Under the pieces are notes generated by a model. It saw nothing but the letters and a program-made list of their open reading frames with translations. It made no database searches and was not told the DNA's origin. Below are positions 1-64,000 of a stretch of 64,000 nucleotides of DNA, piece by piece. The stretch lies in contig NC_087080.1 in the NCBI RefSeq assembly GCF_026151205.1, positions 9,141,720-9,205,719 of the forward strand, written 5' to 3'. How positions within the stretch are numbered: position 1 is the first letter of the stretch; each line of letters starts with the position of its first letter. The translations under genes and the position numbers were made by a program. The DNA is from Bolinopsis microptera. Taxonomy: Eukaryota > Ctenophora > Tentaculata > Lobata > Bolinopsidae.

Positions 1-207
1 GGTATGAAATTGGTCCGGTAAAATAAGTTACACTGTAAATTCGAACATATTGGACCATCTCTGTCACGGCTTTTAAGTGTATTTACATGTATATCACGCG
101 CCTGCGTGAGACCTAATTCGAGACCTAAATTAGGTCTCGTGCGTGAGACCTAATTTCTCCGTTCGACCTAGCTACATCTTGGTGACAGTTACACTTCCAC
201 ATTACAG

Positions 208-1252
208 GATCAGTTTTGGATGATAAACCTGGCGAGAAGACTTGTTGCCGAAAAGACGACGCTGTCATCTTACCCGGTACCTCTAAAAATGGTAACGCTG
301 CTAAAAAGATACAGAAAATGTGTCTCAGGTATGTTTGTTTCATTCAAAATCATGATAAACAATAATAAAATGAAGTTTAAGAACACCTCTATTATATATA
401 TATTATAGTCAGCAGTGTTTAATCTAGTCAATAATCCTACCACTTTTCGTCCAGGAATCCGATTTATAGATTTGGAGCTCAGTTTATTACAGAATAATTT
501 ATGAGTGAAAATAATAAAATAACTAAATGATAAAATAACTGGTATGATATAAACAACATATATATCTAACAGTAAGACACGTGAAAGAATAATGAAACTT
601 TTTCCCTAATCGGATTTGAAGTGATGCCGTTTTGGGTTGTCATTTTGTAAGGCACTATTTCACGCGAAATTGCCCAACTTTTTTAATCATCCTTTTTCCT
701 GTAAAAGCTATTCTAATTTTCAATCTATTATATTTATCTAACTGTCCTAGGTGAAATCAAATTTCTATAGGCTGCTGTTAAAAAACGACAGCCGTGACGA
801 AATTGTTATTTTGTAAGGCATGTTTTTTTGAAAGATTTCAAAGATGACAATTTTTATCGCCAAATTTACGGTTTTTCAATCAAATCAACCCCCGGGAAGA
901 AAAATATACTTGTTGAACTACCTATCTGGATAATAAAACATGAACAAAACTCATTTTTGTACATTTCAGAGCCATCTCCTTTTTACTGTCATTTTGTAAG
1001 GCCGATACCCGTAAATAATAAAATAATAAAAACTAAATAATTTTCAGACACAGGACGATCTACACAGCAGTCTCAGTCACAGTCCACATGCTCTCCCTGA
1101 CCATCAGCTACTTCCTCATGCTGGTTGCCATGACATTCAACGTGTGGTTGTTCCTAGCTGTTATCTTAGGATCTGGTTTGGGGAAGCTAATTACCATGAC
1201 ACTGATGGAGTATAAAGAGGAAACTTCTCAATCGCACTGTAACATGCCCTGA
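208..1252 (+). CDS. Copper transporter (Ctr/SLC31 family), last two exons; 5' part outside window
   Basis: Exons 208-328 and 1048-1252 join in phase 2 (AG|A) across a GT-AG intron; the TGA stop is at 1250-1252. The last exon encodes TM2 and TM3 of a Ctr protein: a segment containing SYFLMLVAMTFN, which holds the MxxxM copper-selectivity motif of Ctr TM2, then TM3 with GSGLG (the GxxxG packing motif). The C-tail ends QSHCNMP, with Cys/His as in the copper-handling tails of Ctr proteins. The first exon would be the polar TM1-TM2 loop and contains TCCRKDD. Ctr proteins are trimeric plasma-membrane or vesicular Cu(I) importers. TM1 and the Met-rich ectodomain are not in the window. The TM2/TM3 assignment is firm; the upstream exon is less certain because loops are poorly conserved. 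Confidence 0.75.
329..1047 (+). other. Intron of the copper transporter gene
   Basis: AT-rich intron with donor GTATGT at 329 and acceptor TTTTCAG ending at 1047. I see no other gene in it. A short ORF at 828-1040 has no recognisable domain. Confidence 0.6.
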
Positions 1253-2061
1253 AAAAACATCTCCTAGCATGTTCAATGTTCTTATTTTACGATATATTGT
1301 TTGTTTTACCACAGTCAGAGGGAACACTAACAGATAAGGGGAGTTGGTCACAGTTATAAAAGTTTGGCTGTTTTAGTGATTCTTATTTAATATGAATTTT
1401 TGATTTTGCAGTCTTCGAAGATTTTAATTATAGGCTACAGCAGAGCCTATTGATAGCTGATGCCGGTACAACATCACTAGATTTTGAACAATTAATTTTG
1501 TTTAGACTTGATTAATTTATGTTTAACTTGTATTTCTTATAAAAACCATTTCAACATTCTTAAAAATCTGTTTACACTTTGCCAATACTTGTTCATATTT
1601 TCTGAAGTAAGCTTTTTCGACCGCAATCAAACTTCCAGCACCTCAATCGTATATTATGCGGGTGAGAAATTTCATCTTTAAAATCTGAAAATGGGAAGAT
1701 ATGATTTTTCAATTTTCTTCGGGATTTTGACTTCAGTACTTCAAATTTGGTTTCAAACCATCATCAGTTAACTGACTAATTGCTCTATGTGCAAAAATTT
1801 GTGTTCAGAAATTTTCATATTCGAAAATGGGACCGGATTTGGAAAATATGAATTTTCGTTTTGATGAAATTTTGCAGTGAGCTTCTCCGACCTCAATCAA
1901 ACTTCAACACCTCAGGCTCAATCTTCTCATATGCCATCTATAATTGACTGTCTAATTGGTTGCGGGTAAGAAATTCAGTCAATGGACTGACCCTGCCCGC
2001 GCTACTTTACAAGCGGAGTGTATTTTGTATTTGACATTCGTCAAAATTTGTTAACAAAAGT
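1253..2061. other. Intergenic, no gene seen
   Basis: AT-rich sequence downstream of the copper transporter stop. Two loosely similar stretches (about 1610-1760 and 1870-1960, both with a 'cgacc.caatcaaacttc' core) suggest an old local duplication. Confidence 0.4.
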
Positions 2062-2120
2062 TAACGGGTGATACAGATCGTAAAATATTTGTTTCAAATA
2101 TCAAGACCGTCGACCCAGAA
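2062..2120 (+). repeat. Partial copy of short repeat family A
   Basis: Begins TTAACGGGTGATAC, continues with TCGTAAAATATTTGTTTC and then GACCGTCGAC. It matches the first half of the ~100-bp element at 11679-11777 and the inverted copies at 15271-15351 and 44838-44866. Only the 5' half is recognisable. Confidence 0.6.
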
Positions 2121-2930
2121 ACCCTTACTGGCCAGGTCCTAACTTTAAAAGTTAAAGAGATAACGATTTCCAGTTTTTTGTAACATGTTCGTCTTGTAAA
2201 AGTAACGTTACCTCCCCATGAGGAAAATTTAAGACAGCGTCTCATTTGGCCGATCAAAAGTTTGCAACTTTAACTTTGCGGATTCCTGTCCTCTGATTGG
2301 CTGAATTGTGTCACGTGCTGTATGCTGGCTGCTTGAAGATTGGAATGCGCCACGCCACACGCGTGCACAAATCATGCCTAATGTCGCGCGAGCTCTGAAG
2401 AAAAATGAGTAAAATCATTTTTGAGGTCATCAAAAACTGCGCCAGAATTCAGAGAACAATTTCATGTACTGTCAAGCATCAAATCAATCCGATCTTCCCT
2501 GACTGACTTCTCGGTTAAAATAAGCCTGAAAAGGACAATTTTAGCTTTCTGACTTTAGCTTTAAAAATTTAAAACACACCAGCCTTTTTAGATACGATAT
2601 CAAAATTTTACACACACCTTGAAATATGAAATAGATGTGAATAAATGGCGAGCAAAATTTCAACCCGATACCGCAAGAAATGATAGTTTCTCTATGAAAC
2701 AAATTTTGTTTTTCCGAAAATTCCACTCTAACCAGGGAGAAATGCTCGATTACAAAAATATTGTCATACGTACTTGTATTAAACAGGAATTAAACATGAA
2801 ATTACCAAGGAGAACACTAACGAACTCGTTTTGGCTATACATCAATTCATAAATACGTTCAGTTATAAAACAAAAGCCGAATAAAAGTATAAAAATAAAA
2901 TCTTAAAATTTAACCGCGTTACAATATCAC

Positions 2931-3038
2931 TAGTCATACGTTGTATGACCCGCCGCGCACGAAGTGCGCTGCTCCCCCTGTATCGTCGAAGACGATACAC
3001 TATAGTGAAGCGACAGTGGGAGTCACCACGTGATACAA
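2931..3038 (+). mobile_element. Short structured element, family B, copy 1, with 8-bp TSD
   Basis: A ~108-bp GC-rich element made of consecutive hairpins: CATAC/GTATG, then GCGCAC-GAA-GTGCGC, then a TATCGTC/GACGATA hairpin, ending GTGATACAA. The 8-bp word aatatcac lies on both sides (2923-2930 and 3039-3046). It sits just 3' of a LINE fragment read on the minus strand. Confidence 0.75.
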
Positions 3039-3066
3039 AATATCACGAAGTGGAAATAACTCATAA

Positions 3067-3297
3067 CTAATTAAACTCAGCTGTGACCGCAGTGTAGAAT
3101 GACATTTTAGGCTGGTTGTGAAGATCCTTCTTCCAGTGGTTAACAAATGTTTCGTATATGTGTTCACGAGCCGCAAGGGTGTGGGGTAGGTGTGGCTTAG
3201 CGACAGTGCTCGTCTTGATGATAGTAGACCATGCATCATACCAGGTAAGGTTCAGTTGTTTCTGTTCCTGAAATGTATGGTGCAAGAGGGTGTTCAC
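3067..3297 (-). pseudogene. LINE reverse-transcriptase C-terminal remnant
   Basis: The minus-strand frame reads like the C-terminal tail of a non-LTR retrotransposon polyprotein, with W-rich and basic blocks such as TWYDAWSTI, NHWKKDL and PKMSFYTAV. It may be the downstream part of the LINE at 4154-5203: both lie on the minus strand, separated by about 850 bp of unrelated sequence. Truncated and non-functional. Confidence 0.55.
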
Positions 3298-4153
3298 GTT
3301 ACCTACTACCGCTTGAGATGCTCTACAGAAGTAGGCAATACATTGAGGGATGACGGTTACTGTCCAGGGGGTTCTACCAGCTACTTTCTACTTCAACATT
3401 TGCGCGGGTTTCTTAAGCGCGCACGTACGTTTATTCTTGGCCGTTAATCAGACCCATGACATAACGCTATAGGTGGTAGTGACTGTAATTTTCTTCAACA
3501 ATTACTGAATTATCCATCCATAAAGTGATTTACAAAATGACACCTAAACCTCGTGTTTCGGTGTTCACTTAAACGGTACTTGGCGGCTGAACTGTGGTGT
3601 CTGACGTTAGCCATGCAGCTAGATCGGACTCTGCATGATATTGTATTAGCAAATTTGTATAGTGTATAATTGTTTAGTGTTTATGATACTCTGCAACCTG
3701 GTAGCACGGCTGACACAAAAACAAAATGTTGCCCTGGCTTGTGCATAACCAAGTAAATAACACGCACTCCGATAAAAGCCGTCTGGAGAAACTCCGCAAA
3801 ATGTTCATTGTAGTCAACGGGCACAAAGAAGCACTACTAGCAATTGTGTCCTTTACCCTCCTACATAATTTGAACATTTTTGTGGCTAACTCATTGAACA
3901 ACATCTGAATTAAAATGTGTCTAGTATTAAAAGATTCAGTAAGTAATTTTTCATGTACGTTGTACACTGTAGTTAGTAAATGCAAATCAAACTTTTTCGA
4001 TCAGCCGCGCGCTGAACCAGTGTTGCACTAGGTAAAAATTGTGTATATTTTGTTCATTTTTGAGTGTAAATTAATTTATTAATTTATCACAAATTATTTT
4101 ATTATAATATAACCACTTATGTGAAATGGTTATTTTGACTTTAAATATTTGAA
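3298..4153. other. Non-coding spacer between two LINE fragments
   Basis: AT-rich sequence separating the two LINE pieces. Small ORFs on both strands show no domain I recognise. It may be an insertion into the LINE or unrelated flank. Confidence 0.35.
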
Positions 4154-5203
4154 CTAAATATGAATTGATTGTGGGTATAAAATAAAATTTGTTTTACTAA
4201 AAAAAATTTGTTTTACTGTATCTCCGTAGCAGAAGTTGTTATTTGCCTTTTTGTGGACACCCAATATCCATTTAAGAATTTTCAAGTGAGTAGTTTCAAG
4301 AGCATCTTTTGCTGCTGCTTTGGGAAGACTCGCTTCTTGATTTTTCGAGAGGATGGCTTTCACGATGTTGGATGATGGCAGCCAAATAGGGCATCCATAT
4401 GTGGCCACTGGCTTGACTAAGCTATCAATGAGTTTTAGCATCGTGCTAGTGGTAAGGGCTCTCGTGTCAATAGTTCGTCTCAGAGAGAAGAATGAGCGAA
4501 GAGCTTTCTTCCTAAGTTCATCGATTGCTTGCTTGAAGGAACCGTTCAGGGATAATTGGATTCCTAGATAGCAGTATTTTCTGACTGGTGCGATGTCCAA
4601 GTTGCCTAGTTTGAAGCCGTAAGCACATTTCAGTATTCGTGAGCTTGTGTTAAAGACCATCACGCTGGTTTTGTTGATATTCACAGACAGCTCCCACTTT
4701 TCAGCATAGTCATGCAAGCAATTGAGCAGTTTCTGTAAGCTGCCCGCATCCAGCGCCAAGAGTACCAGGTCATCTGCCCATAGGAGGTGACTTACTTTTA
4801 CACCGTTTAATAAAGGTACATCCAATTCCTCGATTTGTTCAAGTCTGATAGAGAGCTCGTGGATATAGAGTTTGAAGAGCTCGGGGGACATTGGATGTCC
4901 TTGTTCTGTGCCGATGGTGACGTCAATGGCTGCGGATAGCTTTTGAATCAGCTTGACTCGGGTTGAAGAGTTATTGTACATGTGGCTGATGCAATCGAAG
5001 AATTTGCCTGTTATGCCCATGTTACCCAGCTTGAAGTTGAACAGGAGTGCTTCCCTGCATATGCTATCGAAAGCGTTGTATGAACCGCCGCACACGCAAC
5101 ACGAGTGCGCGGCTCCCCGGCCCTGTATCGTAAAACCTCTACACCATAGGCATATGCATAGTGAAACGACCGTGGGGGTCACGACGTGATACTGATACAA
5201 CAA
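4154..5203 (-). pseudogene. 5'-truncated LINE reverse transcriptase (non-LTR retrotransposon)
   Basis: The frame contains RT motifs in order: motif A-like NAFDSI, then GTEQGHPMSPELF (motif B region) and LLWADDLVLL (the catalytic ADD box), then the thumb with CYLGIQLS and a C-terminal stretch typical of LINE pol. This would be the enzyme that copies LINE RNA at the target nick. No endonuclease domain and no start are present: the frame breaks off just upstream of motif A, exactly where a family B element (5075-5201) abuts it, and nothing LINE-like lies beyond. A dead fragment. Clade not resolved. Confidence 0.8.
5075..5201 (+). mobile_element. Short structured element, family B, copy 2 (diverged)
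   Basis: Starts GTTGTATGAACCGCCG and ends GTGATACTGATACAAC. It has the same hairpin series as copy 1 but carries small insertions (for example CATAGGCATATGCATAG). It abuts the 5' break of the LINE RT fragment. No clear target-site duplication. Confidence 0.65.
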
Positions 5204-5867
5204 AAATAGGTTTTCTCAAAATAATTTTTTTGGTGTGGAAACGGTGCGCTAGATGATCACTGAACTACCTATGACTATGAGGTAATTTGGGTTCGACAGT
5301 TTTGGTGTATGCCCCCTTAAATGAGTGTATGATAAGCCAGTTTTAGGACCAGTTAACTGCCTGTTGGGGCGCCAACAGGTAACGTTACGCCACTGCCACT
5401 GGGTAGTTTTACTACTACTATGCCATCAATTTAAACTCAAGTTCGTTTTTTGTAACTTTACCTTCTCAAATATTTGAGCTCGCATTTCATAAAGTAATTG
5501 TGCTGATTTTCATCACTGTTTAATATATAATGTTTATAGTTATACTGAAATGGGTGATTGGTCTGAGAGCTGATTTGCCAAAATCGCAATTAATAATCGA
5601 TGTTTCTGACGCGACGCAAGTTCAACTTTCAAGTCGCGTTTTAAACTCAAGTATGAAGTAACTTTGTGATTTCTATTAACTTGATGATAAGTTATTGATG
5701 ACAACACATATGGAAATATGAGGCTTATATATTTTACTAATGGCAAGGTTTTGCAGCCTCTCCTAAATCTGTAAATCATAATGTCATTTCTACTTTTGTA
5801 TTTCGAAAGAGTTGAACATAGGTTGAAGTAGATAAAGACCGGTTACCATATTTCGTCTTGTATAACA
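5202..5867. other. Intergenic, no gene seen
   Basis: Unique-looking AT-rich DNA between the LINE fragment and the tRNA gene. No supported feature. Confidence 0.4.
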
Positions 5868-5978
5868 GTCAGGATGGCCGAATGGTCTAAGGCGCCAGAC
5901 TCAAGAATCTCTTGCCGTCGTACGATGGAGCATTCTGGTCCACGAATGTGGGCGTGGGTTCAAATCCCACTTCTGACA
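5868..5978 (+). tRNA. tRNA-Leu(CAA) with 27-nt intron
   Basis: The acceptor stem GTCAGGA pairs with TTCTGAC. The D-arm has TGGCCGAATGG, the anticodon CAA is at 5902-5904, a long variable arm follows as expected for tRNA-Leu, and the T-arm is GTGGGTTCAAATCCCAC. An intron of about 27 nt (5906-5932) begins one base 3' of the anticodon, the standard place in animal tRNA-Leu(CAA) genes. A T-run at 5981-5984 can act as the Pol III terminator. The internal A and B boxes are intact, so it is probably functional. Confidence 0.95.
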
Positions 5979-6640
5979 TCTTTTCAAAAATTTCTCAACA
6001 AATAACATATCGTGGAATTTTGCGTACTTCATTGTCTTTTATTGGTCTATACTTATTTTTATCTATTTGTAATCAGATTCGATTATACTTATAGATCATC
6101 ACTCGAAGTTGACTTGTGACATCATTGATCTGCAATCATTGGTACCTACTTGTATTGCACATGTATTATTTGACATGACATTCCCTCCGCATGCATTATG
6201 GGAAAAGCGAGTGACAGAACATTAAGCTGCATACACCAAAAGGCTCAGTGACAGTAGGACGTCGTTCAAAGTTTGGTGGAGCAGGTGGGGCTCAAACTTG
6301 GGAAGTTTGCTTGATGGCAGTCTACGTTCTCTCCTTAACGACAATAACTAACTTAAAGATTACTTGAAAGATGACTAGAAAGACATCACGCTATGAGACC
6401 CCAAACGCAATGAAAGTACCAGTATTTGGTCGCCGCTCAGCAATTAATGGTTGCAGACTGTGCTACCATTATCCCTATGGGTAGATTATGATAACAATGA
6501 AATAACGTACGATATCGTACGATTCGAGGATTGCGAAAAATCAAATTACACACTCCTTTTAATAATATCTTATTCATCACACAAATGAAAGTATAACTAT
6601 TGTTCAAATACTCGGCGACCGATCGCTGTGTCAATATCCA
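5979..6640. other. Intergenic, no gene seen
   Basis: Apart from the Pol III T-run next to the tRNA, no gene or repeat could be supported. Confidence 0.4.
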
Positions 6641-6840
6641 ATCAATGCTTCTTTGTCTTCAAAATGTTGATGAAAAGAATGCTCCCAAAATAACAATGAT
6701 GGTGGACTATTATATTTAAGGGATGGTACGATTCGAGGATTGCGAAAAAGGATTGCTTCTTTGTCTTCAAAATGTTGACGAAAAGAATGCTCCCAAAATA
6801 ACAATGATGGACTATTATATTTATAAGGGATGGTTCTTTG
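6641..6840. repeat. Local tandem duplication of ~85 bp
   Basis: The block starting TGCTTCTTTGTCTTC and ending in ATTATATTTA.AGGGATGG occurs twice (about 6646-6725 and 6752-6834). The copies are separated by GATTCGAGGATTGCGAAAAA, which itself also occurs at about 6521-6540. Confidence 0.75.
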
Positions 6841-6956
6841 AACATAAGTCAGTAGTCACCTGCATAGTCTCCGTATCGCCCACTATTTGATAATACGGGC
6901 AACTCCAACAGCTTAAGAGTTAGGGGCCATCTACTATGAGGACGTCCGGCAAATAG

Positions 6957-7456
6957 TTTGTCATACCTTTTTGGAAAGATCAGTGAGTATTGCCTAAGTG
7001 CCATATTTGATGGTGCGCGGCTTTTGGAGCAAAATTAGCTGTAAAAGTCGCGTAATTTGACCAAATTCGTCCAAATTTGACCATTTTTGTCGTATTATTC
7101 GGATATATCTTCAGTTCCTTAAATGAGATCATTCTGGAAATTGGCGACGACCTTCCAATAGGGCTTTCACAACTGTCCGAAAAATTTGGTGGATATCGGA
7201 GTTGATATAGTGATCAAAATGGAGCAAAATACGCTGCTTTTAGCTGTAACATAATGTCTGATGGTTGGATATGCTTTAAATTTTTCGGACACTTTCCTTG
7301 TAAGTCTATGAGTAAGCTTACCAATTTTTGTTGTAATTGGAGGTCGGGAAGGATACTCAATATCTATTTGTTTGAAGAAAATTGTGCTGGCCGAAATCAG
7401 CGCTAAAAAACCATCCTACAGTCGGCACGCGCGGCTCACTGTCGATGGCGCACTAC
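6957..7456 (+). repeat. 500-bp dispersed repeat (family C), copy 1
   Basis: Begins TTTGTCATACCTTTTTGG and ends CTGTCGATGGCGCACTAC. A second copy in the same orientation, about 95% identical by eye, is at 13168-13668. The flanks share aatag (6952-6956 and 7457-7461), which fits insertion into a pre-existing repeat. No coding capacity or terminal inverted repeats seen. Confidence 0.75.
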
Positions 7457-7461
7457 AATAG

Positions 7462-7560
7462 GGAGGGGGGTATGGTTTTGAAATTTCGGACAAATCCGGA
7501 CAGGGGGGGGGTGGTTTCTGAAAATCCGGACATCCGGAAATTTTGACAGAATTAACGTAA
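7462..7560. repeat. G-rich repeat segment related to 8860-8960
   Basis: The motif 'tccggacagggggg...tggtt(t)ctgaaaat' and a neighbouring 'gccatctact..ggacgtccg' block recur at 8865-8975. The block at 6923-6955 and this segment look like two halves of one element split by the family C insertion. Confidence 0.5.
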
Positions 7561-7983
7561 AAAGTCCCATTTATTTCAACTCTTTGACAATAATTACTCT
7601 GTAAGTTTAGATCCCTGTATAGTATTTTGAACGAGTACTTAAATGTACTTAAATGTAATTGTGCTAAACTTGTTCGACACTAAATTTATTGTTGTCTAGT
7701 GACCCCGTGAAAGTGCTGGTGACGATGGGAAAGACCATAAACCAGGGATTCCTTCGGGAGCATGTAAGATTATGTCCAAAGTTTGTTTGCCAATGGGGTG
7801 TGTCTGGGTGTCAAAGATCTTCAAGGTGGGTGCTACTTGTGATGAACTCTAGAAAGATAGGATGGTAATACTCGGTCTGGCTGCCTGGAAGCCCACAGAA
7901 TTCCAGTTCAGAAACCGAGTAAGGAGGTGCGGCTACTGATGAGAAGCCATATACATATATATGCTACATGAAGAGGTCTCCTC

Positions 7984-8860
7984 CTAGTCGTTGGAGTGGC
8001 CTGCATCACACACATCTCTTCTACGGTGTATCATGTTCCTCCATTCCACTCGTTTTAAAGCTAACTGTTTTACTGCATCTCTGTTGATGTTATCGACACC
8101 TGTAAAGTCAGCCGCATCCTCGAGTACACAGGCCATCCAGCCTTTGCGGGGTCGTCCTCTCAGTCTCTTTCCATAGTTTGGTTTCCAATCCAGTAGAAAA
8201 TTGGGAAATCGTGTCTCTGGCATTCTGACAACGTGTCCGTACCACCTTAGTCTAGCCGAACCGATGAAAGTTTTAATAGATTTAATTCCCGCACGCCTGA
8301 GAACTTCTTCATTGGAGACATGGAAGAACCACTTTATCTTCAAGATTCTCCTCAGGGAGGTCAGATGGAAGACCTCGAACTGTTTCATCTGCTTTTTTGT
8401 TGTGTTCCACACTTCAGCTCCATATAACAGAATAGTAATAACACCAGCCTTGTAGATACGGATCTTGGTGGGCGTTCTCATAGTTCTACTGTTCCATATC
8501 TTCCAAAGCTGATGGAACACACCATCAGCACGCTGGATCCTGATTTCAAGATCTCGGTCAATAGTACCATCCCCACTGATTTAGTGATGTTGGCACCAAG
8601 ATAAACAAAGCGACATACCTTAACATCGAGTAGCGAGTGTTGGAATCGTCCACTAATACAAATATGATCTATTTGATTCACAGTTAACCCGTTGGAGGAC
8701 TGTCAATTCACCAAGCGTGCCTGATAAAACGTTGTAAAAACGATATTTAATCAGCACCGTCAGTCGGAGCGTAGGCTACAACAACAGATATGTTGAGGTG
8801 TTTGCCGTGTAACCTAGCTGTTAAGACCCGCTCTGATGTAGGTACGTAAGAAAGCCGGAC
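7984..8860 (-). pseudogene. Internally deleted LINE (RTE/CR1-like) remnant
   Basis: The minus strand reads, from 8860 down: endonuclease-like VLTARLHGKHLNIS and VVAYAPT; then NQIDHICISGRFQHSLLDVKV (late endonuclease region); then directly CRFVYLGANITK (the post-RT thumb); then, after a frameshift, the C-terminal RT region with LLYGAEVWNTT, RLRWYGHVVRM and GKRLRGRPRKGW. The palm with its catalytic FADD-type box is missing, so the endonuclease is joined almost directly to the C-terminal region. The order is that of RTE/CR1-type LINE polyproteins, but frameshifts and the deletion leave it dead. Confidence 0.75.
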
Positions 8861-9137
8861 ATCAGGGAGAGGGGGTGGTTTTCAAAATTAGGACACATCC
8901 GGACAGGGGGAGGGAGGTGGTCTGAAAATCTGCGATTTTTACGGACGTCCTAAGTAGATGGCACCTTATGGTTTTGACCGATGATTTTATAAGGCAAATC
9001 CTGCTTTCTTCAATCATGCTGAAATTTCGAACTTGATCCAACTTTCGCATTAGAGCATAAAAGTAAACAGGGGAGAATTTAAAACTATTTCTAGATGTGC
9101 CTAATCAAATTACTCCATCAGACAAGATCGCACAGAA

Positions 9138-11765
9138 ATGACGAGAGCTAAAATATTTCTCCTCCTCTGTTTGGTGATAGTAAATGTAGGCATGTCTAAA
9201 GAAAAGTCCCGTAATTTTACAACTACAAGAAACAATGGAAACAATCCGGGTTACATTCCTAGTGAACTTACAGGAGTAGTCGAGGAAGGAAAATCAGTAA
9301 AGTTCGTTTCGGTTTATTTTGATTTGTTATATTATTATGTATATTATTATGATTATGCTGTTCTCCCTCAATATGGACGAGTTTCTCCGTGTCAGTGGGA
9401 AGTTACATCAGTTCAAAACATGCACTTTAACTCAAAAGACGAAAGATTTCATCACAAAGGCGAAATGTTTTCTGAAGAACTTAAGTTAGAACTAAAAGGC
9501 CCTGTGTGCCCCGTGAACATTGATTATTTGGACTTTTATTCCAAGTTGTATCCAAGCCGTATAACAATGTCAGATTTATCTATCGCAGGGGGTGATATTT
9601 ATCAGTGCGAGATAAGACAGAGCGCTAGGTGCGATTCTGATAGTGTGTGTTCGACTGATGAGTGCCATTGTACGAACAAGGGAACAAGCTATCAGGAACA
9701 GGTCATGTTCTGTCCACGAAAAGATGGTGGAAAAGCTTGCATTGCCTTTCACGATGTTTGTGACGGAATAGTTGACTGTGCTGACCATAGTGACGAGTGT
9801 CTATGCCAGGATTCTTATGAGTTGTTTTGTGATAGGATACCACAATTAAAGCGACTATGTCTCCCTAAACTCAAGTACTGTCTTCATCTTCCAGAAATAA
9901 AAGAGCTGAACTGCTCAAATCAGCCCACAAATATAAACTGTACTGAGATCATTGAGAATGGATACCAAAATGATCGTCCATTTGTTAACTGTTTACATAG
10001 AATTGAAAGACAGCTATTTAAATACGGAGATTCGTTAGCAGAAACATGTATAACTCAGTGCACCAATACAACTGAGCTGGAGAAGTGGAAATTATTTTGT
10101 CAGAATATCGAATTTCAGAGAAATGAGCCCTATTCCATAGTCTTCAAGTGCGAAAATGACACAGTAGCTTATTCAAATAATTCTTACCCATTGACATTTT
10201 TATGTGATGGTAAAATACATTGCTTAAACAGTGCTGACGAGTTGGATTGTCCAGGACGCTTTTACTGCTCTGTCAATGAAACCGTCACCTGGATAAACGA
10301 AAGTCTTGTATGTGACCGAAAGAAAGATTGTAGTAATGGAAAAGATGAGTGCTTAGGCTGCACCGTGGATGGTTCGGAGTCTGTTGAATTCATGGTCGAA
10401 TCTAAACTCATCGCTGGTTTAGTTTTATTTGCAAGTCTGAGTATCATGATAATTAATATATCTGTTGGTCTTACAAATTTTCACGAGCATCCAACTTCAA
10501 AAGCAGCTCAAATAGACAGGATTTTACGGCTTTCAATATGTTTTTATGATTTTCTAATGGGCGTATACCTTTTCTTCATGATTGTCGCATTAATTTTTCT
10601 AAACGTTAAAGGAGATTACTGTCAATCTGATGAGGACTGGCGTGCAAGTGTAGCCTGTACGATGCTAGGAGTTACATTTTCTGTATCATCTCATGGATCA
10701 TTGATTGTCATCGGCATTATGAGTATTCTAAGGTGTTTAACGTGCTCACTGGGGTTCTCCTTTAAAATTTCAACGAGAACAGTCTGGATCGTTACTGTGA
10801 CTGTTTTTCTTCTCAGCTTTATTCATTCTATTGTACCTATTTTACCCTTTTATCAGCTCCAGAACTTCTTCCGGACAAGCATGATCCTAACAGCTGTGGA
10901 CAAGAACCCCTTCATAACATCAAGAGAAGGCCCTGATATGATAAAACATGTCCAAAGGATCCACAGCCACTATTTCAACAACAGTTCTTCAACAGATATA
11001 ATCAGGATCCTAGCTGATCTGAGAAATGCCAACATCACCTCCGACAACACAATATTTGACTTTGCAGACATAGGATACTACGGTAACACCCCACTGTGCA
11101 TATACAATGTCTTTAAGGTTCAAGGTAACTATCACACGTACAAGGTCGTATACTGCGTAGTTGTGGCTTTATTGCTTACAGTCATCACAGCATCCTATAC
11201 CATTATAGTTTTAAAGACAAAGAATTCCCGTCAGCATTCTGGTGCAGTCAATAATGACAATACTTCTCAGTTAACACTAAAATTGTCACTCATGATAATC
11301 TCACAGCTGGTCAGCTGGGTCTCTTTCATAGCCGGTGTCATCATCTTGTCCTATACCGGTGAAAACCCTCCTGCAAAAATGTTTGAGATATTTGCTCTGA
11401 TCGTGATCCCGATCAACAGTCTTCTGAACCCAATCTTTTACAGTACTATGTATACAAATATTACCACATATTTGTGGACATGCGGAAATAAATGTTTTTC
11501 CACAAATACAATCGAGGAGCGGGTACAAAATCGTGTTGATAATGAGACTGGGATTGAACTGCAAGTTTTCAACTCGAATGCAATCACTTCGAACTTTGGA
11601 TCACCACCCCATCAACGCAAACCACCGGAGATTGCTAAGCATCCCGACAGTGTTCCTCTAGATGATCAACCCACCTTATTAACGGGTGATACTCGTAAAA
11701 TATCTGTTCCATATATTATATATATAGGACCGTCGACGAGTCCAACTCGGCGCGCGTCCTGGTAG
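9138..11765 (+). CDS. LDLa-containing class A 7TM receptor (LGR/RXFP/GRL101-like); C-tail cut by an insertion
   Basis: An uninterrupted 875-codon frame. A signal peptide (about 1-20) is followed by a Cys-rich ectodomain with LDL-receptor class A modules ending CADHSDEC (~222), LNSADELDC (~371) and CSNGKDEC (~405). These Asp/Glu-rich ends are Ca-binding signatures. Seven membrane segments run from about 420 to 780, and TM7 carries LNPIFY (NPxxY). The TM3 end has SILRC instead of (E/D)RY. Before TM5, YYGNTPLC resembles the YG-NGVC motif of LGR/relaxin-family receptors, but ECL2 is ~75-80 residues longer than usual. The ligand is unknown and G-protein coupling is inferred. The tail has ~20-residue repeats (HSKSVP type). 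An in-frame ~100-bp element at 11679-11777 adds a foreign end and a stop; without it the frame runs on to TAA at 11967-11969. Confidence 0.85.
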   Translation: MTRAKIFLLLCLVIVNVGMSKEKSRNFTTTRNNGNNPGYIPSELTGVVEEGKSVKFVSVYFDLLYYYVYYYDYAVLPQYGRVSPCQWEVTSVQNMHFNSKDERFHHKGEMFSEELKLELKGPVCPVNIDYLDFYSKLYPSRITMSDLSIAGGDIYQCEIRQSARCDSDSVCSTDECHCTNKGTSYQEQVMFCPRKDGGKACIAFHDVCDGIVDCADHSDECLCQDSYELFCDRIPQLKRLCLPKLKYCLHLPEIKELNCSNQPTNINCTEIIENGYQNDRPFVNCLHRIERQLFKYGDSLAETCITQCTNTTELEKWKLFCQNIEFQRNEPYSIVFKCENDTVAYSNNSYPLTFLCDGKIHCLNSADELDCPGRFYCSVNETVTWINESLVCDRKKDCSNGKDECLGCTVDGSESVEFMVESKLIAGLVLFASLSIMIINISVGLTNFHEHPTSKAAQIDRILRLSICFYDFLMGVYLFFMIVALIFLNVKGDYCQSDEDWRASVACTMLGVTFSVSSHGSLIVIGIMSILRCLTCSLGFSFKISTRTVWIVTVTVFLLSFIHSIVPILPFYQLQNFFRTSMILTAVDKNPFITSREGPDMIKHVQRIHSHYFNNSSSTDIIRILADLRNANITSDNTIFDFADIGYYGNTPLCIYNVFKVQGNYHTYKVVYCVVVALLLTVITASYTIIVLKTKNSRQHSGAVNNDNTSQLTLKLSLMIISQLVSWVSFIAGVIILSYTGENPPAKMFEIFALIVIPINSLLNPIFYSTMYTNITTYLWTCGNKCFSTNTIEERVQNRVDNETGIELQVFNSNAITSNFGSPPHQRKPPEIAKHPDSVPLDDQPTLLTGDTRKISVPYIIYIGPSTSPTRRASW

Positions 11766-11777
11766 GTTGTAAACCTA
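11679..11777 (+). mobile_element. Short structured element, family A, inserted in receptor C-tail; 12-bp TSD
   Basis: A ~99-bp insert starting TTAACGGGTGATACTCG and ending GGTAGGTTGTAAACCTA, flanked by exact copies of caacccacctta (11667-11678 and 11778-11789). It contains the small hairpins CGAGTCCAACTCG and TAGGTT-GTA-AACCTA. Insert plus duplication is 111 bp, so the downstream frame is kept, but a TAG inside the insert (11763-11765) ends the receptor. Confidence 0.85.
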
Positions 11778-11969
11778 CAACCCACCTTACTGAAGATCGC
11801 TGAGCACTCCCAAACTGTTCTTCCAGACGAGGAACTTACGTCAACAGAGATTACTGAACACTCGAAAAGTGTTCCTCCATATGACAAACCCACCTCACCG
11901 GAGATTGCTCAACACTCCAAAAGTGTTCCTTCAGATGATCAACCCAACTCAGTGGTTATTGCTGAGTAA
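11778..11969 (+). pseudogene. Displaced 3' end of the receptor C-tail
   Basis: In the same frame as the receptor, the sequence encodes about 63 more residues with three further HS(K/Q)(S/T)V(P/L) repeat units before TAA at 11967-11969. This was probably the original tail before the family A insertion. Readthrough of the TAG at 11763 would restore it. Confidence 0.7.
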
Positions 11970-12159
11970 TTAAACAGTGTTTCTTTATTGACCAGTGGTC
12001 ACTGGTCAATGACTATACTTCGGAGTGTAACCCATATCTACATGAGATATCTCTCTTTCTGTTTGTTTTGTACTTGTAGCTATGAAACAGTTATCTAACA
12101 CCGAATATTTGTTTTTAGTACATTGTTTCTTCCTGTTCTTGTTCTGGAAAGTTGTTCCG

Positions 12160-12340
12160 TATTGTTTATTTGACCAAAAATTGGGTCGAGTGGACCGCTG
12201 CCAGTGTCTCCCTTTCCCAAACAAAAGGAAATGATGTTAATTTAAATGACCGTCCGCAAATGCAAAATGATACCGAGAATAAAATCGGTCGCTCACTTTT
12301 CTCATTCATTTACAGCTTAGGAATTGTAATACCTTATCGG
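12160..12340 (+). repeat. Single arm of the foldback element family
   Basis: Contains GTGGACCGCTGCCAGTGTCT, AACAAAAGGAAATGAT, GATACCGAGAAT and AATCGGTCGCTC. It is homologous to the arms at 42741-42888 and 49155-49303 but has no inverted partner here. Confidence 0.75.
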
Positions 12341-12850
12341 ACTTTATTTGGACGGACATTAAATGAACGGACATAATTATGAACGGACATTAATATGATT
12401 ATGAACGCTAGAAGGCATTCAAAACCACCAAAAATCCGAATTTTTTCATCTTTTTTCGACGTTAATGAAGGAGACATTGAGACAACTGCAACCTCGCGAA
12501 GAATCATCTTTACTAATCGTCCTTACCTATTACTGCAGGCCACCTAGCTTCACCACAGCCACTTTATTTGGGGTAAACACGGACTTTCATTATGATAATT
12601 TACTGTTATTCAATTTAATACACTTATTGTTACTATCTTAATTTACCTGTTTTAATTCGTTATCTTCCAGATATAAATTCATATAAAATTCTGAAGTCCA
12701 TAATTCCAATAGAAATTACTGTCCTAACATTATCTGTACAATGAGAGTTTGGGCTTGAACTCGTAACACTATAGTTGAGCACAATTTGGGATAACCTAGA
12801 TTTTGAATTATATACACCTCTTGCTGTCCAGTCGCTAGACAAGGTCGCCT
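12341..12850. other. Intergenic, no gene seen
   Basis: AT-rich DNA with no coding or repeat signal I can support. Confidence 0.4.
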
Positions 12851-12861
12851 AATTGAGCCCT

Positions 12862-12964
12862 TGTCATAAGTTGTATGACCCGCCGCGCACGAAGTGCGCG
12901 GCTTCCCCTGTATCGTCAGGACGATAGTAGTAGTGAAACGACCGTGGGGGTCGCAACGTGATAC
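12862..12964 (+). mobile_element. Short structured element, family B, copy 3, with 11-bp TSD
   Basis: The element runs from TGTCATAAGTTGTATGACCC to GCAACGTGATAC. It is flanked by exact copies of aattgagccct at 12851-12861 and 12965-12975. The internal hairpin GCCGCGCAC-GAA-GTGCGCGGC is intact. Confidence 0.85.
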
Positions 12965-13167
12965 AATTGAGCCCTAAGTGACATAAAGTGGCCCGATACG
13001 ATGGCCCCACTTCTTGTCAAATTATTTTTGAATTGCAATCCAATCATGAGGTAAAAAGTATAAGTTGTATTATAATAGGGGGTGCTCCATAAAAATAAAC
13101 TTGCTCGGATTTTAAAAATTTTTGTACCATTGTTTTCTAGAGACTGTGAGAATTTTCACAATACCAA

Positions 13168-13668
13168 ATTTGTCATACCTTTTTGGAAAGATCAGTGAGT
13201 TTCGCCTAGGTGCCATATTTGATGGTGCGCGGCTTTTGGAGCAAAATTAGCTGTAATAGTCGCGTAATTTGACCAAATTTGACCAAATTCGTTGATTTTT
13301 GTCGTATTATTTGGATTTATTTTCAGTTCCTTGAATGAGATCATTCTGAAAATTGGCGACGACCTTCCAATAGGGCTTTCACAACTGTCCGAAAAATTTG
13401 GTGGATATCGGAGTTGATATAGTGATCAAAATGGGGCAAAATACGCTGCTTTTAGCTGTAACATAATGTCTGATGGTTGGATATGCTTTTAACTTTTCGG
13501 ACACATTCTTTGTAAGTCTATGAGTTAGCTTACCAATTTTTGTTGCAATTGGAGGTCGGGAAAGATACTTAATATCTATTTGTTTGAAGAAAATTGTGCT
13601 GGCAGAAATTAGCGCTAAAAAACCATCCTACAGTCGGCACGCGCGGCTCACTGTCGATGGCGCACTAC
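13168..13668 (+). repeat. 500-bp dispersed repeat (family C), copy 2
   Basis: Collinear with 6957-7456 over its full length with only scattered substitutions and small indels; same end points (TTTGTCATACC ... GGCGCACTAC). No target-site duplication evident here. Confidence 0.8.
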
Positions 13669-14130
13669 CTAATTATAACGGCAAATACAGCTAATTTTGA
13701 ATTTTAGTTAGTTTAAGTCGTAAGTTTGGAGAAATAACACTGAACACGGCTACTTTTGATTCTTCAAAGTCTTAGACTTAAGTTTCAACAAAAATACCCT
13801 ACTCCGCGTCAGCTACACCCAAAAAACTTTAGCTTTACTTGTGAAACAAGCGCGACACGCAGTACGCGTAGACACATGGCTATGTGAAGGCAAGGGCCTA
13901 ACTTCGGAAGTAAAATGTAAAAGAAATAGAAAACTCTGGTTTTCAACAAAATGTTCGTCTCGTAAAACTAAAGTTAGTTCCCCAGGAGCACAATTTGGGA
14001 CAACGTAGATTTTGAATTATCCTGAAAAGTATGATTTTGGGCCAAATAAAAGATCGCAGCTTTTTAACTTAGCAAATTAATGTGGTTGAAAAATAACCAC
14101 CTCTAGTAATTAACACTACCAGCCAACTTT
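13669..14130. other. Intergenic, no gene seen
   Basis: Unique-looking sequence between family C copy 2 and the family A fragment. Nothing supported. Confidence 0.35.
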
Positions 14131-14135
14131 TGCTG

Positions 14136-14190
14136 GGGACGAGTCCAGAGTCCAACTCGACGCGCGTCTTGGTAGGTTATAAACCTACAC
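14136..14190 (+). repeat. Partial copy of short repeat family A (3' half)
   Basis: Contains GAGTCCAACTCGACGCGCGT then TGGTAGGTTATAAACCTACA, matching the second half of the element at 11679-11777. It is joined directly to repeat family D. Confidence 0.65.
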
Positions 14191-14817
14191 GAGCGTGCTA
14201 AATCGCTCTACAATCGATCTTCGAGGTTGCTCTAAAAGGGCCCCCGATTGTAGCGCTATGCATTATTGTGCCGCGCCGCGCACTCAATGAGGCTTCTCAC
14301 AGCTAGAGATCGGAGAGATGCGCTACTGTGCCGCGCCGAGCTGCGATGAATTGCTATCGTCAATTAAGGCCCCGACAGTTGAATCCAACTAGCTTCAATC
14401 GATGTATTCCGAATCACCCCCATGACATATAAGATTGTATCACGTGGTGACCCCCACGGTCGCTTCACTGTAGAGTTTCGACGATACAGGGGGAGCCGCG
14501 CACTCGTGCGCGGCGGGTCATACATGATACAACGTATGACAAATATAAGGTTAATAAAATTAAAATGCTACCTCACGAGATATTGGCAAAAAGCTATCAT
14601 GTCTCGATCACGTGATATGACCGTATAAGGAAGTTAGTCTAATTTTTCGTTATGGTTAGGGTTTCAGTGTATACTTTTGTTAAAAATTGGGTTAGGGTAA
14701 GGGTTGGGATTAAATTATAAAAGGGCTAGGATTTCGAAAAGTCGTTCAGGACCAGCTAGAGAACAGGTTGAAAAAGTTACTGGTTACGCGACAGTCGAGT
14801 GTAGTGTCAAGTGTGTA
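14189..14817 (+). repeat. Dispersed repeat family D, copy 1, carrying a nested family B element
   Basis: The sequence recurs in inverted orientation at 35280-35635. Shared landmarks: AGCGTGCTAAATCGCTCTAC, AAGGGCCCCC, TCACCCCCATGACAT, CACGTGATATGACCGTATAA and a run of degenerate telomere-like TTAGGG words. Copy 1 is longer because it holds the element at 14434-14542 and other extra sequence. Confidence 0.75.
14434..14542 (-). mobile_element. Short structured element, family B, copy 4 (inverted), with 7-bp TSD
   Basis: On the plus strand it reads from ATTGTATCACGTGG to AACGTATGACAA, the reverse of copy 1. It is flanked by atataag at 14427-14433 and 14543-14549. The second copy of host repeat D (about 35511-35525, inverted) lacks it, giving a paralogous empty site. 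Confidence 0.85.
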
Positions 14818-14880
14818 GAGTGATTAATCAATAATCATCATCTTGACCATTGTTAATGATCCGGCCCGAGAAGGAAGCGG

Positions 14881-15080
14881 CGCGCGCTACTTCGAAGAAA
14901 TTTAGACGAGTTACATCCGTCAATCATCATCCAAACCTACAAGGACAAAAGAATCTCCCCTTTGCCCTTACTACATGCATAACGTTGTATACTTAATTTC
15001 TTCGGCCACCGCGCGCGAAAAGATGTATATAATAACTAACAGAATGTTACTCGTCTAAATTTTTTCGAAGTAGCGCGCGC
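14881..15080. mobile_element. MITE-like element with ~35-bp terminal inverted repeats
   Basis: The left end CGCGCGCTACTTCGAAG plus AAATTTAGACGAGT is repeated inverted at 15044-15080 (ACTCGTCTAAATTTTTTCG plus AAGTAGCGCGCGC). The ~200-bp unit has no coding capacity. Superfamily not resolved. Confidence 0.7.
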
Positions 15081-15122
15081 TGGGTTAGTCCATCAAGAAT
15101 GGACAAGTATACATGATACAAC

Positions 15123-15228
15123 TGTATCACGTCGTGACCTCCATCGTCGTTTCACTATAGTGCAGAGTTTCTACGATACAGGGGGAGCCGCGCACTCGTG
15201 TGCGGCGGGTCATACAACGTATGACAAA
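15123..15228 (-). mobile_element. Short structured element, family B, copy 5 (inverted), with 7-bp TSD
   Basis: Reads TGTATCACGTCGTGACC ... ACAACGTATGACAAA on the plus strand, flanked by atacaac at 15116-15122 and 15229-15235. It contains the same GCCGCGCAC/GTGTGCGGC hairpin. Confidence 0.8.
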
Positions 15229-15270
15229 ATACAACGTGTCTTGTGTGAATTAAAAATGTTGACCCTTCAA

Positions 15271-15351
15271 TTGTAGGTTAACAACCTACCAGGAAGCGCG
15301 CCGAGTTGGACTCGCTATATGGAACAGATATTTTACGAGTATCACCCGTTA
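15271..15351 (-). mobile_element. Short structured element, family A, second copy (inverted), with 9-bp TSD
   Basis: The reverse complement matches 11679-11777 apart from a shorter AT stretch: TAACGGGTGATACTCG at one end and GGTAGGTTGTTAACCTACAA at the other. Flanked by acccttcaa at 15262-15270 and 15352-15360. Confidence 0.8.
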
Positions 15352-15360
15352 ACCCTTCAA

Positions 15361-15410
15361 ATATTATGATATTGGTTCTAGGCCCTCTCCTATTCATTTT
15401 GTATATAAAT
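15361..15410 (+). pseudogene. 5' fragment of a LINE RT split by the nested element
   Basis: Encodes VLGPLLFILYIN, the classic LINE RT motif that precedes DLP. The downstream half resumes at 18979 with ILYINDLPDLV. The host LINE is 5'-truncated here; sequence further upstream is not LINE-like. Confidence 0.75.
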
Positions 15411-18400
15411 ACTAAAAAATTTTTAATATTTTTATTTAATATATACTGTTTGACATTTTTCACCAAACTAATATTTCATCATATACTTCATCATATTATT
15501 TGCTTGAGCTGTAAAATCCTCTGGTGTTGAGACTACTCCATCAGATCCCAAATTTGGGTCCACTACTGTTAAGGAGACTCGTATCCAGTAGGGGCTGACA
15601 GCGGTAAGCTTCAGTGTCTGCTGGTAACCGACTCGGCAACAGTAGTGGTTCCCATTTTTGGGTTGGAATGCCTGACACAAGAAAAATGGACACTAGGTCC
15701 AAAGTAGGAAAGCAAACTGGAAAGAAAGCTGATATCTGTGGATTTTGTTCAAAGGAGGTAATATGTGATTGTATTCAATGTGAAGGAAAATGTGGACGAT
15801 GGTTCCATGCGGCATGTAGTGGACTGTCGGAGTTGCAGTTTAAAGACCTAGCAGAAAATGAGGATTCTGAGTGGTCATGTCAAAGATGTGGCAAGGAGGA
15901 GAAGAGCAACGAAGACGAAGACGAAAACCCCATAACTGAAGCTATCCGAAAGTTGAGGAGACAGGTCGAAGAAAGTGTACAACCATCTACTCCAATATCA
16001 AAGGACCCTCATATTGTGGAAGAAGAGGGAAAGGAGTGCTGTTTCCCAGGTTATGAAAATGTAAGGGATCCATCTCAATTGAAATTAGGGTCATGGAATA
16101 GTTGGGAAGTTCTAACACAATGTGAGGGAATATATGGTGTTGTAGTCAAATGGAGAAGAAACATATTTCTGCTTCCCTCAGGGGCTGCAGGAAAAGCATT
16201 CATCGAGGAAATGACTAAAGTGGCCAACAATTTTTCAGCAGGCAGTACTATGGAATCAGTGACCATGACCCTTTTGATGATAATGCCATCACTACTGTTG
16301 CAGAAACCCTCAAAGAGATCCAAAGCAAAGGAACACACTGAAGTGTTGAAGAGAAGGCTTGTTTTGTGGCAGGCAGGTAAGTTAGAAGAGTTGCTGCGAG
16401 AAGGACAGGAGATTCAGAGAAGAATGGGAAAGGGGAAACATGAACATGGCCATGTTGAGAGAGTCTTCACTCGACTTATGATGAAAGGTAAAGTCAGTGC
16501 AGCAATGAGGTGGATTGGCGAAAATGCCACCGGGATTCTTGAACCCACTCCAGATGTGATAAAAGTACTGAAAGAGAAGCATCCCAAGGCATCACCTACA
16601 TTAAAGGGAAGCTGTCTGAGTGGACCAGTGAGGAGAGTAGAGCCGGTTATCTTTGACAGTATTGACGGGGAATCGATAAGACAAGCAGCAAAGAGAGTAC
16701 AGGGTGCTGCAGGGCCTTCAGGAATGGATGCGGATGCGTGGAAGAGACTACTGTGTTCTAAACAGTTTGGTAAGAAGTGTGAGGATCTATGCAATGCTAT
16801 AGCAGGGATAGCAAGGAAACTATGTGTCAGGAATCTGGATCCAACGATGTTGACCTCATTGACAGCATGTCGACTTGTTCCCCTGGATAAAAAGCCTGGC
16901 GTCAGGCCTGTTGGCATTGGTGAAGTCTTACGAAGGATAATAGGGAAGACAGTGATGACCCTCCTACAGAAGGATCTGGTTGGTGCCACTGCTCCTATTC
17001 AAGTGTGTGCTGGTCTTCAGGGAGGAGTGGAAGCAGCTGTTCATGCTGCGAGGGACTGCTTTGAAGATCCTGAAACTGAAGCCATCATCTTAGTGGATGC
17101 AGAGAATGCATTCAACTTGCTGAACCGAGAGGCAGCTCTTAACAACATGTATATTGTATGTCCAGAAGTTGCTACCTACATTATGAACACCTACAGAATG
17201 CCTGCTAGACTGTTTATTGCAGGAGAAGATGAACATCTTTTTAGTGAAGAAGGGACAACACAAGGTGATCCACCTGCTATGGGATTTTATGCATGTGGTA
17301 CAATACCATTGATTGATGCAGGAAACATTGAGAGAAAAGTGACTCAGATCTGGTATGCTGATGACTCTGCTGCTGGGGGAAAACTGGAAGAAATGAGGAA
17401 ATGGTGGGATAACCTCTGCATTAAAGGACCACTTTTTGGTTACAACCCTAAATCTTCCTAGACATGGGTGATAGTCAAGCCTGAGCACGAAGAGAAGGCA
17501 AGAAACTTGTTCCCAGATGTCAATGTGACAAGTATTGGTCGACGATATCTGGGCAGCTTTATCGGAACTGATGAAGGAAAAGGGGCTTTCATCGAGGAAA
17601 AAGTTCAAGAATGGTGTCGTGATCTTAAACAATTAAGTGATATAGCATCAAGAGAACCTCAAATAGCATACAGTGCATACATGTATGGGCTTAGTAAAAG
17701 ATGGAACTATGTGTGCAGAACTACCCCAGGAGTTGCAGATAGGCTCACTCCTCTGGAACAAGTAACACGCGATGAGTTTATCCCAGCTATCATCAACAGG
17801 CTGTTTAGCTGCACTGATGAACTAAGGAACATAATGGCTCTACCACCAAGATATGGAGGATTGGGTATACCAGTTATGATGGACATGGCAGACCGAGAGT
17901 ACAAATTCTCATGTAGAGCCACAAAACCCCTTAAAGAAGCTATTCTCAAGCAGGTAGACAACTACACAGAGGACTGGAGAGTAAGCAAAGGAGTGAAAAC
18001 TGAGATAACAACTGAACGAAATCTCTTCTATCGACAAAAACAAGCGGAAATATGCCAGGAGCTCGAGCCAACACCACTGGCAAAGTTGATGTTCCAACTA
18101 GCTGCTGAGAAAGGGGCAAGTGCTTGGTTAACAGCACTACCTTTAAAAGAGTATGGATATCTGATGAACAAACAACAGTTCTCAGACGCAATAGCACTCA
18201 GATATAACCTAAACTTAAAGGACAGCCCTAAGACATGTACGTGTGGCCAAAAGTACTCAGCAAACCATGCGCTCATCTGCAAACTCGGTGGATATGTGTC
18301 ACAGCGGCACAACTCGCTGAGAGACACCTTTGCTGAACTAATGAGAACTGTGAAATGCAAGGATGTGCAGACTGAGCCAGTTCTTCTTCCAGTTGATGGT

Positions 18401-18978
18401 CTGAAGTTGCCTAAGGGAACAGTACTTGGAGACCAAGCTAGGCTGGACATTTCTGCAAGATCGATAAATGGAATGCTTCAGAGAGGGCATATTTTGATGT
18501 AAGGGTATTTCATGCCCCAGCCCCCTCCAATGCAAGCAAATCGATCCCAGCAATGTACCAGTCCCATGAAAATGAGAAAAAGCGATGTTACAACGCAAGG
18601 GTTCTTGAAGTGGAGAAAGGAAGTTTCACACCTTTAGTGTTCTCGACTTCTGGTGGAATGGGTAGTGAGGCTGAAAGACTGGTAAAAAAGCTGGCCAGTA
18701 AGATGGAGTACCACACTGGCCAGAGGTACTCGGATGCTGTAGGTTACATCAGAAAGCGCCTTCGCTTTGAAATCCTAAGAACAACAGTGATTTCTCTCCG
18801 TGGAGACAGAGGTGCGAGAAAAAACATTGTTAATATAAACAGTCTAGATCTTAACTTGGAGCCACAAGGCCAAGGGTAATTTTTGAGTGTTTAGGGAATT
18901 TTTTATATTCTCAAAGGTTTGTTTTTATATAGGGTCATTGCTATATTATGTGTATATTGTTTGAATAATTTTATATAT
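15411..18978 (+). mobile_element. Nested PHD-RT-endonuclease retrotransposon with 15-bp TSD
   Basis: A ~3.6-kb element inserted into a LINE. The 15-bp word attttgtatataaat is present at both edges (15396-15410 and 18979-18993). Removing one copy and the insert restores the continuous LINE reading GPLLFILYIN-DLPDLV. The element carries one degenerate pol frame (15614-18879), about 200 bp of 5' leader and about 100 bp of AT-rich 3' tail. No LTRs seen. Confidence 0.8.
15614..18879 (+). pseudogene. Retrotransposon pol: PHD finger, reverse transcriptase, CCHC finger, restriction-like endonuclease
   Basis: Domains in order: a PHD finger (CGFC ... GRWFHAAC ... WSCQRC, C4HC3 pattern); an RT with GAAGPSGMDADAW, KPGVRPVGIGEVLRRIIGK, TTQGDPP and the catalytic WYADDS; a zinc knuckle CTCG-x-NHALIC followed by QRHN, as seen after RT in R2-type elements; then a PD-(D/E)xK-like block (ARLDISAR ... 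YFDVRVF). This layout is that of an RLE-type non-LTR retrotransposon that nicks its target and primes reverse transcription there. Two lesions: an in-frame TAG at 17459-17461, where the context NPKSS-stop-TW suggests a former Lys codon, and a 2-base AG surplus at about 18482-18483 in an AG run that breaks the endonuclease frame. The frame resumes to TAA at 18879. The lesions suggest a fairly young copy. Exact clade not resolved. Confidence 0.8.
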
Positions 18979-20210
18979 ATTTTGTATATAAATGATTTGC
19001 CTGACCTTGTAAAAAATAAGATCAAGTTATTTGCTGATGATCTTAAATTAATTGGTAATGCAGCTTACCACGGTAGTGTTGCTGAATATATTGAAGAATT
19101 AGAAGTTTGGGAAAGTATTTGGCTTTTACAATTTAATCCTGCCAAGTGCAAAGTAGTGCATATTAATTTATAAACAATCCTAATTTAAATTATAAGGTAA
19201 ATGGTATAGAACTTGAAGTATCTGCACAGGAAAAAGATTTGGGGGTAATTACCTATAGCTCCCTGCTTTGGAACGAACAGATCAAAGCATGTATCGCTAA
19301 GGCAAATCGTATGATTTGTTGGATAGTAAGGAATTTAGTTATTAGAGAAAAGGTTGTTATGATTGCTATATATAAAGCTTTAATATGACCTCATTTTGAG
19401 TATTGCGTCCAATTGTGGAATCCATCTGCGGCTCATGGAAGTTGGGGGACTGTTTTGGAGCTGGACAGCGTCCAGAGGCGGTTTACCCGTCTAATTGATG
19501 AGGTGGGTACTCTTCCTTACAGCCGTAGACTGGAAATCCTCAATTTGACAACGCTGGCAGAGCGGCGAATACGTGGGGACCTTATTGAAGCTTTTAAGGT
19601 AATAAATGGTTTGACTGATTATGGTTCAGACTTATTCAGACCAAGCAGATCAGGTCTTAATCTGGTTTCATCCAATAGGTGTAGTAAAAGTGCGACAAAG
19701 GTCAAGAATATTCAGAAGTCTTTTCTCCCGGAGCGAGTTATTCCATATTGGAACAAACTCCCTCCGGACGTCAAGAACTCTGTGACAGTTTTAGGTTTTA
19801 AAATTAAATTAGAAGGATTTAAAAAAGATATGATTTCTAAAAGCATTACAAATGATTGCTTTTTTTGGAATGTTTCTAATGAAGTTTTAGTAAGAATTGA
19901 AGGAGCCAGTTATAAATCAAGAGGCTTGCATATAATGAACATATTATGTCAGTAATAAAGAGAAACATAACAATTATCTTTGGTTCCATCCTTATGTGGC
20001 AAAGAAGCGTTTTATAAATCTTTATTCAACTGGGAATTCTTTAAAATAGGATAATGTTTTTGATAAAATTGTTTTTAAATATTGTATTTGATAAATAATT
20101 AATGTTGGTGGGCAAATATTTATTATATATTTTTTCACACAGTGCGATGATATTTTGTAGACATGTGTGATGATGTGATGTCATAAATTTTACTTTACTT
20201 TACTTTATAT
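18979..20210 (+). pseudogene. 3' part of the host LINE RT (CR1/Jockey-like)
   Basis: Resumes with ILYINDLPDLV and LFADDLKL (catalytic ADD). Frameshifts and stops follow, then the long C-terminal frame 19413-19955 containing VQRRFTRLI, YSRRLEILNLTTLAERRIRGD and PYWNKLPPDV, all typical of LINE pol C-termini. A stop interrupts the segment reading YKALI-stop-PHFEYCVQLWNP. The 3' end is marked by a short TTTAC tandem run at about 20191-20207, as in LINEs with simple-repeat tails. Confidence 0.8.
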
Positions 20211-20460
20211 TTTTAACAGTTTTTGACTGATTTGAATGTCCTACCCAGCAGATTGAAGCTTCTTTAGAATATTTTAAATTCTAATTTGTATTACATTGTT
20301 GTGTACATTTAATTCTAATTGTAGTTATCACAATGATTTTGAGATATGATTCAGTAAAATATGTCATATTATGATTATGAGAATATATTTTCTTATATTA
20401 TCTCAAACAAAAATTTGATATAAGAATTTAATACAAACAATATCCATAGTTAAAATATTC

Positions 20461-21579
20461 ATGGACCGATGGATTTGGGAGAATAAAGAAAAAAGAGCTG
20501 CAGAAGAAAACAGGCAAACAATTACCCACGTTCGATTGTACGATGGAGAGGACAAGACCTCTTTTGACCAAGGATCACTAACTGTTTCAACTCACAGGTT
20601 GCTCTGGAGTGATGGAAATAGAAATATTGAACTGCCCCTTAAGTGTATTACTAAAGTAGAAAGCCATGGTGCTAAATTTACCAAAAGTGCTAAAGTGATA
20701 CTTACTCTATCTAAATCACCTCATTCACAGACCCCTGGTCCCATAACTGACAGTAAGCATGATTACATCAAGCTTTCATTTGTTAAAGGTGGCCACCAAG
20801 AGGGTGAAACATCAATTAGAACCTGTTTGAATGAGAAGAGGTGGGAGAAAGGAGTAATCGCAGCTCCAAATAAGAAAAGTTCACTGATGGGGGGAGGGCT
20901 TGTTCGTATTGAACAACAAATTGAGTCCTCTCGTCAAAACGCTGATCAATCCCTCAACTCTGCATTCAAAGATATTGATAATTTAATGGTCAAGGGTAAA
21001 GAAATGGTGATTCTTGCCGAGCGCATTGCTCAAAAACTTTCTGATGTAAAAACCGAGGGTGATGAGACTGTTGAATTAAAATCAGCTTTACTGTCGATTG
21101 GTATTTCTAACCCTGTCACACGAGAATCTCATGGCACTGGAACATCATACCATAAAAGTTTGGGCAGTGAACTGGCCAGGATGTTGGATGGTCCCCTTCG
21201 CGAAGCTGGTGGTGTTCTTAGTGTCAGTGAAGTGTATTGTCGCTACAACAGGGCACGTGGCATTGAATTGGTTTCACCTGAAGATGTTGTTAATGCGTGT
21301 AAAACGTTAACACCGGAACAACATGGCATGGAATTGAACAAATTTTCTTCCGGGGTTTTAGTAGTTGAAGGTGATAACTTCAAATCTATTATGGACAACT
21401 TACTTCAGACAATAAAATCAAATGAATGCTGCACTGCAATGAATTTAAGTAATGTTATGTCTATTCCTTTGCTGTTAGCAAAAGAACGCCTTCAAGCAGC
21501 TGAGCAACACGGAATTGTGTGCAGGGATGAAACTGATGATGGAATTTTCTTTTATGAAAATTTGTTCTGCTTGATGTGA
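20461..21579 (+). CDS. VPS36: VPS36, ESCRT-II subunit (intronless)
   Basis: 372 codons, close to the length of animal VPS36 (about 386). The N-terminus is a GLUE-type split PH fold: it starts MDRWIWENKEKR and includes VRLYDGEDKTSFDQGSLTVST and RLLWSDG. A linker follows, then the C-terminal EAP45 winged-helix region (KSALLSIGISNPVTRE, ELARMLDGPLREAGGVLSVSEVYCRYNRARG, ELVSPEDVVNACK, LLLAKERLQAAEQHGIVCRDE). In ESCRT-II it pairs with VPS22 and two VPS25 and binds ubiquitin and phosphoinositides through GLUE to sort cargo into multivesicular bodies. The single-exon structure is notable beside intron-rich neighbours and could be retroposition or intron loss. The upstream flank (about 250 bp to the LINE tail) is AT-rich and no promoter motif could be identified. 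Confidence 0.93.
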   Translation: MDRWIWENKEKRAAEENRQTITHVRLYDGEDKTSFDQGSLTVSTHRLLWSDGNRNIELPLKCITKVESHGAKFTKSAKVILTLSKSPHSQTPGPITDSKHDYIKLSFVKGGHQEGETSIRTCLNEKRWEKGVIAAPNKKSSLMGGGLVRIEQQIESSRQNADQSLNSAFKDIDNLMVKGKEMVILAERIAQKLSDVKTEGDETVELKSALLSIGISNPVTRESHGTGTSYHKSLGSELARMLDGPLREAGGVLSVSEVYCRYNRARGIELVSPEDVVNACKTLTPEQHGMELNKFSSGVLVVEGDNFKSIMDNLLQTIKSNECCTAMNLSNVMSIPLLLAKERLQAAEQHGIVCRDETDDGIFFYENLFCLM

Positions 21580-22004
21580 TTATCAGGAAATATTGATTTA
21601 TAATTAATCAATAGCTACTAAAGTGGTGCATTTCGATAGCACACTGTGCAAAAGTGCCACAGCACGGGTAAATATAATAAATTAATTCTTTTAAATTGTG
21701 CGAATAATTATAAGTACAGTATGACAGTTTTGTAAGTTTTCACCTAGTGTAATTTTAAAATTAAAATGTTGAAGGTGAGTGTATCATGTGGTATGCTATG
21801 TAATATGTATTCAGTGCTCTAGATTACTGTTTTGTATCATTCTATTTTAGTCATTTATTTTACAGATAACAACTTTTTACGATTGATTTGGAAATCAATG
21901 TCCTGTTTTATAAATACATTGAAAAGTTATCAAATCCAAATTACCAAATTTATTTTGCTTTCGAATTTATCATATCCTTATCATCAATATAACTCCAACT
22001 CCAT
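21580..22004. other. VPS36-SOD intergenic region
   Basis: An AT-rich 425-bp spacer. An AATAAA-type signal at about 21676 fits the VPS36 3' end. The region must also contain the SOD promoter, but no motif is clear. Confidence 0.45.
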
Positions 22005-22766
22005 ATGATAGGTATGTTAGCTTGGGTTGCGCTAATAGCAACATTGCAGCCTCTCTACTCACTAAGAGCTAGTTGTGCTATGAAGCTGCACAACGACGGG
22101 ACCGAAATTGGTCAGGTTACATTCATGAGCGATGGGAACACTCAAGAGGTCACAGTTCATCTCCAAGCTGACCCATCAAAGGTTACTCAGAGGTATTATG
22201 GACTTCATGTGCATACTAATCCAGTGAAAGGATTTGACTGCACAAGTACAGGTGATCATTACAACCCAAAAGGACATGATCATGGAACTCCTCTTTCTAA
22301 GGCAAAACATCGGCACATAGGAGATTTTGGAAATATCCGGGCTGGTGAAAGAGGTGAGATTAACTATCGAGGAACTTACAACATCAATTCAAAAAAACCC
22401 ATCACTGCTTCTGCACTTTTGGAGCCTGCTGTAATGTGCGAACTTTACAATGATGTTGAGCCTGATGAAAATAATGAAAGAAAAGAAAAGAGGAATAAGA
22501 AAGGAAAAAAGGGTCGAAAACGCAAGAAGAAAGGAAAAAATCCTGACACTGTTATTAAAAGCGACTGTTATCAACCTAAGTGGCTCCAAGTGGAAGCTAG
22601 TGTGCAGGCCCCCCTCTTCACTCTTCACGGAAGTCACTCTATTGTCGGACGCGCTGTAGTTATTCATGCTCATGAGGATGATCAAGGGAACAGCGGTACT
22701 GAAAAGAGTCGGAAAACTGGAAATGCTGGAAAAAGTGTTGCTTGTTGCACACTTGAACCTGTTTAG
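22005..22766 (+). CDS. Secreted Cu/Zn superoxide dismutase-like protein with basic insert and altered active site
   Basis: 253 codons, intronless. An N-terminal hydrophobic stretch (1-20) suggests secretion. Metal ligands align with the family: H68 and H70 (GLHVHTN), H85 (GDHYNP), H93, H104 and D107 (RHIGDFGNI), and H221 (VIHAHEDD). C79 and C247 match the structural disulfide. These enzymes convert superoxide to oxygen and hydrogen peroxide. Two oddities. About 60-70 residues (roughly 140-200), very rich in Lys/Arg (for example KKGKKGRKRKKKGK), lie between the ligand block and the GSHSIVGR segment; they could bind heparan sulfate or matrix. And the arginine that guides superoxide to copper (R143 in human SOD1) is Ser244 in GNAGKSVACC. 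Activity may be reduced or changed. Fold assignment is firm; catalytic role is uncertain. Confidence 0.88.
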   Translation: MIGMLAWVALIATLQPLYSLRASCAMKLHNDGTEIGQVTFMSDGNTQEVTVHLQADPSKVTQRYYGLHVHTNPVKGFDCTSTGDHYNPKGHDHGTPLSKAKHRHIGDFGNIRAGERGEINYRGTYNINSKKPITASALLEPAVMCELYNDVEPDENNERKEKRNKKGKKGRKRKKKGKNPDTVIKSDCYQPKWLQVEASVQAPLFTLHGSHSIVGRAVVIHAHEDDQGNSGTEKSRKTGNAGKSVACCTLEPV

Positions 22767-23836
22767 GACTTTGAAATGAGTTGAGTAAATATTATGTTGT
22801 GGACTGTGGTGAATGAATTGGTTTCCCATTATAAAAGTGATTATTGTCATGAAGTTATCCTTTGATGGGAGTATTTCTCATTAAAGATCTCAAAAACTAT
22901 TCTGCTTAGCTTGAATTTATACGTTTATTGATCCTAATGTAAACTGCACTGGAGTATGTTATTATTTCTATTTCTTTTGATATGAAACCTACACTGCACT
23001 GTAAATTAATTGTATGAAAAATGTATGTATGCTTGAACACACAATTATGGTTTCGAAGCTATGAAATGCAAGACATTTAAATTATATTAATGTATTGTTT
23101 AAATATTAAATGTCAAATACTTGATAAAATTGCGTTGTTGCTGTGGAAAAGTTTGGTTTAACTTTAATATAATTATGATTGTAAGCAATTTTATACAGCA
23201 GAGTTGTTTATCTATCAACTATCTGTGGTGAAGACCTTTGTATATCATAAACTGTTTTGTATGTTTCAGACTATACTAGTGTATCTAACTGTATCCATGA
23301 CAACAAGCTTACATTTAAACGTGTTATAAGGTTGAATTTTATCACTGAATTTTATCAGAATTACTTTTAAATTTTTTAGTATTCCAACCTCTCACAATAT
23401 ATAAATGATGAGTAACTACTTTTCTTGTAAGTTATTTACTTACTTTAGAACGTTGTCATTTACACTACCCCCTTTATATTGGATTTCTTGCTAGTTTATA
23501 AGGGATTGATTTATATGAAATATTTTTATAAATTTTTGTTTTGAAAAACTTTAAATTATTAATATTGCTGATGTGATTGTTATAACTGTAAAAACATGTA
23601 TTTTATCACTTTACAAAAAAGATTCCACAAGTTATTGGTAGTTTTCTTATTTATAAACATTAAAGAAATAAGCAATAGATTAACTATGATATAATATGAA
23701 TACGAACAATGGACATTTTCTGACAAATCAAAATAAATACAATTTTGGCTTGACCTTTCTATTTAATCATAATTATAAATTTGTTGTAATAATTAATTAC
23801 TGATTATTAATTATAGCTAAGAAGTGGTAGCTGTTG
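22767..23836. other. SOD-SMARCA intergenic region
   Basis: Strongly AT-rich and unique-looking. It probably holds the SOD 3' UTR and the SMARCA promoter/5' UTR. No motif, repeat or coding signal could be assigned. Confidence 0.45.
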
Positions 23837-26800
23837 ATGAGCCCCACCCCCCAGCCAATGACAGGCACCCCTGGTAATTTAAATCAAAGTGTAATTAATA
23901 ACAAATTTCCATTTCAGTTGTTCATTTTATGATTACATATCTGTCCCCGTAAACATGAGCTACTCTTATCAATTTACATATTTTCAGGTGGAATGTTGTC
24001 GCCTAGTGGGTCTATAGCATCACCCCGACAATCACCAGGTCCGGTGACACCCCAGCCGATGACGCCCCAACCTAGCATGACACCGTCCCCCGGGGGAGGA
24101 GCACATGGTCCCCACACTGCCCCTCAGTCACCTGCTCACTATCCTCGGGTTAGTGGGTCTATCGTCTAGTCTAGCTTATATCACGAGAATTGTAATATCA
24201 GTGAAACATTTATTCAATCTGGCTGCATTTGATTGGAATTTGACATGGTCTGTACCCTATAATTCTATAATTTAAAATTATACACTGAACGATTGATTAA
24301 AGTGTTAACTTAACTAATAACTATCACCACCAGCACCCAGTCCCGCACCAGCACCCGGGAGGACCCCACCCAGGAGGACCCCACCCAGGGGGACCCCACC
24401 CAGGGGGACCCCACCCAGGGGGACCCCACCCAGGGGGACCTCACCCAGGGGGACCCCACCCGCCCCACGGAGCACCTGGACCACATCATGGACCACCTGG
24501 ACCTCACGTGAGCCCCCACGGACCACCACCACCACACGGGCCACCACCAACTAGTGGGGGCCCACCCGGCGCTCCCCACCCCCCTGTGTACCCTACTAGA
24601 GTACAGTTCGCTCAGCACCAGTTTAACTTGGTGAGTACAACTTGTGTTTTATGAAGTTAAGTATTATTAATATTATGTGATAAACATAAGAAATAGATGT
24701 AAGAGCTATCAAAAAACTGATTGATTTGCACCTTCAAAAGCTCTCAGATCAGTCCCAAGTTTTATTAAAATTCCCGTTTGTACATGGGCACAAAAACCAC
24801 ATATTTGGAGTCCAATAACGGATATTAGGTAAATAGTTTGTTTGGAGGCTTCTGTTATCTTGTTTGGTGTAGAGGGAACGCTGTGCAGCATGTTTACAAT
24901 TCACAGCCTTAAACTGTGTCTCATTGTTTGTTCAACTTGAGTTATATTGAAATGCTGGTCCTATAGAAGTTTATTAGCTGCGTGGAGAACTGTAATTCAA
25001 TCCAAATCACATACGACAGTCGACACCCTTTTTTGACGAACCAAACTTAGAGCAGTCAAATGAACGGCTGTATGACTCATGTTTAGCGGGGGTCTGGGTC
25101 CTGGGACCATCAGGTTCAATCCTTCACTGCAACTATGGTGTTTATTAAACTTGAGATCATGTGGTATGAAGAACAGTTTTCAATTGGCTGAGCAACAAAC
25201 ATAGTAACTTTAGTAACCAGTTCGATAACATGATTCTCTCCTCGTCTACAGATAGCATCCGACGGATTTCCTGAAATGTCCTGATTTTAATAGCGTTGAC
25301 TGTTGACTGTTGACTGTTGACTGTTGATGTTTCTTGGCTATTTCTTTTTGTCTCGTTGCTGTTATTTGTTATCTGGCTCTATGGGTTGGTTGCCACACCG
25401 TTCTCCAGTGACTCAAGATGACCAAAGTGACTCAAGATAACACAAAATCGGATAGCGCAGACACATAAATTTATGTAGTGTGTCTTTATTAATTTAACTT
25501 TTTTTAGTATTGTGATAAATTTATTGAGCGATAGCTTAATTCCGTGTAAAAAGGAATTACATAACTTACTTTAGGCACTTTAGGTAGGTGGTTCAGCAGG
25601 GATTGCATCTGGACGACAGCGTCTAGTACGTCCTCCAATCACCTCTGGTCCAAATCCTTATGCAGAATTCATTCCAAGAGTGAGTTTTTGGAGATAGCGG
25701 TGTATCCTTTGGTTCACGGAGTTTCAGGGAAAAACCGTTCAAGAATTTAGCCAATGATAGTTTGAATGGCTCCAGATCAGTTATGCTGTTCGCTTGTAAA
25801 GGTTCCTTAGCTTCGCTGCGTTTGCTCTAACGCGTTTACTCTAACGCGTTTACTCTAACGCAGTTTTCATTATTCATAATGGGTGGCCACGTTGAGATTT
25901 CTTGTTCAGAGGTTTCTGCCTTTCTGACTTTCTGCCTTTCATGCCATACCAAGGGTTGTTCTTAGATCCTGAATCTTGATGTCGTTTGGGGCAAGATCGT
26001 TGGCTATCTTCCATGTATGGATTAAGATGTTTTATGAATGACTGTTACCGGCCTTTTCCCCAGATTTTAGCAGATAGCTTACTTATAAGGATAAGTATAT
26101 TATTAACTAACAGCTGTACCTATAACTTCTGTATAAATACCACTATTACAAATGTAAAGTAGACCGAAAGCTAAATGACCGGCTATTCAACCACCGTCTT
26201 TAGTGCACCTCTGAAATATTAAAATGTGTAACATTCCGTTCTCCCCAGCTCCGTGCGCAGATCTACGCCTACAAGCTCCTGTCCCGGAACCAGCCCCTAA
26301 CTGATCACGTGTTGGCAGCGCTCCACGGCAAACGTGTCCTCATGACTCCTGGCTCAGGTTAAACTTACATGTCAACGTTATTGAGAGTAATATGTTCTAA
26401 AAGTGTAAAACGAATCAGTAACTTGAAATGACGTTGTTTTGAACTACCTTAGTACAGAATATTTGTACGTCACGAGTTTTGTACGGATATTTTTTATACG
26501 GCATTAATTTTATACGATTGCATCAATCTCCCAAAGAACAGAAAAAAATCCGTTTAGTGACTAGAAAATAGAAATATAGAAATTAATCAATCAGTGTAAG
26601 ACGAGAAAACGGATCCACTAAGCCATTAGTGTCCATTATGTTCTGTGCGTTTCTTAATGATTTTACTGCTTTCCAAATTCCTGCAGCATTCCACCCTTGC
26701 AGAATGTTTTGTTTGCCTTCTGGTCCCTGAAAGTAAGCAAACGCTTTCGTGATAGTCTTTGCGTGCAAATTTCGTAGAATAGCTGCTTTAACTTTAATGT

Positions 26801-29800
26801 CATCTATTCGCGGAGAAATCTGAAGACATCTAGTAATCTCAGCACTGATATATTCTGCACTGTCATCTTGTTCGATTCGTTTCAATGTACGGTTTACCGT
26901 CAGATCAAGAGGAGAAAGCAAATGGAACCGACCGGAACGGCTTTTTTGCTGCCGGACCGGACCGGACCGGACCGGATTTCCGGTCGGTTCTTAGTTCTTA
27001 GGTACATCACTAGCAACTATATTCAATGATGGCAATAGGTTCTGTACTTTAGATGCAGTATGACCACGGAAATCATCCCATATTAAGAGTGCCTTTTGAT
27101 TTTCTGGGAGTCCTAGTTTCTTGATAACTTGATCAACATACGGCTTGAGAATGGAAAATTTATACGACACAAAATTTATAACCCATAAATTTTATACGAC
27201 ATAAATTTTATACGAAAAATCGAAATTCGTATAAATATTGTGATGTATAAATATTGTGTACTAAGGTAGTTCCAGTTTCTAACTGACCACCAATTAACAG
27301 GTCCTGGGACTGGGCCGCGTATGCCAGGACCCCCAGCACCGTACCCAGCCACGTCTACTGCTGCGAGGAGATCTCCTGGACCCCCCGCTTCTACTGGCCC
27401 TCCTTCAGAGAATAGTAATCCGTCTACTACTGACGGCTCTCCTTCCAGGTACTTACCACTTACCACTTGTATTAGCTTCTAAACTTTAGTAAGTTATTGT
27501 TGTTAATGCTGTGGAGCTAGTCTTGTAAAGGCTCTTATTATTAAGCGTGTGCTGTAAGTACTTTGGAGTCAGTACAACGCCTTTTCATTGGGTCAATGGA
27601 TAAGCCTTTCTTTTAAACATCGGACACTTTTAAAGCTTGTTTTTCATAATTTATTTCTTGACAAGTTTGGGACTCAACTGGATTAACCTCAAGTTTACGT
27701 GTCTACCACAACAAAGGGGGCAGTATTTATTTAGCCAGTATTTTCTGCTCTGATGCTCCCTGTAACACAGAGCTTTATCTAACTTAATAAAGAGCAGCAC
27801 AATTACCTCCTCTACTTCTCAGTACCCCGAACCGGACGATGGCGCCGAGCGGAGAGAAGACGGAGACCAGTACGCCACAACCACCCAGCACTCCCGTCTC
27901 TTCCTACCGCGCTCCAATACCTATACCGAAACAAACTAGACTCACAGCGCAGAAGCCACCTCTCGGACGTTGCGCGGGTTCGTAGTCATCATCCGGTGTT
28001 TATTCTATCCTTAAGTTATATTTTAAATATATCAAAGGTCCGCCTAGCTGGCTAGGCTGTTCCTTAGTTCAGCCCCATGTTCCCTGTCGTCTGAAAGATA
28101 AATGATAAATGATAAATAAGATAAATGTTTCTAAAATTCCTCCACGGTCCGCCTGGTTCGATTGTTCCTTAGTTCAGCTCTAATTTCTGAAAGATTAGGT
28201 TTCTTTGTAGTTTTAAGACAGAATAGAATACTCCGAGCATTGGATTCTATTGGTTTTAATCTTGTCATACCCGAGGTGACTTTATAACCACCAAATGTCA
28301 ATAACCATCAAACATTATGATAAAGTCAATAATAAACATTGTAATAATGAGTTGTGGTTTCAGTTTATACAAACATTCCACAAATAGGCATTTAGTGCAA
28401 AGAAATATTTATTTATAAATCACTTGGTTAATCTAAAATAAGCGTTTTTAAAATTCCTCCACGGTCCGCCTGTCCCGGCTGTTCCTTAGTTCAGCTCTAT
28501 TTTGAAATGAAGGGCATTATGATACCCGACATTCTAATAATAGTCTCTAATAATAGTCTCTAGTATATTCTTATTTAACATACTAAAATGTTCAGGTATT
28601 GATCCGCAAGACATACTTAAGGAGCGAGAATACAGAATATCACAGCGAATGGCACTGCGACTCAAAGAACTTGAAACGTACGATGATGTTGAAAACGATA
28701 ATCTCAAACTCAGGGCCAATATCGAGGCAAAGGCTATCCGTCTGATTGAGTTCCAAAAGAAGGTATTTAAATGTATTAAAACTATTTTATGTATTGACAG
28801 GGAATTTGAACTGCTATGGATTTATAGACGAGCCGAATACTCGGTTTTAATCATCAACAGATTTCCCAGATTTGGGACTGTGTAAAATTGTGAGACCAAA
28901 TTTGAGCACAACTTATAATATGGTTCCTTTCTTCCCAGCTTTATTTACCTTGACAGGTCCGGAAAGAAGTTCTGAGCTGTATGCAGCGCGACACTACACT
29001 TGAAACAGCTTTCAATTCTAAACTTTATAAGCGGTTTGTTACTTTTAATTTCACTTTCAATCAATGATTGGTTCTGATGTTTAACAGTTTTAGTTATTTC
29101 AAAGATCAAGTTAATAATAATATCTATAATGAAATTTAACTTTTTCAGTAAAGTTAATGTTCTGTTAATGCATATTTTACCTTGATATATGATATATTAT
29201 AGAGCGAAGAAACAATCATTGAGGGAGGCTAGAGTAACTGAGAAATTAGAAAAACAACAAAAACTAGAGCAGGAAAGAAAGAAAAAACAACGACATCAGG
29301 AATTCTTAAACGGTTTACTTTAAATCCTGTAGATCTTCTTCGTGTTTTAAGTTTCGTGTGTAAAATTCCGTCAACTAACAAACCAATGTAAAAATGTTTG
29401 CTAAATCTTCAATTTGAATACTCGATTACATTATTCTAGTAACGACATTTCTACAGCGGTACTGCAGCATGTGAAGGAATTCCGCGACCATCACCGACAG
29501 ACACAACATAAGACTCTAAAGATAGCCAAGGCTGTGAGAATATACCACGAGAATGCTGAGCGGGAAGAGAAGAAAGAAAGAGAAAGAATAGAGAAAGAGC
29601 GTCTCAAACGATTGATGGTAAATTAAAACCAGAACCTTTGTGTATACTTCCACCGTTGTGTAGGATTTCGAGCTACCTGCAAATTTATTTAGTCTGTATT
29701 TGATCGTGCTCTTGTTTATCTTTCGTAAGGTTCAGTTGGAAAATAGCTGATCGATCGATCGAATTGGTTTCTTTAAAGTCAGAACTAGCTTGAAATTTCG

Positions 29801-32800
29801 CGCAGTTCAGTAGTTATTGCGCGCCTTTTGTTTTATGGGACAATTACGAAATATCATCATTTTGTACTAGCAAATTTTATAGTATTTGATCGAAAGTTGT
29901 TCGCGTTATAGCTCTCCTTATTATAATTGACGCGCGCGCGCGCGCACGTACGTCAATATGTGTAACATGTTAGAATTACTGAATTAGTCCCGCCCAAATA
30001 AGTTTCTGAGTTAATTTTCGGAAGACGATTTTGTATTAAATTTTTGGAAATGGGCTGTTAATCTTGATTCAATTTAGAGCGAAGATGAAGAGGGTTATAG
30101 AAAGCTCATCGACGAAAAGAAAGACAAGCGTTTGCTCCAGCTTCTTGCCCAAACCGACGAATTTATTAAAGACATGACCAATATGGTGCGAAAGCATCAA
30201 GAAGATCTGAGAGACGCTAGAATGAAGAAAAAGAAGAAGTGAGTTTTTTCCCTCTGAAACCGTTTGGGGACTCACATTTTACATTTTCAAGTCACGTTAG
30301 TCTAAAAGTTGTTACACTTCATACTTCATCTCAGTTCTCATATGTATGTACCTCACGACTTGTTGAACATTAACCACATGTTAACCACGTGTCACCTCAC
30401 AGGAGAGAACTCATGCCACACAGACTTAGGTAAGTCTTCATTCACGCAAAATCAGTAGCCTTAAGTACATTTTCAAAACAGTTCATATCCACTTCACAGA
30501 AAGCTGCAGTTTTCGATAGAATTAAAAAAATTAAGATAGATAATAATATCATCATTGAGTCTCAGACTGACATAGCCAGATAAGCTTATCTGTATCTTCA
30601 TCCCAGGTTGGAACGCAGAAAGAGAATGATACAGAAACGGAAAGAGATGGAAGACAATGGTGAGCTACCGGAAGGACCCGAACCACAAGTTACAGATGAT
30701 AAGAAACTCAGGTTTAAATCTAGTACTTTCCTTGGTCTTAACTGTAACCAGGTTTACCCTTAAGTTCAAATTGTCCTCCACAACTTGTTAAATTAACTGA
30801 TCATGTAATGCGGAGTATAACTAATCCCAATTCCAGCGTGGATATAGAGACAACAGCAGTAGACGATATCGACCTAACAGCTCACACGGGAGTTAGTGAT
30901 GACGATTATGAGGACGATGAGGACGACGACGTTGTGCAATGCGAGGTGGAGGAGCTTCCTGAGAGTAAGTGCCCATATAAGGGTATCACGTGACATGATT
31001 TCCGACAGTATACTAAAGTAATCCCATCACGTGATTTCACAAGTATAGTATCGAATTACGATTATTATGATCTTGTCACATAATCTCAATTCAATAGCGA
31101 CGTTATAACCTGGCTAAATGAAATGACTAGTTCTACTTTCGTTCAAATTCTTCTTTTAAAGTTTCAAAGTTGTTGTATTACAAACTGTCAGATCATCCTG
31201 AAGAAATATTTCAATATTATTTTTCTCAACGCGAACATCTCTCAGTAATCAGCACAGTTGATGATGAGTACAAGAGAACTGAAGGTTTCATGAACTACTA
31301 CGGTATCGCGCATTTGTACAAGGAGAAGGTTACTGAGCAACCCGCGATTATGCGATACGGAAAACTAAAACCTTACCAGGTTTGTAACCTATTTTATAAA
31401 CCTTTAAAGTAATTCAAGAAATCAATTTACAGATTTATTCGTCTAGAAATTTTATATTAAAATGGGACATTTCTTCCCATTTTTCCAATTAAATTGTTAA
31501 TTCTAGTTGTAAACAAATAGCTCCGAATTAAATGCTAATTGCTAAACCTCTGTCCTCTTACAGATAACAGGTCTGGAATGGCTGGTATCTCTTCACAACA
31601 ACAACTTGAACGGTATCCTGGCTGACGAGATGGGTCTTGGTAAAACTATCCAGACTATTGCTCTTTGTTGTCATCTCCTGGAGAAGAAAAACCTGAGAGG
31701 TAGTCTCCCCTCAATAATTAATCAATAACTTCTCTTTAAAAAAATCGATATTCTTCATCAGACATCCTGTTAGAATGAACGGCTCCTTTTAACAGTTCCT
31801 ATCTTCCAGGTCCCTTCCTAATAGTGGTCCCCCTTTCCACCCTGAGTAACTGGGTGATGGAGTTTGAGAGATGGTCTCCCTCTATAATAACTGTAGCGTA
31901 CCGGGGCTCACCCCAGGCCAGGAAGTTAGAGGCCCCAATTATCAGGTATTATTTATCATCGGTTTTATTGAAATTTGTGTTTTTTCATTTATACATTCGA
32001 TCAAATATAATTTTTGTACAAATTCCGGTTGAACATTTTAAATATTCTAAATGTTGAATTTCAATATTTTCAGGAGCGGAAAGTTCAATGTACTGATCAC
32101 AACTTACGAGTACATTATGAAGGATAAAGCCTTGCTCTCAAAGATCAAATGGAAGATCCTGGTCATTGACGAGGGACACAGAATGAAGAATCATCACTGT
32201 AAACTAACTCAGATATTAAATCAGTACTACAATGCACCCTCCAGACTTTTGTTAACAGGTACTTTCACTTTATCTATCACGAATTCGATCCTTCAACAGA
32301 CACAACATAATTATTGCATTTTTTACTTTAAGTCTTGTCCAAGTTATGATTTATGCCAACTGCCAAGACAATCCAGCGAAACATGTGGAGTGTGGATATG
32401 GATGAAGAGAAAAATATTCTGATTTTATACAATTCCCCCAGGAACACCTCTGCAGAACAAACTACCTGAATTGTGGTCGCTCCTCAACTTCCTGTTGCCT
32501 CACATCTTCAACAGTGTTACCACTTTCGAACAGTGGTTCAACGCTCCATTCGCTAGCACTGGCGAGAAGGTTAGGAAAATTGTTTAACCGGAATATAAAA
32601 TTAAAATTACGAAATTGACTTTTCTATGTCGCTATTTTCGTAGCACTCAAAATTTCAATTGAGCTACTTCGGTGATTATTTGAATGCGAGCAAAATTGTA
32701 AATAGTAGTAACCTTGGTAATAAATAAAAGTTAACCGATGTTTTTATGTAACCGATCAAATGTGACAGGTGGAATTGAACGAGGAAGAAAGCATCCTTAT

Positions 32801-34584
32801 CATCCGTCGTCTGCACAAAGTCTTACGACCCTTCCTGCTCCGCCGACTCAAACGAGAAGTAGAGAGTCAGCTGCCTGAGAAAACGGAGTTCATAATAAAA
32901 TGCGACATGTCAGCCCTACAGAAACACATGTACCGACACATGCAAAAACGAGGTGTCCTGCTCACTGATTGTGGTGCTTCAGGAGACAGCAAGTCTAAGA
33001 CAGGCACCCGACTCCTGGTGAACACTATCATGCAGCTCAGGAAGATTTGTAACCATCCATTCATGTTCCCCACTATGGAGGAATCCATAGCGAGAATTTC
33101 GGGTTCCCTAACGGTGTTATCAGCGGTGTCCAGCTCATGAGAGCCTCTGGAAAGTTCGAGTTACTTGATCGTATTCTACCCAAGCTGAAGGCGTCCAGGC
33201 ATAAGGTCCTCATTTTCTGCCAGATGACAAATCTGATGAACATTCTGGAAGATTTCTTAAAGGACCGTCATTTTTCCTTCCTCCGTCTTGACGGTAGTAC
33301 TAAATCTGAGAACCGTGAACTGTTGCTGAAACAGTTCTGCTCCGCAAACTCTGAACACGATATTTTCCTCCTGTCAACCCGTGCTGGAGGTCTGGGTCTG
33401 AACTTGCAGGTAGCAGATACTGTTGTCATCTACGACAGTGACTGGAATCCTCACCAGGACATGCAGGCTCAAGACAGAGCTCACAGGATCGGCCAGAAGA
33501 ACGAGGTTAGAGTCCTGAGGTTGATGACAGTTAACAGTGTCGAGGAGAAGATCTTAGCAGCCGCTCGGTTCAAGCTCAACATGGACGAGAAAGTTATCCA
33601 GGCTGGTATGTTCAACCAATCTTCCACCTCTCACGAGAGACGGTCCTTCCTGGAAAACATCCTGAGTAACGACAAGGACGATGAACTGGAGGAGATGATC
33701 TGCCAGACGATGACCTGTTGAACAGATACCTGATGAGGAGTGATGACGAATACAAGCTCTTCACCACGATGGACCAAGAACGTTACCAGCAGGAGGGTTC
33801 CAGTCGGACACACTCTCGTCTCATGCAGGACCACGACCTTCCTGACTGGCTGATCAGGAACGATTGGGAGATAGAGGCGTTACAGCAGGAGGAGGATGAT
33901 GATAAAGTGTACGGTAAAGGAAGCAGGGCAAGGAAGGAGGTTGATTATAGTGAGTGTCTGACAGACAAGCAGTGGGCTAAAGCTGTGGAGGAAGGAAGGT
34001 TAGAGGAAGTTGAGGATCGACACAAGAGGAAGAGGAAGAGAAGAGACGATGGTGCAATGTACTACGACGACGATGATGAGGAAGAAGAGCCGGTGGTGAA
34101 GAAGAGGAGCAGGAAGAGTAAGGGAGGAGACGGAGAGAAGAAGAGAGGGAGACCCAGCGCAGCTGCTGAGAAGCTCACTCCCAACCCTCCTCTCCTTACT
34201 AAACAGATGAAATGGATGTGGGAACAGGTCGTCAACTACGAAGATCCCGACGAAAGGAAACTCAGTGAAATGTTTATGAAGTTACCCTCCAAACGTGAAC
34301 TTCCCGATTACTACCAGCTGATAAAGAAACCCGTCGACCTGAAGAAGATCAAGCAGGGTATTGCTCAGCACAGATACCGGAACATGACGGACATTGCAGA
34401 GGATTTCTATCTGATGTTTGCAAATGCTCGGGAATACAATGTGGAGGGTTCCCAGATCTTCAACGACAGTGTTAACTTGTTGAGTGTATTCACCAAGATC
34501 CAGGACACTTTAACTAAAGGTGCAGACGGTCCTCAGCCTGACGAAGAGCTGCTGGGTGAAGCTCCTCCCCTGCAGATGGAGTAG
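23837..34584 (+). CDS. SMARCA4: SWI/SNF chromatin-remodelling ATPase, Brahma/BRG1 (SMARCA2/4) orthologue, 21 exons
   Basis: Exons chosen by phase and family match: 23837-23873, 23988-24148, 24334-24630, 25584-25679, 26249-26357, 27301-27448, 27823-27977, 28596-28762, 28957-29033, 29203-29312, 29457-29617, 30078-30238, 30403-30429 (27-bp microexon), 30607-30711, 30837-30964, 31162-31379, 31564-31699, 31810-31945, 32074-32258, 32442-32569, 32769-34584. The start is fixed by an in-frame TAG 9 bases upstream. Order: Pro/Gly-rich N-terminus with GGPHP repeats; QLQ ([17 protein letters not shown]); HSA ([17 protein letters not shown] ... KERLKRLM); SNF2 ATPase with DEMGLGKT (Walker A), DEGH box and [16 protein letters not shown]; helicase C ([36 protein letters not shown]); SnAC region; bromodomain ([18 protein letters not shown]). 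It is the ATP-driven nucleosome-sliding motor of the BAF complex. Two one-base losses in the last exon (about 33100-33104 and 33691-33695) break the frame although the rest is conserved. The single gene stands for both vertebrate paralogues. Confidence 0.93.
24356..24470 (+). repeat. 15-bp coding tandem repeat (PHPGG) in the SMARCA N-terminus
   Basis: About seven near-identical 15-bp units encode GGPHP repeats inside exon 3. The frame is kept because the unit is a multiple of three. Confidence 0.85.
25292..25327 (+). repeat. Short tandem repeat (TGTTGAC)n
   Basis: Several copies of a 7-bp unit in a SMARCA intron. Confidence 0.7.
26583..27160 (-). pseudogene. Pogo/Tigger-like DDE transposase remnant in a SMARCA intron
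   Basis: The minus strand reads, from 27160 down, [22 protein letters not shown] (the second catalytic Asp region of DDE_1 transposases) and, after an interruption at 26930-27000, [10 protein letters not shown] and then [18 protein letters not shown], typical of the Tigger/Jerky C-terminus. Frame breaks and missing N-terminal DNA-binding domains show it is dead. It lies between exons 5 and 6 of the chromatin-remodeller gene, in the opposite orientation. Confidence 0.75.
26930..26990. repeat. GGACC pentanucleotide repeat within the transposase remnant
   Basis: A run of ggaccggaccggaccgg with flanking GGAACCG-like words interrupts the transposase frame. Confidence 0.7.
28033..28508 (+). repeat. 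Three spaced copies of a ~50-60 bp motif in a SMARCA intron
   Basis: The core GGTCCGCCTG/AG followed by TGTTCCTTAGTTCAGC occurs at about 28037-28078, 28136-28185 and 28453-28502. The last two share a longer upstream match, AAAATTCCTCCACGGTCCGC. Function unknown. Confidence 0.7.
29930..29955. repeat. (CG)n dinucleotide run in a SMARCA intron
   Basis: Alternating gacgcgcgcgcgcgcgc followed by acgtacgtc. Short simple repeat in the intron after exon 11. Confidence 0.7.
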
Positions 34585-35040
34585 ATCAAGTAGCGCGTGA
34601 TCATTACAAGCAGCACGTGATCATTCTGTTCTTTAATCTAGAGACTATTCTCGATGTATTTTTTATTTTCATGCTGACACTCATGCGAGATCATGTTAAA
34701 TCACTAGTAAATTATGATAACATCAACTATACATTCGCAATAACGCGTACGTTCAACTGCCTTAAGAGAGAAAACCGGAAAAGTCAAGCACGAATATGCT
34801 TTCAATTCATCCAGCATTTATCCTCATTGAGTATCAACATCTAATTTACTGAGTTATGTCCAAGTAAAGGGAAAGAGAAAGCATTATACTATAGTTGACT
34901 TTGTGAGTGTTTTCGCTTCCATAGTGAATGTTTATTATATTGATATGCTAACACTGGATCGGTTTAACGGCACTTTGTTTTAGTGGACATGACAAATCTG
35001 ATAGTATTTTTCAGTTTTTACGTCAAACATTGAAATAAAA
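34585..35040 (+). other. SMARCA 3' UTR with polyadenylation signal
   Basis: Follows the TAG at 34582-34584. An AATAAA at 35034-35039 (context tgaaataaaagctg) is the best poly(A) signal. No other feature seen. Confidence 0.55.
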
Positions 35041-35279
35041 GCTGTCACCCAGTCACCTATACTGTAGGTGCTATAGGAAGTTCTCCCATTATGTGTGAAA
35101 TAATGGAGTATGTATTATTTTCCTTAAATTCCTTTTAATCTGAACTGTGATGTTTGTCTTTTTCATTGTTACTGGGCGGCCCTCAGCGGCAGAAACTAAA
35201 AGCGCGACCACTTCGCAACGAACACCTTGCTACACGTCGTATACCTCTCGTGCACGCCGGCGGATGATGATTAATCTCT
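35041..35279. other. Intergenic, no gene seen
   Basis: Short unique stretch between the poly(A) signal and repeat D copy 2. Confidence 0.35.
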
Positions 35280-35635
35280 CTACACTCAACTGTCACGTGA
35301 CTTTTTCAACCCGTTCTCTAGCTGGCCCTGAACGACTATTCGAAACCCTAACCCTCTTATTTGATCCCAACCCTAACCCTAACCCAATCCCTAACAAAAG
35401 CATATGCTGAAACCCTAACCCTAACGAGAAATTCGACCAACTTCCTTATACGGTCATATCACGTGATCAAGACAGTTTTTCGCCAATATCTCGGCAGGGG
35501 AGCATTTTAACCCTATGTCATGGGGGGTGATTCTGAATCAGCGTCCGAAAATACATCGATTCAAGCTGGTTTCAACTGCTGGGGGCCCTTTTAGAACAAT
35601 CTCGAAGATCGACTGTAGAGTGATTTAGCACGCTC
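35280..35635 (-). repeat. Dispersed repeat family D, copy 2, with telomere-like words
   Basis: Inverted relative to 14189-14817. Contains CCCTAACCCTAACCC (about 35375-35390) and further AACCCTAACCCTAAC, i.e. short interstitial TTAGGG-type repeats. It lacks the family B element found in copy 1. Confidence 0.75.
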
Positions 35636-35888
35636 GCACGCCGGCCGGCCGGCGAGAGAGGCTACACAAGATAGGTCGTCATAATAGTGCGGCGTCAGTT
35701 ATGATTGACGCCGCGCTAGTCACGTGACTTATTGCGCAACAAAATTGTGAAGTTATCTTGACGCTAAACGTTTCGCGCCGGCGGTAAATGTAAAGTTTTT
35801 AGTCCTCATCCAATAGATGCAGATGAACGAATATGTTCTTGTACCGTGAAATATGTGCAGGCCCGATATGGTGAAGTATGAAAAGTGT

Positions 35889-35943
35889 ACAATTCACTTC
35901 CCACATTCTTACATTTAATGTAAGAATGTGGGAAGTGAATTGT
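35889..35943. repeat. Perfect 55-bp palindrome (27-bp arms)
   Basis: ACAATTCACTTCCCACATTC is followed by TTACATT, a single central T, and then the exact reverse complement. It would fold into a 27-bp hairpin. No element ends recognised around it. Confidence 0.85.
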
Positions 35944-36310
35944 GAATGTTTTAAATCAATCTGATGCTTGCAAAGTTGCTGTAGTTCGTTTATGATTGAA
36001 ATACGTTTGACTGATTGCCGATGATGCCAAGGTTAACCAAAGCTTGCTTGTTGTGTGAAGAGTTCTCCTCGAAGTAACTACATTATTTTTGTTGACAAGA
36101 TAGTTTCATTTAAATTAAAAATGTGATAAAAGTGTGAATTATATAAACAAGTTTCGCTGTACTGCTCTAAACATAGTTAAACTTAAAGACTAAAGAGGGG
36201 ATTAAAATATTAATACTGGGAAGTGGAGAATAGAAATCATCTTGAAAACGAACTCATCTACATGTAACTTAATTATGTCATTAATTGAAGCACTTTTGGC
36301 AGTAATACTA
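35944..36310. other. Intergenic, no gene seen
   Basis: AT-rich; nothing supported. Confidence 0.35.
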
Positions 36311-36315
36311 ATACT

Positions 36316-36375
36316 GCCGCAGTATCCAAATAACCCGACCCCTGTTCGTGAACAGGGGTCGGGCTATCTGGATGC
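36316..36375. repeat. Minimal palindromic copy of the CAGTATCCAAATA inverted-repeat family
   Basis: CAGTATCCAAATAACCCGAC CCCTGTTC is followed almost at once by its inverted copy ending GGGCTATCTGGATGCTG. The same terminal sequence bounds the 363-bp element at 45846-46208. Confidence 0.75.
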
Positions 36376-36829
36376 TGCCGCACTTAAAATGAAGCAGCTT
36401 TCTTTTTATACAAGTTTTGTTAACATGGTTCTGACAATCCAAGAATATAAATGAAGGTATTGGTACAACTGTTTGATAGAAAGTACAAAGACTCGTTCTA
36501 CTTCTCATAGCGACTTAAACCTAATTTTCTACAACGTTGATAATATCCCTATCCCAATTACAGCAGATAATCCAATCTTTTGCGAAAAGTGTTGTCGAGC
36601 TGTTAACAAGGCTAATGAAACGGTACAATTTTGTTCATTTTTTCATTATTTCTTTGCCTTGGCCTTTGTAATTGTATGAGTTAAACTACTACTAGAGACA
36701 GAGTGTAGAGATGCATTAGGAAACCTTTCTAAATTTAAAGTGATCTCTAGATTTATAATGACGGTTGGTTGAAGTTGCCGCTCCAAATTAATCTATTACC
36801 GAGTTGACGCTTTTTAACGCTGGCTGATA
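36376..36829. other. Intergenic, no gene seen
   Basis: No coding or repeat signal supported. Confidence 0.35.
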
Positions 36830-36910
36830 CAGTATATAATAGTAATACTAATAGTAAAACCACGATTTACCACAAAACCCGATTTACCGCGATAAATCGG
36901 GGTATTACTG
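36830..36910. mobile_element. Small pogo-like MITE with TA duplication
   Basis: An 81-bp unit beginning CAGTA and ending in the inverse of CAGTAATACCCCGATTTA, flanked by TA on both sides. Internal inverted CGATTTA/TAAATCG words. End sequences and the TA target fit Tc1/pogo-type non-autonomous elements. Confidence 0.55.
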
Positions 36911-36912
36911 TA

Positions 36913-37553
36913 CTAATCTTTGACTTTACTAATCTTTAGTATAATCTTTATTTGATTTAATTCTGTAGGGGTTAAAGCTATTGACAGATCAGTACTAATC
37001 AGATCAGTACTAATATAAACGAGACGAATCTATTTTAGGTAAAGAGGTTAAAAGAAAAGATCGGTTCGAGAAAGAAGATTTGTACTGTAGGCGTAGCTTT
37101 GGTGCAAAATTGATACATGTTTCGTATCCAAATAATATTTGAAATATCAGAGATTCAGATATTCGCGCGCGAAAAGTGGCATGCAACGTATGTCTTATAT
37201 TTGATCCTTCGAACAGCTGTTGAGCAATGAAACGCAAACATAATCTTAGCAAAATGAATATATTTCTTTTATCTTCAGCATTTAATCAGTCACATAATCT
37301 GAGAATATCAATGGTTAGTTTGAAAATGTCAAAAATTCTCATCAAAAATGTAGTAAAGTCTCAAAAAATTAATTTAGCATCTCGTAAAAATGGAATAGTT
37401 TAAAATCGGAACAAAATTAATCGCATATACTATAATAATGTGGAGTCTGCAGTAGTTCATTAAATCAAAAAGACGCAATTCAAAAATTGATAGACTGCAT
37501 ATATAAACAAAAAATGGACGATTTAAAAATAAAATTCGGGACACCATGAAAAA
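36913..37553. other. Intergenic, no gene seen
   Basis: AT-rich flank of the Penelope-like element; probably includes its 3' untranslated part. Nothing else supported. Confidence 0.35.
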
Positions 37554-39235
37554 TTAGCTTCCAAAAACGGAATTCACATTGTTCAGGCCAAACGGATAAA
37601 GTGTCTTCAATTTGTTAATATAAAACTGTTCTGACTTTCTAATATTATCTGGGGATGTAGAACACAAAATATCAAAATGGAAACTTTCATTGAAAACAGA
37701 TCTCTCCCTCAAATTATGAACTGAAAAAAGATGTGCCCCTAAAACATTCTCGTCATCAAAAACTCTATGGCTCTCAACATTCCCCTTACTACTCGCCTCT
37801 AAAATCTCATAATATTTACTGCGATGACCATTCACACGTTGGCTGAGGCTGGTGACTGTTTTTCCCACGTATACGTTATTAACAGTACAAAGTTTGCATG
37901 TCGCGCCGTACACAATGTTGCGTGTCTTACAGTTACCACCTTGAGTTCTGACTGAGTGTCCATTATTGGAGACCATGGAATTGCCACTAACAAGGTGACA
38001 AGTTTGGCAGGGTCTGCCTTTCTTCTTCTCGCCAGGTTTGGTGCATGGGTCAGTTGTTCTTGACTCTGAACCTAAGGCAAGCTTCTTTCTCTTGAATAAA
38101 GTGTCCTTTAAGTTAGGGGCTCGCCTGGTCACCACTTGGAGTTTAGGGATCCTCTCAGGGTTCTCACTGCTCCATGTACGGCTATTTGAGATGATGTTAC
38201 TGGCCTCTTTAGCCTTTTCCTTGGTTTCCTCATAGCCCGCACCGAATGTAACAATCCATGGTGTGAAAGAAGGGGGACCCTGATCCTTTGCCTTGTACTG
38301 TAAAGTTCTTGGTATCGATCTGACATCACTGATGACCTCTCTCACCATATCAGTAGGATATGAAGACCGTTCAAAAAACAACTGAAGCTCTGCCAATCTC
38401 TCATCCAGCAAGACGTCATCATTGATTATCCTTCTGTATCGAAGTGCCTGTGAGAAGACTATACTCCGGAAGGTATGTCGTGGATGGAAACTTGAGAATT
38501 CTAGATACCTGTTGGCGTCAGTAGGTTTCCTAAACAGATCTGTTGTGAGTCTCCCTCCAACAAACTTGTACTGAATGTCCAGGAACTGAGTGAACTCCGT
38601 GATTGGTTTCACTTCGTATGTAATATCTAAGCCATAGTTAAGATAGAACCTCTCCACATACCTTGGCCCGAAATATCATCCACAAACCGATCAAGGTTCT
38701 TGAGCTCCTCTGGTCTAACAACCGGGTCGTAAACCAGACTCTTTAGGACAAAGAACAAAGCAATGTTACCGCAATCCACTGAATTGATACCTCCAGTGGG
38801 TACACCGTTAACGACCTCATACCAGTTGTCTGCATTCTTCAAGACTGCCGAATCAAAACTAAGCTGTATCAGTCCCTTCAGCCAAGTCCTGAACTCCTCA
38901 GACCAATCTGGTCTACACGACTCCATAGCATCATCTAAGGCTGACATCACCAAGCTATGTTGCAGAGAATCGTATAGAGAAACAATATCAATACTGAAGC
39001 TGATCCAAGTATCGACTACTTGTCCGGAAGCTGCCAATTCCTCGAGTTTTATGAGAGCTGCAGTTGAATCTTTAACAAGATCTATACAGTAATCCCTGGC
39101 AAGAGGTCCCAACCACTTCCAAACAACAAACTTATCTGATCTTGCAACGTATGTCAAGTGCAAAAGGAAATTGGTACTCAGACAGAAACGATACAAACTC
39201 AGACCCTCAACAATTTGCAGAACGGCCGCGATCAA
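37554..39235 (-). pseudogene. Penelope-like retroelement: RT plus GIY-YIG endonuclease, 5'-truncated and frameshifted
   Basis: Minus strand. The upstream frame (39235-38627) holds RT motifs: FSIDIVSLYDSL (motif A), GVPTGGINSVDCGNIAL (motif B) and RFVDDISG (motif C; V-D-D is usual in this class). After a break at about 38640-38680 the frame 38657-37554 continues with GLDITYEVKPITEFTQFLDI and a basic linker. It ends in a GIY-YIG endonuclease: IVYGATCKLC, NVYVGKTV and a following R-x3-H (RVNGHRSKYY). Penelope-like elements use this pairing for target-primed reverse transcription. The N-terminus is missing and the frame is broken, so this copy is inactive, though it is well preserved. Confidence 0.88.
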
Positions 39236-39527
39236 AAGGGGTTACAGCGTGTGTCAACGAATACCCACTTAAATTAAACAAAAACTTAGGTTTCGCGAGT
39301 AGCGACGTGAGACAAATTAAATCATAGACAAGTAAAAGGCCGGTACTGAGGTTCACCAACTTTAGATCGTGCATTGGCAATTTTTGAAAAAGCCTAACAA
39401 TCGCTTTTCCTCTTTTTTTATTTCTTAGATATTTTTACCAAAATTGTTAAAACATGGGAAAAGCGAACAAATACTAAAAAAATGGGAGAAAAGAACACAG
39501 CAAAAAATAAGTTGAATCGTTCCCGGG

Positions 39528-41523
39528 CTATGATTCAGTGTCTGTGTCGTTCTCGCAATCTGATTCCTCCGTATGAGTTTCCTTAAAGTGGGCTATCAGT
39601 CCTGTTGTTATCTCGGTACCCTTGAAGTGCTCTGAAAGTGAAATGTTGTATTGATTTAACAGCTGGTGCACAAAGTGGTTTACTCTTGCGTATTTGGCAA
39701 TATTTACCTTTGAGAGTTGGTAGTAGCTAATTATGAAATAAAACGTAATGAACATCATTTAATTACTAATCTAATAGCTAAAATTACTTATCCAATAAAA
39801 TCGAATAGCTTGAATTACTAGAATAATAATTTTGGCATATACTTACTATTCATAGACTTTTGATGATTATTATATATTACTATAATTACCCTGACATAAT
39901 TTTAATAATAACATCCAAAAATGGCATACTCAATTGTGTTTTGTAACGTAGTATGTTCTTATCTAATCTCCTGTTCGAATCTTACCAAGCATGGTGTGTG
40001 AGAGTTGCTCGAAGACATCGCATTGTAGTTCTCGGTGGAAGTACCGGAAGTGCTGTATAACACCCTCCGTCATGTTCGTACCCACAAACCTTTCTGAAAT
40101 GTTAAATCCAATTAACACCGAGAATGTCGAAATTAAAAGTTCACTTTGTAAAAACCTTACTGTAAATCTTACAGCAATTCTGTAAAACCTGGACAGGAAG
40201 TCCTGTAAATAACAACAGAGAAGTGTTGCACACCCAACATCACTTACCCAACATATTCCAACTGGTGGTGAGTTGCCGGAACAGCTCATTTGAGAAGACC
40301 TTGTTGAAATATGGGGGAGTGAGCAGGACATCCCATCTGGTGACATTGTGGAATGTTCGAGATTCTTTAAACTTTCTCTCCATCTCTCTTAAGCCGGCGG
40401 AGCAAGTTTCCAGGTCATCACTTACAGCTCCTAGTTCTGCTTGTGTTGAGTTTAGATCTCCGGTCACTGTTTCCAATGAAGTTGCAGTCCTGTTCATATC
40501 AGCAGTCACCTCCTCGAGATCAGATGTTACACCCTCCAGATCAGCAGTCACCTCCTCCAGATCAGATGTTACACCCTCCAGATCAGCAGTCACCTCCTCC
40601 AGATCAGATGTTACCCCCTTCAGCTCCTCCTCTGTAGTGACCAGCTTCTCCTTCGTTACATTAAGCTGCTTCTTAGCTTCAGTGAAATTCAGTTGAGTTG
40701 ACTCCAACTCTTCTTGAGTTGAATTAAGAAGACTGGCTAGTGTCTCCACTTTCTCCTCCGACCTACTAAGTTGAGCCTCTGTTCCGTTTAGCCTTCCAGT
40801 CACACTTGCCAGCTTCTCCCTCAACTGAGTTATTAATTCCTTTGTTGTACACCCGTCTACCTCACTCACAGACCCACTTCGTGATCTGCCCAGAATATCT
40901 TCCCATCGAAGGATCCTAGTTTCGGAAAATTCTTCTAAATCAAAACATAGTCCCCCGTCTGCTATTTTCTTTATTTCAGCCGACTCCAAGACATTGGAAT
41001 ATACATTGAACTGATAGAGGTCTCCTCCAAAAATATGATGAGAATATCCACCATGACGATGATGATTACCAAACCATAACTGCCCTCCCATTTTCAGCCT
41101 CCTCCCAGATTGTGTCTGGTCTGTTGCTACCAAATCACCATCCAGGTATAACTTTATTGTCCTGGACGCTACAGACCACGTTATGCAGTAACTAAACCAC
41201 GTGCCCACTGGTACTGTGAAAAGGTCCTGTATTCTCTCCAAACCTGCATCATCCACTACTCTGTTAAAGTACCCATTAGACGATATCAAAATCTCGTGAC
41301 CGATATCATAGTCTGTTATATAGTTTAACACTAGTGGTTGTGAAGATGAGGTGTAGATACGTTTGATCCACGTGCATATGGACAGAGAATCTTGGAACGG
41401 GGCCATGTCATAGTTAAAACTAATGTAATCGCTGACAGAAGTTCCAAAGTGCAGGGCAGTGTACTCCTTATCAGTTGATGCAACTACAGGCAGGTAGATA
41501 ACACAAAGGAACAAGAGAAACAT
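39528..41523 (-). CDS. Secreted LamG/pentraxin-like protein with coiled-coil repeats
   Basis: Exons on the minus strand: 41523-40248, 40093-39986 and 39631-39528, all joined in phase 1. A signal peptide (about 1-16) precedes a ~200-residue concanavalin/LamG-type jelly-roll (IKLYLDGDLVAT and the Trp/Gly-rich LWFGNHH are typical of pentraxin/LamG modules). A long heptad-like coiled coil with N-glycosylation sites follows, including three near-exact copies of a 14-residue unit (VTSDLEEVTADLEG). The last two small exons are paralogous: FVGTNMTEGVIQHF and FKGTEITTGLIAHF occupy the same place, so the C-terminus grew by exon duplication. Probably an oligomeric extracellular carbohydrate- or matrix-binding protein; function is inferred from the fold only. 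Confidence 0.8.
40500..40625 (-). repeat. 42-bp coding tandem repeat in the coiled coil
   Basis: About three near-identical 42-bp units (plus-strand word CAGATCAGATGTTAC) encode the 14-residue repeat of the coiled coil. Confidence 0.85.
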
Positions 41524-41903
41524 AGCTGTGAGTTCGAGTTAGAAATGAATGTAAGCCGTGATTATTAGATAGATTTTAGGTAATATTGTGTAATATATAT
41601 TTATGCTAGTGAGTTATAACTACATTAATATAGTGGAAGTGGAACATCGAGTTCTGGTCTGCGTGGTTGGGCTGATCTGCAGCTGGGAAAGTGCTAAATG
41701 CATCACCTCAGAGGGGAGAGTCTGTGAAACATTAAAGTTAGAGTTAAGGGCTGTAAAAAAACAATGATGTTGCCATAGTTGACTACTACTACTACTACTA
41801 TGTCGGAACTAAGTCCGATCTACGCTAGATAACCGCCTACCCTCCATACATCCCTGTCCCGCATCAGGGTTCGCAGTTCCTCTTTAGAGTTTGTCCCAAC
41901 TTC
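41524..41903. other. Upstream flank of the LamG/pentraxin-like gene
   Basis: Probable promoter/5' UTR of the minus-strand gene. It contains a short (ACT)n run at about 41783-41801. No other motif recognised. Confidence 0.4.
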
Positions 41904-41945
41904 CTTCAGTAACATAGACAAATAGCTTTGTCTATGTTACTGAAG
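41904..41945. repeat. Perfect 19-bp-arm hairpin
   Basis: CTTCAGTAACATAGACAAA, a TAGC loop, then the exact reverse complement. Confidence 0.85.
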
Positions 41946-41999
41946 TAGCTCTGAAGTTGCTCTGCCATAGTTGAGCGATTCAGACTGCACCTGGGGGTA

Positions 42000-42118
42000 C
42001 CACGACAATTGACCCCCCGACAATTGACCCCCTATGTAATTACACTGGGGTCAATTGTCGCGAAATCTAGGGCTTAGTACGACAATTGACCCCCCGACAA
42101 TTGAATCCCGACAATTCT
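42000..42118. repeat. Clustered CGACAATTGACCCCC words
   Basis: Four or more direct or inverted copies of a GACAATTGACCCC core within 120 bp. Confidence 0.7.
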
Positions 42119-42153
42119 CTATCACTATAATCTAGTGACCTGAATTGTGTTGT

Positions 42154-42252
42154 ATCACGTAGTGACTTCCATTGTCGTTTCACTGTAAGTGGCGAAAGCC
42201 ACGATACAGCCGCGCAAACGTGCACGGCAGGTCTACATGCAACGTGTGACAA
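42154..42252 (-). mobile_element. Short structured element, family B, copy 6 (inverted), with 12-bp TSD
   Basis: Flanked by exact copies of gaattgtgttgt (42142-42153 and 42253-42264). Diverged interior (AAGTGGCGAAAGCCACGATA) but the same ends, ATCACGTAGTGAC and GTGTGACAA. Confidence 0.8.
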
Positions 42253-42601
42253 GAATTGTGTTGTTTATTTCAATTAGTTTATCAAGTTCAACAAAATCTT
42301 GATTAAACACAGAGCTTGGGGAAAGGACAACGTTGCGTAAACCAAGGTTTGCGGTAAACATGAAACAGGGTTTCGATTCACGATCGCGATAACATTTATT
42401 AACAAGTAACAAAATAAGCCCTTGCAAAATTGTCGACTTTTCCAGTTTGCAGTTAAAATTATGAATTTTTAGTAATTAGAAATCATCTTACACTTGTTAT
42501 ATTTATCAGATACAGAGGTGCGGGAATTGAACTTACTATTAGTAAAATGTTATCTCCATATGGCTGCTTCTAACTAGTTATCCTTTTTTAATAAAACAAA
42601 A

Positions 42602-42660
42602 GTATGACCCGCCGCGCACGTTTGCACGGCTCCCCCTATATCGTTGAAACTCTACACTAA
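42602..42660 (+). repeat. Partial family B element
   Basis: GTATGACCCGCCGCGCACG followed by CCCCCTATATCGTTGAAAC, i.e. the first half only. Confidence 0.65.
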
Positions 42661-42740
42661 TATTATATATATAGCTTATTATTATTACAAAACGTGCGCC
42701 GAGTAGACGGTCCTGATGTTTGAATATAGATATATCAATT

Positions 42741-43240
42741 TTACCAAAACCCATATTCATGGGTAGAGTGGACCGCTGCCAGTGTCTCTCTTTCCCAAAC
42801 AAAAGGAAATGATATTAATTTGATTGACCGTTCTCAAATGCAAAATGATACCGAGAATGAAATCGGTCGCTCGCTTTTCCCATTCATTCACGGCTTACGA
42901 ATTGTAATAAGTTTCGATTGATTACATCAATCAGATGCTGTAAAAATCTCTTTGGGTTGCGTTCGGGTCGATACCTAGTATTTCGGGGTAAGGGTGGTAG
43001 TTATTACTTATTGAATTAGCTGAAGTTTATTGAATCTTTATTGCCGAGTACAGCTGCCTTCGGGTAGTTCTTCTTAATCTATTACAATTGTAAATGAATG
43101 GGAAAAGCGAGCGACCGATTTCATTCTCGGTATCATTTTGCATTTGAGAACGGTCAATCAAATTAATATCATTTCCTTTTGTTTGGGAAAGAGAGACACT
43201 GGCAGCGGTCCACTCTACCCATGAATATGGGTTTTGGTAA
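42741..43240. mobile_element. Foldback element copy 1: 148-bp perfect inverted arms, 204-bp loop
   Basis: 42741-42888 and 43093-43240 are exact reverse complements over 148 bp. The arms contain GTGGACCGCTGCCAGTGTCT and GATACCGAGAATGAAATCGG. The loop (42889-43092) is AT-rich and non-coding. A ~1.6-kb non-coding body follows. The second copy is at 49155-50930. Confidence 0.9.
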
Positions 43241-44630
43241 AATATCATCTCTTTTTGATTATAATGTCAGGGTACTTTATAAAGTCGAAATATAAACTGA
43301 TATCTTCATTAATTAATAAGGAGGAAGTTTCAACGATTTCGAAATTTTCCTTTAAAAACATTTCCTTGTGTTTAGGTAAGCATATCGGTCGATCACTGAC
43401 TGAATATGCCACCTAATACTCATTCAAGTTGGCATTAAATTCATATATAATGACATTAAACTGTCGTGGCAAAGCAGAATTTGTTGGAAATCACGAATGA
43501 GCAAAATTCTCACCTTTCGCACGTGCAAACTTTGAGCGGACGTTGCGTGCGCATCCAATATTGAATCGCCGTAAATTTTTGCATGTAATTGTTTTATATA
43601 TAGCTTGATAAGCATGCAAAGTTTCAAAGTATTTCAAGAAGAACTGTAATCACAACGGCACTCTAAAGTTGACAGAAAATGACGAAAACAGCAATTTTCA
43701 GTGATTTTAGCAATTTTCTATCAATTTGGGCGTGTCCCCACGTGTGCAACTTTTCGATTTTCAACTTTAAAACTAGCCTAATGCACAATTTATACCTATA
43801 GGAAGCAGAACTGAGCTCCTCAACTCAAGGCATGGCCCAACACCAGAGAATACTAAATCGCAAAATTGACGTTTTTATAAAATAATTCTTCAAAAAAGCA
43901 CAAACTTCAATGACGAATATCTTTATGAAGGAGCAAGCTAGAAAAACTTTCCGGTAGATTTTCAGAATGCTTGAACAATTATCTAAGATGAAAATCTCCT
44001 CAGATTTTGAATAAAATTACTCCTTAATGGTTAAAAATTAATTTTAAAAGTTATTACTTTGTCAAAAATCAAGTTTTATAAACGGTTAACTTGACGACGT
44101 CATCAAGGGGTGTTTATGACGTCAAATAATTTTTTTATACAATGTAAACTAAAGTGTAAACAATTATTTGCAAGACCTGTGGTCGGAAATGGCTTTATCT
44201 TTTATACTTTTCAATCTATGGACAATTAAATACAGGCTACAATTGACTGGCAAAGCGTCTATCCCTGAATATGTATATATATATATATCACGACAATCTG
44301 TCGTAAAACAGGGGTTCTAGAAAACCCATTTCCCGATACTCCTGAAACCTGAAACTTTTTTTGCAGTCGATTTGATCAACGTCTAGACGCCCTGAAAAAT
44401 TTCAGATCTCTAACTCAATTTTAACATGGTTTTTAAGGCACCTGAATATGGCGATTTTGGGTTTTTTACCGAATTTCGTATAACAGTGCTGGCGAGTATT
44501 TTATGCAAATTTCTTATAAATCTCAACATAACTATTTTTTATTCCTGTCATCTTTGACATCAAATTAGAATGTTTTGAACTAAAAATAATTCTGCTTAAC
44601 GACTTCCGATGAGTCTTAATGCCTGGAAAA

Positions 44631-44715
44631 CTCCTGCCGGAGGCGGCGGCCTTCGGCCGCCGCCCCCGGCCGGAGTGCACGCTTCGCGTGCACAAAAGAG
44701 GCTTGTAACGTGTAC
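44631..44715. repeat. GC-rich hairpin insertion in the foldback body
   Basis: GGCGGCGGCCTTCGGCCGCC is a near-perfect stem, followed by GTGCACGCTTCGCGTGCAC, a second stem-loop. It is absent from the homologous position of copy 2 (about 50840), which reads straight from GCCTGGAAAAC to AATAAAGGGG. Confidence 0.8.
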
Positions 44716-44770
44716 CAAAGGGGGTATAATAGTAAAGGGGGTATAATAGTAAAGGGGGTATAATAGTAAA
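44715..44770 (+). repeat. 17-bp tandem repeat
   Basis: Three to four copies of AAAGGGGGTATAATAGT. Confidence 0.85.
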
Positions 44771-44870
44771 TGGGGAACATAGTATACCCACAATAAATGC
44801 AACGGTCGTGCTTGCCAGCACTGTGATATGAAACAAATATTTTACGAGTATCACCCGTTAACCTTCGCCC

Positions 44871-45845
44871 TCATGTCCAACCTTTTAGGAAACTTCCGCC
44901 CTTGGGTCCTTTGCCCTCGTGACCTCCGCCCTCGTGACTTCCGCCCTCGTGACCGTTTCTCATAAATCATGAGTAAATCATATTAGATTTTAATTGTCTT
45001 GTATCTCAAGCGTAAGTAATTCAATTTGGAATCTTGATCAGCACTCGGCAGTATTAAACTCTTGGCAAAAGCAATAAGGGTGAAAAATGTGTTTCCCGGG
45101 CTAAATACTTTTCTCATTTGAAACCTTCTCCAAAAGTTGTTGAAATTCGTCAATCTGTCAATACTCGTGGCCATAGTTTGCGCTAGAAGTGAAGTGTAGT
45201 AACTGCAGTAATGGTCCATAAAATCACGGAACATTCTCCGAAGCAGTCATCAGTGACTGAAATAACACGTATCTGTTAAATATGAAGTTCTGTGGCCGGT
45301 GCCAGATGCTGATTCGAAACGTGATGGCTCTCTGTGTCTTTTTAATTTGCTGCTACGATCAGAACTGGCCGATTTATTTGACCACCATCTGGAATTGCAC
45401 CATATAGGTAATATGTTTTACCGTATAACTATAGTACCGCAATATATAGTTAAGAGAGCAGACAATATTCATTTTGTCAACCCTCGCTCCGTACAGCTGC
45501 CGACACAGAGAATTTACCCGATCTTTAATTTTAAGGTAGGGAATTCAGGCTTCGATGAGTTATTATCAAGCGAATCCCTGACAATCTAATAAGTTGATGT
45601 TGCGAAATTGCACTTGCAGTTTGAAGTATAAAAAACTTAAATCGGACCCGGCATTTTGTAAAATTTTTACAGCTGGTGCCACGTTAATTTCGATCTTCCT
45701 TAAATTCATATTCCGTGGCCAACTTTTACGAACGACTTGCTCATCGTTTATCGTAATGCCTCATATCATTTCGATATGAAGCTCGATTTCGCATTATTTA
45801 ACATTAAAGCTACTATTTCAACTTAAATCGTGTTCAAGGTCTAGG
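44871..45845. other. Intergenic, no gene seen
   Basis: Contains short clustered CCGCCCTCGTGAC words at 44875-44955. Small ORFs at 44983-45234 (-) and 45299-45589 (+) show no recognisable domain and are not called. Confidence 0.35.
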
Positions 45846-46208
45846 CAGTATTATATCCAAATAGCCCGACCCCTGTTCGCGAACAACTGTTAGTGAACAG
45901 CTGTACACTATATGCAATATAACCGTTTCAATCTATTGATTGGTTACCAGATCATATGAATCGTAATCAATAGTTTGATCCAGCAATTTACTACGCTACA
46001 GTTAATGGAAAATTATGCTAGTCGTAACTAATTGCATCCAAGATATCATACATACCATTCAATTTCATAACATTTCATGATTGATAATGATATGCGGTCA
46101 TATGATCTGGTAACCAATCAATAGATTGAAGCGGTTATATTGCATATAGTGTACAACTGTTCACGATCACCTGTTCGCGAATAGTGGTCGGGCTATCTGA
46201 ATACTGCC
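45846..46208. mobile_element. MITE with ~115-bp terminal inverted repeats
   Basis: The left end CAGTATTATATCCAAATAGC continues with CCGACCCCTGTTCGCGAAC. The right end is the inverted counterpart, finishing GGTCGGGCTATCTGAATACTG. Inner arms include CACTATATGCAATATAACCG and its inverse. No coding capacity. Same end sequence as the short palindrome at 36316-36375. Confidence 0.75.
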
Positions 46209-46348
46209 AAGGTATATAATAATATCTACAAATTGTAGTTTTCTGTTTTAGTTGTTGAAGCTCTAAAAGTAGGTTGATAGCTCTTTCTGTATCCAAGACT
46301 TTAAGATTTACTTAATATAATTATAAACGTGCCTTGCCCTTGATTAGA

Positions 46349-49300
46349 ATGAAATCCAAATTCCTGGAAAGGTCAATCATCTTATTCCTGATCTGTGCCA
46401 GTCAAGGTAAAACTAAATAATTCGTAAATTCGCAGAACTATTACCAATATCTGAATGAGGATCAAATGAAAACTTTATGATTACTTTTATGTTATCGGCG
46501 ATAATTTGTAGGGGTGTCGGGTTTGATATATTTTTAATGGCTAAATTAAGCCCCTACTAAGAATGAAATGAGAATAACAAAAACCGTAAAACTAGACATC
46601 TGACAAGTCTAAATGTAAACACACTGTGCAGAAATCATCGACGATAAAAGTAAAAGTTCAACTTTTGATGACGATATTATTTTTTAGTATCTTATCTTAG
46701 GCCGATCAGAGGAGTTATTGTCGCACAAGAAGGAGGAGTTATTGTCGCACAAAAAGGAGGAGTTATTGTCGCACAAAAAGGAAGAGTTATTGTCGCACAA
46801 AAAGGAGGAGTCATTGTCGTACAAGAAGCCGACTGCTCAGTCAGACACGTCATGGTTTGGACACAGCTGGAGAGCAGTTGATGGTGACCGGAACGTTACC
46901 TACTGGAATTCGTTAGTTATCTAGATACGTATTTAGTTTTAATTTAATTTAAGCACGATTAAAATTATCAAATGCACCTCGTGTTGATTGACGATGTCAA
47001 CCCTTCCAGATCGTTGCTCTGCGAATTAACAGAGCATCGATCTTGTCTCGATGCAAAGTAAAAAATGATAGTTTGCTTGACGCGTCGAAGCGGCGAAGTC
47101 CTCCAACACCTCGTGAGAAGAGTCCCGAATCTATACGCATGATACACTTGTTATACTGTTTCTTAGTCTCGCCATAGAATTTAACTCAAAAATTAGTCTC
47201 GTCCCTTTATAATATCAAAAAGACTAAATATATTTCGCGGTTAGAGTTGTATGCATTGCTTCGACAAAAACGTAATGTGGTTGGCAATGTGTCACTAATA
47301 ATATTTGACTACAGGACGTGTACCTACAATGTGTCACTAATATTTGACTACAGGACGTGTACCCACAATGTTTCACTAATATTTGACTACAGGACGTGTA
47401 CCCACAATGTGTCACTAATATTTGACTGCAGGACGTGTACCCACAATGTTTCACTAATATTTGACTACAGGACGTGTACCCACAACGACATCTTGAATAG
47501 CGCAGTAACTAACACAGTACAGGACTGGTGGAGGGTTGACCTGTTGGAAGTATACCACGTGACTAGAGTTGTTGCTTACAACCGACTGGGATCTCCTCTC
47601 AAACTTAACAGTACCCGGGTAAACAAATGAAATCTCTAATTTAACTGTACTTGCTAATTTAGCTATTTAAACTTATTTCATCGAAGTCATCTTGACTAGA
47701 TCCAATATCTTAATAAGATTTATATCTCTATAGATGATGTAGTTTTAAAGACACCTAAAATAACATATCCCAGGTGAAGGTTGATGGAGTGGAGTGTGAA
47801 GATAGCCTTATAACGGTAACTCCAGACAACACCACAAAGAAGGAAATGGAGATTCCCCTGAAATGCAACAGAGCAGGAAGAGTGGTCTCCTTTGAGATTC
47901 CGCCAGATCCGCGGGAGACTGTTCACCTAACACTTTGTGAGGTCCTGGTATTTGGCTACAAGATATCAGGTTACTAATTACTATGTTACTAGGTTATAAG
48001 CTGGTTACTAGGTTACTAGATGGTTACTAGGTTACTAGATGGTTGATAGGTTACTATAGCTATAAATACTTTTAAGGCCAGCGACAGGTTACTTTAATTT
48101 TAAAGAAAAGCATACCGTATCTTTTTCTGCCAAACGCTTCGTTGCTCCAGCGAAGCCGTTAAATAGTTTATAAACTATATAAATATGTATTGTGTATTTT
48201 GCCGACGATAAATCTAACATCCTTCATTTTTAGCCAGTACTTTCGGTAATTAAATACCACAATTGTCAATTACATAAAATTGCCCACTTTTCGCACTTTT
48301 CACACTTTTTCACACTTTTCGCACATGAAATGTTGCTTGAATCTCATCTGCGAAATTTTCAGCGGAAGACCGAACACCATCAAGATCTTCTATAAAATGG
48401 GAGTTAGAAGATAATCTACTTCTTATCAGTGGGGAGGGTTTCACTCAGGGAGCGGTCTGTGACAGTTGGATGAACATGTCACACATTGAATTAGACTTGA
48501 TTTGTCAGTCGTTAAACTTTGATGAAGCGTATGCTTTCTGGACAGCTAATCTACCCTCAAAGAGGTTTGTCTGGTATATTAGTATATTAGTTTGTTTACA
48601 AACAGTTTTTCAGATATTTTCAGCCCAATTCTTTAAATGTACATGTATTTTGGTCTATATGATATACAATCCGTATTTGTATTTAGGATTTGATTGATTA
48701 AAATTTGGGAGAGAGAATCTGGAATTTGTATACAAAATATGCCATTTTTCAATCATCATTTAAACCGATTTTTCAATCAACCTTTCAATCGACCAATGAA
48801 GAGTGAGGACAAATAAACGTAAATTTACAGGAAGATTAAATTTAACGTAGATCATATAAATTGCGAAAATGGAACGAAAGACATTTTCGACTGCAAATTG
48901 TCAGGATGGAAACCTAAATCTTACTGCCTTGAAAGTGATGCGCTGCATATTTCTTGTACCAAAAAAAGTAGAAATGAGTACAACGGTAAGGTTTTATCAA
49001 CTTTTTAAATCAGTTTCAATGGATTTTTATTGATCTTTATTGCATTTTAAAATATTTTTACTTGAAATATTTAAAATCAACTTATTATGTTAAGCCGGAT
49101 TTTTGATCTAAGCCTTTACATAACAATTTAACGTCCTAGTTTTAATATTTGTTAATTTGACCAAAACCCATAATCATGGGTAGAGTGAACCGCTGCCAGT
49201 GTCTCTCTTTTCCAAACAAAAGAAAATGATATTAATTTGAGGAACCGTCCGCAAATGCAAATTGATACCGAGAATGAAATCGGTCGCTCGCTTTTCCCAT

Positions 49301-52300
49301 TCAATAAGCTTTATTACAATACGTAAGCCGTGAATGAATGGGAAAAGCGAGCGACCGATTTCATTCTCGGTATCAATTTGCATTTGCGGACGGTTCCTCA
49401 AATTAATATCATTTTCTTTTGTTTGGAAAAGAGAGACACTGGCAGCGGTTCACTCTACCCATGATTATGGGTTTTGGTCAAATATCATCTCTTTTTGATT
49501 ATAATGTCAGGATAATTTACACAGTCGAAACTTAATAAGGAGGTAATTTCAACGATTTCGAAATTTTACCTTTGAAAACGTTTCCTTGTGTTTAGGTAGG
49601 CATATCTGTCAATAACAGACTGAATATAGCATTTTTTACTCATTCAAGTTGGCATTAAATTCAAATATAATGCCATTTTAATATCGTGGGAAAGCAGAAT
49701 ATATTCGAAATCACGAATGAGCAAAATTCTCACCTTTCGCACGTGCAAACTTTGAGCGGACGTTGCGTGCGCATAAAATATTGAATCACCATAAATTTTT
49801 GCATAGTGTTATTTAATATATAGTTTGATAAGCATGAAAAGTTTCAGAAGATTTCAAAAAGAACTTGGATCACAACGGGACTCCAAAGTTGGTAAAAATC
49901 GTGAAAATAACAATTTTTAGTGATTTTAGCTATTTTAAATGAATTTGGGCGTGTCCCCACGTGTGCAACTTTTCGATTTTCAACTTTAAAACTAGCCTAT
50001 AACACAATTTAGACCTTTAGAAAGCAAAATTGAGCTCCACAACCCAAGGGATGGCCCAACACCAGAGAATACTAATTCACAACTTTTGTGTTTTTATAAA
50101 ATTATTCTTCAAAAAAGCACAAACTTCAATAGCGAATATCTTTATGAAGGAGCAAGGTAGGAAAACTTTCCGGTAGATTTTCAGAATGCTTGAACAATTA
50201 TCTAAGGTGAAAATGTCCTCAGATTTTGAATAAAATTACTCCTTAATGCTTTAAAATCGATTTGAAAAGTTGTTATTTTGTCAAAAATCAAGTTTTAAAA
50301 ACACTTAAATTGATGACGTCATCAAGTGATGATGATGACGATAAATTATTTTTCGATATAATGTAAACTAAAGTATAAACAATTATCTTTAAAACCTGTG
50401 GTTCGAAATGACTGTATCTTTTATACTTTTGAATCTACGGACACTTAAATGTAGGCTACAATTTACTGCAAAAGCGTCTATACATATATATATATATATA
50501 GCTTCACGACAATCTGTTGTAAAACAGGGGTTCCAGAAAACCCACTTCCCGATACTCCTGCAACATGAAATTTTTTTTACAGTCGATTTGGACAAGGTCT
50601 AGACGCTCTGCAAAGTTTCAGATCTCTAACTCGATTTTAACATGGTTTTTAAGGCACCTGAATATGGCGATTTTGGGTTTTTTACCTAATTTCGTATAAC
50701 ATGCTGGCGCGTATTTTGCGCAAATTTCTTAAAAACCTCCACATAACTATTTCTTATTCCTGTCATCTTTAACATTGAATTAGAATGTTTTGAACTTAAA
50801 TATACCTGCTGAACTACTTTCGATGAGTCTTAATGCCTGGAAAACAATAAAGGGGATATAATAGTATAGGGGGTACATAGTGTTGTGAATATAAGGGCAA
50901 CGGTTATGCTTGCCAGCATTGTGATTGGAATTCGGACAAATTGGCAAAAAATATGTTAAAATTTGAAAAAAAATTTGAAATTGGTAAAATATATTAAAAT
51001 TGGTAAAATAAATAGCAATAAAAAACTGGTTTTTATGGTATTTATTTATTCTTCATTGGTACAGAATCAGTAATAGTAAACTATCCCAGGTGCAGAATGT
51101 AACGTTGCAAACGAGGAAGGCTTCCTGAAAGAAAAGTGTGTCTCAGAAACTGAACGTGTTTATTTTAAGTGTCCATTTGAGGAGGACTATTACGAGATAC
51201 AGCAAAAGTTTCCTTGTAATACCAACCCGCACTTCACGAACGACACCACAGGTAAAACTAAAATAGCTACAATATTATTGCAAAAGCGAAGTTATCGTCG
51301 ATTCCATCATTAACAAATGGTCAAGCTTGCAGTCTTAAAAATGTATCTAAATTCCAAAATCCGCAGAATATTGTTACAACCTGACAAAAACCTGTAGATT
51401 CAACCAAACTCAGATGTGCGGAGTAGATGGAAACAAGGCAGACAAGGGCAGGTGCATGGTAATTTGCCCCACAAGTAGCGGCCCCTCAACAGCTCTCCCG
51501 ACCAGGTACATATGTAATGAGAGGAAGGATTGTGATGATGGAGCCGATGAGTGGGATTGTGAAGAGGAGCTGAACGGAAGCGAGCCGTGCACGCTGGACT
51601 CTTCTATCAGCGTATCTGCTGATGTTCTGAAAAAAGTGAGATGCGACGAATCGTATTTTTACTGTGGAGGGGGGTTCTTCTACCTCGATGAAGATGATGG
51701 ATATTGCAACCATTCAACAGGACAAATAGTAAACTTTTCTAAGCCAAGCTGGATTAAAAGTTGGTGGCTTCATCCTTATTTTACATGCATTGAAAGCGAA
51801 GTAAACTTATGGGATCAAAAAGGATGCAAGGATCCGGGCGGAACCCTCGGTCCAGACCAAGGTATTCGTTGTAAGAGTGCTTTAAATAGCTCGCAGGAAA
51901 TATACGTTCCACCTTTTAACATGTGCACCAACCCCCGATTTGCTGAGGGCGCAGAATACCATCCTTGTGAGAAGTGGGAGGAACAAATGAACTGTCAACT
52001 GGGCAAAATAAACGAAGCTCTGACGTGTAAAGTGAACGGGAAAACACGAACATCACCAAATACCTGATCTGTGGTAGAGGTGAAACCTGTGATGATGGTA
52101 TGGATGAGAAGTGCACAAACTTTACTACAGTCTCTAATGAGCACTGTGGTATACATAACCATTCCATATGTGATGGAGTGAATGATTGTCCTTTAGGAGT
52201 GGACGAAACTGACTGCAATGCTACAGCATATAAAAATATTACATGTCAGCGCAAAGTCCATTACCATCCTGATACCAAGTTTCTTCCACTCCTTAAATCT

Positions 52301-54769
52301 TTTGTTATGGACGGAGTTGATGATTGCATCGACGGTAAAGATGAGAGTAAGGACTTCTTCCAAAAATGCGGCCAAGAAAACAGAATAAGATGGGATGCTA
52401 AAACATCAACCTGCAGTGAAATGCTCAAAATCAGCAACATACCGGAGGATCAAAGATATTTGAACATGAACAACTTGTGTGACCACGTGTCTGACTTTGA
52501 GGGAGAGAAGGCCATGTGTTACATCAGTAGAGATTATGCAAACTGGTGGACGGACACTATTACCCATGCTGGTAGAATATTCGTGCCCCCGTGTGTGCCC
52601 GACCTCCTTAAGTACAGTCAGGTTTTTAGCTGCACTGAAAAAGTTCCTCATATTGATATAATCGGCGTAAAAATGAAAAATATAATTCATTCAGAAGTAA
52701 AAAGGCATTGTTCATTTTTATATGGCAACCTATATTTGTTTGCATCATGCAACAACTTGTGTATTGAAAAAGGTGTACAATGTATGTATAAGTATGGCGG
52801 TATAAATGACTGTTTGGAAGCAAGCTTTGAGACCAGCAATACATTAAAAAGAAACAAAACAACCAACATGTCCGAAATCATCAAGGTGTCACCAGAACCA
52901 GGTTCACACTCACAGTACCTCGACAACGTGTTCCCGTGTAAAAGTGGGAAGTGTATTACAAGGGACAAGGTTTGTGACCTAGCTGATGACTGTGGAGATG
53001 GGTCTGATGGGTCTGTTGGGTCTGATGAAGACGGGTGTATTAATCAGTTTACTTGTGATTCCAGTGGAGAGAGACTCATTCTAAGTAAGCAGTGTAACGG
53101 GATCATGAACTGTGTAGATTTCAGTGATGAGTGTGGACCTCAGTGTGAGAACACCCAACGTCGCATTATTTCCAGCGCTCATCTGAGAACTGCTGCGTGG
53201 CTTATCGGGGTAGGATCTACAGTCATCAACATCCTAGTTCTTATTAAGTCCGGGGCACAGCTCACTCGATTGAGGGAATTCTCTGTGGTATTTAGGGACA
53301 ACTTCTTGATCATGTTGATTGCTTTTGGGGACTTGTTAGTCGGATTGTATCTCCTCCTTATTGCAATAGCCGACTACATAATAGGAGAGAGATATTGTAA
53401 AGAACAATTTAAGTGGAGGGGTGCTTCTGAGTGTTTATTTCTCGGAATTTTAAGTTCAGTAGGGTCCCAGATATCCCTCTTCACCATGACAACCCTAAGT
53501 ATTTACAGAGTCTACCGTATAGGTCATGTCTTCCAATCTAACATTTTATCCAAGAAGTGGGTTGCACTGACTGCAGTTGTTTGTCTTCTGACACTCCTCA
53601 TTTCAGTTCTTCTCAGTGTCATACCGATAATGAGTCAGCTGGAAGATTTCTTCATAAACGGTCTAAGCTACGAAGAAATAACACTGTTCGTTGGAATGAT
53701 CAATAAAAATATCCATGCTGATGTGATAAAGCAATATCAAGGAAAAATTAGACTACGATATAAAGACGGGCAACCTAACATGTCATGGGAAACGATACGA
53801 AGGTTCATAGGAGAGATGTTCTCCAAGGATCATGGAGGAGTTCAAGGGAGAGGCATAGGATTTTACGGGAACTCAGGAGTGTGCCTTTTCAAATACTTTG
53901 TCACTGAAGATGATCCCCAAAAAGTGTATTCTCTCTCCGTTCTATTCATAAACTTTTTCTGCTTCATGATCATCACCATATGCTACATCATAGTGCTCAT
54001 CATATCCAGATCCAACTCAAATAATAGATATGCAGCCCAGATGAACACAGCTCTACAGAGAAAGATAAGCATCATAATCCTGTCTGACGCTTGTTGTTGG
54101 ATTCCTTTTATTACCATAGGGCTCCTACATTTCATGATGGTGGTTGATGCTTCCCGTTACTATGATTTCTGCTCAATAGTCATTCTACCGGTTAACTCTT
54201 TGATAAATCCCATTATTTATCATTCTGAATTTAAAGAATGGCTGAGATTATTCGTAGGACTTTGGAACAGAGTCTGCAGCAGAGTAAGAAAATTGCTACC
54301 TTTTATCTCTAGCGCGAGGGCTAATGATGAGATTGTGCAAATACCCGAAACAAGAACTACCCATATCAAGCTTACTGTGCCTGGAGAGGTATCAAGTTCC
54401 AGAGGGGAAAGGGTTTCTCTGAATGTTATTTTGCAGAAACCAATGGATACAACATCATTTATTTCTGAGGCTCAAGATGACGCTGAAAAACGTCCAGATG
54501 ATGTTGAAGAACTTTCAGATGATGTTAAAAAACGTCCAGATGATGTTGAAGTACGTCCATATGATGTTGAAATACGTCCAGATGATGTTGGAATACGTCC
54601 AGATGATGTTGAAATACGTCCAGATGATGTTGAAATACGTCCAGATGATGTTGGAATGCGTCCAGATGATGTTGAAGTACGTCCATATGATGTTGAAACA
54701 CGTTCAGATGATGTTGAAATACGTCCAGATGATGTTGAAATACGTCCAGATGAAGAATGGAGATGATTT
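46349..54769 (+). CDS. Chimeric receptor: F-type lectin, SRCR, LDLa modules and LGR/RXFP-like 7TM domain
   Basis: Phase-consistent exons: 46349-46406 (signal peptide), 46701-46911, 47471-47618, 47774-47969, 48363-48564, 48831-48985, 51090-51251, 51367-54766; ~1,510 codons. Order: signal peptide (1-19); five EELLSHKK repeats (~22-62); F-type lectin (~62-204; KPTAQSD, WWRVDLLEVYHVTRVV, LTLCEVLVFG); an SRCR-like domain over two exons (GFTQGAVCDSW, LDLICQSLNF, INCENGTKDIFDC); Cys-rich region with LDLa ends CDDGADEWDC, CDDGMDEKC, LGVDETDC and DFSDEC; seven TMs (~985-1330) with IYRVY at TM3, FYGNSGVCLFKYF before TM5 (LGR/relaxin-receptor hallmark) and LINPIIY in TM7; a tail of 7-residue DDVEIRP repeats. 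F-type lectins bind fucosylated glycans; coupling of glycan recognition to G-protein signalling is inference. One base is missing at about 52048-52052 (frame change before ITKYLICGRG). Intron 6 holds the foldback copy at 49155-50930. Confidence 0.8.
46710..46830 (+). repeat. 24-bp coding tandem repeat (EELLSHKK)
   Basis: Five copies of GAGTTATTGTCGCACAAAAAG-type units (24 bp) in exon 2, between signal peptide and lectin domain. Only a few substitutions, so recently expanded. Confidence 0.9.
47288..47485 (+). repeat. 39-bp tandem repeat that carries the 3' splice site of the lectin exon
   Basis: Five units (the first is 42 bp) contain TTTGACTACAG|GACGTGTAC, i.e. an AG acceptor plus the first codons of the exon. 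Candidate exon starts are 47315, 47354, 47393, 47432 and 47471, 39 bp apart. All are in the same phase with no stop between them. Confidence 0.9.
47985..48055 (+). repeat. Short tandem repeat GGTTACTAGATGGTTACTA in an intron
   Basis: Several near copies of a 10-18-bp TTACTAGG unit just after the lectin exon. Confidence 0.75.
49155..49483. mobile_element. Foldback element copy 2: 149-bp perfect inverted arms, 31-bp loop
   Basis: 49155-49303 and 49335-49483 are exact reverse complements. Sites that differ from copy 1 (GTGAACCGCTGCC, GAGGAACCGTCCGC, CAAATTGATACC) are changed on both arms. It lies in the intron between the SRCR exon and exon 7 of the receptor gene. Confidence 0.9.
49484..50930 (+). 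repeat. Foldback element body, copy 2
   Basis: Collinear with 43241-44870 at high identity by eye, without its GC-rich hairpin insertion. Non-coding. Includes an (AT)n run at about 50482-50500. Confidence 0.85.
54480..54760 (+). repeat. 21-bp coding tandem repeat in the receptor C-tail
   Basis: About 13 units of CGTCCAGATGATGTTGAAATA encode DDVEIRP-type heptapeptides in the cytoplasmic tail, giving a long acidic/basic alternating region. Confidence 0.9.
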
Positions 54770-55610
54770 TTGATTGAAATGTGTTATGCGGTCATAATGC
54801 ACAGCTATGTAGACTGATTGTTACAAAACACAGTACATATTATGTTAATTTTTGGTGAACTAAACTTTGAAATATTTTAATTTGAACGTCATTTGTACCC
54901 TCGTGAGTTCATGACTCAAGAACAAAGAAAACAGTTATGTGTAATTATTAAGAAAGCGTATGAAGTTAAAACCGCACAATTTTAAAATTCAACAAACGTT
55001 CATCCCATCCCATCCCAAAACAAAATCCGTTGTGATAAAACTAAAGTTCTAATCTACACATCCCGGCACAAAACTTATCACAATTCGACTAAGTTTGTTC
55101 CCAGTTTCTAATACCACAAGCTAATGTCATTCCAACCATTATCAATATCAATAACATATCAGCAAATTCAGGATGTAAATGTTGAAAAACTGAGTTGCTC
55201 AATAACTCAATAAACAGAAAAAGTTTATCATAAATTTTTATAAAACATTCTCGGTTTGACAAATAATCTTACAAGTCTTAAATACATTCGTTGTAAAAAT
55301 ATAAACACAGATAAATAAGAAAGGGTTAAAGTATTATTTACAATTTTATAATTAAACTTATAAAATTACTAAAATAATAAATCCCATCTAGTTCAAAATA
55401 TGTCCAACTTGTTTGAGAGTTTCAAGAAATCTCTGACCACGGCAGAATAACGTAGGTGCACGAGTACGAAATCTCAAAACAAGTTGAACCAAAGCCCGAT
55501 CTCAACTGAATAGTTGATTTAAAGTCAACTTCCAGCTGCAACAAGCACTGAAAAGAAATATTTATATGAATTCTTGAATCTCGATTTTAAATTTTTCAAT
55601 CGGTTAAAAT
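54770..55610. other. Convergent intergenic region
   Basis: Lies between the receptor stop (+) and the Ig/TSP1 stop (-). AT-rich; must hold both 3' UTRs. No other signal. Confidence 0.45.
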
Positions 55611-58600
55611 TTAATAGTCGTTTTCCAAGAACTTATCAGTGGATCCTAATATTCTTGCGGAGTACTTATCGTTGATGAGCTCGTAACACGATTTCGTTTT
55701 TGATCTTGTCAACAAATAATTGACATTTTTAAATCGCAAGATTTTCTTTTTTCCGGATTTATCAACAATTTGTGAGGAATCGTTGATTGCTTTCAGCACA
55801 CCTGAAAAATTATGTTAACTTGCACAATATGTATACACAAAATATATACACAAATGTATACACAATATGTATACACAAAATTTTATGAGAACAACCAATA
55901 TCAAACCACGTAATAAAAAACAAAAAAACTTATTTTGAAAGACTTATAGAATCTTCCTAAACTAACCCAGAAATCCAGTTACTTCGTCGTCTATACGAAC
56001 TATCTCCACTCTGAAGCCCTCGCCATCACTCTGAACAACATTGAGTTTGAACATGTCTCCTATCAGAACAACTCGGCTGTTCTTCTGTTTTATCGTAACA
56101 CTTCCCACGGACGACGGTAGAGGATGGTTCAGTTTGTTCTTAAGAGTTACTGAATTCAATCCAGAGTAGATGGTTAGGGAAGAGTAAGTTCCGTCCTGAA
56201 AGTGGAAGTGGGGTTGAAGGGGTTTATTGGAGGATATGAAACATTTTATATCAAGAGGATCACAACATCACTCAATCGAAATTGAAAAAAGATGTATTTT
56301 ACTTTTCTTAGAGTTCCGTAAATCTGTGCAGAGTCCGTGTCAACCAAAGTGTATAATTTCTTCAGTACCATTTTAGCAGACAGACACAAATTTACTCCGT
56401 GTATGTCCAGATCAATAGGTACATCCGATATGATTGGCTCGGAAATCTGAAATGGGAAATGTTACATATGAAATAACAAAGCAGATAAAGTATCATCGAA
56501 ATTTGACTTGAAGACTGGGAGCCGTGAAGCAATAAGGCGCATGATTACTTTTATTTCCCCCATTTATGATACTCACAATAACCTATCTCAAACTAACCGT
56601 TAAAGATGCAGATCTAAGTCGTTTCTTCTTCTTCCTGGCACAGTCCATAGTATTACAGTCCCTAATCTGTACCTCGTCCTCGGAGCACTGCTGCCCCACA
56701 CAAGATCCTCTGGTCCTCCTCTTAGTGCCTCCTCCGCACTCCGCAGAACACTCGCTCCAAGAGTTCCAGTTCTCCAGTACTGTTTTCCTTTTGCAGACCG
56801 CCTTCAGGACACAAGATATCTCCTCGTGTCCGGGACCTTCACACGTGCCTCCACCGTTAGAGGGGACAGGGTTGGTGCAGGTTCGGGACTTACGTTTGGT
56901 TCCAGTACCACACGGCACTGAACAGTCGCTCCAGCCACTCCATACACTCCAGTTGCCATCAACTGAGGGGGGAGGGTAGTGTTACAAGTTGAGTAGATTT
57001 CAACAATCAAATCATAAATTTAAACTCTTACAGTGTTTACTGTCCAGTAGTATTTGTGGGTAAAGTCTTACTTCTTTGAGGACATTTCTTGAGGTAGCAG
57101 ATCTTATTCTCGACACTGAGACCCTCACATTGAGGACCTCCAGTCTCCGGAGGAGGACTATCACAGTTCCTGTTCCTAGTCCTGGTTCCATAGCCACACT
57201 CTTTGCTGCACTCGTCCCACTCGGACCACTCAGAGAAGCCAGGACATTGCTCAGCTCCGCACTCCTCAGATTCAGACTCCATGTTCCTTGCACAGGATGG
57301 ATAACCTGGAGCTGGGGGTGGGTTGTTACAGAACCTGCTTCTTGTCCGAGTTCCTTCGCAGTCAGCAGAACATGGTGTCCAGTCCGTCCAGTCACTGAAT
57401 CCTGGAGATGTTTGGAGTTAGTTAATCAGTTACACAATTCATATCTTTGTTCGCTATTATATAACATATAACTTTACACTCTTGAGCTACTTCAGATGAG
57501 TCAAAAGAACAATTTTATGATCATTTTAGGTTGAAATCTGTAAAATTTACAAAATAATTAAGCTCATCACAGTAAGTGTTTAGCAACAAACCTGCTGTTT
57601 GGGTGACCTCGATCTCAGCTTCTTCAGTAGCTGATCCAGCTGAGTTGGAGACCTGTACCAAGTAGGTACCCTCATCTTCCTTTCCCACATCCTTGATAGT
57701 CAAACTACCGTTAATGTGGATCTCATACTTGTCACCGTCTCCCTCAATAATTGGTTGAGGGGTTCCAGAACCGGGTTCTGTGACGAACCAGTCGATCTTA
57801 ACAGGTCTAGAACCTCTAACTCTGGTCTCCAGCATGATGTTGTTGTTAGGATACGACTTGATATCTGAAGGAGCTGGGTCGAAGAAAGGTGGATCACTTC
57901 CCATCTCCTCAATATTCAGAACAGTCTCGGTATCATCAGCACCGTGTTCATTTGCAATAGTAAGACGCAGGTTTCCAGCATTGAGAGAGTAGGGATAGGG
58001 TAGGGTAGCCTCCAACTCATACTGATCAGGCATGTTGGGGACGGGTGATAGCTCCCATTTGAGGTGCTTGCTAAGATCAGTGTCTAATCCTCGGAGAGAG
58101 TTATACAGGGTGACACTTAGCTCGTCCTCTGATTCTATAGTTCCTTCTATCTTTACTGACAGATCTACGTCATCACCTTTAGTTATGTAGATCTCAGCAG
58201 GTAGGGGTGTGATTATATTTAGAGCTGAAAGGGGAGGAGGATAAGAGAATCTTCAAACAAATAAAAGTACAAATACTCACATTAGAGTGAGACACCAACT
58301 AAACTTGGAGATACAGTTTATCTAGACAGGTATTAGATTTAGACACACCTCCAATTAAGAGGCTTCGCTATTATCTAAAGGTGTTTTTAAATTAAACATA
58401 CCTTTTCCAAGTTGAGCAGGTTGAACGGAAGGAGGTTCTTCTGAAGGTTCCTCAACACCGATATCAAATTTGTGAGATGCAGGATTACCCACACCGTTAT
58501 CAGCTGTTATAGTGTACAGACCAGCTTCTTCCACCTGAATATCGGGGATCTCGAGCGAGTAGCGGATTGTTTCGCCATCTACTTTCACAATCTGACTAAC

Positions 58601-61600
58601 TCCCTCAACTATATCTCCATTTCCATCGGTCACAACCAGATTTGGTCTTGGTACTCCTTTTATTTCCGCCTCAATCACGTGATTATCACCTTCTTCTAGA
58701 GTGAGGTCACGTGGCACGTTCGTGAACTGTGGGGCAAGTTCTAATGGTTCTACTTCGAGGTAAATCTCATGAGTAGCGGGCCTTCCTACTCCGTTATTTG
58801 CTGTTATCGTGTAGCGACCTGAGTCTTCTGGCTGAAGATCGGGGATGTCGAGAGAGAATCGGACCGTTTCCTCATCTACCTCTTCAATCTGGCCTTCTCC
58901 AACAAATACACCATCCTTATCAGTGACATAAACGTTCGGCTTGGGTACCCCCTTTATTTCAGCCTCGATCAGGTGGTCATCTCCTTGTGTTAAAGTGGCG
59001 TCACGTGGTATTTGGGTGATCTCTGGAGCACTTTCTGGTAGTTCTACTTCGAGATCAAACTCGTGTTTAGCAGGTCTTCCCACTCCGTTGTTTGCAACAA
59101 TCGTGTAGCGACCAGAGTCTTCGGGCTGAAATAGTTGCGTTGAAAGATATTCAGAACTTGTTGTGTGATGTATTTAGAAGAGGCTAACTGCAGGGCAGCT
59201 TTTTTAAACTTCTCAACAAGCGAACTTTTACAATTTACAGTAAGGGATGGTATTTAAAGAGCTCTATTGCGTTAGTTGGGATACTGACGATAGGTTGAAA
59301 AACAGATATTAAAGTTACAGGCAAGGCCGTTGAGCACTGCTAAAAAATCATGAGAGTCTAACCTGAAGATCGTCGACGTCGAGAGAGAAGCGAACAGTTT
59401 CCTCGTCTACTTCCACGATCTTACCCTTTCCGCGTCCGACCACATTTCCATCTTCATCAACAACATACACGTTCGGTTTCGGTATTCCCGTTACCTCAGC
59501 AACAATGGTATGATCGTCACCAGCTGTCAAGGTTACGTCACGCGGCACTTCCGTAAACTGCGGCGCGCGCTTTCTCAACTTCACGTCCAGTTCTGCGGTA
59601 GAGTAAGCGGTTCCGACCTCGTTAGTCGCTACAGCGCGGTATGTTCCAGCGTCATCAGGTTGCACGCTGGGTATCTGGTGGATGTACTTCAGACCATCTT
59701 CCGTAGGCTCAGTGTAGAAGGATATTGGTTCACCGTCCTTGGTGAGGGTCACTTTGGGATCAGGGACTCCTGCAAAAGCAGAATATCAGAAATTCAAATT
59801 TTTACTAAAAAGAGACAGAATAACATCGATAAAGAGGAACTTAATTGAGATCATTAAGGGGCAGGCAATATTAAACTTTAAGAAATCTCACCTGATATAA
59901 CAAAGGAGACCTCATGGGGTTCGCCCTGCTTAACTCTAGCATCTCCGAGACCCACCACGAACTCAGGTTCTTCTGATACTGTGGATATTAGTTATATTAG
60001 CAGTATTAGTAGGTTCTTCTGGTGCTGTGGAGGATTTTGTAAATGTATTTTTTTTTAATCTAGACACTTATTTTACTTCGGTGTATTCCAACAGCCACAA
60101 TGTTACACAAGTGCAACCAGCCAATTACAGGAAGCCGAAGGATCTTTTTGGCCAGTGACGGTTAAGGTAGTGTGTACCATACTTTCTTCGTCCGAGACTT
60201 TGCTGCAATGTGCAGCTCCTCATTTAACCCTCACACCCGATTTCTCGAGTATTCGGCTGAGTAGACCGGGGGGCTGCATAGACCACTCATGATCCTTAGC
60301 TGAACGTCGACGACGCTCACCCCACGACCAGGCAGTCAGTGGGTTTCGAACTCGCAACCTAACGATTGTAAGACAGGCGTTCTAACCAACTGCGCTACCT
60401 GGCCGCAAAAAAAATATATAAAAATAACCATTTACGACCAACAATTTGACCCATTTTCAAAGAGCTGTCTTGTTCTGGGAAATGTTTAGAGTCTGTTGTC
60501 TCTGTAATCTGTCATTACTGTCAATGAGTTAGATTAGTAATTGTACTTTTAAGTTAAGTAAGTTAGTTATGTTAAAATTTTAATAACGAACCAATCCTAA
60601 CAACTGTTTTACAGAAAGCGTCCCCAACTTCATTACTAGCCCTCAACGAGTACACCCCACTGTCGTCCGGTACCGCACTTTCTGTCACGGTCAGCACGGA
60701 GCTGTTACTGGTCACCAGCAAGTAACGATGGGACCACATGTTGGTCGGGGTAGGGTGACCGTACACTGTCGGCGTCAACCTCAGTTTGTCGCCGTGGTTT
60801 ACTGTCACAAACGCCGGGCAGTCGTGTATTGACGGCGCTATGTTTACTGTAAGTCGGGGTAAGTTCGTCACAATCAGTCAAATGTCGTGGTGGTCACCAA
60901 AATACAACTTTTGTGTCTAGTCTTATGAAATTACGTTCGAAAGTCGAGTCAAACAATTCATGTTTTTTGCAGTTGTTTAACAGAATAATAAAGTCTTAAA
61001 ACCTGAATTTTCCCAAGAAATCATGCAGAGTTTATTAACCAGCGGTAAGGTTACTAAGAAAGTTTACCTAGATTTTAAAATGTTACTTGCCAAGGGTAAT
61101 TTTACTTACGAGGGTAAGTTTACTTACAAGGGTAAGTTTACTTACATTTAAATTGTTAACTTACCAGTGGTGAACTCCAGATAGGCGGAGGTGGTGTTGA
61201 CTCCGTACTCGTTAGAAGCTGTCACCTTGTACCACCCACTATCTGATACCTGTCAGACACACAGTTACAAATCATGTTAAACCATCCCCACAATGTGTTG
61301 TACTTAATATTACCATGGTTAGTTCAGGAATTTTAAGCTAAAGTTGGGCAGTTTTTGAGTAAAAATATATGTTTGTTTCATTAATTTAAGTGAATAAAGA
61401 ACAGCATTAATCTCACCTCAGGGTTGTCAATAGTAAAGCTGGCTGTGGATGTCGTGCCAGTAGTCACTACTTTGGGTTTGAAAACAATCTCACTATCTTC
61501 TGTTACTTTTGATATAGTCATCTCCGGAGCCGGCAGTCCAAACGCAGATGCTAAATTGAAGGTGGGTATCAGCGCATTGGAGAAATCAAGTAATATTACA

Positions 61601-63960
61601 TATTAGAGATAAAGTGGGTTGATGCTAGGATAGGCTTGTATGGATACCAAGTTATGCTTGGATGAATGCCAAGTTAGGTTTGATGCCAAGTTAAAGGTTT
61701 GATGCCTAGTTAGTAGTTATGCTAAGATGGACATCTCTACAAGCAAACCTCTGATGAGATGAGGAGTAAGGTGAGGTAGAGTCAGGTTGTTGAAGGAGCC
61801 AACAAACTGAGGTGACTGTCCTACGATATCCAATACAATAACAGCCACATCTTCTCCTTCCTCGTTATTGGCTGTAACCGTGTACACTCCACCTAGAGTT
61901 TGAAGTGGGTTAGGGACTTTGAAAGGGATACACTGCGGCTTAAAGGCTGTAAAACTTAATCGAATGATTCAAATCACGAGAATCTCCGTGATTATAATAT
62001 ATGTACCTGATTCGGGAGTAACCCTTCTGAAGGACACCACGTCTCCATCAATCTCCACATTATCCTTATCAGGTTGGAGAGTTATTATCGGGCTCGGTTT
62101 TCCGTTCACACCGAGCTGTATACTGCCACTCTGTCCGTGGAAGAGCTGGAGGGAGTACACGCTGGAGTTGAACTTTGGAGCAGAGGTATCTGAGAGGATT
62201 GTCAGCTCGATCTCCTCTTCAGCACTACCGTGCTTGTTTTCAGCTGTGATCTTGTAGACCCCGCTGTTGCTGAGAAGTGAGGTATCTATCTCGGCTTGGC
62301 CTGGAGGGTGAGTTGGGGTAAAGATATGATAGCTTTATGCAATAATATGCTACAACAGCCGATAGAGAGTCTATAATAGTGAGGTCTGGAGTTTAATCTA
62401 TAGAAATATTAAAATACTATCGAAGTGTCTACTGAACTCACCTATAACAGCATCATTTTCCTCATCAAGTTCAAGACTTAAGGGTATGTTCTCTCCGTTC
62501 GGACCCGTTAGAGCCAGAGAGGGTAGCGGTAAACCAACCACCTTTATACTCAGAGTCAGATCCTCATTTCTGAGTATTTCCTGATCCTCAGGTACATCCA
62601 CAAACTCTGGTCTACGTCCAACTGAGGGGATTGAGGTTAAACAACTGTCAAGAGGTACAGTGAAGATAGCTTGTGAAGATAGCTTGCGGAGTGAGATTGC
62701 TTGCGGAGTGAGATAGCTTGCGGAGTGAGTCACCCAGGAGTAAAACTCAAAAAAGATTATACTCATAGGACAGGGTTTGTAAACTAAGGATCTGAAATAG
62801 TTACCAATGACAAGTCGGAGGGTCTCAGTTTCAGGTTCCCCATCAGAAGTGTTGTTAGCGGTGATGGTGTACACTCCTTCATGTTCTGGAGTTACAACAG
62901 GTATCACTAGACTTCCGTCATCTTCTTCCTCAATCTTGGGGATCGGATACAATTAATATTCAGTTTTTAGATTTAGTAATTAAATTATAACTTTTAAATA
63001 AGATATTTGTACTGGACGTGACTCCATCTTAGACATATTGATATAGTTCTTCACCGACAAGAAATTCTCCAACTAGGTTGACGAATGAAAATGTGTATTT
63101 ACCTCTCCACCGGGAGTGTCCCAGCTGATTGTAGGGGTGGGAATACCGGACACTTCTATTGGGATCTTAACCTCGTCACCGTATATTACTTTCAGAGGTG
63201 TGGGTACCAGAATACTCACTTGAGCTGGTACTACATCTGAGGCGGGAAGCTATTAAGAACATAAATATAAATAAGTATATCCAGAAAGGGGTTTTATCAG
63301 TGTGCGTTTCTTTACGGACCTTAATAAGGAACGCGAAATTATATCACAAGGATTTTAAAACAATACGCAGGTTTATGAAGGAGTTCACAACAAACCTTGC
63401 ACAACTTTAACATATCCCTTGGTAACGGCAGTACCGTACTCGTTAACAGCAGTAGCATAATACTCTCCCTCGTCAGCGAGAGAGAGCACACTGATACTGT
63501 ACCGAGATCCTATCAGATCACTGCGACGTGTCATCGTCATCGTCTGAGCTGACAACTTCACTGGAGCCCCTGGGGTGCGAGGGTTAGTGAACTGAGCTGA
63601 CAACTTCACTGGAGCCCCTGGGGTGCGAGGGTTAGTGAACTGAGCTGACAACTTCACTGGAGCCCCTGGGGTGCGAGGGTTAGTGAACTGAGCTGACAAC
63701 TTCACTGGAGCCCCTGGGGTGCGAGGGTTAGTGAACTGAGCTGACAACTTCACTGGAGCCCCTGGGGTGCGAGGGTTAGTGAACTGAGCTGACAACTTCA
63801 CTGGAGCCCCTGGGGTGCGAGGGTTAGTGAACTGAGCTGACAACTTCACTGGAGCCCCTGGGGTGCGAGGGTTAGTGAACTGAGCTGACAACTTCACTGG
63901 AGCCCCTGGGGTGCGAGGGTTACTGAACTGAGGAGAGTCTTATCTGTAATACTATGAACT
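55611..63960 (-). CDS. Large extracellular Ig-domain and thrombospondin type 1 protein (3' part; 5' outside window)
   Basis: At least 17 exons on the minus strand, from 63960 down, encode serial I-set Ig modules (recurrent APQFTNVPRDLTLEEGD ... GRYTITANNGVGRPA, SGVYSLRASNEVGDAF). Four TSP1 repeats follow: GFSDWTDWTPCSADC and GFSEWSEWDECSKECGYGT (57402-57072), then WSVWSGWSDCSVPCGTGT and NSWSECSAECGGGT (56962-56595). Three last exons (56450-55611) encode a ~190-residue beta-rich domain ending KFLENDY; its pattern is weakly like the C-terminal domain of inter-alpha-trypsin inhibitor heavy chains, but I do not assign it. An Ig array followed by TSP1 recalls hemicentins, yet no nidogen G2 or EGF modules follow. 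Probably a matrix or cell-surface adhesion protein. Introns are short; one holds a tRNA-derived SINE. The N-terminus and secretion signal lie beyond the window. Confidence 0.85.
60080..60406 (-). mobile_element. tRNA-derived SINE in an intron of the Ig/TSP1 gene
   Basis: Reading down from 60406, a tRNA-like head begins GCGGCCAGGTAGCGCAGTTGG (A box TAGCGCAGTTGG); the B box is AGTTCGAAACC. The anticodon stem does not pair, so it is not a tRNA gene. A ~240-bp tRNA-unrelated body follows. Same strand as the host gene. Confidence 0.8.
62640..62725. repeat. Short intronic tandem repeat AGCTTGCGGAGTGAGAT
   Basis: Three to four near-identical ~18-bp units in an intron between two Ig exons. Confidence 0.8.
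63545..63935 (-). repeat. 48-bp coding minisatellite inside an Ig module
   Basis: Eight or so identical 48-bp units encode VKLSAQFTNPRTPGAP on the minus strand. Near-zero divergence between units points to recent expansion and likely length polymorphism. The unit repeats the start of one Ig domain (FTNPRTPGAPVKLSAQ), so the first strands are multiplied before the domain is completed by YSISVLSLADEGEYY. Confidence 0.9.
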
Positions 63961-64000
63961 ATCAGTGTAACTTGTTGGGTTGTGATTTTTGGGGGTTTGT

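What the first reader, a model, noticed from the sequence alone, without database searches (positions are those of the whole stretch)
46349..54769. A GPCR with an F-type lectin and SRCR ectodomain
Eight phase-compatible exons join a signal peptide, Lys-rich repeats, a fucolectin-type domain, an SRCR-like domain, several LDLa modules and a 7TM domain with LGR/relaxin-receptor hallmarks. LDLa-7TM receptors are known (RXFP, GRL101), but I know of no described receptor that adds an F-type lectin and SRCR. It would let a G-protein receptor sense fucosylated glycans, plausible for microbe recognition or allorecognition.
Basis: partly seen in the sequence, partly recalled or inferred. Interest (0 to 1): 0.85.

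Follow-up and report, generated by a model that had tools for sequence, protein, structure and literature searches.

The report
Lectin-topped G-protein receptor in comb jelly
A probable comb-jelly gene joins a fucose-lectin-like domain and a scavenger-receptor domain to a hormone-receptor-like seven-helix receptor; two related genes share the design, so it looks real and may let cells signal on touching sugars or microbes, though no transcript or binding has been shown.

Summary
The exons are real and most likely form one gene. Eight GT-AG exons (46349-54766) encode a signal peptide, EELLSHKK repeats, an F-type lectin domain (Pfam 8e-8; best solved match MsaFBP32, 5e-16), a six-cysteine SRCR domain (8e-7), LDLa modules and an LGR/relaxin-type 7TM. 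Two other genes repeat the lectin-SRCR-LDLa-7TM order: C9:13.96 Mb (97% in compared coding bases) and C7:12.40 Mb (lectin 48%, receptor part 45%; exon phases match). The 13.96-Mb copy reads through there but has two breaks of its own; the C7 copy is broken in its 7TM. No nonsense change among 129 substitutions and dN/dS 0.36 argue for long constraint; assembly error or recent loss stay open. The core belongs to a family of at least 129 scored loci (536 candidates) in this genome, probably a ctenophore's. Five other members have SRCR upstream, two of them TSP1 as well. Fucose sensing is only partly supported: the basic triad is kept, the canonical motif is not met. New variant of a known kind.

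The parts
46349..46406 (+). Exon 1: start codon and signal peptide (MKSKFLERSIILFLICASQG), ends in phase 1
   Evidence: aligned copy at C9:13.96 Mb; signal peptide judged by eye and by hydrophobicity
46701..46911 (+). Exon 2: EELLSHKK-type repeats (five in this copy, two in the 13.96-Mb copy) and start of the F-type lectin domain, including AVDGD
47471..47618 (+). Exon 3: F-type lectin core (CTH ... WWRVDL ... NR..SPLK)
47774..47969 (+). Exon 4: end of the F-type lectin domain (LTLCEVLVFGY), ends in phase 1
48363..48564 (+). Exon 5: first half of the SRCR domain
48831..48985 (+). Exon 6: second half of the SRCR domain, ends in phase 1
49154..50917 (.). Repeat inserted in intron 6, absent from the 13.96-Mb copy (edges approximate); 49330-50845 is 87% identical to window 43090-44631
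51090..51251 (+). Exon 7: start of the conserved receptor core (AECNVANEEGFLKEKC...)
51367..52067 (+). Exon 8, first frame: LDLa-rich ectodomain up to the frame break near 52,040
52031..53167 (+). Exon 8, second frame: LDLa modules and juxtamembrane region
53168..54306 (+). LGR/relaxin-type seven-helix domain, with a second extracellular loop of about 95 residues
54307..54766 (+). Cytoplasmic tail with 21-base tandem repeats (PDDVEIR type)

Best explanation
It is one member of a very large family of class A receptors in this probable ctenophore genome. The core is an LDLa-rich ectodomain plus an LGR/relaxin-type 7TM, without detectable leucine-rich repeats. In one small clade (three genes found) two modules, an F-type lectin and an SRCR domain, both bounded by phase-1 introns, sit ahead of the core. 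Most likely mechanism: the lectin and SRCR domains dock on surface glycans or polyanions (of microbes, prey or other cells). This moves the LDLa stalk relative to the 7TM, which then signals through a G protein, as the LDLa module does in RXFP1. Shown here: exon structure, domain identity, recurrence in paralogues, constraint. Inferred: single transcript, surface expression, ligand class and G-protein coupling. The window copy as assembled has a broken frame, so function is argued for the clade rather than for this copy.
For: Exons and phases. Domains. Copy at C9:13.96 Mb with all eight exons. Copy at C7:12.40 Mb with F-lectin, two SRCR (the first weak) and core; four of four exons measured keep the window's length modulo 3. 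The clade is supported 100/100 in a 28-row 7TM tree. No nonsense among 1343 compared codons and dN/dS 0.36; 129 random substitutions would give 6.6 nonsense changes, P(0)=0.002. Exon indels 6 in about 4 kb (five, plus the window's break) against 17 in 1147 bases of five introns. No alternative first exon in intron 6 by a crude scan. 7TM nearest to TSHR, FSHR, LHCGR, RXFP1 by sequence, profile and fold. In the other members looked at, the module and core splices also read as phase 1, by eye.
Against: Frame breaks in all three genes: one in the window; two in the 13.96-Mb copy, plus a stop inside its tail repeats; two frame changes and a stop in the C7 copy's 7TM. The codon comparison ended at 54400, before the tail repeats, and left out the exon-2 repeats. 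No signal-peptide exon was identified for the C7 copy. No transcript evidence. The canonical fucose motif is not met. The lectin exons show the weakest constraint (dN/dS 0.72, small counts). The acidic residue of the DRY motif is missing in 27 of 27 rows shown, so coupling cannot be assumed.
Confidence: 0.66

Rival explanations
1. The gene is as described, but the window copy, and perhaps the whole three-gene clade, is recently inactivated.
For: Single-base frame breaks in window (1) and 13.96-Mb copy (2), further breaks in the C7 copy. Only 2 of the 60 rows of the best family matches report stops inside, one of them the C7 copy, though that list favours intact loci.
Against: No nonsense codon in 1343 compared, dN/dS 0.36, about tenfold fewer indels in exons than in the five introns compared. 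The breaks of the two near copies lie at different places. The B. microptera assembly, whose karyotype this one resembles, was built with wtdbg and polished with Illumina reads and pilon (PMC10232365, section 12); near-identical copies polish badly (inference).
Confidence: 0.3
2. Two neighbouring genes: a secreted lectin-SRCR protein (exons 1-6) and a separate LDLa-7TM receptor (from exon 7).
For: In the capped lists only 8 of 59 family loci show a lectin or SRCR module nearby, so the core often seems to stand without them; a long intron separates exons 6 and 7 in the window.
Against: The long intron is a repeat insertion; the 13.96-Mb copy's is about 260 bases. The exon-7 reading frame holds no Met, and no first exon was found in the intron. 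Order and exon phase are conserved to the C7 copy.
Confidence: 0.06
3. The F-type lectin domain no longer binds fucose and serves as a spacer or binds protein or another glycan; SRCR and LDLa are the sensing parts.
For: Acidic residue and Cys-Cys pair absent, His-Arg spacing 33-35 instead of 24 (PMC5712786). Highest dN/dS of the modules.
Against: His, Arg and Lys of the triad align between window and C7 lectins that are 48% identical (66 of 138), and AVDGD/AVDGN fits the cation motif; the second domain of MsaFBP32 also lacks the Cys-Cys pair.
Confidence: 0.45

Closest known systems
RXFP1/RXFP2 and GRL101 (type C LGRs)
   Same: LDLa modules ahead of a class A 7TM of LGR type; RXFP1 is among the top sequence and fold matches
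   Different: No leucine-rich repeat found by Pfam; F-lectin and SRCR added; second extracellular loop of about 95 residues; no acidic residue at the DRY position (that LGRs have one is recalled and seen in the FSHR alignment)
F-type lectins (MsaFBP32, eel AAA)
   Same: Near-full-length domain match, triad His/Arg/Lys, cation motif
   Different: Fused to a GPCR; acidic residue and spacing of the fucose motif not kept
SRCR-bearing adhesion GPCRs of sponge and amphioxus (PMC4302439, PMC2246102; passages read)
   Same: SRCR, and in amphioxus also LDLa, C-type lectin and discoidin, on 7TM receptors
   Different: Those are adhesion GPCRs; here the 7TM is rhodopsin/LGR type and no GAIN/GPS domain was found
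SRCR and C-type-lectin proteins of Mnemiopsis leidyi (PMC11797021; abstract, passages, section 6 part 1)
   Same: Ctenophore SRCR expansion with unusual domain partners, including LDL; the legend of the C-type-lectin panel lists GPS and 7TM, so a lectin on a 7TM receptor may already be drawn there
   Different: The legend of the SRCR panel lists no 7TM, and an F-type lectin-GPCR is not mentioned in what I read; figures are not held

Membership tests
Class A (rhodopsin-like) GPCR, LGR type | 7TM closest to LGR receptors | tested here: met
   7tm_1 5.5e-14; best 7TM matches in the PDB FSHR/LHCGR/TSHR/RXFP1 by sequence, profile and fold
Class A (rhodopsin-like) GPCR, LGR type | Leucine-rich repeats in the ectodomain | tested here: not met
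   No LRR family at E<=1 in the window protein nor at E<=0.01 in the 26 core sequences scanned
Type C LGR (RXFP, GRL101) | LDLa modules N-terminal to the 7TM | tested here: met
   PF00057 in 26 of 26 members scanned
Adhesion GPCR | GAIN/GPS domain and 7tm_2 | tested here: not met
   No such Pfam match in either part of the window protein at E<=1
F-type lectin | F-type lectin fold/sequence | tested here: met
   3CQO 4.7e-16, aligned to nearly the whole of both its lectin domains; fold not predicted
F-type lectin | Fucose motif H-X24-R-X-D-X4-R/K | tested here: not met
   His, Arg, Lys kept; acidic residue absent; H-R spacing 33 in window, 35 in C7 copy
F-type lectin | Fucose binding | not testable with these tools
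   needs a binding assay
SRCR group A | Six cysteines, domain split over two exons (definition recalled) | tested here: met
   PF00530 7.8e-7; six Cys; exons 5 and 6

The most novel reading that the evidence does not exclude
A ctenophore uses a gene family of more than a hundred LGR-type receptors as a modular recognition system. One conserved LDLa-7TM core, with a phase-1 splice acceptor, is fitted with interchangeable recognition modules (F-type lectin, SRCR, TSP1), giving G-protein-coupled pattern-recognition or self/non-self receptors in a lineage that seems to lack Toll-like receptors.
Probability: 0.3. Interest if true: 0.85.

Novelty: new variant of a known kind. Interest (0 to 1): 0.62.

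Why it matters
Lectin and scavenger domains usually signal through single-pass receptors or act as soluble proteins (recalled); adhesion GPCRs are the described receptors that carry them on a 7TM (PMC2246102, PMC4302439). [quoted passage not shown] It is testable by expression and glycan-array work.

Tried and rejected
Small intron across the frame break: a 46-base GT-AG stretch exists at the place, but it would remove residues that read in frame in the 13.96-Mb copy and include a largely conserved part of the core; rejected by eye. Galectin-like module on the C12 member (guess from reading L042): Pfam gave no support, and the 30 galectin matches listed in the genome include none at that gene, so dropped. 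Adhesion GPCR: no GAIN/GPS. NCBIfam: no match. Whether other ctenophores share the architecture could not be tested: the only eukaryote genome searchable here is the window's own. The Pfam lists (138 and 150 matches) do not contain the window's own lectin or SRCR, whose domains are split over exons, so further members with such modules can be missed.

The literature statement rests on ten full-text searches of open-licence PMC papers. Ctenophore together with F-type lectin gave 0 papers. No title, abstract start or passage that I saw describes an F-type-lectin GPCR. Eleven papers were opened for passages, two of them also for one section each (PMC11797021 section 6 part 1, PMC10232365 section 12); none was read whole. 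PMC11526382 gave nothing relevant, PMC11184263 only a remark on GPCR pruning.

Full report
WHERE IT IS. The window is G000:C9:9141720-9205719, in an assembly of 264.65 Mb in 232 contigs. Thirteen contigs are longer than 15 Mb, and contig 14 is 0.2 Mb. Their lengths add up, by hand, to about 97.5% of the bases. That fits a ctenophore with n=13; the Bolinopsis microptera assembly has 13 chromosome-scale scaffolds with 97.23% of its bases (PMC10232365, passages). The organism is inferred, not given; the percentages are close but not equal.

THE GENE. Eight exons with GT-AG introns join in one frame into exon 8. Exon-end phases are 1, 2, 0, 1, 2, 1, 1. Hence the lectin module (exons 2-4) and the SRCR module (exons 5-6) are each flanked by phase-1 introns, the usual sign of exon shuffling (recalled). 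Pfam finds F5_F8_type_C_2 8.4e-8, SRCR 7.8e-7, LDLa 6.6e-9 and 7tm_1 5.5e-14. The SRCR's best solved match is M130/CD163, 7.2e-4. Within exon 8 the frame breaks once, near 52,040. A 46-base GT-AG stretch there would delete residues that read in frame in the other copy, so I do not take it for an intron.

RECURRENCE. A search with the N-terminal part finds the same exons in order at C9:13.96 Mb (81-93% per stretch) and at C7:12.40 Mb (35-68% in four stretches). The first copy aligns with all eight exons and with upstream sequence; its intron 6 lacks the repeat of about 1.8 kb that lengthens the window's. Over compared codons it is 97% identical (129 differences in 4029 bases). The C7 copy has the lectin (6.5e-7; 48% identical to the window's), a weak first SRCR (0.0042, below cut-off), a second SRCR (1.5e-11), the core and a 7TM. 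Lectin exons 3 and 4 and both SRCR exons have the window's length modulo 3 (4 of 4), and the boundary sequences read as the same phases; the intron between the counterparts of exons 7 and 8 is absent. I identified no signal-peptide exon for the C7 copy. In a tree of 28 7TM rows the three genes form a clade with 100/100 support.

INTACT OR BROKEN. All three genes have frame breaks: the window one, the 13.96-Mb copy two (in exons 5 and 8) and also a stop inside its tail repeats, and the C7 copy two frame changes and a stop in its 7TM. Against decay: no nonsense codon in 1343 compared codons and dN/dS 0.364; by part, lectin 0.72 (151 codons), SRCR 0.46, LDLa 0.33-0.36, 7TM 0.24. The comparison left out the exon-2 repeats, a few bases at the break and everything after 54400. 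Random placement of 129 substitutions gives 6.6 nonsense changes on average, none in 0.18% of 5000 trials. Indels: 6 in about 4.03 kb of exon (five, plus the window's break; 3 single-base) against 17 in 1147 aligned bases of introns 1, 3, 4, 5 and 7 (3 single-base); introns 2 and 6, with a tandem array and the insertion, were left out. The B. microptera assembly used wtdbg, with Illumina polishing. Near-identical copies are hard to polish, so residual errors are plausible but unproved.

ONE GENE OR TWO. The exon-7 reading frame holds no Met. A crude scan for a hydrophobic start plus a phase-1 donor finds none in intron 6 of either copy, but finds exon 1 as control. With the conserved order and phases this makes two separate genes unlikely; RNA would settle it.

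LECTIN. The best solved match is MsaFBP32 (4.7e-16), aligned over nearly the whole of both of its lectin domains. The published fucose motif is H-X24-R-X-D-X4-R/K, and some family members deviate from it (PMC5712786, passages). Here His, Arg and Lys align with the triad, but the acidic residue and the Cys-Cys pair are absent and the His-Arg spacing is 33 (window) or 35 (C7 copy). AVDGD and AVDGN fit the published cation motif by eye. So fucose binding is possible, not shown.

RECEPTOR CORE. By phmmer the receptor part matches FSHR 1.1e-14, LHCGR 1.9e-14, TSHR 2.8e-12 and RXFP1 2.3e-10. With the family profile the top four rows are LRP2, through the LDLa region, followed by RXFP1 6.9e-28 and LHCGR 7.6e-28. 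The predicted model (mean pLDDT 70, pTM 0.65; helices mostly 80-90) has TSHR, FSHR, LHCGR, RXFP1, LGR4 and a C. elegans LGR as its top 30 fold matches, with TM-scores of only 0.3-0.5 over full chains. All 27 rows shown (two of them identical) have the Arg of the DRY position without an acidic residue before it, the TM2 Asp and NPxxY; 24 of 27 have CWxP; a long second extracellular loop ends in FYGN/S..VC (motif names recalled). No LRR was found.

FAMILY. A 7TM query scored 129 places on all 13 chromosomes, out of 536 candidates, all at E<1e-65; this is a lower bound. Crossing by eye the 60 rows (59 loci) with the 150 SRCR matches, five further receptors have an SRCR 1.0-1.4 kb upstream of the matched stretch on the same strand: C7:16.553, C7:16.562, C12:9.247, C5:5.674 and C5:5.991 Mb. 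I fetched three of these five upstream stretches: both C7 genes have TSP1 and SRCR modules (in L040 five SRCR and three TSP1 among nine frames tested; in L041 two and two among six), C12 has SRCR. In the tree, the four of these five that were included lie in two separate clades from the window's, so modules were gained more than once or lost often; most rows were not surveyed upstream. Five other members' upstream stretches (L015-L019) showed no such module by eye in open frames of 60 aa or more, but were not sent to Pfam.

FUNCTION. Most likely a cell-surface sensor: lectin and SRCR dock on glycans or polyanions and the LDLa stalk passes this to the 7TM. For RXFP1 the LDLa module is essential for activation (PMC4837482, abstract start in the listing). 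In Mnemiopsis 8 of the 12 differentially expressed SRCR genes rose on Vibrio re-exposure (PMC11797021, passages), which makes an immune role plausible for SRCR genes in general, not for this one.

VERDICT. The wider finding, a large receptor family with exchangeable modules, is the more interesting part.

Noticed in passing
G000, all 13 chromosomes: At least 129 places of one LDLa-7TM family, many with open frames of about 900-1300 aa; 536 candidates. A very large receptor expansion.
   Followed up: partly
L040, L041 (C7:16.546-16.562 Mb): Two neighbouring family members carry repeated TSP1 and SRCR exons upstream of the same core.
   Followed up: partly
L045 and L047 (C11:20.52 and 18.43 Mb): Family members 99.5% identical over 5.2 kb though 2 Mb apart; a third at C11:5.0 Mb is 94% identical. 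Recent dispersed duplication; the mechanism was not looked into.
   Followed up: partly
window 47303-47470: Tandem repeat of about 39 bases in intron 2, each unit carrying a copy of the exon-3 splice acceptor and first exon bases (by eye); the array is far longer in the 13.96-Mb copy.
   Followed up: partly
window 54480-54760: 21-base coding repeat in the cytoplasmic tail, with fewer copies and a stop inside the array in the 13.96-Mb copy.
   Followed up: partly
window 49330-50845 and 43090-44631: Two copies (87%) of an interspersed repeat, with an inverted-repeat element at its edge.
   Followed up: partly
G000:C1:3.474-3.516 Mb and C13:4.99-5.09 Mb: Dense clusters of F-type-lectin-like exons (PF22633) among the 138 matches listed.
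   Followed up: no
window 56583-59785, minus strand: Open frames that read by eye as TSP1 repeats and Ig-like domains, perhaps a neighbouring mosaic gene; not tested.
   Followed up: no
window 52031-54306 and 26 relatives: No acidic residue before the DRY-position Arg in 27 of 27 rows, and an unusually long, conserved second extracellular loop.
   Followed up: partly
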